Below, piece after piece: positions 1 to 64,000 of a DNA stretch of 64,000 nt. The position numbers were made by a program, and so were the translations under genes. Source of the DNA: Pseudorhodoferax sp. Leaf274 (GTDB lineage Bacteria > Pseudomonadota > Gammaproteobacteria > Burkholderiales > Burkholderiaceae_C); contig NZ_LMNA01000023.1 of the NCBI RefSeq assembly GCF_001422445.1, positions 260,362-324,361 of the forward strand, read 5' to 3'. Below the pieces are notes generated by a model. That model saw only the letters and a list, made by a program, of their open reading frames with translations, was not told the origin of the DNA and made no database searches. Position 1 is the stretch's first letter. Each line of letters opens with the position of its first letter.

Positions 1-40
1 CGACCCTCCGCTGGCGCTCCGGGCAACCTGCGGTGCTCGC

Positions 41-146
41 GGCCTGGGCGCATTGCACAACTCGCACCGTTCACTGCGTTCACTCAGCTCGAACAAGTGC
101 AATGAGTCAGATGTTGAAGCGCGAGGTTCCCCGCGCCGCCCAGGCC
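41..146. repeat. Nested inverted repeats upstream of the ABC permease gene
   Basis: The first 251 bases hold no credible gene. They contain an outer inverted repeat, GGCCTGGGCG at 41-50 against CGCCCAGGCC at 137-146, and an inner one, CATTGCAC at 51-58 against GTGCAATG at 97-104. The interval between the inner arms contains the short direct repeat TTCACTGCGTTCACT. This is an unusual insertion between what should be two adjacent permease genes of one operon. It may be a dispersed intergenic element; a transcription attenuator is also possible. Confidence 0.45.
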
Positions 147-251
147 ACTGCGCTCCTCGGCGTGGGCACAGGGGTGGGAGCGGGGGCACACACGGGCCAT
201 CGCTGCGCTCGGCCGGGCCGATTCGTGCGTGCAACGCCGGAGGACACTGAG

Positions 252-1067
252 ATGCGCAAAACCCGTTCCGTCTACCGCGTAGCGCTGGTCTGGCTCGCGC
301 TCGTGCTGCTGGCCGCGTTGACAGCCGACTGGCTGCCGATCCACGATGCGCTGCACCAGAGCCTGGCCGACATGCTCAAGCCACCGAGCGCGGCGCAGTG
401 GTTCGGCGCCGACTCGCTGGGCCGCGACGTGTTCTCGCGCACGCTGCACGGCTTTCGCATCACGCTGCTGGTGAGCCTGGGCTCGGTCGGCCTGGCATTG
501 GTCGTGGGCACCGTGGTGGGCGTGTGCGCAGGCTACTTCCGCGGCTGGATCGAGCGCGTGATCCTCGTCGTCATCGACGTGCTGCTGGCCTTTCCGCCGC
601 TGGTGCTGGTGATCGCCATGGTGGCCTACCCGGGCCTGCCGCTGGCCAAGGTGGTGATCGCGCTGGGCATCGTGTTCGTGCCGGCCACCACGCGCATCGC
701 GCGCGCCAACACGCTGCGCTTCTCGGGGCTGGAGTTCGTCACCGCGGCGCGCGCGGCCGGCATGAGCGACGCCCGCATCATCGGGCGCGAGCTGCTGCCC
801 AACCTGGTGCCGCCGATGCTGGCCTACGGCCTGCTGCTGGTGGCCATCGCCGCACTGGCCGAGGCGGCGCTGAGCTTCCTGGGCCTGGGCATCCCGCCGC
901 CGGCGCCCTCGCTGGGCAGCATGATGGCTGGCGAGCAGTCGCGCGTGATGGAGGCGCCGCACGCGGTGTTCTTCCCGGCGCTGATGCTGTTCCTGACCAT
1001 CTTCGCGCTCAACATCGTGGGCGAGGAAGTGCAGCGCCGCCACGACGGCCGCGCGGGGGCCGCATGA
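252..1067 (+). CDS. Dipeptide/oligopeptide-type ABC transporter permease (DppC family)
   Basis: Inner-membrane subunit of a peptide/nickel-type ABC importer. The 271-residue product has an N-terminal membrane segment, the conserved GADSLGRDVFSR region (about residues 50-61) that precedes the core in DppC-like proteins, and several further membrane spans. The EAA coupling loop lies around EFVTAARAAGMSDARIIGREL-like residues in the middle. ATG 252 is chosen because GGAGG lies 8 bases upstream and the usual DppC N-terminus starts here; the open frame extends to 33 but that extension is not protein-like. Its stop overlaps the next start (ATGATG). The DppB partner must lie upstream of the window. 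The substrate is not predictable. Confidence 0.9.
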   Translation: MRKTRSVYRVALVWLALVLLAALTADWLPIHDALHQSLADMLKPPSAAQWFGADSLGRDVFSRTLHGFRITLLVSLGSVGLALVVGTVVGVCAGYFRGWIERVILVVIDVLLAFPPLVLVIAMVAYPGLPLAKVVIALGIVFVPATTRIARANTLRFSGLEFVTAARAAGMSDARIIGRELLPNLVPPMLAYGLLLVAIAALAEAALSFLGLGIPPPAPSLGSMMAGEQSRVMEAPHAVFFPALMLFLTIFALNIVGEEVQRRHDGRAGAA

Positions 1068-2062
1068 TGGATGCCACCCCACCGCTGCTCCAGGTCGAGG
1101 ACCTGCAGACCCACTTCGACCTGCCGCAGGGCGTGCTGCGCGCGGTCGACGGCGTGTCGTTCACGCTCTCCGCCGGCCGCACCTTGGGCGTGGTGGGCGA
1201 GTCGGGTTCTGGCAAGTCGGTGCTGGCGCGCAGCATCATCGGCCTGCTGCCGGCCGACCGCACGCTCACGCCCGGCGGCCGCGTGGTGTTCGACGGGCGC
1301 GACCTGCGCCAGCTCGGCGAGGCCGAAATGCGCCAGGTGCGCGGGCGCCAGATCGCGATGATCTTCCAGGACCCGCTGACCTCGCTGAACCCGGTGCTGA
1401 CCATCGGCCGGCAGATCGAGCAGGTGCTGCGCCAGCACACCGACCTGTCGTCCAAGGCCGCGGCCGAGCGCGCCGTGGAGCTGCTCGACGAGGTCGGCAT
1501 CCCCGACCCACGCCAGCGCGCCCGCGAGTACGCGCACCGCATGTCGGGCGGCATGCGCCAGCGCGTGGTGATCGCCATCGCGCTGGCCTGCAAGCCGCGC
1601 CTGCTGATCGCCGACGAGCCCACCACAGCGCTGGACGTGACGGTGCAGGCGCAGATCCTCGAGCTGCTGCGCCGCCTGCAGGACGCGCACCAGATGGCCA
1701 TGGTGCTGATCACCCACAACCTGGGCGTGGTGGCCGAGATGTGCGACGACGTGGCCGTGATGTACGCCGGCCGCGTGGTCGAGCGCGGCCCGGTGGCGGC
1801 CGTGCTGCAGCGCCCGCGCATGCGCTACACGCAGGCGCTGCTGGAGTCGGTGCCCAGCATGACGGCGGCACCGCACGCCCGGCTGCCGGTGATCGAAGGC
1901 GCGCCGCCCGATCTCGTGCATCCACCGGCCGGCTGCAGCTTTGCGCCGCGCTGCCGGCATGCGGTGGAGAACTGCAGCGCGCAGCGCCCGCCCTTGACGG
2001 GTGCGGGCGAAGGCCGCGCGTTCGCGTGCTGGGTGCCCGCACCCCAATTCCAGGAGGCATGA
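1064..2062 (+). CDS. Peptide-type ABC transporter ATP-binding protein (DppD family)
   Basis: Cytoplasmic ATPase of the importer. The 332-residue product shows Walker A GESGSGKS at residues 45-52, a Q-loop in FQDPLTSLNP, the signature SGGMRQR, Walker B LLIADEPTTALD and the H-loop ITHNLG. The C-terminal oligopeptide/dipeptide domain carries the cysteine pattern CSFAPRCRHAVENC, typical of the DppD/OppD group. It starts inside the permease stop codon (4-base overlap), which implies translational coupling. The family works as a DppD/DppF heterodimer, and the partner follows directly. Confidence 0.93.
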   Translation: MMDATPPLLQVEDLQTHFDLPQGVLRAVDGVSFTLSAGRTLGVVGESGSGKSVLARSIIGLLPADRTLTPGGRVVFDGRDLRQLGEAEMRQVRGRQIAMIFQDPLTSLNPVLTIGRQIEQVLRQHTDLSSKAAAERAVELLDEVGIPDPRQRAREYAHRMSGGMRQRVVIAIALACKPRLLIADEPTTALDVTVQAQILELLRRLQDAHQMAMVLITHNLGVVAEMCDDVAVMYAGRVVERGPVAAVLQRPRMRYTQALLESVPSMTAAPHARLPVIEGAPPDLVHPPAGCSFAPRCRHAVENCSAQRPPLTGAGEGRAFACWVPAPQFQEA

Positions 2063-3103
2063 ATGGCAGGCAGTGGCACGGCCCACCTCACGACCGAAGG
2101 CGCGCTGCTGAGCGCGCGCCACCTCGTCAAGACCTACCGCGCCAAGGGCAGCCGGCGCGTGCAGGCGCTGTCCGATGTGTCGTTCGACCTGCTGCGCGGC
2201 GAGACGCTGGGCGTGGTCGGCGAGTCGGGTTCCGGAAAATCCACGTTGGCGCGCGCGGTGCTGGCGCTGCCGCAGCCGGACAGCGGCGAGGTGCGCTTCG
2301 ACGGCGAACCGGTCTACACCGCCGCCGGCGCGCGGCTGCGCGCGCTGCGCTGGCGCATGCAGATGGTGTTCCAGGACCCGATGTCCTCGCTGAACCCGGC
2401 CCACCGCATCCTCGACGTGGTGCAGATGCCGCTGGAGGTGGCCGGCCGCGGCGACGCCGCCTCGCGCCGCGCCACGGCGATGGAAACGCTGGCGAGCGTG
2501 GGGCTGGACGGTGCGGTGGTCGGCAACCGGCGTTCCTACGAGCTGTCGGGCGGGCAGTGCCAGCGCGTGAGCATCGCGCGGGCGCTGGTGCTGCGGCCCG
2601 AGCTGCTGGTCTGCGACGAGCCGGTCTCGGCGCTCGATGTGTCGGTGCAGGCCCAGGTGCTGAACCTGCTGGAGGACGCCAAGGAGAAGTTCCGCCTGAC
2701 CATGCTGTTCATCTCGCACGACCTGGGCGTGGTGCGCGGCATCAGCGACCGCGTGATGGTGATGTACCTGGGCAAGGTCTGCGAGATCGCGCCCACGGCC
2801 TCGCTGTACAGCGCGCCGCGCCACCCTTACACGGCCACGCTGCTGGCCTCGGTGCCCACGCTGGAGCCGAGCCGGCGCGCGCTGCGGCCGGCGCTGGTGC
2901 GCGGCGAGACGCCGTCGCCGCTGGCCGTGCCCTCGGGCTGCCGCTTCCGCACGCGCTGCCCGCGTGCCAGCGACCGCTGCAGCCAGGAGGAGCCGCAGAT
3001 CGCTGCGGCCAGCGGCGCGCCCGAGGGGCATTTCGTGGCCTGCCACCACCCGCTGGCCGCCGGTGCGGCGCAGGTCGCCGTGCCGCTGGCGTGCGCCGCC
3101 TGA
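2063..3103 (+). CDS. Peptide-type ABC transporter ATP-binding protein (DppF family)
   Basis: Second ATPase of the same importer, 346 residues. Walker A GESGSGKS is at residues 53-60, followed by FQDPMSSLNP, a slightly unusual signature SGGQCQR (Cys in place of the common Arg), Walker B LLVCDEPVSALD and H-loop ISHDLG. The C-terminal domain has CRFRTRCPRASDRC. The ATG directly follows the upstream TGA, with AGGAGG 5 bases before it. Co-transcribed with its neighbours. Confidence 0.93.
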   Translation: MAGSGTAHLTTEGALLSARHLVKTYRAKGSRRVQALSDVSFDLLRGETLGVVGESGSGKSTLARAVLALPQPDSGEVRFDGEPVYTAAGARLRALRWRMQMVFQDPMSSLNPAHRILDVVQMPLEVAGRGDAASRRATAMETLASVGLDGAVVGNRRSYELSGGQCQRVSIARALVLRPELLVCDEPVSALDVSVQAQVLNLLEDAKEKFRLTMLFISHDLGVVRGISDRVMVMYLGKVCEIAPTASLYSAPRHPYTATLLASVPTLEPSRRALRPALVRGETPSPLAVPSGCRFRTRCPRASDRCSQEEPQIAAASGAPEGHFVACHHPLAAGAAQVAVPLACAA

Positions 3104-3140
3104 GCTGCGGATTTCGTCGATTCAACAAGGAGACACGGAC

Positions 3141-4679
3141 ATGTTGCGTTTTCCCCTTTCCGCCCTGCGCGGGCTGCTGGCCGCCTCGGCGCTGGTGGCC
3201 GCCACGGCCAGTGGCGCTGCCGAGCCCAAGCGCGGCGGCACGCTCTCCATCGGGCTGGCGCAGGACCCGGCCATCGTCGACCCGATCCGCACCGGCACCT
3301 TCACCGAGCGCCAGCTGTCGACGCCCGTCTACGAGCCGCTGTTCGACATCGACCCCAAGGGCAATGCCGTGCCCTTCCTGGCCGAGAGCTTCACGGCCAG
3401 CGACGACCTCAAGACCTGGCGCGTCAAGCTGCGCCCCGGCGTGAAGTTCCACGACGGCACGCCGCTGGACGCGGCCGCCGTCGCCGCCAACTTCGAGCGC
3501 ACCGCCAACCCGGCCAACCGCTGCCGCTGCCTGGTGCAGATGACGGACTTCAAGGAGTGGAAGGTGATCGACCCGCTGACGGTGGAGATCGTGCTGGCCG
3601 GCCCCAACGCCGGCCTGCCGACCATCCTGGCGGACGCGCCCGGCATCATGGTCTCGCCCGCCGCGTTCAAGGCCGATCCGCAGGGCGTGGGCACCAAGCC
3701 GGTCGGCACCGGGCCGTTCAAGTTCGTCGAATGGGTGCGCAACAGCCGCTTCGTGGTCGAGCGCAACCCCGACTACTGGCAGAAGGGCAAGCCCTACCTG
3801 GACAAGCTGGTGTTCCGCGGCATGCAGAACTCCGAGACGCGCGAGGCGGCCTTCAAGTCGGGCCAGACCGACATCATCCTGCAGCCCTCGATGCACTTCA
3901 TCTCGACCATGAAGACCGACAAGCGCCACGTGGTGCTGTCGCCGGCCGGCTTCGGTGCCGAAGGCGTGTACCTCAATGCCAAGAAGGCGCCGCTGGACGA
4001 CATCCGCGTGCGCTGGGCCGTGGCGCACGCGATCGACCGCGACCTGCTGAACCGCACGCTGGGCTTCGGCGTGCCCACGCCGGCCTACAGCCCGTTCGGC
4101 CGCGGCATGGCCACGATCAAGCAGCCGGTCGACGTCTATCCGAAGTACGACCCGGCCAAGGCCAAGTCGCTGCTGGCCGAATACGGCAAGCCGGTGGCCT
4201 TCACGCTGAGCTACAACAACACGCCCGAGACGCGGCACCAGGTGCAGTCGCTGCAGGAGATGTGGGCGCAGGTGGGCATCAAGGCCGAGCTGGTGCCGCT
4301 GGACCAGAACCGGCTGGTGCAGAACATGTCGTCCAAGCAGTTCGAGGCCAGCATCTACCGCTACACCGGGCGGGCCGATCCGGACTCCAACACCTACGGC
4401 TTCTTCCACTCGCGCAGCGCCGAGATCAACCCCTCGTCCAACTATGGCGGCTACGCCAGCAAGCGCGTGGACGAGTTGCTGGAGCAGGGCCGCGCCACGG
4501 CCGACCCGGCCAAGCGCGCGGCCGTCTATTCCGAATTGGCCCAGGTGCTGGTCAAGGAAGTGATGCCCTACGCCTACCTCAACACCATCACCGACACCAT
4601 CGTGACCAAGCCCTACGTGAAGGACCTGACCGTCGTGCCCGATGGCCTGGTGCGCTTCGCGGGCATGTGGCGCCAATGA
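3141..4679 (+). CDS. Peptide/nickel-type ABC transporter substrate-binding protein (SBP family 5)
   Basis: Periplasmic receptor of the importer, 512 residues. A Sec signal peptide covers about residues 1-26 with an AxA-like cleavage region (ATASGAAEP). The mature protein has the family-5 layout, including RGGTLSIGLAQDPAIVDP near its N-terminus and the conserved LRPGVKFHDGTPLDAAAVAANFER segment. A strong AAGGAGA ribosome site lies 8 bases before the ATG. The 37-base gap from the ATPase gene keeps it in the operon. Ligands of this family range from peptides to glutathione, nickel chelates and opines, so none is assigned here. Confidence 0.93.
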   Translation: MLRFPLSALRGLLAASALVAATASGAAEPKRGGTLSIGLAQDPAIVDPIRTGTFTERQLSTPVYEPLFDIDPKGNAVPFLAESFTASDDLKTWRVKLRPGVKFHDGTPLDAAAVAANFERTANPANRCRCLVQMTDFKEWKVIDPLTVEIVLAGPNAGLPTILADAPGIMVSPAAFKADPQGVGTKPVGTGPFKFVEWVRNSRFVVERNPDYWQKGKPYLDKLVFRGMQNSETREAAFKSGQTDIILQPSMHFISTMKTDKRHVVLSPAGFGAEGVYLNAKKAPLDDIRVRWAVAHAIDRDLLNRTLGFGVPTPAYSPFGRGMATIKQPVDVYPKYDPAKAKSLLAEYGKPVAFTLSYNNTPETRHQVQSLQEMWAQVGIKAELVPLDQNRLVQNMSSKQFEASIYRYTGRADPDSNTYGFFHSRSAEINPSSNYGGYASKRVDELLEQGRATADPAKRAAVYSELAQVLVKEVMPYAYLNTITDTIVTKPYVKDLTVVPDGLVRFAGMWRQ

Positions 4680-4695
4680 CCTCCAAGGAGCTGCC

Positions 4696-5670
4696 GTGAG
4701 CCTGCCTTCCTCCATTGCCGCGCGCCTGCGCTTGCCGCTGATCGCCGCGCCCATGCTGCGCGTGTCCGGCCCCGACCTCGTCTCGGCGGCCTGCCGCAGC
4801 GGCGTGATCGGCTCGTTCCCCACCGTCAACGCGCGCAGTGCCGACGAGCTCGACGCCTGGCTCACGCGCATCGCCGCCGAATGCGCAGCCGGCGACCGGC
4901 CGGCCGCGCCGGTGTGCCCCAACATCATCATGCGGCGCCAGGCCGACATGCTGGCCGAGGACGTGCGGGTGCTGGTCAAGCACAAGGTGGAGATGGTGAT
5001 CGCCAGCGTCGGCTCGCCCGAGGCCGTGGTCCAGCCGCTGCACGACGTGGGCTGCCTGGTGTTCGCCGACGTGGCCTCGGTTCGCCATGCCGAGAAGGCG
5101 CTGGCGGTCGGCGCCGACGGCCTGGTGCTGCTCAGCGCCGGTGCCGGCGGGCAGACCGGCTGGGTCAACGGCATGTCGTTCGCGCGCGCGGTGCGGGCCA
5201 TGTTCGGCGGCCCCATCGTGCTGTCGGGCGGCATCTCCGACGGCGAGGCGCTGTGGGCCGCGCGCGTGCTGGGCTGCGACCTGGGCATGATGGGCACGCG
5301 CTTCATCGCCACGCCCGAGAGCATGGCCGTGGACCGCTACAAGCAGATGCTGGTGGACAGCCGGCTCGACGACGTGATGCTGACGCGCGCGTTCACGGGG
5401 CTGGACACCAACATGCTGCGCCCCTCGGTGGTGGCGGCCGGGCTGGACCCGCAGCTGCTGGCCGGCCCGGTCACGCCCGAACGTGCGCGCGAGCTGTTCA
5501 GCGAACACGGCAAGGAAGCCAGCGGCCCCAAGCGCTGGGTCGACATCTGGAGCGCGGGCCACACCGTGTCGGCCATCGGTGCCGTGCAGCCCGTGGCCAC
5601 GCTGGTCGACGGGCTGGAGCGCGAGTACCTGCAGGCACGGCGCGCCACGGCCGAGCTGCTGGCGGCATGA
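4696..5670 (+). CDS. Nitronate-monooxygenase-like FMN protein, catalytic histidine apparently absent
   Basis: TIM-barrel flavoprotein of the nitronate monooxygenase / 2-nitropropane dioxygenase family, 324 residues. Start is GTG 4696, with AAGGAG 5 bases upstream; a longer ATG frame begins inside the previous gene and is rejected. The FMN-binding portions are recognisable (PLIAAPMLRVSG at the start, GGPIVLSGGISDGEAL, MGTRFIATPES). The segment that carries the catalytic His in canonical members reads SAGAGGQTGW here, with Gln in its place. The role may therefore differ from nitronate oxidation. It lies 16 bases after the receptor gene, so probably in the same operon. Confidence 0.75.
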   Translation: MSLPSSIAARLRLPLIAAPMLRVSGPDLVSAACRSGVIGSFPTVNARSADELDAWLTRIAAECAAGDRPAAPVCPNIIMRRQADMLAEDVRVLVKHKVEMVIASVGSPEAVVQPLHDVGCLVFADVASVRHAEKALAVGADGLVLLSAGAGGQTGWVNGMSFARAVRAMFGGPIVLSGGISDGEALWAARVLGCDLGMMGTRFIATPESMAVDRYKQMLVDSRLDDVMLTRAFTGLDTNMLRPSVVAAGLDPQLLAGPVTPERARELFSEHGKEASGPKRWVDIWSAGHTVSAIGAVQPVATLVDGLEREYLQARRATAELLAA

Positions 5671-5681
5671 GGGGCGACGCC

Positions 5682-6701
5682 ATGCAAGCGACCCTGTTTC
5701 GCAACCGCATCACCGCGCTGTTCGGCATCCGCCACCCCATCCTGCTCGGCGGCATGCACCAGCTGGGCCGCTCGGGCGTGGTGGCGGCCGTGGTCAACGC
5801 GGGCGCCATGGGCTTCATCACGCCGCGCAGCTTCGACGACCTGGCCGTCTACCGCGCCGACCTGCGCCGCTGCCGCGAACTGACGGGCGGCAAGCCCTTC
5901 GGCGTGAACCTCACGATCTCGCGCCGGGCCGGCTTCAACCGCGATGCGCCGGCCTGGATCGCCATCGCGCTCGAAGAGGGCGTGCGCCATTTCGAGAGCG
6001 CCGGCACCTCGCCCGAGGAAATCGTCGGCCCCATCCATGCCGGTGGCGGCGTGCTGATGCACAAGTGCCCCAGCGTGCGCCACGCGCTGACGGCCGAACG
6101 CCTGGGCGTGGACGCGGTGGCGCTGGTCGGCATGGAGGAGGGCGGCCATCCGGGCGCCAACCAACTGCCGACCTTCGTCAACGGCGCCGTGGCCGTGCAG
6201 CGCCTGCGTGTGCCCGTGGTAGTGGGTGGCGGCATCGGCAGCGGCCGGCAGATCGCCGCCGCGATGGCGCTGGGCGCCGAAGGCGTGGTCATGGGCAGCC
6301 GCTTCATGGTGGCCAGCGAGGTCGAGATGCATGTGGCGGTGAAGCAGCGCATCGTGGAACTGGACGAGCATGGCTCCATCGCCATCCTCGGAACGCTCAA
6401 CGACACCTGGCGCGTGATGGCCAATGGCACGGCGCGCGAGGTGCAGAAGCTGGAGGCAGCCGGCGCGCGCCGGCACGAAGACTTCGGCGACCTGATCCTG
6501 TCCACGCGCACGCGCGAACGCGTCTACCGCGACGGGCGGGTGGACGAGGGCATCGTCTCGCTCGGCCCGGCCGGCGGCTTCGCCGACGCGATCGAGCCGG
6601 CGGGCACCATCGTCGCGCGGCTCGTGGACGAAGCACGCGCCGCCATGGACACCTTGGGCCAGCGCTGGGTGGCCGGCGATGGCGACAGGCTGGCGGCTTG
6701 A
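5682..6701 (+). CDS. Nitronate monooxygenase family protein
   Basis: Second FMN-dependent TIM-barrel enzyme of the nitronate monooxygenase family, 339 residues. It keeps the histidine motif (GMEEGGHPGANQLP) missing from its upstream neighbour, plus FGIRHPILLGGMHQLG at the N-terminus and VVVGGGIGSGRQIAAAMALGAEGVVMGSRFM for phosphate binding. Family members oxidise alkyl nitronates or act on propionate-3-nitronate; some are enoyl reductases. ATG 5682 has GAGGGG 7 bases upstream; an in-frame ATG at 5667 that overlaps the previous stop is an alternative. Two divergent paralogues side by side suggest a two-protein function or an old duplication. Confidence 0.82.
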   Translation: MQATLFRNRITALFGIRHPILLGGMHQLGRSGVVAAVVNAGAMGFITPRSFDDLAVYRADLRRCRELTGGKPFGVNLTISRRAGFNRDAPAWIAIALEEGVRHFESAGTSPEEIVGPIHAGGGVLMHKCPSVRHALTAERLGVDAVALVGMEEGGHPGANQLPTFVNGAVAVQRLRVPVVVGGGIGSGRQIAAAMALGAEGVVMGSRFMVASEVEMHVAVKQRIVELDEHGSIAILGTLNDTWRVMANGTAREVQKLEAAGARRHEDFGDLILSTRTRERVYRDGRVDEGIVSLGPAGGFADAIEPAGTIVARLVDEARAAMDTLGQRWVAGDGDRLAA

Positions 6702-6734
6702 ACCCGCGGTGTGCATCACATGAAGGAGACCGAC

Positions 6735-7754
6735 ATGAACCCCTCGACAAATCCTTTGGCCCCACGGCGCGGTCCGCATGCACGGCCTGCACGGCGCGCC
6801 GTGCTGCGCTTCGGCGCCGCGGCTGCCACGGCGGCGCTGTGGCCGCCGGCCCGCGCCGTGGCGGGCTACCCGTCGCGGCCCGTCACCATCGTGGTGCCGT
6901 CGGCGCCCGGCGGCGCGCTGGACCTGATCGCGCGCCGCCTGGGCCAGCGCCTGGGCGAGCGCTGGAACACCCCGGTCGTGGTCGAGAACAAGGCCGGCGG
7001 CGTGGGCACCATCGGCACCAACGCGGTGGTGCGTTCCAAGCCGGACGGGCACACGCTGCTGCTGATCAACGCGCCGCTGGTGCAGGTGCCCTGGCTCATG
7101 AAGCTGCCCTACGACCCTTTGACCGACCTGAGCGCGGTGGCGAAGATCGCCGATTCGTACAGCATGCTGGCGGTGCACAGGAACAGCCCGGCCAAGACGC
7201 TGGAGGAGTTCGTCGCCATGGTCAAGGCGGCGCCGGGCAAGCACAGCTTCGGCTCCTGGGGGCCGGGCACCAGCACGCACCTGTGGGGCCTGCTGCTGTC
7301 GCGCCAGGCCGGGCTGGACATGGTGCACGTGCCCTACAACGGCGCGGCGCCGATGGTCAACGCGTTGCTGGGCGAGCAGATCAGCTGCGCCTTCGTCGAC
7401 GCGGGCAGTTCGCGCGCGAACGCTGCATCGCTGCGCTTCCTGGGGTCCATCGGCACGCGGCGCATGGCGGACCGGCCCGAGCTGCCCCTGCTGCGCGAGA
7501 AGGGCTACAGCGGCTTCGACCAGATCGGCTGGGCCGGCCTGTTCGTGCCGGCCGGCGTCCCGCGCGAGCTGCTGGTGCACCTGTCCGAATCCATCGCCCA
7601 GGCCATGCAGAGCCCGGAACTGGCCGCCAACGTCACGGCGCTGGCCATGGTGCCGGCGGCGATGCAGACCGACGAGTTCACCGCGCTGGTGCGCAGCGAC
7701 CATGCGTTCTGGGGCAAGGTGATCCGCGATCTGGGGGTGAGCGCGAACAGTTGA
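6735..7754 (+). CDS. Bug/TctC-family tripartite tricarboxylate transporter receptor
   Basis: Periplasmic solute receptor, 339 residues. The N-terminus has a twin-arginine-like motif (RRAVLRF) before a hydrophobic stretch and an ARAVAG cleavage region. The mature part begins with the classical Bug sequence YPSRPVTIVVPSAPGGALD. ATG 6735 is preceded by AAGGAGA. No TctA/TctB membrane genes are in the window, so this is an orphan receptor, as is common for Bug proteins in Burkholderiales. It probably ends the operon that started with the ABC importer and may bind a carboxylated relative of the same nutrient. Confidence 0.88.
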   Translation: MNPSTNPLAPRRGPHARPARRAVLRFGAAAATAALWPPARAVAGYPSRPVTIVVPSAPGGALDLIARRLGQRLGERWNTPVVVENKAGGVGTIGTNAVVRSKPDGHTLLLINAPLVQVPWLMKLPYDPLTDLSAVAKIADSYSMLAVHRNSPAKTLEEFVAMVKAAPGKHSFGSWGPGTSTHLWGLLLSRQAGLDMVHVPYNGAAPMVNALLGEQISCAFVDAGSSRANAASLRFLGSIGTRRMADRPELPLLREKGYSGFDQIGWAGLFVPAGVPRELLVHLSESIAQAMQSPELAANVTALAMVPAAMQTDEFTALVRSDHAFWGKVIRDLGVSANS

Positions 7755-7985
7755 GCGGCGTGGTGGCCGGCCGAGACCGGCACCGGGGCGCCACGACGAA
7801 GCCGGCACGTTGGGATCCGGCTCGATGCCCCCATGCCGCCCGGCGACGTCCGCCCATCGCGGCGCGGCATCGGCCAGTTGCCGCTCCGGCTGCAACCTTC
7901 GCGCGGCGCTTCGCGTTTCTGGGTTTGGATCGTCGTAGTTCTGGAAAGCCCGGGGCTGGAAGGGGCGATGCGCGGGCCAACGTCT

Positions 7986-8888
7986 CTATCCATTGCCTTC
8001 CGCAAACTCCCGCGCGACCTGGATGAATGCCCGGAACGCCGCCGGCGGGTTTTTCCTGCCGGGGTAGTACAGCGCCAGCGGAGGCAAGGCCGGCGTCCAA
8101 TCTTCAAGGACGCGCACCAATCGACCTGCAGCGAGGTCGTCTCGAACGTCCGCCTCCATGATGTAGCCGAGCCCGACGCCACTTTGCGCAGCAATGCGGA
8201 CCAGGCTCTGCTCATCGAGCGTGATGGCGCCCTGCACATCGATCTGGACGGCTTCTCCGTCCTTCTCGAACCGCCAACGGAACAATGCGTTGTTGGGGAG
8301 ACGGGCGCGGATGCAGCGAAACCGGTACAGGTCGCTCGGCACGATGGGCTTGCCGTGCATGCGCAGGAAATCCGGCGATGCGACGACGGCGTTGCTGCGA
8401 TACAGGCCCAGGGACAAAGGCACCATGTCGCTGGGCACCAGGTCGGCCGGCCGCAGACCCATGTCGAAGCCGGCCGCCACGATGTCGACGAGCCGCCCCT
8501 CCGTGACCAGGTCCACATGCACCTGGGGGTAGCGCCGCAGGAAGGTGAGGATGAGGGGTGCCATCACCTCTCGGGCCGCCGACGCGAAGGCATTGATGCG
8601 CAAGGTGCCGGCCGGGGTCTCCTGGAGCGACTGCGCCGCGTGCATGGCGTCGTGGATGTCGGTCATGGCCGGCCCCACCCGCTCGACAAACGACTTCCCT
8701 GCATCGGTGAGCGAGACGCTCCGCGTGGTGCGGTTGAACAAGCGAATGCCCAGGCGCTGCTCCAGCTTGGCGATGGCATTGCTCAGTGCCGTCGTGGACA
8801 TGCCGAGCTCCAATGCCGCCGCGGTGAAGGAGCCTTTGCGGGCGACGCTCAGAACAGCATCGAGATCAGCCAGAACAGAGCGCGTCAT
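7986..8888 (-). CDS. LysR-family transcriptional regulator
   Basis: DNA-binding regulator of 300 residues. The N-terminal winged helix-turn-helix is clear ([44 protein letters not shown], about residues 10-52), followed by the LysR effector-binding domain. The sequence resembles the AaeR/DmlR-like subgroup. It is divergent from the NTF2-like/dehydrogenase pair across 143 bases, the usual LysR arrangement, so it most likely controls that pair and itself. The spacer carries three direct copies of TTGTCCCG. Confidence 0.9.
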
Positions 8889-8937
8889 TGTCCCGATATT
8901 CGAAATAGCTCATCCTACTTTGTCCCGATTGTCCCGG
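8888..8937. promoter_or_regulatory. Three direct TTGTCCCG repeats in the LysR / NTF2-like divergent promoter
   Basis: TTGTCCCGAT occurs at 8888-8897 and again at 8920-8929, and TTGTCCCGG at 8929-8937. The first two copies are 32 bases apart, about three helical turns. They lie directly upstream of the LysR start and 95-145 bases before the NTF2-like gene. Candidate LysR contact sites, although they do not form the classic T-N11-A dyad. Confidence 0.4.
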
Positions 8938-9031
8938 CAATCGTTCGGTCCTAAATTCCTTCTGTCGGCTCTGCAAAGGGCCAACGCCACAGCACCAAAG
9001 GCTATTTCTGTTCCAACCACTGGAGAGCTCC

Positions 9032-9361
9032 ATGACTGTCAAATTGCCCGAGAGCATCGCGGCTTACTTCACGGCTGACCGCGACGGCGGCCCCGATGCG
9101 GTGGCTGCCGCGTTCACCGAAAACGGCGTCGTGACGGATGAAGGAAAGATCCACCAGGGCCGCGATGTCATCCGCCAATGGAAGGCTGGGACCACGCAGA
9201 AGTACACCTACACGATGGAGCCATTCTTCGTTGCCACCGAAGACGGCAAGACCCAGGTGACGTGTCACGTCGCCGGCGACTTTCCTGGAAGCCCGGTCGA
9301 CCTGCGTTTCTTCTTCGTTCTCGAGAACGACAAGATTGCCCAGCTGGAGGTGACGGTATGA
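9032..9361 (+). CDS. SnoaL/NTF2-like domain protein
   Basis: Small cytoplasmic protein of 109 residues with the cone-shaped NTF2-like fold pattern: an N-terminal helix ([23 protein letters not shown]) followed by [22 protein letters not shown] and alternating strands. Family members act as isomerases, hydratases or ligand-binding proteins. The stop codon overlaps the start of the dehydrogenase gene (ATGA), so the two are translationally coupled and probably act in one pathway under the divergent LysR regulator. No substrate can be assigned. Confidence 0.85.
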
Positions 9362-10137
9362 AGCCGTTTGTCACCCTGCAGGGCCGGCGGGCGCTGATCA
9401 CCGGCGGCACCCTGGGTGCCGGTGCCGCCACCGTGGCACTGTTCCAGGAGCTGGGCGCTCGCGTGCTGACCACGGCGCGCACCAGGCCGGCGGACTTCCC
9501 CAGCGATGCATTCGTTGAAGCCGACCTGACCACCGAGCAGGGGGTTCAAGCCGTCGTCGAAGCGGTGCATCAAAAGCTCGGCGGCCTCGATATCCTGGTG
9601 AACGTTCTGGGCGGCTCTTCCGCCCCTTCGGGCGGCTTCGCTGCGCTCGGTGACGCGGAATGGGACAAGGAATTTGCCCTGAACTTCTATCCGGCCGTCC
9701 GGCTCGACCGAGCGCTGATCCCCGGCATGGTCGCCCAGGGCAGCGGCGTCGTCATCCACGTCACCTCGATCCAGAACCGCCTGCCCCTTCCGGAGGCCAC
9801 GACGGCCTACGCTTCGGCCAAGGCGGCTCTCAACACCTACAGCAAGAGCATTTCCAAGGAGGTTTCTCCGAAGGGTGTGCGGGTGGTACGGGTGTCACCC
9901 GGCTGGATCGCCAGTCCAGGCTCCAACGGTCTGGCGCTGCGCATCGCGCAGGAGGCCGGCATCGGCTACGACGAGGCTGTGCAGGTCATCATGAAGTCGC
10001 TCGGTGGCATCCCGCTGGGGCGACCCGCCGACCCGAAAGAGGTGGCCGACCTGATCGCCTTCCTGGCCTCGGACCGGGCAACGTCCATCACCGGGTCGGA
10101 GCATGTGATCGACGGCGGCACTGTACCCACTGCCTGA
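9358..10137 (+). CDS. Short-chain dehydrogenase/reductase (SDR)
   Basis: NAD(P)-dependent oxidoreductase of 259 residues with a Rossmann fold. Visible motifs: the nucleotide-binding GGTLGAG (about residues 16-22), the NVLGG segment in place of NNAG, the catalytic Ser in VTSIQ, the YASAK active site (Tyr and Lys present) and a typical C-terminus GSEHVIDGG. Start ATG 9358 overlaps the NTF2-like stop by four bases. An echo of its own C-terminal motif follows immediately after the stop codon. Confidence 0.9.
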
Positions 10138-10170
10138 CACATGATCGACGGTGGAGCGGCCGTCACCGCC
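10138..10170 (+). pseudogene. Echo of an SDR C-terminus after the SDR stop codon
   Basis: Reading on in the SDR frame past its TGA gives HMIDGGAAVTA, closely parallel to the gene's own ending [11 protein letters not shown]. The DNA repeats TGATCGACGG with about 36 bases between copies. This looks like a stranded C-terminal fragment of a related SDR or a small tandem duplication. It has no start codon context of its own. The rest of the interval to 10258 shows nothing further. Confidence 0.35.
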
Positions 10171-10258
10171 AGGCACCGGCCGATGGCGGCCACTCCAAAG
10201 CCACGCGCACGGTCGGGAGAACACATCAGTGGACGCCCATTGGCGGCGGCCTTTCCGA

Positions 10259-10969
10259 TCAGACCTTGCGTGCGACCGCGCGCACCGCCAGTTCGGTTCG
10301 GCTGCGGGCGTGCAGCTTTTCCATGATGCGGCTCACATAGTTCTTCACCGTGCCTTCCGCCAGGAAGACGGTGGCTCCGATCTTCTTGTTGCTCAGGCCT
10401 TCGGCGATGAGCTGCAGGATGCGCTCTTCCTTGTCGGTCAGGGGTTCTTCCAGCGGGTCAGCGGGCCGGGCGGTGGCGGGCGTCGGGCTGGAGGGGCCGG
10501 CGGCAGGCAGCGCGGAGGCCAGCCGCCTGAACTCCTCCATGACCTTGCGCGCGACCGGCGGCGACAGCCGGGATTCGCCGCGCTGCACGGCGCGGATGGT
10601 CTCCAGCACCTCGTCTTCTGCGGCGTCCTTGAGCAAGTAGGCGCGGGCACCCGCGCGGATCGCCTCGAACACCAGGTCGTCATGGTCGAAGGTGGTGAGC
10701 ACCACGATGCCCACCGCTGGCAGCCGGGCCGTGATCTCGCGCGTGGCCACGACGCCGCTCACGCGCGGCATCTGCAGGTCCATGACGACCACGTCGGGCT
10801 GCAACGCCAGGGCCTGGTCGATCGCGTCCTGCCCATCCACGGCTTGACCAACGACCTCGATGTCGGGTTCCACGCCCAGCGTCATGGCCAGGGCACGCCG
10901 GATCAATGGTTGGTCGTCCGCGATCAGCAGGCGAAGACGGCGGATCTGCGGTGCGGGACATTCGGTCAT
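10259..10969 (-). CDS. NarL/LuxR-type two-component response regulator
   Basis: Transcription factor of 236 residues. Receiver domain: acidic pair in IADDQ near residues 17-19, phosphoacceptor Asp at about residue 64 (VVVMDLQMP), conserved Thr in VVLTTFD and Lys in AYLLKDA. A Pro/Ala-rich linker leads to the LuxR helix-turn-helix (LTDKEERILQLIAEGLSNKKIGATVFLAEGTVKNYVSRIMEKL). The cognate kinase is almost certainly the divergent gene at 11220. The start overlaps the stop of a 62-residue ORF (ATGA). Confidence 0.93.
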   Translation of the reverse strand: MTECPAPQIRRLRLLIADDQPLIRRALAMTLGVEPDIEVVGQAVDGQDAIDQALALQPDVVVMDLQMPRVSGVVATREITARLPAVGIVVLTTFDHDDLVFEAIRAGARAYLLKDAAEDEVLETIRAVQRGESRLSPPVARKVMEEFRRLASALPAAGPSSPTPATARPADPLEEPLTDKEERILQLIAEGLSNKKIGATVFLAEGTVKNYVSRIMEKLHARSRTELAVRAVARKV

Positions 10970-11154
10970 TCAGGATCTTTCGGGTCGGATGCGGGGCGTC
11001 GCGCACGCGTGCCCAGGCGCTCGTGCAATTCTCCGACCCATGTCGAAGGCAGCCGCGCCGTGAAGAAGCGCAGCATCGCGGCCACCGCCAGCGCCGCCTG
11101 TTCGGGTGGAAGGCCGGCGGCAGCTCCGACAGCACGGATCAATTCGTCGAGCAT
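10966..11154 (-). CDS. Small protein coupled to the response regulator, function unknown
   Basis: A 62-residue ORF beginning MLDELIRAVGAAAGLPPEQAA and continuing into an amphipathic helix with FFTARLPSTWVGELHERL. The pattern resembles short helical proteins that carry a repeat of the form glutamate-leucine helix, GLxxxQA, then a second helix (as in DUF2267/DUF2780-type proteins), but I do not recognise a named family. Its TGA overlaps the regulator's ATG, which argues that it is expressed. Two upstream in-frame starts would extend it to 11280 and into the kinase gene; these are less likely. No strong ribosome site is visible. Confidence 0.5.
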   Translation of the reverse strand: MLDELIRAVGAAAGLPPEQAALAVAAMLRFFTARLPSTWVGELHERLGTRARRPASDPKDPE

Positions 11155-11219
11155 GGCAAGATGTTTCCCGTCCCCAATGTAGGCCACAGGGCCCCGTGCG
11201 CACAGTGACGACCGGCACC

Positions 11220-12974
11220 ATGACGTCATCTTCTCGATCTCCCGCAGGCGGTGCTGGCTGGTTCGGCAAGTTGCATCCACGGCGTCATCTTGCCGCGGCG
11301 ATCGGCTGGTCCATGCTGGCGGTGGTTGCGCTGGCGTCGCTGTTGGCCGGCCAACTGGCGGCGACGGATGCCGAGCGGTCCGCGCGCGACAGCACAGAGC
11401 GGCTGATGGCGCAGTTCGCCAGCCAGCTGCAGCACGGGCTGAACACGGGGCTGCGCACCCGGCTGGCTGTGGTGCAGGTCACGGCCGAGCAGATCGCAGT
11501 GTCCGGCGACCGCGCGCCGCGGGCGCTGCAACGCCACCTGGCAGCCGTGAGCGCGCAGTTCTCCGAATTCGCCTGGCTGGGCGTTCTCGGCACTGGCGGC
11601 GGCCTCGTTGCCGAGACAGGGAGTCCGCCGGGCGGCGCCGAAGCTGCGCAGCACGCGTGGCCCGTCGCGGCACGCACCGCGCCCTGGCTCGGCGATGCCC
11701 GGGACGTCGCACCCGGCGTGCGCGTCGTCGATGCGATGGCGCCACTTCCCGGCGGCGAGGTGCTGGCCACGCAGTTGCGCTGGGAGTGGATCGAACAGCT
11801 GTGCGGCAGCCTGCTGACCGCATTGGGCCAGCAACGCCAGATCGAACTGCTCCTGATCGGCCGCGACGGCACCGTGTTGACGGGCCCCGCCGCGTGGCGA
11901 GGGCGCTCTGCCGCAACAGCCGACCTCACGGAAGGCGGCCGCTTCGTCGTGGGGCGCCATGACCCCGCGCCCGTGGAAAGTGGCCCTGGCTGGTCGGTGG
12001 CGGTGCGACAGCCCGCCGCCATCGCGCTGGCCGGCGTGGAACGCTTGCGCCGCACGGTGTTGCTGACTGTGCTGGCGGCCGGCCTGTTGGCAGCGGTCAG
12101 CGCGCCGCTGCTCACGCGTTGGCTCACGCGCCGACTCGGTACGCTCGCCGAGCAGGCTCAGGACATGCGCCAGGGCCTGCGCACCGACATCGAGGCCCCG
12201 CCCGGCGAAGACGAGGTGAGCCGCATCGGTGCGACGCTTGCTGCGCTGGTGGCTCAGCTCCAGGGCGAGAAGGCGGCGCTGGCCAGGCTCAACGCGGAGC
12301 TCGACCGGCGCGTGGCCGAGCGCACGGCGCGCATCGAGGCCATGTCCGAAGAGGCCCGGCACGCCGCGGTCACGCGCGAGCGGCTGCGCCTCGCGCGCGA
12401 CCTGCACGACACGCTGGCGCATTCCCTGATGGCGCTGCTGCAGCAGATCCGCCTGGTGCGCAAGCTGCGCGACCGCATGGCGCCGCAGGAGCTGGCCGAT
12501 GAACTGGGCCGTGCCGAGGAAGTGGCGGCGGCGGGCCTGACGGAAGCACGTGCGGCGATCACCCAGATGCGCCATGGGACCGTGCGCGAGAACGGCCTGT
12601 CCTCCGCCCTGCGCGAGCTGCTGGCGCGTTTCGGCGAGCGCACCGGTGTCGCCACGCGGTTGTCGGCCGAAGGACCGGCCGCCGACTTGGCTGACGAGCG
12701 GGCCGAGACGCTGTACCGCATCGTCGAGGAGGCGCTGCGCAATGTCGAGCGCCACGCACAGGCGCGCACCGTCGCGGTGACGCTCGACGGCACGCAAGGC
12801 ACGACCGTTCTGTGTGTGCGCGACGATGGCGTGGGCTTCGACCCGCAGGCCCCGCACCCCGGCCACTACGGCATGGTCGGCATCCAGGAGCAGGCCGCCC
12901 TGGTCGGTGCCGCACTCGCGGTGGACAGCAGCCCCGGCGCCGGCACCTCGCTGCGCCTGGAGTTCACGCCCTGA
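11220..12974 (+). CDS. NarX/UhpB-type sensor histidine kinase
   Basis: Inner-membrane sensor kinase of 584 residues. Layout: first membrane segment at about residues 24-46, a periplasmic sensing region of roughly 220 residues, second membrane segment near 278-300, a HAMP linker (TRWLTRRLGTLAEQAQDMRQGL), a coiled coil, the HisKA_3 dimerisation domain with phosphoacceptor His at about residue 396 (RDLHDTLAHSLMALLQQIR), and a C-terminal HATPase_c (YRIVEEALRNVERHA, DDGVGFDP, GHYGMVGIQEQA). The type matches the divergent LuxR-like regulator, so they form a pair. Start ATG 11220; a GTG at 11205 is an alternative. Confidence 0.9.
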   Translation: MTSSSRSPAGGAGWFGKLHPRRHLAAAIGWSMLAVVALASLLAGQLAATDAERSARDSTERLMAQFASQLQHGLNTGLRTRLAVVQVTAEQIAVSGDRAPRALQRHLAAVSAQFSEFAWLGVLGTGGGLVAETGSPPGGAEAAQHAWPVAARTAPWLGDARDVAPGVRVVDAMAPLPGGEVLATQLRWEWIEQLCGSLLTALGQQRQIELLLIGRDGTVLTGPAAWRGRSAATADLTEGGRFVVGRHDPAPVESGPGWSVAVRQPAAIALAGVERLRRTVLLTVLAAGLLAAVSAPLLTRWLTRRLGTLAEQAQDMRQGLRTDIEAPPGEDEVSRIGATLAALVAQLQGEKAALARLNAELDRRVAERTARIEAMSEEARHAAVTRERLRLARDLHDTLAHSLMALLQQIRLVRKLRDRMAPQELADELGRAEEVAAAGLTEARAAITQMRHGTVRENGLSSALRELLARFGERTGVATRLSAEGPAADLADERAETLYRIVEEALRNVERHAQARTVAVTLDGTQGTTVLCVRDDGVGFDPQAPHPGHYGMVGIQEQAALVGAALAVDSSPGAGTSLRLEFTP

Positions 12975-13123
12975 ACATGCGCCGGGCGTGACCAAGGTCG
13001 TGCCCAGTTCGTGACGGCCGGCACTGACGGGCGCGGCGGCGCACTTCTAGATTCAACGCCGTGGGCAGACGCTGCGATGGTCGCAGCGCCAACGCCCCGC
13101 AATGCGATACCAAGGAGTGAACC

Positions 13124-13618
13124 ATGGATCTGAAGACCACGTCCCGCCGCGCCACGTTGGGCGCGGTGACCGCCGCCTTCCTGCTGGCGGCCGCCACACT
13201 GCCGGCCCACGCGCAGGACGACCTGATCCTGCTCGAGAAGGAGCGGGTCACCATGTACCAGAACGGCGGCATTGGCCAGGACGAACAGGCCGCCATGCGC
13301 AAGACCGCCAAGGACTGGCCTCTGCGCATCGTCTTCTCCGAGCGCAAGGACAACGAATTCGCCGCCAACGTCAAGCTGTTCGTGACCGACCAGCGTGGCG
13401 CGCCCATGCTGCTGCTGGACCACGCCGGTCCGATGACCTACGCCATGCTGCCGGCCGGCAAGTACCGCGTCACGGCCACCAAGGGCGGCGTGACCGAGTC
13501 GCGCGAGGTGATGCTGGACGGCAAGCAGGGCCGCGACGTCTACTTCCATTGGGCCGGCAAGCCGAAGGTCGACCCCTGGGACGGCAAGCCCATCGGCGGC
13601 GCTGCGGCACCGGGCTGA
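13124..13618 (+). CDS. Secreted carboxypeptidase-regulatory-like domain protein
   Basis: Exported protein of 164 residues. An N-terminal signal (about residues 1-30) ends in PAHAQ. The rest resembles the small beta-sandwich carboxypeptidase-regulatory-like proteins of Burkholderiales: strands around LRIVFSERKDNEFAANVKLFVTDQRG, then MTYAMLPAGKYRVTATKGGVTESREVML, and a C-terminal VYFHWAG. AAGGAG lies 6 bases before the ATG. A strong terminator follows, so it is a single-gene unit. It may be a target of the two-component system upstream. Confidence 0.75.
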   Translation: MDLKTTSRRATLGAVTAAFLLAAATLPAHAQDDLILLEKERVTMYQNGGIGQDEQAAMRKTAKDWPLRIVFSERKDNEFAANVKLFVTDQRGAPMLLLDHAGPMTYAMLPAGKYRVTATKGGVTESREVMLDGKQGRDVYFHWAGKPKVDPWDGKPIGGAAAPG

Positions 13619-13642
13619 TCCATCCATCTGCGCAGCCAGGAC

Positions 13643-13670
13643 AAGCCCCGCGTGACCCGCGGGGCTTTTT
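13643..13670 (+). terminator. Rho-independent terminator
   Basis: A 10-base-pair perfect stem, AAGCCCCGCG at 13643-13652 and CGCGGGGCTT at 13658-13667, with a 5-base loop and a T-run to 13670. It ends the unit of the secreted 164-residue protein. Confidence 0.85.
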
Positions 13671-13806
13671 CTTGCCTGCAGCCGATGACCTTCGTCACAC
13701 CACAAACGATGACGACGCGCACTGTGCGCGTGGAGACGGCCTTCCTACAGTGCTCCCACACCGGCGGCATCCGCTGCCGGGACCCATCCCGCCTGCAGGA
13801 GCACAC

Positions 13807-13908
13807 ATGGACAACAAGATCAGCAATGTCGCCGTCTACGACACCCACACCGACGCGGAACAGGCCGTGCGCACGCTCGCGCACGCCGGCTTCGCCATGA
13901 AGACCATC
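13807..13908 (+). pseudogene. Truncated start of a YflT/DUF1269-like general stress protein
   Basis: The first 34 residues read MDNKISNVAVYDTHTDAEQA and then VRTLAHAGFAMKTI. This is the opening of the first helix-strand unit of YflT-like stress proteins (a VYDTHTxAExAVxxLxxAGFxMKxI pattern). The match stops abruptly at about 13908 and is followed by the signal peptide of a different protein in the same frame. A good ribosome site (AGGAG at 13797-13801) precedes it. The remainder of the stress gene is gone. Confidence 0.6.
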
Positions 13909-14991
13909 GGTCCCTTTCATCAGCTCTGGGCCTGTGTCATGAACTTCCGTCTTTTCCCCATTGCCGGCGCCGTGCTGGTGCTGTTCTCGCAGCTGCCTCT
14001 CGCCGCGCAGGCCCAGGCTCCGGAGCCCGCGGGCAAGCCCCCGGCCGAATGGATCCAGTACGACGACCTCAGCGTCTCGCCGGTGGTCGACGACGTGAGC
14101 CGGGCATTGGCCGCCGCCCGCCGCGCACTTGCTGCGCGGGACAACACCAAGGCTGCGGACGCACTGCACGACGCAGCCCGCGCGCTGCAGGCCCAGGCCG
14201 ACCGTGCGGCGACGCAGGACCGAACCCAGGCAGCCGCGGACACCAAGGCCGCACGCGATGTGCAGATCCGCATGGCGGAGCTCGCTGGACAGATCGATGA
14301 CACGGCCGCGCAGGTGCGCGCCGGCCGGCTTGCCAGCACCGCAGAGCTGGACCGCACGCTGGGCAAGGTGCAACGCGCGGACCTGGACCGCCGCTGGGTA
14401 CTGACCGACGTCGAGACCTGGTATCCGCTCACGCAAGAGCCGCAGCGCCATTTCACGGCCGCACTGGCCGACTATGCGAGCAAGAAGTACCAGACCGCCG
14501 CCAGCGAGATGCGCCAGGCGTCCGCCTACCTGCGGCTGGAAGCGGCGCGCGCGCACGGCGATGCGAGGGCGGCGCTGGACGGCGCCGAGGCGCAGCTCGG
14601 CCGCACGGCCACGGCGTTGGACCGTGGCACCATCCGGACCGAAGGCGACCTGACCGCCGCCTTCGCCCGGGCCGACCACGCACTCGCCGTGGCGCACCGT
14701 GCACGTGCGGCCGAGTCGTGGACCCGGAAGGCCTACGGCCAGGCCGGCTACGAACTCAAGGCGGCCGCGCAGGGCCTGGAGAACGCAGCGACCTGGACCG
14801 GTGACGAGGCACGCATGGCCACCGCGGCGGCCACAGCCGACGCGCGTGCCGTGGGCGACAAGCTGGCCACCGGCGCGCACTGGACGCGTGCCGAGTTCGA
14901 CAAGGGCCTTGCCGCGCTGCACGCAGGCCTGGCTCGGCTGGGCCAAGGCGGCACGACCAGAGCCATACCGGCCACGGGCCAACCGCAATGA
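13807..14991 (+). CDS. Chimeric ORF: stress-protein start fused to an exported helical (YfdX-like?) protein
   Basis: As translated from ATG 13807 the product has 394 residues. Residues 1-34 are a YflT-like remnant. A second in-frame ATG at 13939 opens a clear signal peptide (MNFRLFPIAGAVLVLFSQLP, ending AAQAQA). The 300-residue mature part is Ala-rich and helical, with repeated RALAARDNTKAADAL-type segments, a non-repetitive LTDVETWYPLTQEPQRHFTAALADYASKKY, and more helical pairs. It vaguely recalls YfdX-family periplasmic proteins, but I would not insist on that. The only good ribosome site precedes 13807. If translation starts there, the signal peptide becomes internal. Confidence 0.6.
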   Translation: MDNKISNVAVYDTHTDAEQAVRTLAHAGFAMKTIGPFHQLWACVMNFRLFPIAGAVLVLFSQLPLAAQAQAPEPAGKPPAEWIQYDDLSVSPVVDDVSRALAAARRALAARDNTKAADALHDAARALQAQADRAATQDRTQAAADTKAARDVQIRMAELAGQIDDTAAQVRAGRLASTAELDRTLGKVQRADLDRRWVLTDVETWYPLTQEPQRHFTAALADYASKKYQTAASEMRQASAYLRLEAARAHGDARAALDGAEAQLGRTATALDRGTIRTEGDLTAAFARADHALAVAHRARAAESWTRKAYGQAGYELKAAAQGLENAATWTGDEARMATAAATADARAVGDKLATGAHWTRAEFDKGLAALHAGLARLGQGGTTRAIPATGQPQ

Positions 14992-15163
14992 GGCCAGTTC
15001 TCCACGCGCTACACCGGCAAGGTGTTGGCCAACCTGCGCACCGATGACGGCCAGCGCATGCGTTGCAGGCTGCATCTGGCCCAGCCGGCGCAAGGCATGG
15101 CGGGTGGCGGCGTCGGCGAATGCCAGCTGCAAGGCGGCGGCACGGTTCGCGCGCACTTTGAAC
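14992..15163 (+). pseudogene. Stranded C-terminal fragment of a small exported protein
   Basis: Directly after the TGA at 14989-14991, and in the same frame, the DNA reads GQFSTRYTGKVLANLRTDDG, then QRMRCRLHLAQPAQGMAGGG and VGECQLQGGGTVRAHF. This Cys-xx-Gly-rich strand pattern looks like the last domain of small surface/lipoprotein antigens of Burkholderiales. It has no start codon or ribosome site. Beyond HF the frame drifts into non-protein-like sequence; a single lost base there would remove a natural TGA. The interval 15164-15235 shows nothing further. Confidence 0.4.
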
Positions 15164-15235
15164 TTCGGGTGGGACTCGCCGACAGCGCCGCAGATGTGGG
15201 CCACACGGCGCTGGAAGGCCCGACAAGGCGTCCCC

Positions 15236-16789
15236 TCACGCCACCTTGCGATCCCGCCCCGCCCAGTGCTGCTCGCGCAGCTTGTACTTGAGCATCTTGC
15301 CGGCCGGCGACAGTGGAATGGCGTCGGCGAATTCCACGCTGCGCGGGCACTTGTAGCCGGCGATCTGCGTCCTGCAGTGCGCGACGAGTTCGTCGGCCGT
15401 GAGCACCTGGCCGGCGCGCAGCACGACGACCGCGTGCACGCGCTCGCCCCATTGGTCGTCGGGCACGCCGACCACGGCGCACATCGAGACCTGGGGCAGC
15501 TGCGTGATGGCGTTCTCGACCTCGGCCGAATAGACGTTCTCGCCCCCCGTCACGACCATGTCCTTCAACCGGTCGACCACGTAGACGAAGCCTTCGTCGT
15601 CCATGCGGCCGCCGTCGCCCGTGTGCATCCAGCCACCGCGCAGGACCTCGGCCGTCTGTTCGGGCTTGTTCCAGTAGCCCTGCATGACCATGGGGCCGCG
15701 CGCGGCGATCTCGCCCACGGTGCCGTTCGGCACGGGGCAGCCTTCGGCGTCGACGATGCGCACCTCGGCGATCGGCACGGGGCGGCCGGCCGAGCGGCGG
15801 CGGTGCGCAGGCTGGTCGGGCGCATGGCACCAGGCGGGCAGCGCGGTGATGACGGGCGACAGCTCGGTCATGCCGTAGAGCTGGCAGAACCGCGCACGCG
15901 GCAGCTTCTTGAGCGCCTGCAGCAGCAGCGCGTCGTCGATGGGCGCGGCGCCGTACAGCACCAGCTGCAGGCTGGCGGTGTCGAACTCGGCGAAGCGCGG
16001 ATGCTCGATGAGCCGCTTGAGCATGGTCGGCACCATGAAGGTCTCGCTGCAGCGCTCGCTCTGCAGCGCCTGCAGCACGGCCAGCTCGTCGAAGGCGGGG
16101 ATGATGACCTGCCTGGCCAGCCGCATCATGAGCTGCAGCGTGAGGCCCGCTCCGCCGACATGGAACATCGGCGCCATGTTCAGGCCCACGGCTTCGTCGG
16201 GCCGGGCCGCGGCCATGTTGGCCGACAGCTGGCCCGCGTAGAGGTTGGTGTGCGACAGCATCACGCCCTTGGGCAGGCCGGTGGTGCCGCCCGTGTACAT
16301 CACGGCGGCCAGGTCGCTGCCGCCGCGCCGCGCGTCGGCCATGGGCGTGGCCGCGGCCATCAGCGCCTGGGCGTCGGCGAAGCCCTCGGGCGCCGGGCCG
16401 TCGCCGAAATGCACCAGTGTCTGGAGGCTGGCCGACAGCTGGCGCTGCGCCGCCGCCACGGTGCCGAAGTGGCTGTCGGCGAGCAGGATGCGGGTGTCGC
16501 AGTCGTCCAGCGAATAGGCGACCTCGCGCGGGCTCCAGCGGATGTTGACGGGGTTGATGACGCCGCCGGCCCACCACGTGGCGTAGAGGTATTCGACATA
16601 GCGGTCGGAGTTCAGGCCCAGCATGCCGACGCGGTCGCCAGGCGCCAGGCCCAGCGTGCGCAGCACGGCGGCCAGGCGCGCGACGCGGTCGGCGAACGCG
16701 GCGAAGGTGCTGCGGCGCTCTCCGCAGACCAGGGCTTCGGCCTGGGGGCGTTCCTGCAGGGCCTTGTGCAGGGGTTGGGTCAGTTCCAT
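15236..16789 (-). CDS. AMP-forming acyl-CoA synthetase (ANL superfamily)
   Basis: Activates a carboxylic acid to its CoA ester through an acyl-adenylate; 517 residues. The P-loop AVMYTGGTTGLPKGVMLSH lies near residue 165, the A5 motif QLYGMTELSP near 310, and GWMHTGDGGRMDDEGFVYVVDRLKDM in the hinge. The catalytic Lys of the C-terminal domain is in LSPAGKMLKYKL. It is the last gene of a four-gene minus-strand operon (CoA-transferase, nitroreductase, Bug receptor, this). The presence of both a ligase and a CoA-transferase suggests catabolism of an imported carboxylate. Chain specificity is unknown. Confidence 0.9.
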   Translation of the reverse strand: MELTQPLHKALQERPQAEALVCGERRSTFAAFADRVARLAAVLRTLGLAPGDRVGMLGLNSDRYVEYLYATWWAGGVINPVNIRWSPREVAYSLDDCDTRILLADSHFGTVAAAQRQLSASLQTLVHFGDGPAPEGFADAQALMAAATPMADARRGGSDLAAVMYTGGTTGLPKGVMLSHTNLYAGQLSANMAAARPDEAVGLNMAPMFHVGGAGLTLQLMMRLARQVIIPAFDELAVLQALQSERCSETFMVPTMLKRLIEHPRFAEFDTASLQLVLYGAAPIDDALLLQALKKLPRARFCQLYGMTELSPVITALPAWCHAPDQPAHRRRSAGRPVPIAEVRIVDAEGCPVPNGTVGEIAARGPMVMQGYWNKPEQTAEVLRGGWMHTGDGGRMDDEGFVYVVDRLKDMVVTGGENVYSAEVENAITQLPQVSMCAVVGVPDDQWGERVHAVVVLRAGQVLTADELVAHCRTQIAGYKCPRSVEFADAIPLSPAGKMLKYKLREQHWAGRDRKVA

Positions 16790-16793
16790 GGGT

Positions 16794-17762
16794 TCACTCC
16801 AGCCGGATGTTCTTGTCCTTGATCACCCGGCCCCACACGGCCTGGTCGGCGCGCATGGTCTGCGTCAGCTGCTCGGGCGTGCTGCCGACCGGGATCACGC
16901 CCAGCGCCTCGATGCGCTGCTTCTGCGCCGGCTCGCGCACGACCTCGGCCACGGCCTCGGAGATGCGCTGCACGATGGGCGCCGGCGTGCCGGCCGGCAC
17001 GAACATGCCGAACCAGCCGACCAGGTCCATCGCGGTGTAGCCCTGCTCGCGGAAGGTCGGCACGTCGGTGGCCAGCGGCGCGCGCGCCGTGCCGACCACG
17101 GCGATGGACCTGGCCTTGCCGGCCGCCACATGCGGCGACACGCCGCGCGCGGAGACGAACACCGCGTCCACGCTGCCGCCCAGCAGATCGGTGATGGCGG
17201 GCGCCTCGCCCTTGTAGGGCACGTGCAGCAGCTGGATGCCGGCGGCGTCCTGCAGCAGCTCCATGTACATGTGGGCACTGGAGCCGGCACCGAACGAGCC
17301 GTACGACAGCTTGCCCGGCGCGGCCCGCGCCTTCTCGACGAAGCCGGCCAGCGAGTCCACGCCCAGCTTGGTGCTGACCGTGAACACGATGGGCAGGCGG
17401 CCGGCCTCGGAGACCGGCGCGAAGTCCTTGAACGGGTCGTAGCCCACGTTGGCGTATAGCAGCGGGTTCTGCACGATGGAGGTCAGCGTGAACAGCACGG
17501 TGTAGCCATCGGCCGGCGCCCGCTGCACGGCCGTGAGCCCCAGGCCGCCGTTGGCGCCGGGCCGGTTGTCGACCACCACGCTCTGGCCCAGGCGCTTGCC
17601 CACGCCCTCGGCGACGATGCGCGCGAAGCCGTCCGTGGCGCCGCCGGCCGCATACGGCACGACCAGGCGGATCGGCCGGTCGGGCCAGGCGCCCTGGGCC
17701 AGGGCGCCGGCGCAGGCCAGGCTTGCGGAAAGTGCCAGCAGCGCGCGGCGGATCGGGTTCAT
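16794..17762 (-). CDS. Bug/TctC-family solute receptor
   Basis: Periplasmic receptor of 322 residues with a Sec signal peptide (LLALSASLACAGALAQG) and the Bug opening WPDRPIRLVVPYAAGGATDGFARI. Start ATG 17762 is backed by AGGAGGAGA just upstream; the longer open frame to 17888 enters the preceding gene. No TctAB membrane genes are nearby. Its place inside an acyl-CoA operon suggests it captures the acid that the following ligase (4-base gap) activates, or a related sensor ligand. Confidence 0.9.
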   Translation of the reverse strand: MNPIRRALLALSASLACAGALAQGAWPDRPIRLVVPYAAGGATDGFARIVAEGVGKRLGQSVVVDNRPGANGGLGLTAVQRAPADGYTVLFTLTSIVQNPLLYANVGYDPFKDFAPVSEAGRLPIVFTVSTKLGVDSLAGFVEKARAAPGKLSYGSFGAGSSAHMYMELLQDAAGIQLLHVPYKGEAPAITDLLGGSVDAVFVSARGVSPHVAAGKARSIAVVGTARAPLATDVPTFREQGYTAMDLVGWFGMFVPAGTPAPIVQRISEAVAEVVREPAQKQRIEALGVIPVGSTPEQLTQTMRADQAVWGRVIKDKNIRLE

Positions 17763-17805
17763 GGGGTCTCCTCCTCGTTGTCGTTGTCGCTGGACCGAAG
17801 GCTGC

Positions 17806-18483
17806 TCAGATGCCGTGGAAGCTCGCCAGCTCGGCCAGCGGCGCGCGCGCGGTCTGCAGCGCGTCGACCGCATGGCCGCGGTCGGCATAGCCGATGGCCA
17901 TGCCGCAGAACAGCATGCGGCCCTCGGGCAGTTCCAGGAAGCGGCCGATGGTCTGCGGGTACAGCGCCCAGCATTCCTGCGCGCAGCTGTCCAGGCCCTC
18001 CTCGCGCAGCAGCAGCATCACGCTTTGCAGCAGCATGCCCAGGTCGGACCACTGCGGCGGGCCCATCAGGCGGTCGACCGTGCAGAACAGCGCGAGCGGC
18101 GCGTCGAAGAACTGGAAGTTGCGTGCGAACCAGCGCAGCCGCGCGGGCTTGTCGTCGCGCGGAATGCCCAGGCTGGCGTACATGGCCTCGCCCACGGCGA
18201 AGCGCCGGTCACGGTAGGGCGAGGGCAACTGGTCGGGATAGACCTTGTACTCCGCGCCCTCGCCGTCGGGCGCTGGCGCCTGCAGCATGCGGTCGCGCAT
18301 GGTGGCCTTGAGCGCATCGAGCCGCTCGCCGCCCACGGCGTGCAGGTGCCAGGGCTGCAGGTTGCCGCCCGAGGGCGCGCGCAGGGCCCGTTCGAGCACG
18401 CGGCGGATGACCTCGCCGGGCACCGGCTTCGGCTGGAAGGCGCGCACCGAGCGGCGGCTGGCGATGGCTTCTGAGACGTTCAT
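17806..18483 (-). CDS. Nitroreductase-family flavoprotein
   Basis: FMN-dependent NAD(P)H oxidoreductase fold, 225 residues. The N-terminal FMN motif ASRRSVRAFQPKPV, the segment RAPSGGNLQPWHLHAV and the C-terminal LFCGMAIGYAD are diagnostic. The start overlaps the CoA-transferase stop (ATGA), so it is translationally coupled. In this setting it could reduce a nitro-aromatic or a conjugated double bond of the imported acid. The family is broad and the substrate cannot be told. Confidence 0.88.
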   Translation of the reverse strand: MNVSEAIASRRSVRAFQPKPVPGEVIRRVLERALRAPSGGNLQPWHLHAVGGERLDALKATMRDRMLQAPAPDGEGAEYKVYPDQLPSPYRDRRFAVGEAMYASLGIPRDDKPARLRWFARNFQFFDAPLALFCTVDRLMGPPQWSDLGMLLQSVMLLLREEGLDSCAQECWALYPQTIGRFLELPEGRMLFCGMAIGYADRGHAVDALQTARAPLAELASFHGI

Positions 18484-19667
18484 TTCTTCTCTCCACGGGC
18501 GGGCACGGCCACACCCAGTTCGCGCGCCAGTTCGGCGCTGTGTTCGCCGGCATGCGGCGCATGGGCGCGCTGGGCGCAGTCGTAGGCAGAGAAGCGGACG
18601 GGCGGCCCCACCTCCAGGTAGTCGCCCTCGGTGGGGTGGGTGCGTGTCTTGAACAGCCCGCTGGCGATGAGCTGCGGATCGTTGGGCAGGTCGGCCACCT
18701 CGTTCACGCGCATGGCCGGCACGTTGGCGGCGCGCAGGATGTCCAGCCATTCGTCGGTGCTGCGCTCGGGCAGGATGCGCGCGGCGGCCTGGTACATCAG
18801 GTTCATGTTCTTGCGCCGCAGGTCCTTGTCTGCCAGCTCGGGGCGGTCCAGCGCCTCCGGGTGGCCGGCCGCGGCGAAGAAGCGCAGCCAGCGCTCGTCC
18901 ATGTAGGGTGCGATGGCGATCCAGCCGTCGCGCGTTGCCATGGGCTGGCGGCTGGGGTCGATCTGGCGCGGGTACAGCGCCGGGCCCGTGGGCGGCACGA
19001 AGGTGGCGTCGCACAGGTGCTCCAGCAGGTTGAAGCTGGCGACGGATTCGAACATCGGCACCTCGATGCGCTGGCCCTCGCCGGTGCGCAGGCGGTGGAC
19101 CACGCCGGCCATCACGGCATAGGCCGCGTGCAGGCCCGACACCTTGTCGGCCATGGTCATGGGCACGAAGCGCGGCGCCGGGTTGCCGTCGACCTTGGGT
19201 GGCAGCGAAGCCACGCCGGCGGCGGCCTGGATGATGTCGTCGTAGGCCTGCAGGGCCGCATAGGGGCCGCGCTGGTCGAAGCCGGTGCAGTGCACGTACA
19301 GGATGTCGGGCTTGATCGCCTTCACCTCCTCGTACGACAGCCCGGCCCGGGCGATGGCCTCGCTGCGCACGTTGTGCACGAAGATGTCTGCCGTGGCCAG
19401 CAGCGCGCGCATGGCGGCCTGGCCGTCGGCGCTCTTGAGGTTCCAGTCCACCGAGCGCTTGCCGCGGTTCAGGCGCAGATGCACCGGGCTCATGCCGGGT
19501 GTCTTCGCCGGCGTGCCGATGATGCGGGTGTGGTCGCCCTCGGGTGGCTCGACCTTGATCACCTCCGCGCCCAGGTCGGCCAGGATCTGGGTGCAGTAGG
19601 GGCCGAAGATCACGGTCGTCAGGTCGACGACGCGCAGGCCTTCGAGCATGCGGGGGGAAGCGGACAT
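18480..19667 (-). CDS. CaiB/BaiF class III CoA-transferase
   Basis: Family III CoA-transferase of 395 residues, first gene of a minus-strand operon. It begins MLEGLRVVDLTTVIFGPYCT and has the conserved LGAEVIKVEPPEGD, LNLKS-type and RGKRSVDWNLKS segments. The likely catalytic Asp lies in MTMADKVSGLHAAYA. GAGGAGA precedes the ATG. These enzymes move CoA between carboxylates such as carnitine, oxalate, mesaconate or benzylsuccinate. Divergent from the LivK-type receptor gene with a palindromic operator in between. Confidence 0.92.
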   Translation of the reverse strand: MSASPRMLEGLRVVDLTTVIFGPYCTQILADLGAEVIKVEPPEGDHTRIIGTPAKTPGMSPVHLRLNRGKRSVDWNLKSADGQAAMRALLATADIFVHNVRSEAIARAGLSYEEVKAIKPDILYVHCTGFDQRGPYAALQAYDDIIQAAAGVASLPPKVDGNPAPRFVPMTMADKVSGLHAAYAVMAGVVHRLRTGEGQRIEVPMFESVASFNLLEHLCDATFVPPTGPALYPRQIDPSRQPMATRDGWIAIAPYMDERWLRFFAAAGHPEALDRPELADKDLRRKNMNLMYQAAARILPERSTDEWLDILRAANVPAMRVNEVADLPNDPQLIASGLFKTRTHPTEGDYLEVGPPVRFSAYDCAQRAHAPHAGEHSAELARELGVAVPARGEKK

Positions 19668-19764
19668 GGGTCTCCTCGAATACAGGTGGTGCCGGGATCA
19701 TCGCCGCGGCGTTGGAAAGTCCTTGTCGCGGGCGCATCCTAGGGACAACCCGCTGGCGGACTCA

Positions 19765-19782
19765 ATCGTCCGTTCCGACGAT
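19765..19782. promoter_or_regulatory. 18-bp palindromic operator ATCGTC-N6-GACGAT (copy 1)
   Basis: A perfect inverted repeat, ATCGTC CGTTCC GACGAT, 88 bases before the LivK-type receptor gene and 98 bases before the divergent CoA-transferase gene. A nearly identical copy lies at 21154. Downstream, both copies continue with a CCC(C/G)CTTG element and then CCTA(C/G)SATGC, which may be the promoter -10 area. Confidence 0.75.
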
Positions 19783-19869
19783 GTGCCCCCTTGAGGGGCC
19801 TGCCTACGATGCGGCCGTTCTGCGGGCAGCCTGCCCGGGACACCCTCAGAAGAGCGGGAGACTTCGAAT

Positions 19870-21090
19870 ATGGACCATGGTGTTTCGCGGCCGCTGCGCC
19901 GTTTCCTCAAGGCTGGTGTGGCTTTGGCGATGGGCGTGGCGCTGGCCGGTGCGGCCCAGGCGCAGAAGAAGTACGACACGGGTGCCACCGACACCGAGAT
20001 CAAGATCGGCCACCTGGTGCCCTACAGCGGCCCGGTGTCGGCCTACGGCACCATCGGCAAGGCCATCAACGCCTACTTCTCCAAGCTCAATGCCGAGGGT
20101 GGCATCAACGGCCGCAAGATCAACTTCCTGTCGCTGGACGATGCCTACACGCCCTCGCGCACGGTGGAGCAGGCGCGCAAGCTGGTCGAGCAGGACGAGG
20201 TGCTGCTGATGTTCGGCACGCTGGGCACGGCGCACAACATGGCGATCCAGCGCTACATGAACGCCAAGAAGGTGCCGCAGCTGTTCGTGGCCACCGGCGC
20301 CACGCGCTTCGGCGACCCCAAGGCCTTCCCGTGGACCATGGGCTGGCAGCCGACCTACCAGGCCGAGGGCACCATCTACGCCCAGCACATCCTGGCCACC
20401 AAGCCGAACGCGAAGATCGGCATCCTGATGCAGAACGACGACTTCGGGAAGGACTACCTCAAGGGCTTCCTGGACGGCCTGGGCGACAAGGCCAAGACCA
20501 TGGTCGTCTCCCAGGTCACCTATGAGGTGACCGACCCCACGGTGGACAGCCAGCTGGTGGCGCTCAAGTCCTCGGGCGCCGACGTGTTCTTCTCGATCAC
20601 CACGCCCAAGTTCGCCGCCCAGGCGATCCGCAAGGTGGCCGAGATCGGCTGGAAGCCCACGCACTACCTGGCCAGCGTGTCGCAGTCGGTCACCTCGGTG
20701 TTCAAGCCGGCCGGCTTCGAGAACGCCAAGGGCGTGATCTCGGCCGCCTACCTGCGCGATCCCTCGGACTACAAGGACACCAAGGAAGTGCAGGAGTACC
20801 TGGCCGTGATGGCCAAGTACTACCCGGGCGGCGACCCGAACGATTCGCTCAACGTGCTGGGCTATTCCTCGGCCCAGACGCTGGAGTTCGTGCTGCGCAA
20901 GGCCGGCGACAACCTCACGCGCGAGAACATCATGAAGATCGCGGCCAACATGTCGATGACGCTGCCCATGCTGTACCCGGGCATCGAGATCAAGACCAGC
21001 CCGGACGATTTCCACCCCATCGAGAAGATGCAGCCGCAGCAGTTCGATGGCACGCGCTACGTGCCGATGGGGCCGGTGCTGGGGCGTTGA
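19870..21090 (+). CDS. Branched-chain-amino-acid-type ABC substrate-binding protein (LivK family)
   Basis: Periplasmic type I binding protein of 406 residues. Signal peptide about residues 1-31 (ALAMGVALAGAAQAQ). The mature protein opens with YDTGATDTEIKIGHLVPYSGPVSAYG and shows the Peripla_BP_6 layout, including LNAEGGINGRKINFLSLDDAY and LMQNDDFGKDYLKGFLDGL. No LivHMGF genes are adjacent. In Burkholderiales such receptors often bind aromatic or fatty acids, and it is followed by an acyl-CoA ligase under the same operator type, so an acid ligand is a reasonable inference. Confidence 0.92.
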   Translation: MDHGVSRPLRRFLKAGVALAMGVALAGAAQAQKKYDTGATDTEIKIGHLVPYSGPVSAYGTIGKAINAYFSKLNAEGGINGRKINFLSLDDAYTPSRTVEQARKLVEQDEVLLMFGTLGTAHNMAIQRYMNAKKVPQLFVATGATRFGDPKAFPWTMGWQPTYQAEGTIYAQHILATKPNAKIGILMQNDDFGKDYLKGFLDGLGDKAKTMVVSQVTYEVTDPTVDSQLVALKSSGADVFFSITTPKFAAQAIRKVAEIGWKPTHYLASVSQSVTSVFKPAGFENAKGVISAAYLRDPSDYKDTKEVQEYLAVMAKYYPGGDPNDSLNVLGYSSAQTLEFVLRKAGDNLTRENIMKIAANMSMTLPMLYPGIEIKTSPDDFHPIEKMQPQQFDGTRYVPMGPVLGR

Positions 21091-21153
21091 TCGGCCGTTG
21101 AGCGGCCGATGAGTGGCCGATGCGTGGCCGGCAGGGAGCTGCCGGCCCGCGCA

Positions 21154-21171
21154 ATCGTCCGATCCGACGAC
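21154..21171. promoter_or_regulatory. 18-bp palindromic operator (copy 2)
   Basis: ATCGTC CGATCC GACGAC, differing from copy 1 at only two of 18 positions, 98 bases before the ATG of the acyl-CoA ligase gene. The similarity continues for some 30 bases downstream in register (CCCGCTTG, then CCTAGCATGC), so the whole promoter is conserved. It implies that the ligase has its own promoter controlled by the same regulator as the receptor gene. Confidence 0.72.
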
Positions 21172-21268
21172 GCCCGCTTGGGCGCCCGCGCCTAGCATGC
21201 CTGCGCGCCGCCATGCCGGGCCCCGCCGGGCAGCCTGGGCGGCATTCCAGAAGAAAGAGGAACACACC

Positions 21269-22915
21269 ATGGCATCCCCCCTGTTCGGACTCATGCAGGA
21301 CCGCCCGCTGCTGATCTCGTCGCTGATCGAGCACGCGGCGCGCTTCCACCCCAAGGCCGAGATCGTCTCGCGCCTGCCCGAAGGCGGCATGCACCGCACC
21401 GACTGGGCCGGCATCCGCAGCGAGGCCTGCAAGGTGGCCAACGCCCTGAAGCAGTTGGGCGTCGGGCAGGGCGAACGCGTCGGCACGCTGGCCTGGAACA
21501 GTTACCGCCACCTGGCGCTGTACTTCGGCGTCTCGGGTTCGGGCGCCGTGCTGCACACCGTCAACCCGCGGCTGTTTCCCGAGCAGATCGAGTACATCGT
21601 GAACCATGCCGAAGACCAGGTGATGTTCTTCGACACCAGCTTCGCGCCACTGGTGGAGAAGCTGGCCTCCAGGTTCAAGACCGTCAAGGCCTTCGTCTGC
21701 ATGTGCACGCGGGACGCCATGCCCAAGATCGACGTGCCCAACCTGCACTGCTGGGAAGACCTGATCGGCGGCCAGAGCGATGCCTACACCTGGCCCGAAT
21801 TCGACGAGCGTACCGCCTCGTCGCTGTGCTACACCTCTGGCACCACGGGCAACCCCAAGGGCGTGCTGTACTCGCACCGCTCCACCATTCTGCACACGCT
21901 GATGGAACTGGCGCCCGACACCTTCGGCATCAGCTCGCGCGAGACCGTGATGCTGATCGTGCCGATGTTCCACGCCAACGCCTGGGGCACGCCGTACGCC
22001 GCCGCGATGGTCGGCTGCCGGCTGGTGCTGCCCGGCCCGCACCTGGACGGGCAGAGCGTCTACACCCTCATGCGCGACGAGAAGGTCACCTTCTCGCAGG
22101 GCGTGCCCACGGTCTGGCTCATGCTGTTCCAGTACCTGGACGCCAACCCCGACATCGACCCGAAGAAGCTCGGCATGCAGCGTGTGGGCATCGGCGGTGC
22201 GGCCGTGCCGCGCGCGATGCTGGAACGCTTCGAGAACCAGTTCGGCGTCGAGGTCACGCAGGGCTGGGGCATGACCGAGACCAGCCCCATCGGCGTGATC
22301 AGCAAGCTGCTGCCCAAGCACGACAGCATGTCCGGCGAAGAGCTGGTCAAGGTCAAGCTCAAGCAGGGCCGCGGCGTCTGGGGCGTGGACCTCAAGATCG
22401 TCGACGACGAAGGCAAGGTCCAACCGTGGGATGGCGAGGCCTTCGGCCACCTGCGCGTGCGCGGCCCGTGGATCGCCAGCGGCTACTTCAAGGGCGAGGG
22501 CGGCTCGCCCATCGACGAGGAGGGTTACTTCAGCACCGGCGACGTGGCCACCATCGACACCGACGGCTTCCTGCAGCTGGTGGACCGTGCCAAGGACGTG
22601 ATCAAGTCCGGCGGCGAGTGGATCTCGTCCATCGACGTCGAGAACGCCTGCATGAGCCACCCCGGCGTGGCCGAGGCCGCTGTCATCGGCCTGCCGCACC
22701 CCAAGTGGCAAGAGCGCCCGCTGCTGGTGGTGGTCAAGCGCCCCGGTGCCGAGGTCGACCGCCAGAGCGTGCTGGACCACCTGGGCCAGCGCATCGTCAA
22801 GTGGTGGATGCCGGACGATGTGGTGTTCGTCGACAGCCTGCCGCACACGGCGACGGGCAAGCTGCTCAAGACGCAGCTGCGGCAGCAGTTCAAGGATTAC
22901 AAGCTGGCGGATTGA
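21269..22915 (+). CDS. Medium/long-chain fatty-acid-type acyl-CoA ligase
   Basis: AMP-forming ligase of 548 residues. P-loop [21 protein letters not shown] near residue 185, A5 motif [12 protein letters not shown] near 325, and a hinge [35 protein letters not shown]. The C-terminal catalytic Lys is in [18 protein letters not shown]. The overall resemblance is to AlkK-type medium-chain acyl-CoA synthetases. It has a separate promoter with the shared palindrome. Probably activates the acid bound by the receptor upstream. Confidence 0.92.
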
Positions 22916-22918
22916 ACG

Positions 22919-24181
22919 TCACCGCACGCTGAACGGCGACTGGTACGGCCGCCCGAACGCCACGCCGGCCACCACCGTGCCGGCCGGCTTCAGGTGCATC
23001 TTGCCGGTGCGCTTGTTGCCCATGCTGTCGACGAACTCGACCGGGCCCTCGACCAGATCAAGGAACGACAGATCGGCCGGTGCGCCGACCTGCAGCGTGC
23101 CGTGCTTCGGGATGCGGCCGATCACGCGCGCCGGCGCGGCCGTGGACATGGCCACCACCTCGGGCAGCGACAGGCCCAGCCCGACCAGCTTGCTCATGAC
23201 CCAGGGCAGGTAGGGCATGCCCGGGCTGTTGCCCGAGAAGGCGTGGATGTCCGACGAGATCGTGTCGGGCATGGCGCCCTGGGCCATCGCGGCCTCGGCG
23301 ATGGTGTAGTCGAAGCTGCCGCCACCGTGGCCGATGTCGAAGATCACGCCGCGGCGCTTGGCCTCCAGCGCGGCCGGCAGCAGCTTGCCGTCCTGCACGA
23401 TGTTCGTGCCCTCGCCAGCGTTGTTGCGGGCACCCGAATAACAGTGCGTGAGCACATCGCCGGGGCGCAGCGCATCCAGGATCTGCGACATCAGCGCCTT
23501 CTCGGACACGCCGCCGATGTGCGCCATCACGCGCGCCGGCACGCCGGCCATCTCGCAGGCCGCGATCGCGCGCTTGAGCGGCTCCAGGCCGTGGCGTGCG
23601 ACCACGTTCTCGCTCATGCGCACCTTCACGCCCAGGACCATGTCGGCGTTCTCGGCCACCACGCGCGCGGCGGCGTCGGGCCGCGCGTAGTCGATGTTGA
23701 ACAGCTCGGGCACCGGAAAACCGGCCAGGCCCACGATGCCGATGTGCACGAAGGCGAACTGCCGCGTCCGCGAGCCCGGTGCGATGAAGCGCCGGAACGC
23801 CGCGAAGTTGTTGGCGCCCGCATCGCCGGCCGAGACCACGGTGGTCGTGGCCTGCAGTGCCACGAGTTCATCGGCCGGGATGCCGATGGCCGAGCCGTAG
23901 GGGTAGCTGTGCGCGTGCAGGTCGATCAGGCCCGGCGTGACCAGCTTGCCGCCGGCGTCCAGCACGCGCTGCGCGCGCTCGGGGGCGATGGAAGCCTCCA
24001 CGGCGGCGACCAGGCCGTGGCGGATGCCCACGTCGCGCTGGCCCGACAGGTTCTGCGACGGGTCGAGCACATTGGCGTTGCGCACCAGCAGGTCGAACTT
24101 GTCGTTGGGGCCCATGGCGGCCAGGGAAAGGCCCGGCAGGGCCATGGCGGGGCAGGCCAGCAGTCGGCGGCGTGTCAGCAT
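22919..24181 (-). CDS. Exported amidohydrolase/deacetylase-family metallohydrolase
   Basis: Amidohydrolase-superfamily enzyme of 420 residues. The N-terminus MLTRRRLLACPAMALPGLSL has an arginine-rich stretch and hydrophobic core, suggesting export. Metal-binding HAH is in VTPGLIDLHAHSYPYG; a candidate carboxylated Lys is in MVLGVKVRMSE; later motifs are VMAHIGG, LTHCYSG and the Asp in ISSDIHAFSG. These fit the dihydroorotase-like 'amidohydrolase/deacetylase' group. It converges on the ligase gene (3 bases apart). AGAGGAGA precedes the ATG. The substrate is unknown; N-acyl amino acids or cyclic amides are typical. Confidence 0.85.
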   Translation of the reverse strand: MLTRRRLLACPAMALPGLSLAAMGPNDKFDLLVRNANVLDPSQNLSGQRDVGIRHGLVAAVEASIAPERAQRVLDAGGKLVTPGLIDLHAHSYPYGSAIGIPADELVALQATTTVVSAGDAGANNFAAFRRFIAPGSRTRQFAFVHIGIVGLAGFPVPELFNIDYARPDAAARVVAENADMVLGVKVRMSENVVARHGLEPLKRAIAACEMAGVPARVMAHIGGVSEKALMSQILDALRPGDVLTHCYSGARNNAGEGTNIVQDGKLLPAALEAKRRGVIFDIGHGGGSFDYTIAEAAMAQGAMPDTISSDIHAFSGNSPGMPYLPWVMSKLVGLGLSLPEVVAMSTAAPARVIGRIPKHGTLQVGAPADLSFLDLVEGPVEFVDSMGNKRTGKMHLKPAGTVVAGVAFGRPYQSPFSVR

Positions 24182-24287
24182 GCGTGTCTCCTCTTGGTGG
24201 TGGGAATGCCATGGCCGGCACGCGCATGCCTCTGGCCGCAGCGGCGTGAGTCTAGGGGGCAGATGCCTGCCTGGGTAGCATCGCCGC

Positions 24288-24606
24288 ATGCCCTTGCCGC
24301 ATTTCGCGACTCTGACCCACCATGCCGACCCGCTGGCCGACGGCATCGCGGCAGAGCGCGACTGGGCTCAGGCCGTCGCCAAAGGTGTTGCACCGCAGGC
24401 CCACCTATGGCAGGGCGTGCCGGGATGGGCCGTGCCGGCCAGCTATGCCCGCGCGCCTGGCTGGGCCGGCTGGCAGGCGCCGCTACCGCGTCGAGGCACT
24501 GACCAGTGTGGCGGCCGAGGCATCGCGCGCGGGCCAGGCGCCGGGCGACTGGCCGCAACGGCTGGCGCAGGCGCTGCGCGTGCAGGGCCTGGCCGGCATC
24601 CCCTGA
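24288..24606 (+). pseudogene. Decayed gene, probably lipoate-protein ligase family, with internal deletion
   Basis: From ATG 24288 one frame gives a plausible N-terminus: LADGIAAERDWAQAVAKGVA, then HLWQGVPGWAVPASYARAPGW, which resembles the biotin/lipoate ligase (LplA-like) opening. At about 24475-24490 the sense moves to another frame, which gives YRVEALTSVAAEASRAGQAP, then QRLAQALRVQGLAGIP and a stop at 24606, a credible C-terminus. The catalytic core expected between them is missing. The gene appears to have lost its centre and its reading frame. Family assignment is tentative. Confidence 0.5.
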
Positions 24607-24626
24607 ACATCCAACAAGGAAACACC

Positions 24627-24938
24627 ATGGTCCTGCTCGAATTCCAGATGTCCCCGCGCGCCGAAGGCGACAGCGTGAGCGCCTACGTGGCCCAGATCAT
24701 CGACATCATCGACCGAAGCGGCGTGCCCTACCAGCTCACGCCCATGGGCACCATCCTCGAAGGCGAATGGGACGAGACCTTCGCCGTCGTGAAGGCCTGC
24801 TTCGACCATCTGCGCGAGGTTGGCTGCAGCCGGATTGGCCTGCACCTCAAGGTGGACTGGCGCGAGGGCCCGGCCGGTCGGCTGCAGGCCAAGACGGCCA
24901 AGGTGGCGCAGCTGCTGGGCCGCAAGCTGCGCACCTGA
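24627..24938 (+). CDS. MTH1187/YqgV-family thiamine-binding protein (DUF77)
   Basis: Small ferredoxin-like-fold protein of 103 residues. The sequence MVLLEFQMSPRAEGDSVSAY, then IDRSGVPYQLTPMGTILEGEW is diagnostic of the MTH1187 group, whose members bind thiamine or its pyrimidine moiety. AAGGAAA precedes ATG 24627. It follows the decayed gene by 20 bases. Monocistronic now; nothing else for thiamine metabolism is nearby. Confidence 0.88.
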   Translation: MVLLEFQMSPRAEGDSVSAYVAQIIDIIDRSGVPYQLTPMGTILEGEWDETFAVVKACFDHLREVGCSRIGLHLKVDWREGPAGRLQAKTAKVAQLLGRKLRT

Positions 24939-25071
24939 GGCCGCCGGCCTGGCCTGCCTGTTTTGCAGGCACCGCGCCGCAGCCCGCGCCGGGCAAGGAT
25001 TCCGGACGCTTCCCACGCGGTTGTCCACAGGCTTGCCCACGGTGTCCATGGACAAGTCGGGGGGGGGCCGG

Positions 25072-25989
25072 TCACTCGATGTTCTGCACCTGCTCGCGCA
25101 TCTGCTCGATCAGCACCTTCATGTCCACCGAGATGCGCGTGAGTTCGAGCGCCGCGGACTTCGAACCCAGCGTGTTGGCCTCGCGGTGCAGTTCCTGGAT
25201 CAGGAAGTCGAGCCGCTTGCCGAGTTCGCCGCCCTTCTTGAGCAGGCGCTCGATCTCGTCGAGGTGCGAGTCCAGCCGGGTGATCTCCTCGGCCACGTCG
25301 ATGCGGATCGCGAAAGCCGTGGCTTCGCTCAGCGCGCGGTCCTGCGCGGCTTCGGGCAGGGTGGCGCCATCGGCCAGGGCCATGGCGTCCTTCCAGCGGT
25401 CCAGGAAGCGCTGGCGCTGCTGTTCCACGAGCTGCGGCACCAGCGGCAGGGCCTGCGCCGCCAGGGCCCGCAGCTGGCCCAGGCGCTCGTTCAGCATCGC
25501 CGCGAGGCGGGCGCCTTCGCGCTGGCGCGCGGCCAGCAGTTCCTTGAGCACCTTCTCGGCCAGCGGCAGCACCTGCTCGTCGAGTTCGCCCGTGCCATGC
25601 TGTTCGGCGGAAGACAGCCGGATCACCTCGGCCACCGACAGCGGGGTGGCGTTCGGCAGCCAGGAGCGCACCTGGTCCTGCACGCCGTTGAGGCGCTGCA
25701 GCAGCCGCGGCGTGGGTTCGGGCACGCTGCCCGCGTCGATGCTGTCGATGGACGCGCGCAGCTCGACCTTGCCGCGCTTGAGCTTGGCCGTCAGCAGTTC
25801 GCGCAGCGCGGGCTCCTGCTGGCGCAGCTCGTCGGGCAGGCGGAACGCGAGGTCGAGGAAGCGGCTGTTGACGGCGCGGATCTCGATGCCAAGGCGGCGG
25901 GACGGGGCGCTTTTGGCGTCGTGTTCCGCAGTGTTACTGGCGCCACTTTGCTGGGCGCTTGCGTAACCGGTCATGCTGTAGACTGGCAT
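25072..25989 (-). CDS. yicC: YicC-family endoribonuclease
   Basis: Cytoplasmic protein of 305 residues. It begins with the family hallmark VYSMTGYA and contains EIRAVNSRFLDLAFRLPDEL in the N-terminal domain. The C-terminal DUF1732 domain has RIDVAEEITRLDSHLDEIERLL and FLIQELHREANTLGSK. YicC is known in E. coli as an RNase acting on RyhB-type RNA. Start ATG 25989 fits the family N-terminus; the longer frame to 26106 is discarded. Divergent from the kinase gene over 73 bases. Confidence 0.93.
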   Translation of the reverse strand: MPVYSMTGYASAQQSGASNTAEHDAKSAPSRRLGIEIRAVNSRFLDLAFRLPDELRQQEPALRELLTAKLKRGKVELRASIDSIDAGSVPEPTPRLLQRLNGVQDQVRSWLPNATPLSVAEVIRLSSAEQHGTGELDEQVLPLAEKVLKELLAARQREGARLAAMLNERLGQLRALAAQALPLVPQLVEQQRQRFLDRWKDAMALADGATLPEAAQDRALSEATAFAIRIDVAEEITRLDSHLDEIERLLKKGGELGKRLDFLIQELHREANTLGSKSAALELTRISVDMKVLIEQMREQVQNIE

Positions 25990-26062
25990 GAGAACGTTTC
26001 TGGTCGTTGCAAAGGCCAGAGAATAACGGCTTCCACCACTCGCGACGATTGCAGCCCCTTCC

Positions 26063-27073
26063 ATGACCAAGAGCAAGCCGGCGCCGTTGCGGCCCGAGAC
26101 CGTCATCGGTGGCTACCGGGTCGTGCGCAGGCTCTCGTCGGGTGGCTTCGGCATGGTGTACCTCGCCATCGACGGCGAGGGCAACCATGTGGCGGTCAAG
26201 GAGTACCTGCCGTCCTCGCTCGCTTCGCGCGACCCTGGCGAGACCTTGCCCAAGGTGCCGCCCGAGAAGCTGTCGCTGTACCGCTTGGGCCTCAAGAGCT
26301 TCTTCGAGGAAGGCCGCTCGCTCGCGCAGATCGCGCACCCGTCGGTGGTCAGCGTGCTGAACTTCTTCCGCGAGAACGAGACCGTCTACATGGTCATGAA
26401 CTACCTGGAAGGGGCGACCCTGCAGGACTTCATCATCACCTCGCGCGAGTTGAAGCGGCCCAAGGTATTCCGCGAGTCGACCATCCGCTCGCTGTTCGAC
26501 GAGGTGCTGCGCGGCCTGCGCATCGTGCACCAGCACAAGATGCTGCACCTGGACATCAAGCCGGCCAACATCTTCATCACCGACGACGACAAGGCCGTGC
26601 TGATCGACTTCGGCGCGGCGCGCGAGGTGCTGAACAAGGAAGGCAACTTCATCCGGCCGATGTACACGCCGGGCTTTGCAGCGCCCGAGATGTACCGCCG
26701 CGACGCCACCATGGGGCCGTGGACCGACATCTACGCCATCGGCGCCTGCATCTACGCCTGCATGCTGGGCTTTCCGCCTGCCGAGGCGCCGCAGCGGCTC
26801 GAGAAGGACCGCATCACCATGTCGCTGTCGCGGCTGCGCGGGGTGTACTCCGACAACCTGATCGAGGTGGTCGAGTGGTGCATGGCGCTGGATCCGCTGT
26901 CGCGTCCGCAATCGGTGTTCTCCTTGCAGAAGGAGCTCAGCCGCGAGGGCGAGCGCCGCTACACCAAGCTGTCCGTGGGCGAGAAGATCCGGATGCAGTT
27001 CGACACGCTGGTGTCGGACGGCAAGAAGGGCGGTGCAACGCCCGCCGGGTCGAACGACAAGACCTCTCGATGA
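26063..27073 (+). CDS. Hanks-type serine/threonine protein kinase, non-RD type
   Basis: Cytoplasmic eukaryotic-like kinase of 336 residues without a membrane anchor. Gly loop SSGGFGMVY (about residues 25-33), ATP-anchoring Lys in VAVKEYLP, catalytic loop LHLDIKPANIF with Leu where RD kinases have Arg, and DFG in LIDFGAAR, followed by the PMYTPGFAAPE activation segment. The stop overlaps the phosphatase start (ATGA), so kinase and phosphatase are made together. The module sits between yicC and rph. Targets cannot be inferred. Confidence 0.92.
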   Translation: MTKSKPAPLRPETVIGGYRVVRRLSSGGFGMVYLAIDGEGNHVAVKEYLPSSLASRDPGETLPKVPPEKLSLYRLGLKSFFEEGRSLAQIAHPSVVSVLNFFRENETVYMVMNYLEGATLQDFIITSRELKRPKVFRESTIRSLFDEVLRGLRIVHQHKMLHLDIKPANIFITDDDKAVLIDFGAAREVLNKEGNFIRPMYTPGFAAPEMYRRDATMGPWTDIYAIGACIYACMLGFPPAEAPQRLEKDRITMSLSRLRGVYSDNLIEVVEWCMALDPLSRPQSVFSLQKELSREGERRYTKLSVGEKIRMQFDTLVSDGKKGGATPAGSNDKTSR

Positions 27074-27957
27074 GGTTTTCGGTCTTCCAGGTCAGCCGCC
27101 GCGGTGGCCGGGCGAAGAACGAGGACCGCATGGGCTACTGCTACACGCGGGAGTCCGGCCTGTTCGTGCTGGCGGATGGCATGGGCGGCCATCCCGAGGG
27201 CGAGGCCGCGGCCCAGCTCGCGGTGCAGACGGTCTCGTCGCTGCACCAGCAGCAGGCCACGCCGCAGCTGGCGCAGGCGGGCGATTTCCTGGTGCATGCG
27301 CTGCTGGCGTCGCACCGGCGCATCCTGCGCTACGGCGAAGAGCGTGGCCTGGCCGACAAGCCGCGCACCACGCTGGTGGCCGCCGTGGTGCAGGGCGACA
27401 GCGTGACCTGGGTGCATTGCGGCGATTCGCGGCTGTACCTGGTGCGCGGCGGCGCGTTGCTGGCGCGCACGCGCGACCATTCCTATCTCGAACAGATGCC
27501 GCCCGACATGGCCCGCGCGGGCCGGGTCAGCCGCAATGTGCTGTACACCTGCCTGGGCTCGCCCGTGGCGCCGGAATACCAGGTGACGGGGCCGCTGCCG
27601 CTGCAGCGCGGCGACAAGCTGCTGCTGTGCTCCGATGGCTTGTGGTCCAGCGTGAGCGACGAGCGCATCGTCGCGCAGCTGAGCGCCGCGCCGGTGGCGC
27701 AGGCGGTGCCGGAGCTCGTGGAACAGGCGCTGCGCGCGGCCGGCGAGAGCAGCGACAACGTGACCGCGCTGGCGCTGGAGTGGCAGAACGCCGATGCTTT
27801 CGTCTCCACGCGCGGCCAGGCGGCCGACGCGTTCGCCGCCACGGTGCAGGGCGTGGACCCCAAGGCGGCCGTGCCCGAGCTGGACGAGGCCGCCATCGAC
27901 CGCTCCATCGCCGAGATCAACGAGGCCATCCGCCGCACGGCCGCCCGCCGGATCTGA
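27070..27957 (+). CDS. PP2C-family serine/threonine phosphatase
   Basis: Metal-dependent phosphatase of 295 residues. Motifs: NEDRMGY (first metal region), [33 protein letters not shown] and [10 protein letters not shown]. All the expected metal-binding Asp residues are present. The C-terminal 50 residues are an Ala-rich, acidic tail outside the catalytic fold. It is the natural antagonist of the kinase with which it overlaps. Confidence 0.93.
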
Positions 27958-28000
27958 CCGTGCGGCGCGCGCGGCCTTCGCGCTTGGCGACAATCGCCCC

Positions 28001-28738
28001 ATGACTGAATTTGCAAGAACCGGCGGCCGTGCCGCCGACCAGCTGCGTCCCGTGCGCATCACCCGTGGCTTCACCGTCCATGCCGAGGGCTCGGTGCTGA
28101 TCGAGTTCGGCCAGACGCGCGTGCTGTGCACGGCCTCGGTCGAGGAGAAGGTGCCGCCGCACAAGAAGGGCAGCGGCGAGGGCTGGGTCACGGCGGAGTA
28201 CGGCATGCTGCCGCGCGCCACCCACACGCGCAGCAGCCGCGAAGCCGCCAAGGGCAAGCAGACCGGCCGCACGCAGGAGATCCAGCGGCTGATCGGCCGC
28301 TCCATGCGCGCGGTGTTCGATCTGAACCGCCTGGGCGAGCGCACCATCCACCTCGATTGCGACGTGCTGCAGGCCGACGGCGGCACGCGCACGGCGGCCA
28401 TCACTGGCGCCTTCGTGGCCGCGCAGGACGCCGTCGGCAAGCTGATGGCCCAGGGCAAGCTGGCTGCCTCGCCCATCGTGCAGCCGGTGGCGGCGGTCTC
28501 CGTCGGCATCGTCCAGGGCACGCCGCTGCTGGACCTCGAATACGTGGAAGACTCTGCCTGCGACACCGACATGAACGTGGTCATGACCGGCGCCGGCCAC
28601 TTCGTCGAGGTGCAGGGCACGGCCGAGGGCGCGGCCTTCACCCGCGCCGAGATGGACCAGCTGCTGCAACTGGCCGACAAGGGCATCCAGGAACTGATCG
28701 CGCTGCAAGCGGCTGCCTTGGCCGCCGTGGCGGGTTGA
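28001..28738 (+). CDS. rph: Ribonuclease PH
   Basis: Phosphate-dependent 3'-5' exoribonuclease that trims tRNA 3' ends; 245 residues, the usual length. Diagnostic segments: [55 protein letters not shown] and [19 protein letters not shown]. Start ATG 28001 follows the phosphatase stop by 43 bases. Followed by rdgB after 8 bases, as is common in beta- and gammaproteobacteria. Confidence 0.97.
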
Positions 28739-28746
28739 GGCCGGGC

Positions 28747-29346
28747 ATGGACCTGGTCCTCGCGTCCAACAACAAGGGCAAGCTGGCCGAGCTGCAGGCC
28801 CTGTTCGCGCCACTGGGCGTGCACCTGGTGGCCCAGGGAGAACTGGGCGTGCCCGAGGCCGAGGAGCCGTTCCGCACCTTCGTCGAGAACGCGCTGGCCA
28901 AGGCCCGCAATGCCGCCCGCCACACCGGCCTGGCGGCGGTGGCCGACGACGCGGGCCTGTGCGTCGATGCCTTCGGCGGCCTGCCGGGCGTGGACACGGC
29001 CTACTACGCCACGCAGTTCGGCTACGCCAAGGGCGACGACAACAACGTGCGCGCGCTGCTCGAGCAGATGCGCGGCGTGGCCAACCGCCGCGCCGCGCTG
29101 GTCAGCACGCTCGTGGCCGTGCGCAGCCCGGAAGACCCGGAGCCGCTGATCGCCGTTGGCCGCGCGGTGGGGCGCATCACCGAGGCACCGGTGGGCGCGG
29201 GCGGTTTCGGCTTCGACCCGGTGATGTGGATCGAGAGCTTCGGCAAGACCTTCGCCGAGCTGCCGGCCGAGGTGAAGAACGCCAACAGCCACCGCGGCCA
29301 GGCCGCGCGCGAGATGCTGCGCCTCATGCGCGAGCGCTGGTTCTAG
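28747..29346 (+). CDS. rdgB: XTP/dITP pyrophosphatase (RdgB/HAM1)
   Basis: House-cleaning nucleotidase that removes ITP and XTP; 199 residues. N-terminal VLASNNKGKLAEL, the catalytic VADDAGLCVDAFGGLPGVD and the C-terminal GFGFDPV plus SHRGQAAREM are all family signatures. Its stop is immediately followed by the hemW start, so the rph-rdgB-hemW block is one transcription unit. Confidence 0.96.
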   Translation: MDLVLASNNKGKLAELQALFAPLGVHLVAQGELGVPEAEEPFRTFVENALAKARNAARHTGLAAVADDAGLCVDAFGGLPGVDTAYYATQFGYAKGDDNNVRALLEQMRGVANRRAALVSTLVAVRSPEDPEPLIAVGRAVGRITEAPVGAGGFGFDPVMWIESFGKTFAELPAEVKNANSHRGQAAREMLRLMRERWF

Positions 29347-30615
29347 ATGTCCGGCCTGCGCCCGCGCGAACTGACGGCCTACACGCGGCCCGGCCTGCTG
29401 CAGCTGCAGGCCCAGCCGCCGCTGGCGCTGTACCTGCACCTGCCCTGGTGCATCCGCAAGTGCCCCTACTGCGATTTCAACTCGCACGCCGTGCGCGGCG
29501 ACGAGGCGGTGGTGCGCTGGGCCGGTGCCGATGCGCCCGCCGTGACCCAGGTGGCCGCTCCCGCCGAGCTGCCCGAGCAGCGCTACATCGATGCGCTGAT
29601 CGCCGACCTGGAGGCCGCGCTGCCGCTGGTCTGGGGCCGCACCGTGCACAGCATCTTCATCGGCGGCGGCACGCCCAGCCTGTTCTCGCCGCAGGCCATC
29701 GACCGGCTGCTGGGCGACGTGCGTGCGCGGCTGCGGCTGGAGGCCGATTGCGAGATCACGCTGGAGGCCAACCCCGGCACTTTCGAGAAGGACCGTTTCC
29801 GTGCCTACCGCGCGGCCGGCGTCACGCGCCTGTCGGTGGGCGTGCAAAGCTTCGACGATGCGCTGCTGCAGGCCGTGGGCCGCGTGCACGACCGCCGCCA
29901 GGCCATCTCCGCGCTCGAAGAGGCGCGCCAGGCGTTCGACACCTTCAACCTGGACCTGATGTACGCGCTGCCCGGCCAGACGCCCGAGATGCTGGCGCAG
30001 GACCTGGCCACCGCGCTGGCGCTGGCGCCGCCGCACCTGTCGGTCTACCACCTGACCATCGAGCCCAACACCTTCTTCGCCAAGCACCCGCCGGTGCTGC
30101 CCGAGGACGACACTGCCTACGCGATGCTGGACCAGATCACCGAGGCCACGGGCCGCGCGGGCCTGGAGCGCTACGAGGTCTCGGCCTATGCGCGCGCCGG
30201 CCACCGCTGCGTGCACAACCTCAACTACTGGCAGTTCGGCGACTACCTCGGCATCGGCGCCGGCGCGCACAGCAAGCTCAGCTTCGCGCACCGCGTGGTG
30301 CGCCAGGTGCGGCTGCGCGAGCCGGGCCTGTACATGGCGCAGGCCCTGGCCGGCGCCGCGTTGGCGCAGGACGACGACGTGCGCCGCGCCGACCTGCCGT
30401 TCGAGTTCATGCTCAACGCCTTGCGGCTGCGCGAAGGCTTCGCGCTGCAGGACTTCACCGAGCGCACCGGGCTGCCGCTGTCCAGCATTGCGGCGGGGCT
30501 GGCCGAAGGCGAGCGGCGCGGCCTGCTGCTGCGCGACGCCGCGCGCGTGCGGCCCAGCGAGAAGGGGTTCGACTTCCTCAGCGACCTGCAGGAAATCTTC
30601 CTGTCCGGCGCGTAG
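29347..30615 (+). CDS. hemW: Radical SAM heme chaperone HemW (HemN-like)
   Basis: Radical-SAM protein of 422 residues. The iron-sulfur motif CIRKCPYC is at about residues 36-43, within YLHLPWCIRKCPYCDFNSH, followed by SIFIGGGTPSLFS and the C-terminal HemN-like domain (DYLGIGAGAHS). Proteins of this type bind heme and help load it into respiratory enzymes; annotation as coproporphyrinogen III oxidase is a frequent error. It starts right after the rdgB stop. Confidence 0.94.
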   Translation: MSGLRPRELTAYTRPGLLQLQAQPPLALYLHLPWCIRKCPYCDFNSHAVRGDEAVVRWAGADAPAVTQVAAPAELPEQRYIDALIADLEAALPLVWGRTVHSIFIGGGTPSLFSPQAIDRLLGDVRARLRLEADCEITLEANPGTFEKDRFRAYRAAGVTRLSVGVQSFDDALLQAVGRVHDRRQAISALEEARQAFDTFNLDLMYALPGQTPEMLAQDLATALALAPPHLSVYHLTIEPNTFFAKHPPVLPEDDTAYAMLDQITEATGRAGLERYEVSAYARAGHRCVHNLNYWQFGDYLGIGAGAHSKLSFAHRVVRQVRLREPGLYMAQALAGAALAQDDDVRRADLPFEFMLNALRLREGFALQDFTERTGLPLSSIAAGLAEGERRGLLLRDAARVRPSEKGFDFLSDLQEIFLSGA

Positions 30616-30642
30616 CGCCTTTCACTTCACCGGAGTACATCC

Positions 30643-31440
30643 ATGGATCTGCAGTTGACCGGCCAGCATGTCTTGATCACGGGCGGCAGCAAGGGCATCG
30701 GCCTGGCCTGCGCCCAGGCCTTCCTGCGCGAGGGCGCGCGCGTGAGCCTGGTCTCGCGCGATGCCGGCAACCTGGAGCGCGCCGCGATGGATCTGCGGGC
30801 CGACTTCGCCGATGCCGCCACGCGCGTGCAGACGCATGCCGCGGACCTGCGCGATGCGGCTGCGGCGCTGGCCGCGCTCGACGCCATCGAGCAGCAGGCC
30901 GGCGCCGTGCAGGTGCTCGTGAATTCTGCGGGGGCTGCAAAGCGCACGCCGCCCGACGAACTCACGCCGCAGGCCTGGCACGACGCCATGGACGCCAAGT
31001 ACTTCAGCTACATCCACATGCTGGACCCGCTGGTCAAGCGCATGGCCGAGCGCGGCGGCGGCGCCATCGTCAACGTGGTCGGTGCGGGCGGCAAGGTGGC
31101 CAGCCCCATCCACATGCCGGGCGGCGCGGCCAATGCGGCGCTGATGCTGGTCTCGGCCGGCATGGCGGCGGCCTACGCCGCGCGTGGCGTGCGCGTGAAT
31201 GCGGTGAACCCCGGGCTCACGCTCACGGAAAGGCTCAAGGAGGGGATGGCGGCCGATGCGCGGCTGCAGGGCATCGACACGGACGAGGCCTTGCGCCGTG
31301 CCACTGCGCGCCTGCCGCTGGGCCGCATCGCCGAGCCGGCCGAGATCGCGGATGCGGTGCTGTTCCTGGCATCGGCACGCGCCAGCTACATCACAGGCGC
31401 GATCCTGGCCATGGACGGCGCCGTGACGCCGATGATCTGA
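30643..31440 (+). CDS. SDR-fold protein lacking the YxxxK active site
   Basis: Rossmann-fold protein of 265 residues with a normal nucleotide-binding GGSKGIG (about residues 14-20) and NSAG segment, ending in a standard AILAMDGAVTPMI. Where classical SDRs have Tyr-x-x-x-Lys, this one reads HMPGGAANAALML, so both catalytic residues appear to be replaced (Gly and Asn). It may use other residues or bind a cofactor without the usual chemistry. Located 27 bases after hemW. No pathway context. Confidence 0.85.
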   Translation: MDLQLTGQHVLITGGSKGIGLACAQAFLREGARVSLVSRDAGNLERAAMDLRADFADAATRVQTHAADLRDAAAALAALDAIEQQAGAVQVLVNSAGAAKRTPPDELTPQAWHDAMDAKYFSYIHMLDPLVKRMAERGGGAIVNVVGAGGKVASPIHMPGGAANAALMLVSAGMAAAYAARGVRVNAVNPGLTLTERLKEGMAADARLQGIDTDEALRRATARLPLGRIAEPAEIADAVLFLASARASYITGAILAMDGAVTPMI

Positions 31441-31446
31441 CGCAGG

Positions 31447-32304
31447 CTAATGCTGCGCGCGCCGCAGCGCAGACACGCGGTCGGCGATGACGGCCGTGTC
31501 CTGCGCCTCGTCGGCGCAGACCAGGTATTTCTCCAGGTCCAGCACGGCCTCGTCGGTGTTGCCCAGGTCGGCATGCGTCAGGCCGCGGTCGCGGTACTCG
31601 GACCAGGCCTCGGGCAGCAACACCACGAGCCGGTTCTGCACCGCCAGCAGGCGCTGCGCGTCCGACTGGCTGCGGTGGATTTCCTTCAGGTTGCGCAGCA
31701 TGCGCGCCAGGATGTCGCGCGGCTTGGCCGACTGCAGGTACAGGCCCAGCGGCACGTCGAAGTCTTCGCCATGCTCGGCCTGTTGCTGCTGCTTGTAGGG
31801 CGCCAGGCGCTCGACCAGTTCCTCGCGGCTCAGCGACTGGCCGACGAAGGGGTCGATCACCACCTGGCCCTTGGGCAGGTTGACCTTGACCAGGAAGTGG
31901 CCCGGGAAGTTGATGCCGCGCACCTGCAGGTGCAGGCCCTGGGCCAGTTCCATCCACAGCACGGCCAGCGAGATCGGGATGCCCATGCGCGTGCGCAGCA
32001 CGGCGTTGAGGTAGCTGTTGTCGGGGTCGTAGTAGTTGTTGACGTTGCCGCCGAAACCCAGCTCGCGGTAGAAGAACTGGTTCAGCATGCGCAGGCGGTG
32101 CAGCGGCGGCGCGTCGGCCGCCAGGCGGCGCTGCAGGCGCGCCTGCAGCTGGTCCATGTCGCCCAGCACCTGGTGCACGTCCAGCTCGGGATACTCGTCC
32201 TGGGCCAGGCTGGCACAGGCTTCGAGCAGCGGGAACTGCTCATCGCTCTGGACCAGGGTGGCGAAATAGTCCAGCGGTGTCGGGATCGAATAGCGGGGCG
32301 GCAT
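31447..32304 (-). CDS. SirB1-family transglutaminase-like/TPR protein
   Basis: Cytoplasmic protein of 285 residues. The first two-thirds match the SirB1 domain: LGFGGNVNNYYDPDNSYLNAVLRTRMGIPISLAVLWMELA and GINFPGHFLVKV, with PGHF carrying the position of the transglutaminase-like His. The C-terminus has tetratricopeptide character (YRDRGLTHADLGNTDEAVLDLEKYL). ATG 32304 gives the family start. Function is not established. Confidence 0.85.
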   Translation of the reverse strand: MPPRYSIPTPLDYFATLVQSDEQFPLLEACASLAQDEYPELDVHQVLGDMDQLQARLQRRLAADAPPLHRLRMLNQFFYRELGFGGNVNNYYDPDNSYLNAVLRTRMGIPISLAVLWMELAQGLHLQVRGINFPGHFLVKVNLPKGQVVIDPFVGQSLSREELVERLAPYKQQQQAEHGEDFDVPLGLYLQSAKPRDILARMLRNLKEIHRSQSDAQRLLAVQNRLVVLLPEAWSEYRDRGLTHADLGNTDEAVLDLEKYLVCADEAQDTAVIADRVSALRRAQH

Positions 32305-32356
32305 CGGTTCTTTGTAATGGACGGGCCAGGGCGCGTCAAGCCAGGGCCGGATGGCC

Positions 32357-33925
<1,569 letters not shown>

Positions 33926-33987
33926 CGGCGCGAGTGTAGCCAGCGGGCAGGGCGGCGCCTGCGTGGCAAGCCGGGACCTGACCGCGC

Positions 33988-33996
33988 TGCTATACT
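33988..33996 (+). promoter_or_regulatory. Extended -10 promoter for rpsT
   Basis: TGC-TATACT, an extended -10 (TGn) followed by a near-consensus hexamer, ends 47 bases before the rpsT ATG. No good -35 is visible at the right distance, which is normal for extended -10 promoters. Confidence 0.6.
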
Positions 33997-34043
33997 GGCG
34001 GGCTTTGCTGGCAACATCCTCAAGCCCTTAAGGAATACATACC

Positions 34044-34349
34044 ATGGCAACCAAGCCCAAGAAGAAGAACCCGCGCCTGGCGTCGGGCCGCAAGCGCGTC
34101 CGCCAGGACGTCAAGATCAACGCCGCAAACACCTCGCTGCGTTCCAAGTACCGCACTTTCGTCAAGAACGTCGAGAAGGCCGTTGCCTCCGGCGACAAGG
34201 CGAAGGCCACCGAACTGTTCGGCAAGATGCAATCCGTGGTCGACACCGTCGCCGACAAGGGCATCTTCCACAAGAACAAGGCCGCGCGCGACAAGAGCCG
34301 CCTGGCCGCCAAGGTCAAGGCCCTGGCCACTGCCCCGGCCGCAGCCTAA
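34044..34349 (+). CDS. rpsT: 30S ribosomal protein S20
   Basis: Small basic 16S-rRNA-binding protein of 101 residues, with the characteristic opening [20 protein letters not shown] and helices [19 protein letters not shown] and [20 protein letters not shown]. It has an Ala-rich tail that is slightly longer than in enterobacteria. The upstream extended -10 and the downstream terminator make it a single-gene unit. Confidence 0.97.
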
Positions 34350-34365
34350 ACTAGCCAACCCGCCC

Positions 34366-34383
34366 GGGTTGCACGTGCAACCC
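34366..34383. repeat. 18-bp perfect palindrome after rpsT
   Basis: GGGTTGCACGTGCAACCC, flanked on both sides by CCCGCC. It lies 17 bases after the rpsT stop and 38 bases before the true terminator. It has no T-run, so it is more likely an mRNA-stabilising hairpin or a protein site. Confidence 0.55.
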
Positions 34384-34421
34384 GCCGTTTGACCGGGTGC
34401 GCTGCCAGCAAAGAAAAAGAG

Positions 34422-34444
34422 AAACCGCCTTCGGGCGGTTTTTT
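34422..34444 (+). terminator. Rho-independent terminator of rpsT
   Basis: Stem AAACCGCC (34422-34429) and GGCGGTTT (34434-34441) with a stable TTCG tetraloop and a six-base T-run. An A-rich stretch precedes it, so it may also serve the convergent DUF3579 gene. Confidence 0.9.
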
Positions 34445-34481
34445 CTTGGGCCATCGATCGCGGCTGTCGGACCGCGTGCGT

Positions 34482-34799
34482 TCAGCGCTTGGGCGGCTCC
34501 GGCACCAGGCAGGCCTGTGCCACCTGCAGTTCGTTGTCGCGCGCGAAGTTCATCGCGAAGTCCCAGGCCATCACGTCGTAGTCGCGCAGGTCGTGGTGCA
34601 CGATCACGCACTTGACGCCGTTCACCGTGGTCGGAACGCACCACGGCGAGTAGCCCAGGTGGCTGCCCGGCTGTGGCCCGCCTGGCCGGAACTGGCTCAG
34701 CACCCCGGCCAGCCGCTCGGCCCAGTCGCTGGGGCGGAAGGTCCTGCCGTCGTGGGTGATGCCCTGGATGAAGACTTCCTTGGACGGGGGCGGGGTCAT
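34482..34799 (-). CDS. DUF3579 domain protein
   Basis: Cytoplasmic protein of 105 residues. The segments EVFIQGITHDGRTFRPSDWAERL, GYSPWCVPTTVNGVKCVIV and RDYDVMAWDFAMNFARDNEL are the conserved core of this betaproteobacterial family. ATG 34799 gives the usual family start; an upstream ATG at 34877 would add 26 residues and is less likely. Function unknown; position next to argD is conserved in Comamonadaceae, to my knowledge. Confidence 0.85.
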   Translation of the reverse strand: MTPPPSKEVFIQGITHDGRTFRPSDWAERLAGVLSQFRPGGPQPGSHLGYSPWCVPTTVNGVKCVIVHHDLRDYDVMAWDFAMNFARDNELQVAQACLVPEPPKR

Positions 34800-34946
34800 C
34801 TGATCGGATTGGTGGAGAAGAAGGCGCTGGGGCGCGGCATTGCGCAGAATTTGCAGCAAGAACGGTGCCGTTGTCATGCTGCGGTGCACCAGAGTTTAGC
34901 CGAGCCGCCTGTCTTGGCCTTGTCGCCGGGCGCATGGCTGTGATGC

Positions 34947-34985
34947 GCAATTGTCAAAAAAGCGAGCAATTGCAGCCCCTAGAAT
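34947..34985 (+). promoter_or_regulatory. Candidate promoter/operator of argD-argF
   Basis: An inverted pair, GCAATTG at 34947-34953 and CAATTGC at 34967-34973, with an A-rich centre, directly precedes a -10-like TAGAAT at 34980-34985. The best -35 (TTGTCA at 34951) is 23 bases away, which is too far, so the assignment is uncertain. The interval 34800-35078 has nothing else that I can identify. Confidence 0.35.
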
Positions 34986-35078
34986 CGCCGTTCAGCGGAC
35001 TCCGGTGATATGCCGACGAGGCGCCGGTCTTGCTGAATCCCCCGTGTTCCGCCCCCTGTTCCTGGAGAGATCAGCACC

Positions 35079-36287
35079 ATGACCGCTGCCGTAGAGCCCA
35101 CTTCCCCCCACGTCATGAACACCTACGGCCGCGTGCCGATTGCGCTGTCGCATGGCCAGGGCGTGCGCGTGTGGGACACCAATGGCAAGCAGTACATCGA
35201 TGCGCTGGGCGGCATCGCCGTCAACACGCTGGGCCACAACCACCCCAAGCTGGTGCCGGCGCTGCAGGACCAGATCACCAAGATCATCCACAGCTCCAAC
35301 TACTACCACGTGCCCGGCCAGGAGAAGCTCGCGGCCAAGCTGACCGAGCTGGCCGGCATGACCAACGCCTTCTTCTGCTGCACGGGCCTGGAAGCCAACG
35401 AGGCCGCCATCAAGCTGGCGCGCAAGTTCGGCCACGACAAGGGCATCGACAAGCCCGAGATCGTCGTCTACGAGAAGGCCTTCCATGGCCGCAGCATCGC
35501 CACGCTCTCGGCCACCGGCAACACCAAGGTGCAGCAGGGCTTCGGCCCGCTGGTCGAGGGCTTCATCCGCGTGCCGCTCAACGACATCGCCGCGCTCAAG
35601 GCCAAGACCGAAGGCAATCCCAACGTGGTCGCCGTGTTCTTCGAGACCATCCAGGGCGAGGGCGGCGTGAACCCGATGCGCGTCGAATACCTGCAGCAGG
35701 TGCGCCAGCTCTGCGACGAACGCGACTGGCTGCTCATGATCGACGAGGTGCAATGCGGCATGGGCCGCACCGGCAAGTGGTTCGCGCACCAGTGGGCCGG
35801 CATCGTGCCCGACGTGATGCCGCTGGCCAAGGGCCTGGGCTCGGGCGTGCCCATCGGCGCCGTGGTGGCCGGCCCCAAGGCCGCCGGCATCTTCGGCCCC
35901 GGCAACCACGGCACCACCTTCGGCGGCAACCCGCTGGCCATGCGCGCGGGCATCGAGACCATCCGCATCATGGAAGAAGAGGGCTTGCTGGAGAACGCCG
36001 CCAAGGTCGGCGCGCATCTCAAGCAATCGCTGCTGCAGGCCTTCGAGGGGCTCGACGGCTTCAAGGAGATCCGCGGCCAGGGCCTCATGCTCGGCGTGGA
36101 ACTCACCCGGCCCTGCGGCGTGCTCACCGCGCGCGCGGCCGAGCGGGGCCTGCTGCTCAGCGTGACGGCCGATTCGGTGATCCGCATGGTGCCTTCGCTG
36201 ATCCTGTCGCAGGCCGAGGCCGACGAGATCGTCGGCATCCTCGTGCCGCTGGTGAAAGAGTTCCTGGCCGAGCCGGTGGCTGCATGA
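35079..36287 (+). CDS. argD: Acetylornithine aminotransferase (PLP-dependent)
   Basis: Class III aminotransferase of 402 residues. Conserved pieces: NTYGRVPIALSHGQGVRVWD, DALGGIAVNTLGHNHP, CTGLEANEAAIKLAR, LLMIDEVQCGMGRTGKWFA and the PLP-binding Lys in PLAKGLGSGVP. The overlap with argF (ATGA) supports an arginine-biosynthesis role: converting N-acetylglutamate semialdehyde to N-acetylornithine. Related ornithine or GABA aminotransferases look alike, hence slight caution. Confidence 0.92.
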   Translation: MTAAVEPTSPHVMNTYGRVPIALSHGQGVRVWDTNGKQYIDALGGIAVNTLGHNHPKLVPALQDQITKIIHSSNYYHVPGQEKLAAKLTELAGMTNAFFCCTGLEANEAAIKLARKFGHDKGIDKPEIVVYEKAFHGRSIATLSATGNTKVQQGFGPLVEGFIRVPLNDIAALKAKTEGNPNVVAVFFETIQGEGGVNPMRVEYLQQVRQLCDERDWLLMIDEVQCGMGRTGKWFAHQWAGIVPDVMPLAKGLGSGVPIGAVVAGPKAAGIFGPGNHGTTFGGNPLAMRAGIETIRIMEEEGLLENAAKVGAHLKQSLLQAFEGLDGFKEIRGQGLMLGVELTRPCGVLTARAAERGLLLSVTADSVIRMVPSLILSQAEADEIVGILVPLVKEFLAEPVAA

Positions 36288-37198
36288 GCATCAAGCACTA
36301 CCTGCAGTTCAGCGACTTCGACGCGGCCGAGTACGCCTACCTGTTCGAGCGCGCCGCGCTCATCAAGCGCAAGTTCAAGGCCTACGAGAAGCACCACCCG
36401 CTCGTGGACCGCACGCTGGCCATGATCTTCGAGAAGGCCAGCACCCGCACGCGCGTGAGCTTCGAGGCCGGCATGTACCAGCTCGGCGGCAGCGTGGTCC
36501 ACCTGACCACGGGCGACAGCCAGCTGGGCCGCGCCGAGCCCATCGAGGACAGCGCCAAGGTCATCAGCCGCATGGTCGACCTGGTGATGATCCGTACCTA
36601 CGGCCAGGACAAGATCGACAGCTTCGCCGCGCACTCGCGCGTGCCCGTCATCAACGGCCTGACCAACGAGTTCCACCCCTGCCAGATCCTGGCCGACATC
36701 TTCACCTTCATCGAGCACCGCGGCTCGATTGCCGGCAAGACGGTGGCCTGGGTGGGCGACGGCAACAACATGGCCAACACCTGGCTGCAGGCCAGCGAGA
36801 TCCTGGGCTTCAAGGTCCATGTCAGCACGCCCAGCGGTTACGAGGTCGACCAGTCCATCGCCGGACTGCGGTCGAACGACAGCTACCAGGTCTTCCAGGA
36901 CCCGATGGCCGCCTGCGCCGGCGCCGACCTCGTGACCACGGACGTCTGGACCAGCATGGGCTACGAGGCCGAGAACGAGGCGCGCAAGAAGGCCTTCGCC
37001 GACTGGTGCGTGGACGAGGACATGATGAAGGTCGCCAAGCCCGATGCACTGTTCATGCACTGCCTGCCCGCGCACCGCGGCGAGGAGGTGCAGGCCGAGG
37101 TCATCGACGGGCCGCAGTCGGTGGTGTGGGAAGAGGCGGAGAACCGCATGCACGTGCAGAAGGCGCTGATGGAGTACCTGCTGCTGGGCAGGCTCTGA
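36284..37198 (+). CDS. argF: Ornithine carbamoyltransferase
   Basis: Anabolic transcarbamylase of 304 residues that makes citrulline from ornithine and carbamoyl phosphate. The carbamoyl-phosphate loop ASTRTRVSF (about residues 45-53), the HPCQ motif (FHPCQILAD) and the ornithine-site FMHCLPAHRGEEV are intact. It starts within the argD stop codon. Confidence 0.97.
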   Translation: MSIKHYLQFSDFDAAEYAYLFERAALIKRKFKAYEKHHPLVDRTLAMIFEKASTRTRVSFEAGMYQLGGSVVHLTTGDSQLGRAEPIEDSAKVISRMVDLVMIRTYGQDKIDSFAAHSRVPVINGLTNEFHPCQILADIFTFIEHRGSIAGKTVAWVGDGNNMANTWLQASEILGFKVHVSTPSGYEVDQSIAGLRSNDSYQVFQDPMAACAGADLVTTDVWTSMGYEAENEARKKAFADWCVDEDMMKVAKPDALFMHCLPAHRGEEVQAEVIDGPQSVVWEEAENRMHVQKALMEYLLLGRL

Positions 37199-37345
37199 GC
37201 CACCGCTCGCGCGCAGCATCCGCATTTCACGCCGCAGCCACGGCGTTCCGTCGCAATCCGCTCGCACCCCGGGCGCGCCGTTCCTACAGTGAATGCATCG
37301 AAAGCAACTGCCGCTTTCGATCCCTTCACCGTCTGGAGCCCCGCG

Positions 37346-37777
37346 ATGCCCGTTCTCTCCCGCCCTGTTCCTCGCGCCGCCGCCGCTGCCTTCCTGGCGC
37401 TGGCTGTCGGTACCGCCCACGCCGCCAACCTGACCGTCGAAGTGTCCGGCGCGCGCTCGCCGCAGGGCAGCGTCGCCGGCGCGCTGTTCACCAGCGCGAC
37501 CGGCTGGCTCAAGCCCGGACAGGCCGTGCAGGGCCAGTTCGTGCCGGCAACGGACAAGACCGTCCTGTTCTTCCGCGGCCTGGCGCCCGGCCGTCATGCA
37601 CTGTCCGTCTACCACGACGAGAACGGCAATGCCAAGCTGGACACCAACCCGATCGGCATGCCGATCGAGCCCTATGGCTTCAGCCGTGACGCGCAGGGTC
37701 GCATGGGGCCGCCCGCGTTCGATGACGCAGCAGTGGATGTGCAGGCCGACACCACGATCACCATCCAGCTGCGCTGA
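37346..37777 (+). CDS. Exported DUF2141 protein
   Basis: Periplasmic protein of 143 residues. Signal peptide up to about residue 26 (FLALAVGTAHAAN). The remainder is the DUF2141 beta-sandwich: LTVEVSGARSPQGSVAGALF, RGLAPGRHALSVYHDENGNAKLDTNPIGMPIEPYGFS. A GGAG-type ribosome site precedes ATG 37346, so the 19-residue longer ORF is not used. It lies 11 bases before the carotenoid-oxygenase-like gene, so the two are co-transcribed. Confidence 0.87.
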   Translation: MPVLSRPVPRAAAAAFLALAVGTAHAANLTVEVSGARSPQGSVAGALFTSATGWLKPGQAVQGQFVPATDKTVLFFRGLAPGRHALSVYHDENGNAKLDTNPIGMPIEPYGFSRDAQGRMGPPAFDDAAVDVQADTTITIQLR

Positions 37778-37788
37778 GGAGGATCGTG

Positions 37789-39303
37789 ATGGACCGCCGT
37801 GCCTTTGCCCGTTCCCTGTTGGGCGCCGCCGGCCTGTTGGCGCTGGGCGATGCGCCCGCCCGCGCCGCCGAGGCGCCCGATGCCTGGCAGGCCGCGTTCG
37901 ACGCGCGCCGCACCCAACAGCCCTGGCAGATGGGCTTCGAGGGCCTGCAGGCCGACGCCGCGCCCATGCCCCTGGAGATGCGCGGTCGCATTCCGCCCGC
38001 GCTGTACGGATCGTTCTACCGCAACGGCGCGGCGCGCCATGTACTGGGGGGCGAGCGCTACCACCACTGGTTCGACGGCGACGGCATGTTGCAGCAATAC
38101 CGGTTGGGCCCCCAGGGCGCTGTGCACAGCGGCCGCTTCGTACGGACCGGCAAATTCCTGGCGGACAGTGCAGCCGGCCGACCGGTGCGTGCTGCCTTCG
38201 GCACCAACCCGCCGGCGGCAGAGCCCATCCGCTCGGCCGATGCGCTCAACGTCGCCAACACCAGCGTGGTGTCCCACGGCGGCGAACTGCTGGCCTTGTG
38301 GGAGGGCGGTTCCGCCACGCGCATCGACGCGCAGACCCTGGAGACACGCGGCCTCAAGACCTGGACGCCCGAGTACGCCGGCATGCCGTTCTCCGCGCAC
38401 CCGCGCATCGGGCGCGATGGCAGCCTGTGGAACTTCGGCGTCAGCAGCGCCGCGGGCGTGCTCTCCATCTACCACGTGTCGCCCGACGGCCGCGATGTCC
38501 GCACGGCCAGCCTGCAGGTGCCCGACATCGCCATGGTCCACGACTTCGCAGTGACCGAGCGGCACCTGGTGTTCCTGCTGCCGCCCCTGGTGTTCGACCT
38601 GGAGCGCATGCGCGCGGGCCAGACCTTCGTGGCCAGCCACGTCTGGCGGCCCGAGATGGGCATGCGTGTGCTGGTGCTGCCCAAGGACCGGCTCGATGCG
38701 CCGCGCTGGTTCATGCTGCCCGCCGGCTTCGTGTTCCACATCGGCAACGCATGGGAGGACGCCCGCCGCGGGGTCATCCAGCTGGACTACATCCGCTCTC
38801 CCGACGCCTGGTGGGCGACCCAGGGTCTGCAGGACCTGATGCGCGGCCGGTACCAAAGCGCCGATCAGGCCGCGATGGCGCTCGTCACGCTGGACCTGCA
38901 ATCCGGCCAGGCGCGCCAGGAACTGCTGCCGCATGCGGCCGAGTTCCCGCGCGTGGACCCGCGCTTCGTCGGCCAGCGCACGCGCCACGTGCTGGTGGCC
39001 GAGCGCGTGGCCGCCGGCCCGCGGCCGGGCTTCGACGCGGTCACCCGCATCGACCTGCAGACGGGCCGCGCCGACCGCTACCGCTACGGCACCGAGGTGC
39101 TGGTCGAGGAGCACCTGTTCGTGCCGCGCGAAGGCAGGCCCGAAGGGCATGGCTGGGTGCTGGGCACCGCGCTGGATCTGCAGCGGCGCGCCATGCTGCT
39201 GTCGGTGTTCGACGCGCAGCACCTGGCGGACGGCCCCATCGCGCAAGGCGTGCTGCCGCGCGTGATGCCGATGGGGCTGCATGGGATCTTCGTGGCGGCG
39301 TGA
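37789..39303 (+). CDS. Tat-exported carotenoid cleavage oxygenase family protein
   Basis: Non-heme iron dioxygenase of the carotenoid oxygenase (RPE65/CCD/lignostilbene) family, 504 residues. The four iron-binding His are identifiable in order: SAHPRIG, MVHDFAVTE, FVFHIGNAW and MGLHGIF. N-terminal MDRRAFARSLLGAAGLLAL, ending ARAAEA, is a twin-arginine signal, unusual for this mostly cytosolic family, and suggests a folded iron enzyme in the periplasm. GAGGAGG precedes ATG 37789. Substrates could be apocarotenoids or stilbene/styryl phenols. Confidence 0.88.
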   Translation: MDRRAFARSLLGAAGLLALGDAPARAAEAPDAWQAAFDARRTQQPWQMGFEGLQADAAPMPLEMRGRIPPALYGSFYRNGAARHVLGGERYHHWFDGDGMLQQYRLGPQGAVHSGRFVRTGKFLADSAAGRPVRAAFGTNPPAAEPIRSADALNVANTSVVSHGGELLALWEGGSATRIDAQTLETRGLKTWTPEYAGMPFSAHPRIGRDGSLWNFGVSSAAGVLSIYHVSPDGRDVRTASLQVPDIAMVHDFAVTERHLVFLLPPLVFDLERMRAGQTFVASHVWRPEMGMRVLVLPKDRLDAPRWFMLPAGFVFHIGNAWEDARRGVIQLDYIRSPDAWWATQGLQDLMRGRYQSADQAAMALVTLDLQSGQARQELLPHAAEFPRVDPRFVGQRTRHVLVAERVAAGPRPGFDAVTRIDLQTGRADRYRYGTEVLVEEHLFVPREGRPEGHGWVLGTALDLQRRAMLLSVFDAQHLADGPIAQGVLPRVMPMGLHGIFVAA

Positions 39304-39392
39304 CGCGGTGCCCTACAGTCGGGACCACCGCGGCCGGCGTGCGCGACGTCCTGCCCGAGACGCCGAACTGCGTCTGGATGGGACGCCGGTCA

Positions 39393-39827
39393 ATGATGAA
39401 GCGAAGAGACGTGCTGCTTGCAGCCTTGGGGACTGCCGGATTCGCCGCCAGCGCGGCCGATGCCCGACCGGCAACGCCGGCGTGGGCCTGGATCTACGGC
39501 GAATGGCGTTCGGACGTCGAACGGTCCATGGCGCATTTCACCTTCCAGGGCAAGCGGCCGACCCAAGAGAACCTGGCGAGGATCGCCAGCATGTTCGGCC
39601 ACATGACGCACGTGATCTCTCCCGGGAAGTTCACTGTGGTCTCCCGGACCAACGACATGGAGCATCGGGAGACCTATCCCTTCCGTGTCGCGCGCCACAC
39701 CGCCAGCAGCACCACCCTCACGTTCGAGGACGCATCCGCGTTGCCCGAGTTGACCTTGTACAAGGGCGACGGGTTCTACCTTGTTCGCGTCGGTGCGAAC
39801 TTCGAGTACTTCAGCAAGGTCGCGTGA
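39393..39827 (+). CDS. Small exported protein, function unknown
   Basis: A 144-residue protein with a twin-arginine-like signal (MMKRRDVLLAALGTAGFAAS, ending ADARP). The mature part, containing WIYGEWRSDVERSMAHFTFQ, RTNDMEHRETYPFRVARH and GDGFYLVRVGANFEYF, looks like a small beta-barrel of lipocalin type but I do not recognise a family. Weak ribosome site; 89 bases after the carotenoid-oxygenase-like gene with no terminator between. Confidence 0.65.
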   Translation: MMKRRDVLLAALGTAGFAASAADARPATPAWAWIYGEWRSDVERSMAHFTFQGKRPTQENLARIASMFGHMTHVISPGKFTVVSRTNDMEHRETYPFRVARHTASSTTLTFEDASALPELTLYKGDGFYLVRVGANFEYFSKVA

Positions 39828-39898
39828 TCCGCGGCTGCCACGGGCCAGAGCGGTCATTCGCCATGTGACCGGGGGCACGCCCGCTCCGCGCGCTGCGG

Positions 39899-40348
39899 CT
39901 ACGGCGCCAGCGTCTTCTTCATGTGGGCCAGGTAGTGGCCCTGGACATAGTCGTCGATGCGTCCGAACTCCTCGTAGCCTTGCCGCACGTAGAAGGCACG
40001 GGCTTGCCATGCGAAGGTGGTCAGCGTTGCATGGCGGGCGCCCATGTCGATTGCTTGGCGTTCTGCGGTTGCGAGCAAGCGGCGGCCCAGGCCCTGGTGC
40101 CGCGCCGCCTCGTCCACGAAGAGCAGTTCGACAGTGAGCCAGTGCAGGAACACGAATCCCCGCAATCCGCCGACGAGCTCGCCGCCGGCATTCTTCGCGC
40201 TGACCCAGATCGGCTGCGTCTGGCCATACTCGCCGATGACGCGGTAGTTGAACTGCCGCATGCGGCGGCCCAATTCGCCGGAATGGACTTCCTCGGCCGT
40301 GGGGGTGTAGATCTCGAAATCGGGCACGGTTGTGCGATGGGTGACCAT
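39899..40348 (-). CDS. GNAT-family N-acetyltransferase
   Basis: Acetyl-CoA-dependent acetyltransferase of 149 residues. Motif A is LTVELLFVDEAARHQGLGRRLLATAERQA, with the acetyl-CoA pyrophosphate loop Q-G-L-G; motif B contains AFYVRQGYEEFGRID. Start ATG 40348 lies 17 bases after the phosphotransferase stop, so the two form a small operon. Acceptor unknown. Confidence 0.87.
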   Translation of the reverse strand: MVTHRTTVPDFEIYTPTAEEVHSGELGRRMRQFNYRVIGEYGQTQPIWVSAKNAGGELVGGLRGFVFLHWLTVELLFVDEAARHQGLGRRLLATAERQAIDMGARHATLTTFAWQARAFYVRQGYEEFGRIDDYVQGHYLAHMKKTLAP

Positions 40349-40365
40349 CTCGCTCTTCCAGCCGT

Positions 40366-41400
40366 TCAGGCCAGCAACTCCAGGCAGCGCAAGTCTTCGA
40401 CGGCCTGCACGGTCCGGGTCAGTTGCGGCCACCAGACGTAAGCGGACATGCCCCGTTCAAAACGCGCCAGTGGCGTGCGCAGATGGAGCAACACCGCGAG
40501 GCGGTAGTCGTCCTGGAGCGCTTGGCGCGAGCAGCCGGGCATGTCGCAGGCAGCGGCCGCGGCGTGGTACCGGTCCAGCAGGTGGTTCTCGAAGCGCTGG
40601 CGAACCCCGCGATCCCATTGCAGGGCCATCATGTACGCAAGGTCCCAAACTCCCGGACCCCGTTGCCAGGCGTCCCAGTCGATGAGCTTCGGTGTCCCAG
40701 GAATGCCTGCGCGCGGCAGCATCCAGTTCCACACGTGCGCATCGCCATGGACGAGCGTGATGCCCTGCATCGACGCAGCCCGATCGACAAGAGACGGGTA
40801 CCTGGACAGGAAGCGCGCATAGGTCTCTCGCGTGCCCGGGGCCAAGGCGTCGCCCGCCTCCGTGAACAGGCGCTCGCATGCCGCATCGAGCCAAGCCGAC
40901 GTCCGAAGCCGATCCGAAAGCGAGGGGCAGGTGGCTTGCCAGCTGTCTGTCTTTTGTCCGGCTGCATGGAAGCGTGCCAATGCTTCGACGATGCTGGTGC
41001 TGCGCGCGAGCGTCGGTGGCAACGGCGCCTGGCTGGGCCGTTCGTGCGATGCGGACAGGTCTTCCATCAGCAGCCATGTGCGCCCGGTTGGCTCGTCGAT
41101 GCCGCCGGCAAATACCGTGGGAATCGAAGCGCAGTCCAGGTGTTGCGCGATGTTGTCGTAGAACGGCCATTCCAGCTGGCCGAAGCCGGCATGTGACACC
41201 TTCAGGATGGCGCGCGTGGGCGCGCCGGTCGGCGGGTCCCACGTCAGCGTCACGCCGACCAGGTCTGACAGGTAGCCGGGAGCATCGACGTCGCGGATGC
41301 ACGACGACAGCAGTCTCGCGCCATCGGTCTGGCGTTTGCGTTCGATGTGTTTCGACAGGAACGCCGGTTCGAGAAGGCGCGTTGCAAGCAATGGGTCCAT
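40366..41400 (-). CDS. Aminoglycoside-phosphotransferase-fold (APH) protein
   Basis: Kinase-like protein of 344 residues. Catalytic loop LVHGDAHVWNWML and metal-binding PKLIDWDAWQRGP are intact, and TRAILKVSH holds the ATP-anchoring Lys. The family includes antibiotic kinases, homoserine and choline kinases and many uncharacterised small-molecule kinases. This one resembles the 'ecdysteroid-kinase-like/phosphotransferase' type rather than resistance enzymes. ATG 41400 is 11 bases after the S9 peptidase stop. Confidence 0.85.
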   Translation of the reverse strand: MDPLLATRLLEPAFLSKHIERKRQTDGARLLSSCIRDVDAPGYLSDLVGVTLTWDPPTGAPTRAILKVSHAGFGQLEWPFYDNIAQHLDCASIPTVFAGGIDEPTGRTWLLMEDLSASHERPSQAPLPPTLARSTSIVEALARFHAAGQKTDSWQATCPSLSDRLRTSAWLDAACERLFTEAGDALAPGTRETYARFLSRYPSLVDRAASMQGITLVHGDAHVWNWMLPRAGIPGTPKLIDWDAWQRGPGVWDLAYMMALQWDRGVRQRFENHLLDRYHAAAAACDMPGCSRQALQDDYRLAVLLHLRTPLARFERGMSAYVWWPQLTRTVQAVEDLRCLELLA

Positions 41401-41411
41401 CGTGTGTTGGC

Positions 41412-43367
41412 TCAAAACAGCCAAGCCCCCAGCTGGTAGTAATCGAACCCGCTGCTGCGCCCGCCCAGGCAACTGGCGAGGAAGTCCTCCGTCTTGCGGT
41501 ACATCGCCAGGTTGTTGTTCCATTTCTGGTTGCCGTGGCCATCGCCCTGGAACGTCAGGTACTCGACCGGCTTGCCGGCCGCGCGCAGCGCGGCCACCAT
41601 GCGCTCGGACTGGTCCAGCTTGACCCGCGCGTCGTTGACGCCGTGCATGATGAGGATGGGGCGGGTGGCCCGGTCTGCGCGGTACAGCGGCGACTTGTCG
41701 CGCATGCGCTGCAGGTCTTCCGGGCGATCTGGATCGCCGACGAAGCGCACCCACCAGGGCTTGCCAAGCTCCCAGTACGGCGGCGCGTTCTGCAGCAGGC
41801 TGCCCAGGTCGCTCATGCCGACCACGTCGACCGCGCAGGCAAACACTTCGGGCGTGAACGTGGCGCCGACCAGCGCGGAATACCCACCGTAGCTGGCGCC
41901 GTAGATGGCCACGCGGCCCGGGTCTGCCACGCCGGCGTCCACGGCCCAGCGCACGCCGTCGACCAGGTCGTCGTGCATCCGCCCGGCGAACTCGCCGATC
42001 GCTTTCTCCATGAAGGCGCGGCCGTAGCCGCTGGAGCCGCGGTAGTTCAGTTGCAGCACCGCATAGCCGCGGTTGGCCAGGAACTGCTGCAGCGCGCGGT
42101 TCGTCGCACCGTTGCCCCAGCGGTCGCGCTGCCACGGGCCGCCGTGCACCAGCAACGCCATGGGCAGTTGGCGTGGGGCCACGCCGGGCGGCAACGTGAG
42201 ATAGCCGTGCAGCGCGAGGCCATCGCGGCTGGTCACGGTGATGGGCCGGGTGGACGCCAGCTCCGTGTCGACCATGCTCAGGCTGCTCTCGCCGAGCAGC
42301 TGCGCCGGCTGGTCGCCGCGCAGCAGGTAGCTGCGGCTGCCACGGTCCGTGGTCACGGTGGCGACGAACACGGTTTCGCTGTCGTCCATGCTTGCGATCT
42401 GCACGTCGGCCGGCTTGCCGTCGGCCAGTGTGTCCAGGCGGCGGGCGAGGGCGTCGTCCAGAACGCGGCGGGCCGGATAGCCGGGCATCGCGTGGATGAC
42501 CAGCGGCTGTTGCGTCTTGCGGCTCAGCACCACGCTGTCCAGGTCCACGTCGGGGTCGGCATGGACCATGTCCTCGGTCCCGGTGTCCAGGTCGAAACGC
42601 ACCAGCGCCAGCTTGTCCCGGCCACGATTGGACAGCGCCCATGCCTGGCGGCCATCCTCCTGCAAGCCGAACAGGATGACGGTGTCCCAACGGCTCCATT
42701 GCGCCAGATCGCGCCAAGGCTGGCCATCGGCCGCCGGCCGCTGCAGATGACCCTGCGTGCCATCGAGGGTGACCCGGGCCAGCGTGCGGCCCTTGCGGTC
42801 CACGCCCCACCAGCCCACGTTGCCCGGGTTGGTCTGCAGCAGTGTGCGTGCGCCGGTGCGCGCGTCGATACGGTACAGGTCGAAGACCTTCTTGTCGCGC
42901 AGGTTGGAGCTGACGACGAAGTCCGCCGTACCGTCCACCGGCATGACGATGTGCGACGTGGTGCGCGCGAAAGGCGTCAGGTCCAGCGCCTCGGTGGACG
43001 GGCCGTCGGCCGCCACGGCGTGCACGCGCATGTCTTCGTCGCCGCCACGGTCGGCCACGATGGCCAGGATGCTGCTGTCGGCGCTCCAGCGCAGCGTGCG
43101 TCCCCGCATGCGCACGGCCTTGGCGTCGTCCGCGTCCAGCGACTTGATCCACACCGCCGGCGATACGCCATCGGTGCCGAACCAGGCGATCTTGCGGCCA
43201 TCGGGCGAAACGCGGTATCCGCCGCTGGATTGGCGGTTGGCCACGAAATCGCGCACCGGGACCAGGGCAGGCAGCGCCGCCTCGCGCAACGCCGGGTGCG
43301 TGGGGGCGACTGTGCAACCCGCCAGCGCCGTGGCCGCCAACGCCAAAACCATCCATGTGCTCCGCAT
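41412..43367 (-). CDS. S9 family (prolyl oligopeptidase type) peptidase, lipoprotein
   Basis: Membrane-anchored serine peptidase of 651 residues. Lipoprotein signal with lipobox LAGC at about residues 15-18. An N-terminal beta-propeller with WD-like RVSPDGRKIAWFGTDG repeats precedes an alpha/beta-hydrolase domain. Nucleophile in IYGASYGGYSA, Asp in MHGVNDARVKLDQ and His in GDGHGNQKW complete the triad. AAGGAGA precedes the ATG. Divergent from a two-component system, sharing a 115-base promoter with a QseB/PmrA-like box. Confidence 0.92.
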   Translation of the reverse strand: MRSTWMVLALAATALAGCTVAPTHPALREAALPALVPVRDFVANRQSSGGYRVSPDGRKIAWFGTDGVSPAVWIKSLDADDAKAVRMRGRTLRWSADSSILAIVADRGGDEDMRVHAVAADGPSTEALDLTPFARTTSHIVMPVDGTADFVVSSNLRDKKVFDLYRIDARTGARTLLQTNPGNVGWWGVDRKGRTLARVTLDGTQGHLQRPAADGQPWRDLAQWSRWDTVILFGLQEDGRQAWALSNRGRDKLALVRFDLDTGTEDMVHADPDVDLDSVVLSRKTQQPLVIHAMPGYPARRVLDDALARRLDTLADGKPADVQIASMDDSETVFVATVTTDRGSRSYLLRGDQPAQLLGESSLSMVDTELASTRPITVTSRDGLALHGYLTLPPGVAPRQLPMALLVHGGPWQRDRWGNGATNRALQQFLANRGYAVLQLNYRGSSGYGRAFMEKAIGEFAGRMHDDLVDGVRWAVDAGVADPGRVAIYGASYGGYSALVGATFTPEVFACAVDVVGMSDLGSLLQNAPPYWELGKPWWVRFVGDPDRPEDLQRMRDKSPLYRADRATRPILIMHGVNDARVKLDQSERMVAALRAAGKPVEYLTFQGDGHGNQKWNNNLAMYRKTEDFLASCLGGRSSGFDYYQLGAWLF

Positions 43368-43413
43368 CGTCTTCTCCTTCTTGTCGAGCGGTGGAGATGC
43401 TAGCGGCGGGCGG

Positions 43414-43430
43414 CTTAAGGATTGCCAAAG
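43414..43430. promoter_or_regulatory. QseB/PmrA-like box between the S9 peptidase and the response regulator
   Basis: CTTAAG-GATTG-CCAAAG at 43414-43430 resembles the direct-repeat box of PmrA/QseB-type regulators (two TTAAG-like halves, five bases apart), with the second half degenerate. It lies 47 bases before the peptidase start and 53 bases before the regulator start, suiting auto-regulation and control of the peptidase. Confidence 0.45.
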
Positions 43431-43482
43431 ATGCAGGTCCGCACGGGCCGGATCGCGGCGCCCCAGCGCCACAATCGTGGCG

Positions 43483-44136
43483 ATGCATGTGCTTCTCATC
43501 GAAGACGACCTGGACCTGGGCCGCGCGTTGCAGTCCGCGCTGCGCGTGGAAGGCCTCAGCAGCGAATGGCGGCGCCGGGCGGTGGACGTGCCGCGCGAGG
43601 TCGACGCCAGCGTGGACTGCGTGCTGCTGGACCTGGCCTTGCCCGACGGCTCCGGGCTCGACCTCCTGCTGCGCTGGCGGCGCGAGGGCGTGCTGGTGCC
43701 GGTCATCGTCATCACCGCGCGCTCGGCCGTGGCCGACCGGCTGGCGGGGCTGGACGGCGGGGCCGACGACTTCGTCGTCAAGCCATTCGCCACCGAGGAG
43801 CTGATCTCGCGCATCCGCGCCGTGCTGCGCCGCGCGGCGCGCCAGGCCAGCGAACGCTGGGTGCTGGGGCCGCTGGTCGTCGAGCCGCGGCGGCGCCGCG
43901 TCACGCGCGAGGGCGTGGCGGTGCCGCTGTCGCCGCGCGAATTCCAGATCCTGCTGGAGCTGGCGCGCGAACCCGGCACGGTGCTGGCCAAGGGCCTGCT
44001 ATCGCAGCGCCTCGAACCGCTGGGCGAGCCGCTGGACTTCAGCGCGCTGGAAGTGCACATCTCCAACCTGCGCCGCAAGATCGGCCCCGACGCGATCCAG
44101 ACCGTGCGCGGGGTCGGGTACGTGCTGTCGGCATGA
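43483..44136 (+). CDS. OmpR/QseB-type response regulator
   Basis: Two-component transcription factor of 217 residues. Receiver domain with acidic pair IEDD at residues 6-9, phosphoacceptor Asp at about residue 50 (VLLDLALPDG), Thr in VIVITAR and Lys in DDFVVKPF. C-terminal winged helix (LSPREFQILLELAREPG, DFSALEVHISNLRRKIG, IQTVRGVGYVL). Its stop overlaps the kinase start (ATGA). Closest in style to QseB/TctD regulators. Confidence 0.94.
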   Translation: MHVLLIEDDLDLGRALQSALRVEGLSSEWRRRAVDVPREVDASVDCVLLDLALPDGSGLDLLLRWRREGVLVPVIVITARSAVADRLAGLDGGADDFVVKPFATEELISRIRAVLRRAARQASERWVLGPLVVEPRRRRVTREGVAVPLSPREFQILLELAREPGTVLAKGLLSQRLEPLGEPLDFSALEVHISNLRRKIGPDAIQTVRGVGYVLSA

Positions 44137-45523
44137 AGCGCCTTGTCGCCTGGTTGGCCGAACCCACGCTGGTACGGCGCAGCACCTGGTCGGTGCTGCT
44201 GGCGTTCGTCGTGGTGTGGATGGTGCTGCTGGGCTACAACTACGCGTTGAACCGCCATGCGCTGGCGACCGGCCCGAACCTGCAGAAATTCGGCCACGCG
44301 TTGGCTGGCGCGCTGGCGGACATCAAGGATGCGGACCAGGCGCGTGTCACGCTGGCGGCCTCGGCGCGCTGGATCAACGAGCGGCGCGCGCACGACGAGC
44401 GGTTCACGGGCCACTACCGGTTCGCGCTGGCCGATGGGGACGGCCGGACCGTCTACGCATCGCCGGGCTTCGCAGCCGACGCAGCGCGCCCCGCGGACCC
44501 GATCACGCACGCCGACATCGACGGCGTGCCCCACCGGATCTTTCAAGCCGGCGCGGGACGCTGGACGCTGCGGATCGCGGAGCCCCGGCGCATGACGTCG
44601 GACTTCCTGGCCTACAACGCGCGCAACCTGCTGCCCTACCTGCTCCTGGCCTCTCCCATTGTGCTGCTGGCCGTCTGGCTGTCCGTGCGCAACGGCCTGC
44701 GGCCGCTGCAGGTATTGGCCGACCGCATCCGCAGCCGCACGGTGGGCGACCTGCAGCCGGTCGGCTTCGACGCGCGGCACCGCGAGCTGCTGCCGCTGGT
44801 GCACTCGCTCGACGACCTGCTGGCCAGTGCACGCCACAAGCTCGCGCGCGAGCGCGCCTTCGTGCAGGACGCGGCCCACGAACTGCGCACGCCGCTGGCC
44901 GTGGTCGCCGCGCAGGCGCACGTGCTGGCGCGCTCGCAGGATGCGCGGGAACGCGCGTTGGCCGCACCGCAGCTCGAACAGGCCGTGCTGCGCGCGGCCC
45001 ACCTGGCGCAGCAGCTGCTGGAGTTGGCCCGGCTCGACGAGGCACAGCGGCCGCCGGCCGAACCGGCAGACCTGGCCGCGCTGCTGCGCGAGACATTGGC
45101 CGAAGCTTTCCCGGCGGCACGCGCGCGCCGCATCGAGCTGGCCCTGGAGGCGCCGAGCACCTGCACCGGCCTGCGGATCCCATGGTCGTGCGCTCGATCG
45201 CCACCAACCTCGTGGACAACGCGGTCCGCTACAGCGGCGCGGGCAGCCAGGTGCGTGCCACGCTCGCGGGCCTGGCCTCCGGCGGCTGGTCGCTGGCCGT
45301 GCAGGACGACGGCGTGGGCATCGCGCCGGCCGAGCACGAACGCGTGTTCGAGCGCTTCTACCGCGGCGCCGGCCAGGCGGAATCGGGCGCCGGCCTGGGC
45401 CTGGCCATCGTGCGCCAGGCCGCGCTGCGCCTGGGCGGCAGCGTGCGGGTTGCCGAGGGCTTGCACGGCCGCGGCGTGGGGCTGCTCGTCGAGGTGCCGG
45501 CCGTCCCCGGCGCGCGCTCCTAA
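44133..45523 (+). pseudogene. Sensor histidine kinase with a frameshift in front of the ATPase domain
   Basis: Kinase partner of the OmpR-type regulator. Frame 1 encodes a membrane segment (about residues 18-37), a sensor region, a second membrane segment (near 168-188), HAMP and the HisKA domain with phosphoacceptor His near residue 249 (DAAHELRTPLAVV). At about 45174-45176 the sense switches by one base: the ATPase domain (MVVRSIATNLVDNAVRYSG, DDGVGIAP, GAGLGLAIVRQAALRLGG) is in the -1 frame and ends at 45523. A single lost G in a G-run (CTGCGG before ATCCC) would explain it. Unrepaired, frame 1 gives a kinase without ATP domain. A sequencing error is possible. Confidence 0.8.
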
Positions 45524-45571
45524 AATCCGGCCCGCCGCGCGGGGGCTCCGGTGCGCCGTGGCGCGCTCCCT

Positions 45572-46801
45572 ATGCCAGATTCCCACGCCATCACACCCGC
45601 GCTGCGGCGCTCCATCCTGCTGCTGTCGCTGTCCAACTTCTCCAGCATGTCGGTGCAGCGCATCTGCGACGCCATGCTGCCCGCGCTGGCGCAGGAGTTC
45701 TCGGTCTCGCTGGCGCAGGCCGCGCAGGTGGTCTCGTTCTTCGCGATCGCCTACGGCGTGGCATTGCTGTTCTACGGACCGCTGGGCGACCGCTTCGGCA
45801 AGTTCAAGCTGATCTCGCTGTGCACGCTGGCCTGCAGCGTCGGCAGCGTGGTCTCGGCGTTGGCGCCGGACCTGGCCATGCTGGTGCTGGGGCGCGTGCT
45901 GGTGGCCGTGGCGGCCGCGGCCATGATCCCGATGGCGCTGGCCTGGGTCGGCGATGCGGTCAGCTATGAGAAGCGCCAGGAAACGCTGGCGCTGCTGGGC
46001 CTGGGTTCCACGCTGGGGCTGGTCAGCGGCCAGCTGCTGGGCGGCCTGTTCACCGACTGGTTCGGCTGGCGCTGGGCCTTCTGGTTCCTGACCGCCCTGT
46101 TCGGCGTGGTCGGCGCGCTGCAGTGGCGCGACTGGCGGCAGCAGCGCCTGCGGCCGCACCACATGGCGGGCCTGGCGGGTGCGCCTGCCACGCGCCAGCC
46201 CTTCGGCGCGCAGCTGCTCGTCATCCTGCGGCGCCCGCACGCCCGCGCCGTGCTGCTGACCTCGGTGGCCCAGGGCGCGCTGGCCTTCGGCGTCATGGCC
46301 ATCTGGGCCTCGCACCTGCACGCCCGGCTGGGCATGTCGCTGGCTGCTTCCGGTGCCAGCGTGGCGCTGGCCGGGGTTGGCGGCGTGCTCTACATGGTCG
46401 GCGCGCGGCGGCTGATCCCCTGGCTGGGCGAGCGCGGCCTGGTGCTGACGGGCGCCGCCGCGCTGTCCATCGGCGCATGCGGGCTGGCCTTCACCCCTTA
46501 TGCCGGGCTGGCGCCGCTGGCCAGCCTGGTCGCAGGCTTCGGCCTGTTCATGATGCAGAACACGCTGCAGACCAACGCCACGCAGATGGCGCCCGAGGCG
46601 CGCGGCATGGGCGTGGCCATGTTCTCCACCTCGCTGTTCATCGGGCAATCGGTGGGCGTGGTGCTGGCGGCCAGCCTGGTCGGGCGCTGGGGCTCGACGG
46701 CGGTGGTGGCGGGCGCGGGCGTGGCGGTGCTGGGCATGGCGCTGTTCTTCGCGCGGGCGCTGCGCCGGCGCGATGCGGCGGCTGCGGCAGCCCAGGCCTG
46801 A
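45572..46801 (+). CDS. MFS transporter (drug/proton antiporter type)
   Basis: Inner-membrane major-facilitator protein of 409 residues with 12 predicted spans. The motif A loop between spans 2 and 3 reads YGPLGDRFGKFKL, and LGRVLVAVAAAAMIPMALAWVGDA is the span 4-5 area. ATG 45572 is preferred to a GTG at 45551. A TAAAAT hexamer overlapping the kinase stop at 45521-45526 may be its -10. Substrate unknown; resembles Bcr/CflA/AraJ-like exporters. Confidence 0.88.
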   Translation: MPDSHAITPALRRSILLLSLSNFSSMSVQRICDAMLPALAQEFSVSLAQAAQVVSFFAIAYGVALLFYGPLGDRFGKFKLISLCTLACSVGSVVSALAPDLAMLVLGRVLVAVAAAAMIPMALAWVGDAVSYEKRQETLALLGLGSTLGLVSGQLLGGLFTDWFGWRWAFWFLTALFGVVGALQWRDWRQQRLRPHHMAGLAGAPATRQPFGAQLLVILRRPHARAVLLTSVAQGALAFGVMAIWASHLHARLGMSLAASGASVALAGVGGVLYMVGARRLIPWLGERGLVLTGAAALSIGACGLAFTPYAGLAPLASLVAGFGLFMMQNTLQTNATQMAPEARGMGVAMFSTSLFIGQSVGVVLAASLVGRWGSTAVVAGAGVAVLGMALFFARALRRRDAAAAAAQA

Positions 46802-46811
46802 CGGACGCACC

Positions 46812-47132
46812 ATGGCTCAGACCGATTCCCCCTGCCAATCCTGCGGCGCCTGCTGCGCCAACTTCCGCGTCGACTTCTCGGTCTACGAGCTGCAGAGCGA
46901 AGGCGGCACCGTGCCCGATGGCCTGGCCGTGGAGGTCAACGGCAACACCGCGCGCATGCGCGGCACCGACCACGTGCCGATCCGCTGCGCCGCGCTGACC
47001 GGCAAGCTGGGGCAGAACGTGGGCTGCGGCATCTACGAATGGCGGCCCTCGCCCTGCCGCGAGTTCGAGGCCGGCAGCGATGCCTGCGACCGGGCCCGCG
47101 CGCGCCACGGCATGGCGCCGCTGGATTCCTGA
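46812..47132 (+). CDS. YkgJ-family cysteine cluster protein
   Basis: Small protein of 106 residues with the CxxCGACC metal-cluster motif near the N-terminus (PCQSCGACCANF), followed by IRCAAL, VGCGIYEWRPSPCREF and a final DACDRARARHG. Proteins of this family probably bind iron-sulfur clusters or zinc; the function is unknown. Starts 10 bases after the MFS gene. Confidence 0.88.
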   Translation: MAQTDSPCQSCGACCANFRVDFSVYELQSEGGTVPDGLAVEVNGNTARMRGTDHVPIRCAALTGKLGQNVGCGIYEWRPSPCREFEAGSDACDRARARHGMAPLDS

Positions 47133-47160
47133 CCAGCCGCGCGCCCGCAGCCGCGTGCAA

Positions 47161-47904
47161 CTACGCGCGCGCCAGCAGACGCGCAATGGCCTCGGGCAGT
47201 CCTGCGTTGGGCTTGACCGGCGGCGGCGCGAAGCTGCCGCGCGTGGCCTTGCCTGGCGCCAGCGCCACCAGAGATTCGGCATGCCGCACGGCGCTGGACA
47301 CGCCATCGACCACCGGCACCGGCAGCTGCCCGCGCAGGCTGCGCGCCAGCCCTGCCAGCGGCGCACCGGCCAGCACGATCACGTCGGCGCCGTCCTCGGC
47401 CACCGCCCGCTCGCACAGCGCCTGCAGTGCCTGTCCATGGTCTGTCTGCACACTGCCGATGCCGGCCAGCGGCTGGTCCAGCGCGCGGATGCTGGCGAGC
47501 CGGCCGATCAGGCCATTGGCCTCGACGACCTCGCGGTACCAGGCGCTGATGCGCTGCGAGATCGCGACGATGGAAAAGCGCTGGCCCAGCAGGCAGGCGC
47601 TGGCCAGCGCCGATTCGGTCAGGCCCAGCACGGGCATGGGCAGCACCTCGCGCAGGCCCGCCAGGCCAGGGTCGCCGAACGCGGCGACGATCACCGCGTC
47701 GTGGCCGGGTGCGTGCTCGGCCGCGACCTGGGACGTGGCGTAGGCGCCGATCAGCGCCTCGAAGCGCGTCTCGATGTAGGCCACGCCGAAGGGCGCCGTC
47801 TGCATGCTCAGGGACGTGGTGGCAGAGGCACTGCGGCGCGCCTCGGCCTCGATCAGCGCCGTGACGCTGGTGGAAATGTTGGGGTTGATGATCAGCAGCT
47901 GCAT
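47161..47904 (-). CDS. Asp/Glu/hydantoin-racemase-fold protein lacking both catalytic cysteines
   Basis: Protein of 247 residues, last gene of the binding-protein/hydantoinase operon. It begins MQLLIINPNISTSVTALIEA, the hallmark of hydantoin racemases. The first active-site segment reads VIVAAFGDPGLAGL, with Ala where racemases have Cys in ACFxDPGL; the second reads VIVLAGAPLAGLA, where GCAGMA is expected. Two-Cys racemisation therefore seems impossible. It may bind or isomerise the pathway intermediate differently. Starts 4 bases after the hydrolase stop. Confidence 0.8.
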   Translation of the reverse strand: MQLLIINPNISTSVTALIEAEARRSASATTSLSMQTAPFGVAYIETRFEALIGAYATSQVAAEHAPGHDAVIVAAFGDPGLAGLREVLPMPVLGLTESALASACLLGQRFSIVAISQRISAWYREVVEANGLIGRLASIRALDQPLAGIGSVQTDHGQALQALCERAVAEDGADVIVLAGAPLAGLARSLRGQLPVPVVDGVSSAVRHAESLVALAPGKATRGSFAPPPVKPNAGLPEAIARLLARA

Positions 47905-47908
47905 GGCG

Positions 47909-49327
47909 TCAGGCCGGGCGGCGTTGGGGCAGCAGGGATGGCTTGCCGCATGCGAGCAGGCGGCCCTGGCCGGGCCGTGCATGGAACTGCCCGTCCCACA
48001 CCACCTCGCCCCGGCAGAGCGTGATGCCAGGCCAGGCCTTGAGCCGCATGCCCTCGTAGGGCGTGTAGTCCACCTCGTGGTGCAGCTGTTCGTTGCGCAG
48101 CACGAACTCGCGTTCGTCCCAGATCACAAGGTCGGCGTCCGCGCCGATCGCGATCGTGCCCTTGCGCGGGTGCAGGCCGTAGGCCTTGGCCGGGCCCGTG
48201 GCCGTGAGTTCGACGAAGCGGTGCGGCGTCATGCGGCCGGCCAGCACGCCTTCGGACCACAGCAGCGCCATGCGCGTCTCCAGGCCCGGGATGCCGTTGG
48301 GGATGTGGCGGAACGACACCTCCTCGCCGTTCGGCTTCTTGCCCTCGGGCGCGTCGAACTTGAAGGGCGCGTGGTCGGACGAGAACACCGTGAACAGCCC
48401 GTCGTTGAGCCCATCCCAGATCACCTGCTGGTTCGCGCGGTCGCGCGGCGGCGGGCTGCAGACGCACTTGGCGCCCTTGTAGCTGTCGTCGATGCCCAGG
48501 TCCTCGGCCGTCAGGAACAGGTACTGTGGGCAGGTCTCGGCGAAGATGTTCAGGCCATGCGCGCGCGCCCAACGGATCTGCTCCACGGCCTCGCGGCCCG
48601 ACACGTGCACGATCAGGATGGGCACGTCCACGAGTTCGGCCAGCGCGATCGCGCGGTGCGTGGCCTCGCGCTCCACGAGCATGGGCCGCGCATGCGCATG
48701 GAAGCGTGGCGCCGTACGGCCCGCAGCCTCCAGCCGGCGCGTGAGCCACTCGATGCAGTCGGCGTTCTCGGCGTGCACCATGGCCAGCGCGCCGTGCTGG
48801 CGGGCCACGTCCAGCACGTCCAGGATCTGGCCGTCGTCCAGCTTCATGTCGTCGTAGGTCATGTAGATCTTGAACGAGGTGAAGCCTTCCTGGATGAGCG
48901 CCGGCAGCTCCTCCTGCAGCACCGTGGGCGTGGGGTCGCTCACGATCAGGTGGAAGGCGTAGTCGATGTGCGCCTTGCCTGCCGCGCGCGCGCGGTAGTC
49001 CTCCACCGCCGCGCGCAGCGACTGGCCCTTCTGCTGCGCGGCGAACGGGATCACCGTGGTGGTGCCGCCGCAGGCGGCCGAGCGCGTGCCCGTGTCGAAG
49101 TCGTCGGCGTTGCGCGTGGGCGGCGGCATCGGCTGGTCGAGGTGGCAGTGCGCGTCCACGCCGCCGGGCGTCACGGTGCGGCCTGCGGCATCGATCTCCT
49201 GCTTGCCAGCGGGCAGGCCCAGGCCCAGCTGGGCGATGCGGCCGCCGCGGATGCCGATGTCGCAGTCGAAGCTGTCGGAGGCGGTCACGGCCCGCGCGTT
49301 GCGGATCACAAGGTCGAAGTCGGACAT
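47909..49327 (-). CDS. Dihydropyrimidinase/hydantoinase-type cyclic amidohydrolase
   Basis: Zinc amidohydrolase of 472 residues. Metal ligands are in place: DAHCHLDQP, the carboxylated Lys in SFKIYMTYDD, His in MVHAEN and VHVSGREA, and Asp in FSSDHAPFKF. N-terminal MSDFDLVIRNARAVTA is typical. It opens cyclic ureides or amides such as dihydropyrimidines and hydantoins. ATG 49327 suits the family; an ATG at 49360 that overlaps the upstream stop as TGATG would add 11 residues. Member of the GntR-regulated island. Confidence 0.9.
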   Translation of the reverse strand: MSDFDLVIRNARAVTASDSFDCDIGIRGGRIAQLGLGLPAGKQEIDAAGRTVTPGGVDAHCHLDQPMPPPTRNADDFDTGTRSAACGGTTTVIPFAAQQKGQSLRAAVEDYRARAAGKAHIDYAFHLIVSDPTPTVLQEELPALIQEGFTSFKIYMTYDDMKLDDGQILDVLDVARQHGALAMVHAENADCIEWLTRRLEAAGRTAPRFHAHARPMLVEREATHRAIALAELVDVPILIVHVSGREAVEQIRWARAHGLNIFAETCPQYLFLTAEDLGIDDSYKGAKCVCSPPPRDRANQQVIWDGLNDGLFTVFSSDHAPFKFDAPEGKKPNGEEVSFRHIPNGIPGLETRMALLWSEGVLAGRMTPHRFVELTATGPAKAYGLHPRKGTIAIGADADLVIWDEREFVLRNEQLHHEVDYTPYEGMRLKAWPGITLCRGEVVWDGQFHARPGQGRLLACGKPSLLPQRRPA

Positions 49328-49359
49328 GGGTGGTGTTGTGGTGGAAATGGGGGGAGGCA

Positions 49360-50166
49360 TCAGGCCGCCATCCAGCCGCCGTCGACCATGAGTTGGGCGC
49401 CGGTGGTGAAGGTCGATTCGCGGCTGGACAGGAACAGCACGGCCTGCGCCACGTCGTCGGGCCGGCCCAGGCGCGGCCAGGGCGTGCGGCGTGTCGCGCG
49501 GTCCATCACGGCCGCATCCAGCGCACGGCCGCCCTGGCCGGTCTGGATCTTGCCGGGCGCCACCGCGTTGCAGACGATCTGCTGCGCGGCGTAGTCGGTG
49601 GCCACCTGGCGCGTGAGGTAGCCGATGCCGGCCTTGCTCACGCCATAGGCCAGGTCCTCGGGCGCGGCGATCATGCCGTGCTGCGAGGCCAGGTTCACGA
49701 TGCGGCCGCGCACCTCGTCAACGGCCGCCTGGCGCAGCATCTGGCGCACGGCGGCGCGGCAGCAGCGGTAGACGCCCGACAGGTTCACGTCGAGCACGCG
49801 CTGCCAGTCGGCTTCTTCCAGGTCGAGCAGCGGCCGCGCGTGCCGGATGCAGGCGTTGTTGACCAGCACGTCGAGCCGGCCGAAGCGGGCCACGGTCTCG
49901 TCGACCAGCGCATCGACCTGCGCCGTGCTGGCCACGTCGGTGGCGACGAAGCAGGCCCGGCCTCCGGCGGCTTCGATGGCGGCCACGGTCGGCGGCCCGC
50001 CTTCGATGGCGTCGGTCGTCACGTCGGCCACGACCACGGCAGCGCCGTGCGCGGCCAGCAGGCGCGCGATGGCGCGGCCGATGCCCGAGGCGGCGCCGGT
50101 GACGATGCAGACCTGGCCGGCCATGCGGGCCGCGGCGGCGGGCTGGAGGGCGTAGGCGTCAGGCAT
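49360..50166 (-). CDS. Short-chain dehydrogenase/reductase
   Basis: Classical SDR of 268 residues. Cofactor motif VTGAASGIGRAIA (about residues 23-35), acidic VVVADV favouring NAD(H), NNA segment, catalytic Ser in NLASQHG and YGVSK, C-terminal GAQLMVDGGWMA. It overlaps the epimerase gene by 8 bases and is followed closely by the hydantoinase-like gene. It probably oxidises a hydroxyl intermediate in the same pathway. Confidence 0.9.
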   Translation of the reverse strand: MPDAYALQPAAAARMAGQVCIVTGAASGIGRAIARLLAAHGAAVVVADVTTDAIEGGPPTVAAIEAAGGRACFVATDVASTAQVDALVDETVARFGRLDVLVNNACIRHARPLLDLEEADWQRVLDVNLSGVYRCCRAAVRQMLRQAAVDEVRGRIVNLASQHGMIAAPEDLAYGVSKAGIGYLTRQVATDYAAQQIVCNAVAPGKIQTGQGGRALDAAVMDRATRRTPWPRLGRPDDVAQAVLFLSSRESTFTTGAQLMVDGGWMAA

Positions 50167-51160
50167 GGGCGGGGGCGGGGGCGGGTTGGGCGGCGCCGTG
50201 CTGTTGCCGCCATGCCAGGAAGTCCTCGGCCGCGGCGCGCAGGTCGTAGCGCGGCACGAAGCCGGTGTCGGCGCGCAGGTGCGCGATGTCCATGGGCGCG
50301 CGGTCGTAAGGCGCGTAGTAGTCGATGTCGGCCGTGTCAGCCGCGATCTGCCAGGACCAGCCCGGGTGCGCGGCAGCCACGGCGGCGCACCAGTCCGACA
50401 TGCGGCCCATGAAGCCTGCGGCGACGTTGTAGACGGGGCGCGGCAGCTGCGGGCGGTCCAGCAGGGCCTGCAAGCCAGCAGCGGCGTCGCGCACGTAGAG
50501 CCAGTCGCGCGTGCTCTCGCGCGGCAGCCGCACGGCCTCGCCGCGCTCGGCGCGCAGCAGCACCTGCAGCGGCGCGCTGAGCGTGTCGCGCACGCCGGTG
50601 TCGGCCTCCCAGGGGCCGAAGCAGGTGCCCAGGCGGCCGACCACGAGGTCCAGGCCGTGCAGGGCGGCGATCCGCAGTGCCGCGGCTTCGGCGGCCTGCT
50701 TGGAAATGCCGTACAGGCCTTCGGGCCGCAGCGGCGTGCTGTCCTCGTGCAGCGCCTGCGCGTCGATGCCGCTGGCGCCGTAGACCGACCCCGAGCTGGC
50801 GTGCACGATGCGCCGTACACCCGTGGCTGCGGTGGCCGTCAGCGCCGCCACCACGCCGCCCAGGTTGACCTCGAAGATCGCGCCGGGCGTGGTGCGCTCG
50901 CGCCGCGCATCGGCCGTGATCGCGGCCAGCGTGACCAGGCGCTGCGGCCGGTGGGCGCGCATGGCGGCCTCCAGGGCCGATGTGTCGCGTACGTCGCCCT
51001 GCACCAGGCTGAAGCGGCCGGGCAGCGCGGCAAAGGCCCGCGCCGCGGCCGGCGGCAGCGGCGCACGGTCGAAGCCGACCACGGCCTCGCCAGCGTGTAG
51101 CAGGCGCTCGGCCAGCGCCAGGCCGACGAAGCCGCAGGCGCCTGTGATGAAGATGGGCAT
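50159..51160 (-). CDS. NAD-dependent epimerase/dehydratase family protein
   Basis: Extended SDR of 333 residues. N-terminal MPIFITGACGFVGLALAERLL holds the GxxGxxG motif; VHASSGSVYGASG and YGISKQAAE supply Ser and the Tyr/Lys pair. Similar genes in Burkholderiales accompany sugar-acid or polyol catabolism, so a sugar-like moiety on the substrate is conceivable. It starts on the ATPase stop (TGATG), implying coupled translation. Confidence 0.88.
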   Translation of the reverse strand: MPIFITGACGFVGLALAERLLHAGEAVVGFDRAPLPPAAARAFAALPGRFSLVQGDVRDTSALEAAMRAHRPQRLVTLAAITADARRERTTPGAIFEVNLGGVVAALTATAATGVRRIVHASSGSVYGASGIDAQALHEDSTPLRPEGLYGISKQAAEAAALRIAALHGLDLVVGRLGTCFGPWEADTGVRDTLSAPLQVLLRAERGEAVRLPRESTRDWLYVRDAAAGLQALLDRPQLPRPVYNVAAGFMGRMSDWCAAVAAAHPGWSWQIAADTADIDYYAPYDRAPMDIAHLRADTGFVPRYDLRAAAEDFLAWRQQHGAAQPAPAPAHA

Positions 51161-51939
51161 CAGGCAGCCACCGCGGCCGGTGCAACGGGCTCTGGCCGCA
51201 GCAGCTGCAGGATGCGGCGCTTGGTGTCGTTGAACTGCGGGCTGGTGGAATCGCGCGGGCGCGGCAGGTCGATGGTCAGCATCTCGCGGATGCGGCCCGG
51301 CCGCGCCGACATCACGGCCACGTGCGTGCCCAGCGCCAGCGATTCGTCGATGCCGTGCGTCACGAACACGATGGTGCTCTGGCTGTCGCGCCAGATGCGG
51401 ACCAGCTCGGCATGCATCTCCATCTTGGTCTGCTCGTCCAGCGCGCCGAAGGGCTCGTCCATGAGGATCACCTCCGGGTTCATGAGCAGCGCACGCGCGA
51501 TGCCCACGCGCTGGTTCATGCCGCCCGAGAGTTCGCTCGGAAAATGGTTCTCGAAGCCCTTCAGGTTCACCATCTCGATGAAATGCTGGGCCTTCTTGCG
51601 GCGGATGTCCTTGCCCACGCCCTGCATGGTCAGGTGGAAGGCCACGTTCTCCCAGACCGTGAGCCAGGGCATCAGCGTGGGCTGCTGGAACACCACGCCG
51701 CGGTCCGCCCCCGGTGCGGTGACCGGCTGGCCGCCCACGCGCACGCTGCCGCTGGAGGGCCTGTCGAAGCCCGCGATCAGGTTCAGCAGCGTGGACTTGC
51801 CGCAGCCGCTGGGGCCCAGCAGGCACAAGAACTCGTTGCGCGCCACGTGCACGCTGACATCGTCCAGCGCTTTCACGGCGTTGCCACGCTTGGGGTCGTC
51901 GAACAGACGGGTGACGTGGTCGATCTCGATCAAACTCAT
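51160..51939 (-). CDS. Nitrate/sulfonate/taurine-type ABC transporter ATP-binding protein
   Basis: ATPase of an NMT1/TauA-type importer, 259 residues. Walker A GPSGCGKS at residues 42-49, Q-loop FQQPTLMPW, signature SGGMNQR, Walker B VILMDEPFGALD and H-loop VFVTHGIDE. One base separates it from the permease stop. Family substrates include sulfonates, nitrate, hydroxymethylpyrimidine and aromatic acids. Confidence 0.93.
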   Translation of the reverse strand: MSLIEIDHVTRLFDDPKRGNAVKALDDVSVHVARNEFLCLLGPSGCGKSTLLNLIAGFDRPSSGSVRVGGQPVTAPGADRGVVFQQPTLMPWLTVWENVAFHLTMQGVGKDIRRKKAQHFIEMVNLKGFENHFPSELSGGMNQRVGIARALLMNPEVILMDEPFGALDEQTKMEMHAELVRIWRDSQSTIVFVTHGIDESLALGTHVAVMSARPGRIREMLTIDLPRPRDSTSPQFNDTKRRILQLLRPEPVAPAAVAA

Positions 51940-51940
51940 T

Positions 51941-52765
51941 TCATACTTCCTTTGCCTGCAGGGTGGAGCCGCGCTGCCACCGGAGAACGCGGCCGGCCAG
52001 CAGCTTGATCGCCAGGTCGCTCAGGAAGCCCAGCAGGCCGATGCTGACCATGGCCGCGATCACGATGTCGTAGCGCAGGAAGTAGTACGAATCCCAGAGC
52101 ACATAGCCCACGCCGCTCTTGACGGCCACCATCTCGGCCGTGACGGTCAGCATCCAGGCCGAGCCGATGGCGATGCGCAGGCCCGAGAAGATGCTGGGCA
52201 GCGCGGCCGGGAACACGATGTGGCGCAGCAGCTTGCCGGGCGTGCCGCCGGCCATGGCGCCGGCGCGCAGCAGGTTGCGGTCGCAGGTCTTCACGCCGTG
52301 GATGGTGGACAGCAGCACCGGGAAGAACGAGCCCAGGAACACCAGGAAGATGGCCGGCTTGTTGGCGATGCCGAACCAGATGATGGCCAGCGGAATCCAC
52401 GACACGGGCGGCACCGGCCGCAGGATCTGCAGCACCGGTTCGATCAGCCGCTCGACCGTGCGCGACCAGCCGATGGCCATGCCGATGCCCACGCCCAGCA
52501 GCGTGGAGATGGCGAAGCCGGCAAACACGCGCGAGGCACTGGCGGCCACGTCCTGGATCCATTTGCCGCTGTAGGTCTGGGTGTTTCCGTCCGTCGCGAA
52601 GACCCAGTCCGCCCAGGCCAGCAACACCTGCGAGGGGGCCGGCAGCAGCGCGGGCGGCAGCACGCCGGAGCGCGAGAAGATCTCCCAGCCGATCAGCAGC
52701 GCGACCGGGACGATCGCGCGCTCGATGCGCCGGTACAGGGAGAGCAAGGCGGAGGCTTGGGTCAC
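51941..52765 (-). CDS. Nitrate/sulfonate/taurine-type ABC transporter permease
   Basis: Inner-membrane permease of 274 residues with about six spans. RPVPPVSWIPLAIIWFGIANKPAIFLVFLGSFFP and the EAA-like loop AGAMAGGTPGKLLRHIVFPAALPSIFSGLRIA are characteristic of SsuC/TauC proteins. It lies 10 bases after the binding-protein gene. Part of the importer that opens the island's largest operon. Confidence 0.92.
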   Translation of the reverse strand: MTQASALLSLYRRIERAIVPVALLIGWEIFSRSGVLPPALLPAPSQVLLAWADWVFATDGNTQTYSGKWIQDVAASASRVFAGFAISTLLGVGIGMAIGWSRTVERLIEPVLQILRPVPPVSWIPLAIIWFGIANKPAIFLVFLGSFFPVLLSTIHGVKTCDRNLLRAGAMAGGTPGKLLRHIVFPAALPSIFSGLRIAIGSAWMLTVTAEMVAVKSGVGYVLWDSYYFLRYDIVIAAMVSIGLLGFLSDLAIKLLAGRVLRWQRGSTLQAKEV

Positions 52766-52775
52766 GCGAACGTCC

Positions 52776-53771
52776 TCAGTAGCCCAGCGCCGACTTCGGC
52801 TGGCCCGTGGCCGCTTCCAGGAAGCGGTAGTCCATGTTCTTCTCCACGGCCGCGCTCACGTCGCTGTTGATGTACTTCAGGTCGCGCATCATCTGCGCGA
52901 TGGCCACGGCCGAGGCGCGGTGCATGGCGTGGTCGGGGTACAGGTTGGCCACGGCGCCGGTGGCGATGGCCTTGTCCAGGCCGGTCACCTTCTGGATGGT
53001 GTCGATGAACAGCGCCTTGTCGGCGGCCATGATGCCGTTGACCTTGACGATGGCGCGCACCGTTTCCTCCACGCCCTTGGCGCGGCCGGCGATCACGTCC
53101 GAGCGCGTCACGATCAGGTTGGTCAGCTTGCCGGCGGCCTGGTCGTACGGGAAGGTGAAGAACTTGGCGGCCTTCACCTCGCGGATCTGGGTGGCGAAGG
53201 GGTCGACCGAGCAGATCAGCTCGACCTCGCCGCGGCGCAGCGCCTGCACGTGGTCGGACGGGTTCGGGATGTTGATGAACTGCACATCCTTGTTGATGTC
53301 GATGCCCTGCTTGGCGAATGCGCCGCGCATGTGGATGTCCTGCGCATTGCCGCGCGAGGCCGCCACGCGGAAGGGCTTGCCCTGGGCCTTGTAGTCGGCA
53401 ATCAGCTTCTTGAGGCCGGCCCAGTCGTTCTCGGCCAGCGGCAGGTCGTTGCCCACGAGGATCTGCGAGCCGCCGTTGATCTGGCCCGAGATCGCGACCA
53501 CGTCGAAGCCCTTGTCGAGCGCGGTGGCGTAGTGCAGGTAGGTGACCTGGGCCACGTCGATGCTCTTGGAGAGCAGGGCCGTCAGCACGTCGTTGCCGGT
53601 GTTGAACGCGATGGCCTCAAGCTTGACGTTGCTGGCGTTGGCCGGCGTCAGCGCCAGCGGCGTGCAATGCGCGCACTTGGCGTAGCCGAGCTTGATGGCG
53701 TCCTGGGCCTGGCCTGCCAGCGGCAGGACAGCGGCCGCGGCGAGGGCGAGGCGGGCGAGAAGTTTGAACAT
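52776..53771 (-). CDS. NMT1/TauA-type ABC substrate-binding protein with a CAHC motif
   Basis: Periplasmic receptor of 331 residues, first gene of the seven-gene operon. Signal peptide to about residue 22 (AAVLPLAGQAQ). Just inside the mature protein is GYAKCAHCTPLALTP: two Cys spaced CxxC with a His, at the place where the ligand pocket of this fold begins. AGGGAG precedes the ATG. Two GntR-type sites lie 71-82 and 176-187 bases upstream. Ligand unknown. Confidence 0.9.
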   Translation of the reverse strand: MFKLLARLALAAAAVLPLAGQAQDAIKLGYAKCAHCTPLALTPANASNVKLEAIAFNTGNDVLTALLSKSIDVAQVTYLHYATALDKGFDVVAISGQINGGSQILVGNDLPLAENDWAGLKKLIADYKAQGKPFRVAASRGNAQDIHMRGAFAKQGIDINKDVQFINIPNPSDHVQALRRGEVELICSVDPFATQIREVKAAKFFTFPYDQAAGKLTNLIVTRSDVIAGRAKGVEETVRAIVKVNGIMAADKALFIDTIQKVTGLDKAIATGAVANLYPDHAMHRASAVAIAQMMRDLKYINSDVSAAVEKNMDYRFLEAATGQPKSALGY

Positions 53772-53841
53772 GGAGCTCCCTGGAGGTTGGCCGGGCCCGC
53801 GGGCGCGGGACCTGCTGCCATCGAGCAAGGGACATGCCAAG

Positions 53842-53853
53842 TTTGTATCCAAT
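53842..53853. promoter_or_regulatory. GntR-type operator TTTGTATCCAAT (site A)
   Basis: Lies 71 bases before the binding-protein gene at 53771. Six bases beyond TTTGTATCCAATC stands GTGTTTGTCGCCA, the second half of a block shared with sites C and D in the same register. The half-site TTG-N4-CAA symmetry is typical of GntR-family operators. Confidence 0.7.
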
Positions 53854-53946
53854 CCAATAAGTGTTTGTCGCCAAACAGATTCATTGGAGAAATCGCCCAT
53901 TGGCAGGCAGCGCGTGGCACAGGGACGGATCCACGCCATGCGCCAC

Positions 53947-53958
53947 ATTGGATACAAA
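53947..53958. promoter_or_regulatory. GntR-type operator, inverted copy ATTGGATACAAA (site B)
   Basis: Exact reverse complement of site A's 12-mer, 105 bases away, which is ten helical turns. The pair would allow looping across the promoter of the seven-gene operon. It also lies 28 bases before the end of the convergent-reading amidohydrolase gene's stop at 53986. Confidence 0.7.
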
Positions 53959-53985
53959 GTGCCCGGCCTTGGTGCGCGTCGGCCT

Positions 53986-55344
53986 TCAGCGCCAGTACGG
54001 CTTGCCCTCCGCGCCCCACAGCGCGCGCGCCGCCTGCTCCGCCTCGGCGCAGACGGCATCCATGTCCACGCGCGTGGGCCGGCCGTTCTCCACCAGGATC
54101 TCGCCGTCGACGAGCACCATGGACACGTCGCGCCCCTGGCCCGTGTGGACCAGGTTGCCGAGCGGGTTCACGTGCGGACGCAGGTGCGGCCGGTTGGCGT
54201 CGAACACCACGATGTCGGCCGCCTTGCCCAGTGCCAGGCTGCCGGTGTCGTCCGCCATGCCCAATGCCCTGGCACCACCCATGGTGGCCATGTGGAACAC
54301 GTCGCGCGGCTGCCAGCTGTCGTCCACGAGGCCTTCCTGCACGCGCGCGGTGGCCAGCGCCCAGCGCATCAGTTCGACCATGTCGCCGTGCTGCGTGTCG
54401 GTGGCCAGCGCCATGTTCACACCCGCGCGCTTGAGCATGGGCGTGGGCGCCAGCCGGCCCGAGGTGGCGTTGCACTTGGGGATGTGCACGGCATGCGCAC
54501 CGGCCGCGGCCATGCGGGCCGCATCCTCGGGCGTCACGTAGATGCAGTGGCCGCCCATCAGTCGTTCGCCCAGCAGGCCGGTGTCGGCCAGCACCTCGGT
54601 GGAGCTGCGGCCGCAGCGTGCGCGCACGCGCTCGACCTCCACCTGGCTCTGCCCCAGGTGCGTGCTGACGACCAGGCCGTGCTGCGCCGATGCCGCCGCC
54701 ACCTCGCGCAGGAAGCCCTCCGAGCAGGTGTCCACTGCATGCGCGGCGAGGTTCACGCGCACGCGCGGGTGAGAAGCCCAGCGCGCGTGCAGGTCCAGCC
54801 CGGCCTGCAGCGTGGCGTGGCCGATGGCCGCACTGTGGTGCCAGTCGCCGTGCGCCACGCGCGCGAAGTCCACGTCGTGGATGCGCCAGCTCGGCGCCAG
54901 CCGCATGCCGAGCTCCACCATGGCCTCGGTCGTCACATCGGCATGCACGAAGTTGTCGCCCAGCACGGTGGAGCCGAACAGCAGTGCCTCCAGCGCGCCG
55001 AGCCGGGCCAGCGCGCGCGCCTGCTCGGGGTTCACCTGCGTGCCCTTGGGAATGCCCGGTGTGTAAGAGGGCGCGAAGCCCAGGTCGGCCGCCACGCCGC
55101 GCACCATGGTCAGGATGGAGTGCGCATGGGTGTTGACGAAGCCCGGCGTGACGAAGTGGTCCGGCAGGCGCAGCACGCGGCTGGCCTGGTAGCGCTCGGG
55201 CGGCTGCGCGGCCAGCCAGGCGATGCGGCCGTTCGCGATGCCGATGGCGGCGCCGCGGATTTCGGGTTGCGCGGGGTCGGCTGTCAGCGCGATGGCGTCC
55301 AGCAGCAGCAGGTCGAAGGTGGGGGTGTGGGCTGGGTCGGTCAT
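53986..55344 (-). CDS. Amidohydrolase, deaminase-like (TrzA/AtzB/SsnA type)
   Basis: Metal-dependent hydrolase of 452 residues, deaminase/chlorohydrolase branch of the amidohydrolase superfamily. Metal ligands: HAH in FVNTHAHSIL, His in VVSTHLGQS, His in LMGGHCIYVT and Asp in LATDTQHGD. Such enzymes deaminate or dechlorinate N-heterocycles (guanine, cytosine, s-triazines, S-adenosylhomocysteine). Its own promoter carries GntR site C, 30 bases upstream. Downstream of the GntR gene on the same strand. Confidence 0.9.
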   Translation of the reverse strand: MTDPAHTPTFDLLLLDAIALTADPAQPEIRGAAIGIANGRIAWLAAQPPERYQASRVLRLPDHFVTPGFVNTHAHSILTMVRGVAADLGFAPSYTPGIPKGTQVNPEQARALARLGALEALLFGSTVLGDNFVHADVTTEAMVELGMRLAPSWRIHDVDFARVAHGDWHHSAAIGHATLQAGLDLHARWASHPRVRVNLAAHAVDTCSEGFLREVAAASAQHGLVVSTHLGQSQVEVERVRARCGRSSTEVLADTGLLGERLMGGHCIYVTPEDAARMAAAGAHAVHIPKCNATSGRLAPTPMLKRAGVNMALATDTQHGDMVELMRWALATARVQEGLVDDSWQPRDVFHMATMGGARALGMADDTGSLALGKAADIVVFDANRPHLRPHVNPLGNLVHTGQGRDVSMVLVDGEILVENGRPTRVDMDAVCAEAEQAARALWGAEGKPYWR

Positions 55345-55374
55345 GCGGCCGTTGCAAGCAACGGCCGTGCCGAC

Positions 55375-55386
55375 TTTGTATCCAAT
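55375..55386. promoter_or_regulatory. GntR-type operator TTTGTATCCAAT (site C)
   Basis: Identical 12-mer to site A, 30 bases before the amidohydrolase start and within the 67-base gap behind the GntR gene. The companion element at the same spacing is conserved mainly in its second part (TGTCGCC). A short palindrome GCCGTTGC-N2-GCAACGGC lies between it and the start codon. Confidence 0.7.
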
Positions 55387-55411
55387 CTGCCGATCGACTG
55401 TCGCCGAGGTC

Positions 55412-56149
55412 TCAGCCCAGCAGGGCTTCGGCCAGGTCGATCTCTGGCGCGGCCTCGGCGTCCAGGTTCAGCGATTTCTCGATGTGGTGCAGGTGCTCGT
55501 CCATGAGCGCCACGGCGGCCTCGGCCTGGCCGGCCTCGATGGCGTCCAGCAGCTCGGTGTGCTCGTCGTTCGGGCAGGCCGCGCCGGTGGGGGCGTCGAA
55601 GGTCAGGATGGCCAGGCAGGTCAGCGGCGTGAGCTCGCGCAGCATGCGCGTCATGATCGCGCTGCCCGACAGCTGGGCCAGCAGCACGTGGAACTCGCCC
55701 GACAGCCGCACGGCCGAACGCCGGTCGCCGTTGGCATGGGCCTGCTGCTCGCGCTTGACGAGCGCGCGCAGCTGCTTGATGGCGGTGGGCGCCTTGCCCG
55801 CGGCGATCCGGTCGATCAGCCGCCGCACCACGGCCGGCTCCAGCGTGCGCCGCACCTCCAGCACGTCGTGCGCCTCCTCGGCGCTGGGCGTGGTCACGAA
55901 GGCGCCGCGGTTGGGGATCAGCGTCACGAGCTGCTCCACGGCCAGGCGCTGCAGCACGCCGCGCACCTGGGTGCGACTGACCGCGAACAGCTCGGCCACG
56001 CGCTCCTCCGACAGCTTGGTGCCGGGCAGCAGCCGGTGCTCGACCACGGCCTCGTAGATGCGTTCGTAGATGTCGTCCTTGGAGGCGGCCTTGCCGCTGG
56101 CGTGGGAGGAGGACAGCCGCAGCGTGCGCCGGGACGGAGGGGGGGCCAT
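55412..56149 (-). CDS. GntR-family regulator, FCD subfamily
   Basis: DNA-binding repressor-type protein of 245 residues. Winged helix at about residues 26-90 (IYEAVVEHRLLPGTKLSEERVAELFAVSRTQVRGVLQRLAVEQLVTLIPNRGAFV in shorter pieces), then the helical FCD ligand domain with metal-binding positions in EFHVLLAQLSG, DEHTELLDAI and MDEHLHHIE. It sits in the centre of the catabolic island and is the obvious candidate to bind sites A-D. Probably co-transcribed with the two genes before it, hence auto-regulated through site D. Confidence 0.93.
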   Translation of the reverse strand: MAPPPSRRTLRLSSSHASGKAASKDDIYERIYEAVVEHRLLPGTKLSEERVAELFAVSRTQVRGVLQRLAVEQLVTLIPNRGAFVTTPSAEEAHDVLEVRRTLEPAVVRRLIDRIAAGKAPTAIKQLRALVKREQQAHANGDRRSAVRLSGEFHVLLAQLSGSAIMTRMLRELTPLTCLAILTFDAPTGAACPNDEHTELLDAIEAGQAEAAVALMDEHLHHIEKSLNLDAEAAPEIDLAEALLG

Positions 56150-56215
56150 GGGTGGTGCTGGCGGTGGTGGTGAAGGGGGCCCGCGAGGGCAGGCGGATGG
56201 TAGCGGCTGGGCAGG

Positions 56216-56947
56216 TCAGCCGGCAGGCAGTTCGCTGAACAGGCGGCCCCAGCCCTGCACGCGGCGCGTGTCCACGCCGGCCAGGCGCAGCGACTTCCAG
56301 ACGGCGGTGGCGATGGTGTCGTAGACGGGCATGTCCAGCTCGGCCTCCAGCGCCGGCACCAGCTGCGCGGCGCGCAGGTTGGTGCAGAAGGTGGTGATGC
56401 ACTGCGGCCCGGCGGTGGCGAGTTCGCGCGCCATGGCCTCGATCTGCGCGGGCGTGACCTCGGAGAACTCGAAGTTGACCTGCCTGTCCAGGTGGCGCTC
56501 GGCCACGCAGTCGAAGCCGCTCGCGCGGTAGTTGGCCACGATGCGCTGCTGCACGTCGCCCAGGTAGGGCGAGGCCAGGCCGAAGCGCGTGCGGCCCGAG
56601 AGCTGCATGGCCTCGTTGAGCGCCAGCACCGAGGTGCAGGCGGGGATGCCGGTCTCTGCGGTGATGCGCGCACACAGGGCTTCGTCGGTGTCGAAGCCCA
56701 GCCAGCCCGAGGAGGTGCCGTTCCAGGCGATCACGTCCACGCGCGCATCGGCCAGCAGCCGCGCGGCCTGCAGGATGGGCTCCAGGTCGAACTGGCCCAG
56801 CGCCTGTGCGGACAGCGAGATCTCCGTCACGCGAAAGCGCGCGAAATGCGCCGACACCTCGGGCAGGCCCGCGAGCATGGCCGCCGTGAGCGGCTCCAGC
56901 GCGGTGTTGGACGAGGGCGTCAGCATGCCCAGCAGCACGCGCTCCAT
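56216..56947 (-). CDS. Maleate isomerase / Asp-Glu racemase superfamily protein
   Basis: Protein of 243 residues with the two-domain racemase fold. It opens VLLGMLTPSSNTALEPLTAAML, the signature of maleate cis-trans isomerases and arylmalonate decarboxylases, and keeps both cysteines (IPACTSVLALNEA and TTFCTNLRAAQL). Likely isomerises an unsaturated dicarboxylate or racemises an intermediate. The start overlaps the binding-protein stop (TGATG). Maleate or maleamate arises in nicotinate-type ring degradation, which may be a hint. Confidence 0.88.
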   Translation of the reverse strand: MERVLLGMLTPSSNTALEPLTAAMLAGLPEVSAHFARFRVTEISLSAQALGQFDLEPILQAARLLADARVDVIAWNGTSSGWLGFDTDEALCARITAETGIPACTSVLALNEAMQLSGRTRFGLASPYLGDVQQRIVANYRASGFDCVAERHLDRQVNFEFSEVTPAQIEAMARELATAGPQCITTFCTNLRAAQLVPALEAELDMPVYDTIATAVWKSLRLAGVDTRRVQGWGRLFSELPAG

Positions 56948-57996
56948 CAGACCTTGACCTCCCGGTTGAAGCGGTCGATGTACTCGCCGCGGCGCGGGTT
57001 CAGCTTGGCCCAGTCCACGCCGTTCATGGCCTCGATCTCGGCCACGTTCTTCGCGTAGGCCTGCAGGCCGGGGCTGAACTGCGCCTTGCTGCTGACCGGC
57101 GCGACGAAGTAGGGCGCGGCCGCCATCTGGGTCTGCACCTCGGGGCTCAACGCGGCGTTGATGTAGGCGGCGGCGAGGTCGGGGTTCTTGGTGTTCTTGA
57201 CGATGTGCATCACGCTCTTGATGTGGATCCAGCCCGTCTCGGGCTTGGCCAGCGCCACCGGCACGCCCTTGCCCTGCAGGTCGCCCACGTTGTTGTTGTA
57301 GTGCACGGAGATGTCGATCTGGCCCTGCTGGAACAGCGTGGCCAGGGAGCCGGGGTTGCTGGCCACGGCACTCACGTTGGGCAGCAGCTTCTTGACGAAC
57401 TGGAAGGCAGGTTCGAGGTTCTCCTCGCTGCCGCCGTTCAGGCGCGCGATCTCCACCATCCAGGCCGACATCAGCGTCGAGCCCATGCCCGCCAGGCCCA
57501 CGCGGCCCTTGTACTCGGGCTTGAGCAGGTCGTTCCAGTTCTTGGGTGGGTTCTTGATCTTCTCGGTGTTGTAGGCGATGCCGATGATCTGGCCCGACAC
57601 GAACACCCCCAGGCCGCGCGGATCGACCAGCTTGGGCGGCACGTCCTTGAGGTTGGGCATCTTGTCCACCGGGATCTTCTCGAAGATGTCCTGCGACAGC
57701 GCGGCCAGGTAGGGGCCTTCGTCCAGGATCACCACGTCGTAGGGCGGGTTGGCCTTGGAGGCGACGATCTTGGACACCGTGTCCACCGCCAGCGAAGAGA
57801 CCAGGCTCGTCGACGCGCCCGTGGCCTTGGCGAAGGCCGGCAGCAGGATGCTGCGGTGCGCCGATTCCCAGGCGCCCGGATAGGTGGTCGCCGAGATGGT
57901 CTTGGACTGGGCGTGCGCCAGGCTGGCGTGCAGCGGCAGTTGGGCGGCACCGAAACCGGCTGCGGCTTGCAGCAGCGTGCGGCGGGACAGGGACAT
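56947..57996 (-). CDS. Spermidine/putrescine-type ABC substrate-binding protein (PotD-like)
   Basis: Periplasmic receptor of 349 residues with a twin-arginine signal (MSLSRRTLLQAAAGFGAAQL, ending AHAQ). Type II binding-protein features follow: SALAVDTVSKIVASKANPPYDVVILDEGP and IAYNTEKIKNPPKNWNDLLKPEYKGRVGLAG. It is the receptor for the divergently encoded ATPase and permeases at 58286-61099. Despite the family name, related systems carry many organic amines and acids. Confidence 0.9.
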   Translation of the reverse strand: MSLSRRTLLQAAAGFGAAQLPLHASLAHAQSKTISATTYPGAWESAHRSILLPAFAKATGASTSLVSSLAVDTVSKIVASKANPPYDVVILDEGPYLAALSQDIFEKIPVDKMPNLKDVPPKLVDPRGLGVFVSGQIIGIAYNTEKIKNPPKNWNDLLKPEYKGRVGLAGMGSTLMSAWMVEIARLNGGSEENLEPAFQFVKKLLPNVSAVASNPGSLATLFQQGQIDISVHYNNNVGDLQGKGVPVALAKPETGWIHIKSVMHIVKNTKNPDLAAAYINAALSPEVQTQMAAAPYFVAPVSSKAQFSPGLQAYAKNVAEIEAMNGVDWAKLNPRRGEYIDRFNREVKV

Positions 57997-58146
57997 GGGT
58001 GGACTCCTAGGTTGCGAGGGCTGCCCGATGGCGGGACTCGCCATGCCAGCGCAAGCTTTGTGCCATGGCCTGTATCCAGGGGCGTGGGTGCCGCGCCCTC
58101 CCAAGCCGGTGCGGCGCCTGCGCCAATGTGGCGCAGCGCGCACCAA

Positions 58147-58180
58147 ATTGTGCTCAATGAAAAACGAGATTGTGTCCAAT
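58147..58180. promoter_or_regulatory. Tandem GntR-type operators (site D, two copies)
   Basis: ATTGTGCTCAAT at 58147-58158 and ATTGTGTCCAAT at 58169-58180, 22 bases apart (two helical turns), in the divergent region between the binding-protein gene (57996) and the ATPase gene (58286). The second copy is followed, after six bases, by GTGTTTGTTGCCA as at site A. A weaker relative, CTGTATCCAG, is near 58069. Confidence 0.65.
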
Positions 58181-58218
58181 CTGTTCGGTGTTTGTTGCCA
58201 GAGCGGCTGCCGGCCAGT

Positions 58219-58234
58219 GGCACGTTTCTTGAGT
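58219..58234 (+). promoter_or_regulatory. Sigma-54-like promoter before the PotABC-type operon
   Basis: TGGCACG-TTTC-TTGAG matches the -24/-12 consensus (TGGCACG-N4-TTGCA) except that the -12 GC is GA. It ends 52 bases before the ATPase start. The mismatch is at an important base, so activity is uncertain. No sigma-54 activator gene is in the window. Confidence 0.35.
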
Positions 58235-58285
58235 TGCAGCAGGCAGCGCGGCACCACCCGATGCCGCCCCCAACCAGGCCACTGC

Positions 58286-59374
<1,089 letters not shown>

Positions 59375-59385
59375 CCGGGGTGGCG

Positions 59386-60237
59386 ATGGCAACCGCACCC
59401 CGCTTCGCGCCGCCGCTGGGCCTGGCGCTGCCGCTCGGCATCTTCTTCCTGTTCTTTGTGTTCGCGCCCATGCTGCTGCTGGGCTGGATCAGCCTGCACA
59501 ACGACCAGGGCATGACGCAGTTCGGCATCGCCCAGTACGCCAAGTTCCTGGGCGACGGCTTCAACCTCGGCGTGCTGGGCAGCACGCTGTGGCTGGGCCT
59601 GAAGGTCACGGCGTTGACGCTGCTGATCGGCTTTCCGCTGGCCTACCTCTACACGCAGGCCCCGGCGCGCTGGCAGGGCCTGCTCATGCTGCTGATCGTG
59701 CTGCCGCTGCTCACGAGCTCGGTGGTGCGCACCTTCGCCTGGGTCGTGATCCTGGGCCGCCAGGGCATCGTGAACACGGCGCTGCTCGACCTGGGCCTGA
59801 TCGCCGAGCCGCTCAAGCTGCTCTACACACCGGGCGGCGTGACGGTGGCGCTGGCGCAGATCGAGCTGCCGCTCATGGTGCTGCCGCTCATCACCTCGCT
59901 CATGAACACCGATGCCAACCTGCGCCAGGCCTCGCTGGCGCTCGGCGCGGGCCATTGGCGCACTTTCTGGCAGGTGACGCTGCCGCTCACCATGCCGGGC
60001 CTCCTGGCCGGCGCGCTGCTGGTGTTCGCCTCCAGCATCAGCGCCTTCGTCACGCAGACGCTGGTGGGCGGCGGGCAGCAGATGTTCATGCCCTATTACA
60101 TGTACCAGCAGGCCATCCAGGCCAACAACTATCCGTTCGCCGCCGCGATCGCGATGCTGCTGCTGGCCAGCGTGCTGGCCGTGGTCGTCGCCATCAACGC
60201 CGTGGGCCGCCGCAGCCGGGGATTCGTCCATGCCTGA
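59386..60237 (+). CDS. Spermidine/putrescine-type ABC transporter permease (PotB family)
   Basis: Inner-membrane permease of 283 residues with six spans. FAPMLLLGWISLHN at the N-terminus, LPLLTSSVVRTFAWVVILGRQGIVN in the middle and the EAA loop ASLALGAGHWRTFWQVTLPLTMPGLLAG. Overlaps the next permease gene by 8 bases, so the two are translated together. Confidence 0.92.
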   Translation: MATAPRFAPPLGLALPLGIFFLFFVFAPMLLLGWISLHNDQGMTQFGIAQYAKFLGDGFNLGVLGSTLWLGLKVTALTLLIGFPLAYLYTQAPARWQGLLMLLIVLPLLTSSVVRTFAWVVILGRQGIVNTALLDLGLIAEPLKLLYTPGGVTVALAQIELPLMVLPLITSLMNTDANLRQASLALGAGHWRTFWQVTLPLTMPGLLAGALLVFASSISAFVTQTLVGGGQQMFMPYYMYQQAIQANNYPFAAAIAMLLLASVLAVVVAINAVGRRSRGFVHA

Positions 60238-61099
60238 TGCCTTCGTTTCCGGCGCCCCCGTGCGCCCCGCCGCCGCGCCGCGCGCGGCCGAGTCGTTGGG
60301 CGCCGCGTTCGAGCGGCGCTCGTTCTGGGCCGTGTTCGGCCTGCTCGGCGTGTTCGCCGGCGTGCTACTGCTGGCGCCCACGGTGGTGGTGCTGGTCACC
60401 TCGTTCACGAGCGGCTTCTCGCTCAAGTTTCCGCCGCCGGGCTACTCGGTGCGCTGGTACCAGGCGCTGTGGGATTCGCCGGAGCTGATCGAGGCCGGCG
60501 TGCTCTCGCTCAAGCTGGCGGCGATGGCCACGGGCATCTCGGCCGTGCTGGCGGTGGCGGCGGCGCTGGCGCTGGCACGCCGGCGCGAGGGCTGGGCGCG
60601 CGCGGCCGAGGCCGTGCTGCTGTCGCCGCTGATGCTGCCGGCGCTGGCCATCGGCCTGTCGCTGTTGATGCTGTTCAACATCGCAGGCACGGGCCTGTCG
60701 TTCACCACGCTGGTGCTGGGCCACATCGCCATCACCACGCCCTACATCCTGCGCACCACCTCGGCCAGCCTGCTGCAGATGGACGGCGTCCTGCTGGAAA
60801 GCGCCCACTCGCTGGGCGCCTCGCCGCTCTACGTGTTCCGCACCATCACGCTGCCGCTGATCGCGCGCGGCGTCGCGGCGGGGGCCTTCATCGGCTTCAT
60901 GTACTCGTTCGACAACGTGGCCGTGTCGCTGTTCCTCTCGGACGCGCGCAGCGAGGTGCTGCCAATCCGCATGTGGCACATCATCGAATCGAACCTGGAT
61001 GTGCGGGCAGCGGCCGTGTCGGGCGTGCTGATCGCAGCCACGCTGGTCCTCATGGTCGTCATGGAGCGCGTGGCCGGCATCACCCGCCACATGCGGTGA
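60230..61099 (+). CDS. Spermidine/putrescine-type ABC transporter permease (PotC family)
   Basis: Second permease, 289 residues. FKFPPPGYSVRWYQ-like extracytoplasmic segment (SLKFPPPGYSVRWYQALW), EAA loop ESAHSLGASPLYVFRTITLPLIARGVAAG, and FIGFMYSFDNVAVSLFLS in the last spans are typical of PotC. Completes the importer whose receptor is encoded divergently at 56947-57996. Confidence 0.92.
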   Translation: MPDAFVSGAPVRPAAAPRAAESLGAAFERRSFWAVFGLLGVFAGVLLLAPTVVVLVTSFTSGFSLKFPPPGYSVRWYQALWDSPELIEAGVLSLKLAAMATGISAVLAVAAALALARRREGWARAAEAVLLSPLMLPALAIGLSLLMLFNIAGTGLSFTTLVLGHIAITTPYILRTTSASLLQMDGVLLESAHSLGASPLYVFRTITLPLIARGVAAGAFIGFMYSFDNVAVSLFLSDARSEVLPIRMWHIIESNLDVRAAAVSGVLIAATLVLMVVMERVAGITRHMR

Positions 61100-61117
61100 T
61101 ATGAATCCACCCCGTTT

Positions 61118-61160
61118 GGCTGGCTCACTTCGTGTAGCCAGCCCATCCCCCTCAAGGGGC
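61118..61160. repeat. Hairpin-forming intergenic repeat
   Basis: GGCTGGCT at 61118-61125 and AGCCAGCC at 61136-61143 form a perfect 8-base-pair stem with a 10-base loop; a CCCCCTCAAGGGG palindrome follows at about 61147-61159. The same style of CCCCTCAAGGGG motif is widespread between genes in Comamonadaceae, to my knowledge. It separates two convergent genes and may act as a bidirectional terminator despite lacking a T-run. The rest of 61100-61241 shows only a second short dyad (TCCGCGGCC / GGAGCCGC area). Confidence 0.5.
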
Positions 61161-61241
61161 GCCGCCAGCGGCCTGGCAGAGCCAGTTCCGCGGCGTCTGC
61201 TGGCATGGCCTGCTCCGCGGCCTTCGGAGCCGCTGCCGATT

Positions 61242-61706
61242 TCAACCTTGCCGATGGACGGGGTCGCCGCCCCAGCGCAGCCGCAGTGCGAGGTAGTCGG
61301 CCTCCAGCACACCGTCGCGCAGCGCCATGGCGTGGCCGGTCAGCGTGCAGAAGCGCTCGATGCTGTAGTCGCCCAGGTCGTTGCGGCGCAGCGTGGCGTG
61401 GCGCAGCGCCAGCACCAGGGTGGACACGCCGGCCAGCTTGAGCGCGCCCGCGCACATGGGGCAGGGCTCCATCGTGCAGTACAGCGTGGCGCCCTGCGCC
61501 GCGGCCGGGCCGTGGGCCGCGAAGGCCTGGCGCAGCGCATCGGGCTCGGCGTGCAGCGTCGGGTCGCCCTGGCTGACCTGGCGGTTCTGGCCGCGGCCCA
61601 GCAACTGCCCACCCTGCACCAGCACCGCGCCGGTCGGCCAGTCGCCGCGCGCGTAGGCGTCCTCGGCTTCGTTCAGCGCCAGGCGCATCCAGTGCTCGTC
61701 GTTCAT
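61242..61706 (-). CDS. Nucleoside/cytosine-type deaminase (CDA fold)
   Basis: Zinc deaminase of 154 residues. Catalytic motifs LHAEPDAL (His and Glu; the first His is HAE) and TMEPCPMCAGA (two Cys ligands) define the cytidine/deoxycytidylate deaminase superfamily, guanine deaminase/TadA branch. The position HAEPDA has Pro-Asp after HAE where HAEMxA is usual in guanine deaminases. It is divergent, by 32 bases, from an amidohydrolase, so it likely deaminates a base or related heterocycle in the island's pathway. Confidence 0.87.
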   Translation of the reverse strand: MNDEHWMRLALNEAEDAYARGDWPTGAVLVQGGQLLGRGQNRQVSQGDPTLHAEPDALRQAFAAHGPAAAQGATLYCTMEPCPMCAGALKLAGVSTLVLALRHATLRRNDLGDYSIERFCTLTGHAMALRDGVLEADYLALRLRWGGDPVHRQG

Positions 61707-61738
61707 CCAACACCTTCCACAACATTCGGGGCCAAACC

Positions 61739-63247
61739 ATGAGCAAGAAACGCACCCTGTTGCGCAATGCGCGCGTGCTGCTGGGCGACGCGCTGGCGCT
61801 GTCGGACGGCCCGCAGGACCTGCTGGTCGAGGGCGGCCGTATCGCCGCCATCGCGCCGGCCGGCACGCTGGGCCAGGCCGAGCAGATCATCGACCTGACC
61901 GACCACCTGCTGGTGCCGGGCCTCGTCAACGGCCACCAGCATTCGCACGAGCACTTCCAGCGCGGTCGCACCGAGAACCTGCCGCTGGAACTGTGGATGC
62001 AGCTGGTGCGCACGCGCACGCCCGTGCCGCTCACGCCGCGCCAGGTCTACCTGCGCACCATGGTCGGGGCGATCGAATCGCTGCGCACGGGCGCCACCAC
62101 CATCGTGGACGACATGGCGCTGGGCGGCGCCATCGACCGCGAACGCATCGCCGCCGTGCTGCAGGCCTACGACGACGTGGGCATCCGCGCGCTGCTGGGC
62201 TTCGCGATGATGGACAAGCCCATCGTCGACAACTTCCCGTTCCTCGCGGCCCACGTACCAACCGCGCTGGTCGCCGAATTGCGCGCCGCACCGCGGCCTG
62301 CCGGCGCCGAACAGTTGGCGCTGGTGCGCGGGCTGGCGCGCGAGCGGCATCCGCAATCGCGCCGCGTGGGCGTGCTGGTGTCGGCGTCGGCGCCGCAGCG
62401 CTGCACCGAGCCCTTCCTGCGCGAGGTGCGCGCCCTGGCCGACGAGCTGGCGCTGCCCGTCATCACGCACGTGCAGGAAACGCGGCTGCAGGTCGTCACG
62501 GGCCAGCTGTTCTACGGCTGCCCCATGGTCGAGTACCTGGACCGCATCGGCTTCCTCAAGCCCGCCACCAGCCTGATCCACGCCGTGTGGCTGAACCCGC
62601 GCGAGATCGCGGCACTGGCGCGCACGGGCGCCACGGCCCAGCACAACCCGTGGAGCAACCTGCTGCTGGGCTCGGGCGTGCAGCCCGTGCGCGAACTGCT
62701 GGACGCCGGCGTCAACGTGAGCCTGGGGTCGGACGGCTCGTGTTCCACCGTCACCGTGAACATGCTCAACGTGCTGGGCAGCGCGGCGGCCGTCTCCAAG
62801 CTGCGCGGCGACGACCACCGGCGCTGGCTGTCGGCGCACGAGGCGCTGCACGCCGGCACGCTGGCAGGCGGGCGCGCGCTGGGCTTCGGCGAGCAACTGG
62901 GGTCGCTGCGCGTGGGGGCCATCGCCGATCTGGTGGGCTACCGCACCGACAGCGTCACGTTCACGCCCTTCAACGATCCGGTGCGCCAGCTGGTCTATGC
63001 CGAGCGCGGCGCGGGCCTGGGCTTCTCCATGGTCGACGGCGAGGTCGTGGTGGCGGGCGGCGCGCTGCGCGCGGTGGACGAGGCCGGTCTGCTGCGCGAG
63101 ATCGAACGCGAGTTTGCGCACCTGGCGCCGCAGTACGCCAAGGCCGAGGCCGAGATGGGGCCGGTGGTCGCTGCGCTGGAGGGCATCCACCGCGAGGGGC
63201 TGGCGACGGCCATCGCGCCCGACACCTGCGCGGCGAGGCTGGCATGA
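61739..63247 (+). CDS. Amidohydrolase, deaminase-like (second copy in the island)
   Basis: Amidohydrolase of 502 residues, distinct from the one at 53986. Metal ligands: HQH in LVNGHQHSHEHF, His in VITHVQETR, His in LIHAVWLNP and Asp in LGSDGSCST. It resembles the AtzB/TrzN/guanine-deaminase-like branch. Its stop overlaps the start of the allantoinase-like gene (ATGA), so the two act in sequence. The 32-base divergent spacer carries no recognisable GntR site. Confidence 0.88.
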   Translation: MSKKRTLLRNARVLLGDALALSDGPQDLLVEGGRIAAIAPAGTLGQAEQIIDLTDHLLVPGLVNGHQHSHEHFQRGRTENLPLELWMQLVRTRTPVPLTPRQVYLRTMVGAIESLRTGATTIVDDMALGGAIDRERIAAVLQAYDDVGIRALLGFAMMDKPIVDNFPFLAAHVPTALVAELRAAPRPAGAEQLALVRGLARERHPQSRRVGVLVSASAPQRCTEPFLREVRALADELALPVITHVQETRLQVVTGQLFYGCPMVEYLDRIGFLKPATSLIHAVWLNPREIAALARTGATAQHNPWSNLLLGSGVQPVRELLDAGVNVSLGSDGSCSTVTVNMLNVLGSAAAVSKLRGDDHRRWLSAHEALHAGTLAGGRALGFGEQLGSLRVGAIADLVGYRTDSVTFTPFNDPVRQLVYAERGAGLGFSMVDGEVVVAGGALRAVDEAGLLREIEREFAHLAPQYAKAEAEMGPVVAALEGIHREGLATAIAPDTCAARLA

Positions 63248-64000
63248 GCGGGCGCGACTTCTCCGGCTACCGCTGGAACTACCCCCAGCTGCGCTGGCCC
63301 GGCGGTGCAGGCCTGGCCGTCTCGTTCGTGCTCAACGTGGAAGAGGGCGCCGAGCTTGCGCTGAGCGCAGGCGACGCGCGCAACGAAAGCCACCACGAGG
63401 TCAACCACGAGGTGGTGGGCGCGCCCGACCTGTGCATGGAAAGCCAGTTCGAGTACGGCGCGCGCGTGGGCTACTGGCGCATCACGCGGCACCTGATGGA
63501 AGCCGGCATCCCGCTGACCCTGAACGCCTGTGCCCGCGCATTGGAGGCCACGCCCTGGATCGCCAGCGACGCGGCCGAGCAGGGCTTCGAGGTCTGCTGC
63601 CACGGCTGGCGCTGGGAGTCGCACGCCGGCATGGACGAGGCCGACGAACGCGCCGTGATCGCGCGCTGCGTGGACAGCATCCGCCGCCTGCACGGCCGCG
63701 CGCCCGTGGGCTGGCACACGAAGTCGTCGGCCTCGGTGAACACGCGGCGCCTGCTGGTGGAGCAGGGCGGCTTCCTCTACGACAGCGACGCCTACAACGA
63801 CGATCTGCCCTACTACACGGCCGTGGCCGGCCGCCCGCACCTGGTGCTGCCCTACGCCTTCGACACCAACGACATGCGCTTCTTCGACAGCCACGCCTAC
63901 GTGCGCGGCAGCGACTTCGCCGACTACGCCATCGATGCCTTCGACGCGCTGCTGGCCGAGTCGCGCGAGACGCCGCGCATGCTGTCCATCGGCCTGCACA
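63244..64000 (+). CDS. PuuE-type allantoinase / polysaccharide deacetylase family protein (3' end outside window)
   Basis: Partial gene: 252 codons are visible and the frame is open at the edge. It begins MSGRDFSGYRWNYPQLRWPG and shows SFVLNVEEGAEL, where metal-free allantoinases (PuuE) carry Glu-Glu in place of the NodB Asp-Asp. EVCCHGWRWESH and GWHTKSSASVNTRRLL, then DSDAYNDDLPYY and VLPYAFDTNDMRF follow the PuuE pattern closely. Expected activity is hydrolysis of allantoin or a related cyclic ureide. Overlaps the amidohydrolase stop by four bases. Confidence 0.88.
   Translation, partial: MSGRDFSGYRWNYPQLRWPGGAGLAVSFVLNVEEGAELALSAGDARNESHHEVNHEVVGAPDLCMESQFEYGARVGYWRITRHLMEAGIPLTLNACARALEATPWIASDAAEQGFEVCCHGWRWESHAGMDEADERAVIARCVDSIRRLHGRAPVGWHTKSSASVNTRRLLVEQGGFLYDSDAYNDDLPYYTAVAGRPHLVLPYAFDTNDMRFFDSHAYVRGSDFADYAIDAFDALLAESRETPRMLSIGLH

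Follow-up and report, generated by a model that had tools for sequence, protein, structure and literature searches.

The 12-bp element TTTGTATCCAAT, recurring in a gene cluster of Pseudorhodoferax sp. Leaf274, is very probably the operator of the GntR/FCD regulator encoded in the same cluster, because it is conserved, recurs between genera, tracks the regulator and differs where the recognition helix differs. This assignment, made by sequence comparison, lends strong comparative-genomic support to the original prediction that the element is bound by this protein and marks a regulon with its binding consensus. The fuller reading, of high confidence, is that an FCD repressor, in the manner of HutC at hutU, gates the sigma-54 promoters of a regulon for nitrogen heterocycles. 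The window analysed is a 64,000-nt stretch of contig NZ_LMNA01000023.1, to which all positions refer, and the genes concerned are as follows.

47909-49360, minus strand: dihydropyrimidinase/D-hydantoinase-type amidohydrolase (NF009941 and TIGR02033 above cut-off), last gene of the likely NMT1 operon
51160-51939, minus strand: ABC ATPase
51941-52765, minus strand: ABC permease
52776-53771, minus strand: NMT1-type substrate-binding protein, heading a probable operon that reaches down to 47909
53986-55344, minus strand: TRZ/ATZ-type amidohydrolase
55412-56149, minus strand: GntR/FCD regulator of the FadR subfamily, presumably a repressor (245 aa; recognition helix VSRTQVRGVLQRL)
56216-56947, minus strand: arylmalonate-decarboxylase/Asp-Glu-hydantoin-racemase-type protein (AMDase-like)
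56947-57996, minus strand: PotD-like substrate-binding protein (SBP), opening a probable operon whose last gene is the regulator
58286-59374, plus strand: PotA-type ABC ATPase of a divergent operon
59386-60237 and 60230-61099, plus strand: PotB and PotC, in the divergent operon with PotA

The regulator matches the Pfam domains GntR (PF00392, 3e-15) and FCD (PF07729, 4e-22), both above gathering score, and the 13 PDB sequences that it matched are all named as transcriptional or fatty-acid regulators. HutC has a UTRA domain; Pfam detected GntR and FCD only in the present regulator, and no UTRA effector domain of the HutC subfamily. The system would work like hut, yet its regulator is not a HutC. 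The protein also has His154, His197 and His219, which we presume could fit a metal-binding FCD pocket.

All five copies of the element named by the original prediction (53842, 55375, 53947, 58169 and 58147) lie at the coordinates given there, and further copies accompany them, including one beside the SBP promoter that had been missed.

53842-53853, plus strand: TTTGTATCCAAT, predicted main operator of the NMT1-type transporter operon, invariant in 5/5 aligned species
53864-53875, plus strand: TTTGTCGCCAAA, second operator copy at +22 bp, part of the GTGTTTGTYGCCA block
53947-53958, minus strand: TTTGTATCCAAT, more distant predicted operator ahead of the NMT1-type operon, reading TTTGTATCCAAA in 2/5 aligned species
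55375-55386, plus strand: TTTGTATCCAAT, predicted main operator of the amidohydrolase gene
55397-55408, plus strand: ACTGTCGCCGAG, very weak operator-like copy at +22 bp (score -9.1, the lowest of the three +22 copies)
58069-58080, plus strand: CCTGTATCCAGG, operator beside the SBP promoter, identical in the 8-base core
58147-58158, plus strand: ATTGTGCTCAAT, operator-like copy at -22 bp, overlapping an NtrC-like box
58169-58180, plus strand: ATTGTGTCCAAT, predicted operator in the divergent SBP/PotA region
58191-58202, plus strand: TTTGTTGCCAGA, operator-like copy at +22 bp

That these copies exceed chance was confirmed. TTTGTATCCAAT occurs three times in the 6.74 Mb genome, each time in the cluster, with ATTGTGTCCAAT at 58169 as the fourth site, and TTKGTRTCCAAT gave three matches in the whole 6,735,869-base genome, again all in the cluster, with none for the reversed-pattern control. 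Allowing one mismatch, WTTGTRTCCAAT matched 13 times in the genome (7 forward, 6 reverse) versus 3 times for the reversed control; the four exact matches all fall in the cluster and the nine one-mismatch matches, from which L011 alone was examined, all lie elsewhere. The 12-mer is therefore not common genome-wide, its exact copies being confined to the cluster, and the refuting condition that the original prediction set for itself did not arise. Within the window, nine matches with up to two mismatches were found versus 2.89 expected (1 of 100 shuffles reached nine), and the five beyond the four sites all carry two mismatches.

The predicted site is a pseudo-palindrome, WTTGTATCCAAT, with the core TGTATCCA / TGGATACA. 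FadR-subfamily operators have TKGT/ACMA boxes, GT and AC being separated by 2 nt in some groups, and double and triple sites are quite common among them, according to the available part of PMC4494728. The present regulator is of the same subfamily, and its candidate site TTGT-AT-CCAA agrees with such boxes in part: one half is canonical and the other is CCAA/TTGG rather than TTGT/ACAA. Its extra copies stand 22-24 bp away centre to centre, whereas that account describes half-boxes at 7-12 nt.

The spacing claims required correction. The gap between the 12-mer and GTGTTTGTYGCCA, given previously as six bases, measures 7 at both places (53854-53860 and 58181-58187), and the GTGTTTGTYGCCA block is best read as a second, weaker operator-like copy whose start lies 22 bases beyond that of the first (53864, 55397 and 58191). 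Over a reduced set, namely the window plus 13 loci with 31 of the 58 scored sites, the offsets +22 and -22 ranked first and second of 138, and none of 500 flank shuffles reached the top mean; the offset scoring covered sites farther than about 100 bases from a locus end, and one 12-mer within the PotC coding sequence (L096:5021) was set aside from both scoring and ranking. The 22-bp copies are weak, scoring above 0 in 14/58 sites at +22 and 12/58 at -22, with a negative mean at both offsets. Spacing by whole helical turns holds for the 22-bp pairs, which recur between genera, but fails for the 105-bp pair, because in other genomes the corresponding copies upstream of the NMT1-type gene are separated by 70, 91, 92 or 104-105 bp, and helical phasing of that pair was dropped.

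Alignment of orthologous promoters showed the sites to be kept within the genus and to recur beyond it. Regulator orthologues of 93-96% identity are present in four of the five other same-genus genomes, and four sites are retained at orthologous positions in 5/5 regulator-bearing genomes, one of them drifting to TTTGTATCCAAA in two; the fifth other genome, without the regulator, has no operator copies. Beside orthologous genes in other genera the sites recur as well, also on separate contigs or at unlinked loci. With up to one mismatch, the 12-mer was found in 20 of 24 loci retrieved through the SBP, four of them being again the contigs of the four regulator-bearing congeners (G002-G005); of the loci without it, two are cut by contig ends and two have a regulator of 52-53% identity. 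Two loci (L085 and L097) carry operators and no regulator in the fetched stretch, and their genomes hold orthologues of 77% and 74%; in V. ginsengisoli, the orthologue lies on another contig beside five more operator copies. In L120 the gene set is reshuffled, yet the 12-mer goes with the regulator. One operator of G206 stands before an amidase gene, where the displayed bases contain no sigma-54 box. In-frame PotA and SDR queries served as position markers in 32 loci.

A co-variation with the recognition helix was also observed. The helix reads SRTQVRG in 21/21 aligned regulators of at least 66% identity, and SRAQVRD in the two 52-53% regulators from Rubrivivax pictus and Aquabacterium (L099 and L100), where the 12-mer is absent and the palindrome in the SBP/PotA gap is ATTGTCGACAAT. 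Ten loci with regulators of 43-52% identity (L048, L050-L058) showed no site within one mismatch, except TTTGTATGCAAT in L057 and L058; these ten and the previous two are taken as other FCD regulators. Two paralogous loci, with regulators of 38-39% identity (helix SRTKVRA in the aligned one), carry TTTGTATCCAAA/T as well, so this protein may share the 12-mer with others.

The predicted operators adjoin putative sigma-54 promoters, which the original prediction overlooked, and at least four promoters are involved instead of three. These elements, and two NtrC-like boxes, are listed below, the counts for the three minus-strand promoters including the window and covering matches of at least 55% identity.

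53824-53839, minus strand: TGGCATGTCCCTTGCT, predicted -24/-12 promoter of the NMT1-type operon, box in 12/13 sequences
55357-55372, minus strand: CGGCACGGCCGTTGCT, predicted -24/-12 promoter of the amidohydrolase gene, box in 12/15 sequences
58050-58065, minus strand: TGGCACAAAGCTTGCG, predicted sigma-54 promoter of the SBP - AMDase-like - GntR operon, box in 23/24 sequences
58119-58135, plus strand: TGCGCCAATGTGGCGCA, NtrC-like perfect inverted repeat fitting GCRCCA-N3-TGGYGC
58140-58153, plus strand: GCACCAAATTGTGC, second NtrC-like box, its half-site spacing 1 bp shorter than that of the published consensus
58218-58233, plus strand: TGGCACGTTTCTTGAG, sigma-54-like promoter of the PotABC operon, A replacing C at -12, similar box in 21/22 loci

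The genome contains rpoN, and the SBP, NMT1 and amidohydrolase promoters show a conserved GG-N10-GC signature (TGGCAC...TTGC) of candidate -24/-12 elements. The PotA box, 37 bp from the operator at 58169, is off consensus though conserved, with TTGA in 20/22 loci (GG-N10-GA), TTGT in one (GG-N10-GT) and none in one. Each of the three minus-strand units has a predicted operator whose end lies 2-3 bp upstream of the putative -24 box. The pattern YGGCAYGNNNNTTGCW matched the window twice, each time precisely at an operator (two matches in 0 of 100 shuffles; 0.14 expected), and the module TGGATACA-N1-6-GGCAY-N5-TTGC gave 13 hits in 6 of 200 genomes, with none for the reversed control; its three hits in the Leaf274 genome are at the three minus-strand units. 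These six genomes are also the ones whose regulator reaches 76% identity or more; a seventh regulator match (54%) comes without the module. In genomes other than Pseudorhodoferax and strain DE0202, the SBP promoter has its operator copy tens of bases upstream, or none was seen, and neither operator nor sigma-54 box was found at the amidohydrolase of Ramlibacter L096.

The 58140-type box is present in 18/24 sequences, counted at this place and apart from the matches elsewhere in L099 and L100, and both NtrC-like boxes in 12, always 21 bp apart. Translated in all six frames, the window and 24 loci yielded no G[ASE]FTG[AS] motif of a cluster-encoded enhancer-binding protein, and NtrC, whose published consensus is GCACCA-N3-TGGTGC (PMC12977541, available part), would be the likeliest enhancer-binding protein here. 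The NtrC palindrome TGCRCCANNNTGGYGCA occurs at four genome places (8 rows, both strands), and its scan gives no independent NtrC regulon since the three other places lie inside predicted reading frames. Separately, GCACCAAATTCGTGC and a TGGCACG-N4-GTGC box were seen upstream of a gene preceding a PII-type gene (by eye) and amtB, which fits NtrC use elsewhere and proves nothing for the cluster.

Several other explanations were weighed. Chance repeats in intergenic DNA, for which the nine one-mismatch genomic matches might speak, have a negligible probability, being already refuted by conservation between genera. That another protein, such as an enhancer-binding activator of the sigma-54 promoters, binds the 12-mer, which would merely travel with the cluster, is quite unlikely: the 12-mer does lie upstream of such promoters, and binding by the FCD protein is itself deduced, but at the NMT1 and amidohydrolase promoters the distance to the -24 box is 0-3 bp (once 11), too close for a usual enhancer. 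The 12-mer is moreover gone with the diverged regulators of L099 and L100 though the SBP sigma-54 boxes stay, it accompanies the regulator in reshuffled L120, and one half fits the FadR-subfamily boxes (PMC4494728, available part).

Activation rather than repression by the FCD protein is unlikely. Some GntR proteins activate, and activators can use sites just upstream of a promoter, but sigma-54 promoters need an AAA+ enhancer-binding protein, which the FCD protein is not, and the site overlaps the expected polymerase footprint. HutC, with a footprint overlapping a sigma-54 site, represses hutU in the available account (PMC12977541). Sigma-70 promoters, with GTGTTTGTYGCCA holding the -35 and the 12-mer the -10 element, are highly improbable; GCRACA-N18-YACAAW on the minus strand can be read by eye as weak -35/-10 elements, but the supposed -35 is not conserved across genera, unlike the -24/-12 boxes, and the GTGTTTGTYGCCA block is explained as a second operator.

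Under the preferred reading of an FCD repressor at sigma-54 promoters, the regulator most likely binds WTTGTATCCAAT as a dimer, and further dimers may occupy the weaker copies 22-24 bp off on nearly the same helix face. With a dimer bound 2-3 bp upstream of the -24 box, RNA polymerase-sigma-54 would be obstructed or kept from touching the enhancer-binding protein. Transcription would need two inputs, an enhancer-binding protein active under nitrogen limitation and a pathway inducer releasing the FCD protein, and the regulator, as the last gene of the likely SBP operon, would therefore control itself. More tentatively, and perhaps not the case, the operator fused to the -24 box may constitute a transferable module of near-fixed spacing, by which genes, linked or not, become two-input gates for nitrogen limitation and substrate, with tandem dimers 22 bp apart maybe displacing NtrC from the overlapping box at 58140-58158.

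Known systems resemble this arrangement in part. In the available text of PMC12977541, the region protected by HutC, a GntR-family protein of the HutC subfamily, overlaps the sigma-54 target at Pseudomonas hutU, with NtrC in the circuit; a local GntR regulator at a sigma-54 site of a nitrogen-compound pathway is common to both, whereas HutC belongs to another subfamily with the operator TGTA-N2-TACA, and here an FCD-type regulator has the same predicted operator beside -24 in three units. Three dimers of E. coli NanR bind neighbouring repeats cooperatively (PMC8012715, available part), comparable to the neighbouring sites predicted here, but those are short GGTATA direct repeats close together and not pseudo-palindromes about two turns apart. 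A putative RpoN box precedes a hydantoinase operon of Paraburkholderia phymatum (PMC5979394), comparable to the predicted boxes here, and a passage on genes over-represented among sigma-54 targets includes hydantoin racemase (PMC12316311); the available parts of both accounts mention no local GntR operator, unlike the present cluster.

A literature search returned no FCD/GntR repressor tied to RpoN, no Pseudorhodoferax GntR, no account of a Variovorax GntR-family operator, no GntR/FCD account with TTGTATACAA and nothing with ATTGTATACAAT. TTTGTATCCAAT, ATTGGATACAAA, TTGTATCCAA or TTGGATACAA do occur in published papers, with no title on a GntR regulator among the matches listed, and none of the papers found on hydantoinase and GntR concerns this regulon by title. 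No description of the regulator was found in this search, which ran without supplements and RegPrecise, an earlier in silico description being possible. The hut genes are the one precedent found for a local GntR repressor built into sigma-54 promoters.

For a regulator of which no previous description was found, the results supply a consensus operator sequence and a regulon in Pseudorhodoferax, Variovorax, Pseudacidovorax and relatives, and thereby a handle on uncharacterised amidohydrolases and two ABC transporters that probably serve nitrogen-heterocycle scavenging. In several related soil bacteria, the same docking site, probably that of one regulator, stands beside the start signals of genes for uptake and breakdown of nitrogen compounds, and may restrict their expression to times of nitrogen shortage at which the compound is available. 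With one regulator, many promoters and several genera, the cluster and its relatives offer a natural series for following how a local GntR repressor builds into sigma-54 promoters.

The GntR/FCD regulator, presumed to be a repressor, is encoded among genes for transporters and amidohydrolase-type enzymes, and the features relevant to its candidate operator are as follows (window coordinates; the window spans 260362-324361 of contig C23).

52776-53771 (first gene), minus strand: NMT1-type binding protein, then permease, ATPase and others, with a dihydropyrimidinase-type enzyme last; likely operon
Beside the regulator operon, minus strand: amidohydrolase gene
57996 to 55412, minus strand: PotD-like substrate-binding protein (SBP), AMDase/racemase-type protein and GntR/FCD regulator; likely a single operon
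From 58286, plus strand, divergent: PotABC transporter, then a deaminase-type gene and a second amidohydrolase
53842, 53947, 55375 and 58169: 12-mer candidate operator, core TGTATCCA
58050: third sigma-54 box TGGCACAAAGCTTGCG, in front of SBP
58069-58080: operator core TGGATACA, beside the box at 58050
58119: NtrC-like box TGCGCCAATGTGGCGCA, between the divergent promoters
58140: second NtrC-like box GCACCAAATTGTGC, between the divergent promoters

The SBP (56947-57996) is 99-100% identical across the genus-group species, and the adjoining regulator and AMDase-like proteins 93-96%. The far-end gene in one relative resembles the allantoinase PuuE, scoring below the PuuE cut-off.

All five 12-mer copies of the original prediction were present, at 53842, 53947, 55375, 58147 and 58169, and the genome-wide search it had proposed revealed that the 12-mer is not common, as TTKGTRTCCAAT matched only three times in 6.74 Mb, every time in this cluster (control, 0). 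Permitting A at position 1 adds site 58169, and permitting one mismatch adds nine further copies elsewhere in the genome. Two claims on spacing needed correction: the gap from the 12-mer to GTGTTTGTYGCCA is seven bases instead of six, and the 105-bp distance between 53842 and 53947, taken as whole helical turns, is not conserved. The observation itself is confirmed, and its interpretation as an operator and regulon is supported and extended.

Four further genomes of the genus group encode an orthologue of the regulator (93-96% identity), and each has all four sites at the same places; in two of them, the counterpart of site 53947 reads TTTGTATCCAAA. In G001, the remaining same-genus genome, no regulator orthologue was matched at E 1e-70 and zero copies of WTTGTRTCCAAT were found. 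One additional WTTGTRTCCAAT copy is located elsewhere in each of two relatives, G002 and G003. The latter copy precedes a gene resembling NCS1 transporters (scoring below the family cut-off) and a start of racemase type (recognised by eye), and a regulator paralogue of 38% identity is encoded close by; at the equivalent place, the genome of the window carries TTTGTATCCAAA. The G002 copy, ATTGTGTCCAAT at G002:C36:218906 (L079:4907, minus strand), is far from the cluster. In loci L077 (7123, minus strand) and L078 (6835, minus strand), a paralogous FCD regulator (38-39%) is found downstream of an NCS1-like transporter gene, whose upstream region features TTTGTATCCAAA/T within a long inverted repeat (in L077, TTGCGTCCGTTT ... 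AAACGGACGCAA); these TTTGTATCCAAA-type sites possibly reflect cross-talk or a common ancestral operator.

A scan with the SBP uncovered 24 loci, including four contigs of G002-G005 again (L082, L083, L084 and L103) and two loci from one assembly (L098 and L105), and 20 of them carry the 12-mer when one mismatch is allowed. Among the loci devoid of it, L090 and L105 end at contig ends, and L099 and L100 have a regulator of 52-53% identity. L085 and L097 bear operators with no regulator in the fetched stretch, and their genomes encode a 77% and a 74% orthologue, respectively; the orthologue of Variovorax ginsengisoli is on another contig, beside five more 12-mer copies (at most one mismatch). 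In Pseudacidovorax intermedius (G220), the amidohydrolase and the regulator share a contig but are ~119 kb apart, the NMT1 operon is on a second contig, and all three places have the 12-mer. Another genome, G206, has the regulator (76-77%) within a reshuffled set of a hydantoinase (90%), an amidase and a different Pot-like transporter, and the site was found twice. Since unlinked and reshuffled loci keep the 12-mer, the site tracks the regulator and is not tied to a particular gene order.

Flanks were scored with a matrix built from the main sites at 138 offsets, using a thinned set and 500 flank shuffles. Offsets +22 and -22 ranked first and second, followed by +23, -23 and -24; none of the 500 shuffles reached the top mean, and the top five offsets were identical with all 58 sites. 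The 22-bp copies are weak, scoring above 0 in 14/58 at +22 and 12/58 at -22. This ranking favours reading the second block of the original prediction as another, weaker operator. The sibling at 58147, as the probable -22 copy of 58169, would then belong to a three-site array (58147, 58169, 58191). V. ginsengisoli has two good copies, 24 bp apart. Near 43-44% FCD homologues of other genera (L057:5376, L058:5472), TTTGTATGCAAT was observed, with TTTGTACGCAAT on the opposite strand 23 bp away in L058; this may be a related type of operator that shares the tandem spacing.

Phylogenetic footprints revealed a second conserved feature adjoining the operators, sigma-54 boxes, which are already known in front of hydantoinase genes (excerpt of PMC5979394). 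YGGCAYGNNNNTTGCW matched the window exactly twice, at 53824 and 55357 (minus strand; 0.14 expected), directly downstream of operators 53842 and 55375. Excluding matches below 55% identity and including the window, a box of this kind precedes SBP in 23/24 sequences (the sole miss being truncated L090), NMT1 in 12/13 and the amidohydrolase in 12/15. The operator ends 1-3 bp before the box at NMT1 and 0-3 bp (once 11) before it at the amidohydrolase. Among the SBP promoters, only those of Pseudorhodoferax and V. boronicumulans DE0202 have an operator copy directly adjoining the box, the copy lying tens of bases upstream or not being seen in other genera. The PotA promoter reads YGGCAY-N5-TTG followed by A in 20/22 loci and T in one; in the window (58218-58233) this TTGA box, with A for C at -12, is off-consensus yet conserved and sigma-54-like. 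The genome encodes rpoN, and YTGGCAYGNNNNTTGCW has six matches in the whole genome (control, 1). A perfect inverted repeat, GGCCGTTGC-AA-GCAACGGCC (55347-55366), invariant in 5/5 aligned species, overlaps with the -12 box and stops two bases short of the amidohydrolase start codon; an mRNA beginning at the predicted sigma-54 start would be almost leaderless.

Operator and promoter were combined in the pattern TGGATACA-N1-6-GGCAY-N5-TTGC, which in 200 family genomes produced 13 matches in six genomes (reversed control, 0), the three in the window's genome being the three minus-strand units. A regulator search at E 1e-65 in 200 genomes drawn in the same way (173 no-match genomes not listed) matched seven, six of which are the module genomes (76-100% identity); because the genomes are related, this co-occurrence describes a pattern and gives no probability. 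In the seventh, G180 (54%), both the module and the 12-mer are absent from the 19 kb around the gene. The recognition-helix stretch SRTQVRG is present in 21/21 aligned regulators of at least 66% identity, while the L099 and L100 regulators carry SRAQVRD with the palindrome ATTGTCGACAAT in place of the 12-mer, and one paralogue adjoining a TTTGTATCCAAA site carries SRTKVRA. In the equivalent region of Rubrivivax pictus and Aquabacterium (L099:7753, L100:7755), the palindrome reads GATTGTCGACAATC, which is the probable operator of the diverged regulator.

Among the 24 sequences, the 58140-type box was found in 18 and both boxes in 12, with an invariable spacing of 21 bp. The Pseudomonas NtrC consensus is quoted as GCACCA-N3-TGGTGC (excerpt of PMC12977541), and NtrC is our best guess for the enhancer-binding protein, by a slight preference, although the second box is 1 bp shorter than the textbook site. 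The window and the 24 loci yielded no enhancer-binding protein motif.

Positions, conservation and co-occurrence are direct observations. As for the mechanism, an FCD dimer would cover the operator adjoining -24, assisted by neighbouring dimers. Until an inducer comes, this would block the sigma-54 polymerase or keep it from contacting the enhancer protein. HutC represses hutU with a footprint overlapping a sigma-54 site (excerpt of PMC12977541), a working precedent for the proposed mechanism; as HutC belongs to another subfamily, the precedent concerns the mode of action, not family membership. The regulator itself is of a known kind; the predicted regulon and operator are new, in a gene set that points to uptake and ring opening of nitrogen heterocycles, and the promoter design deserves testing.
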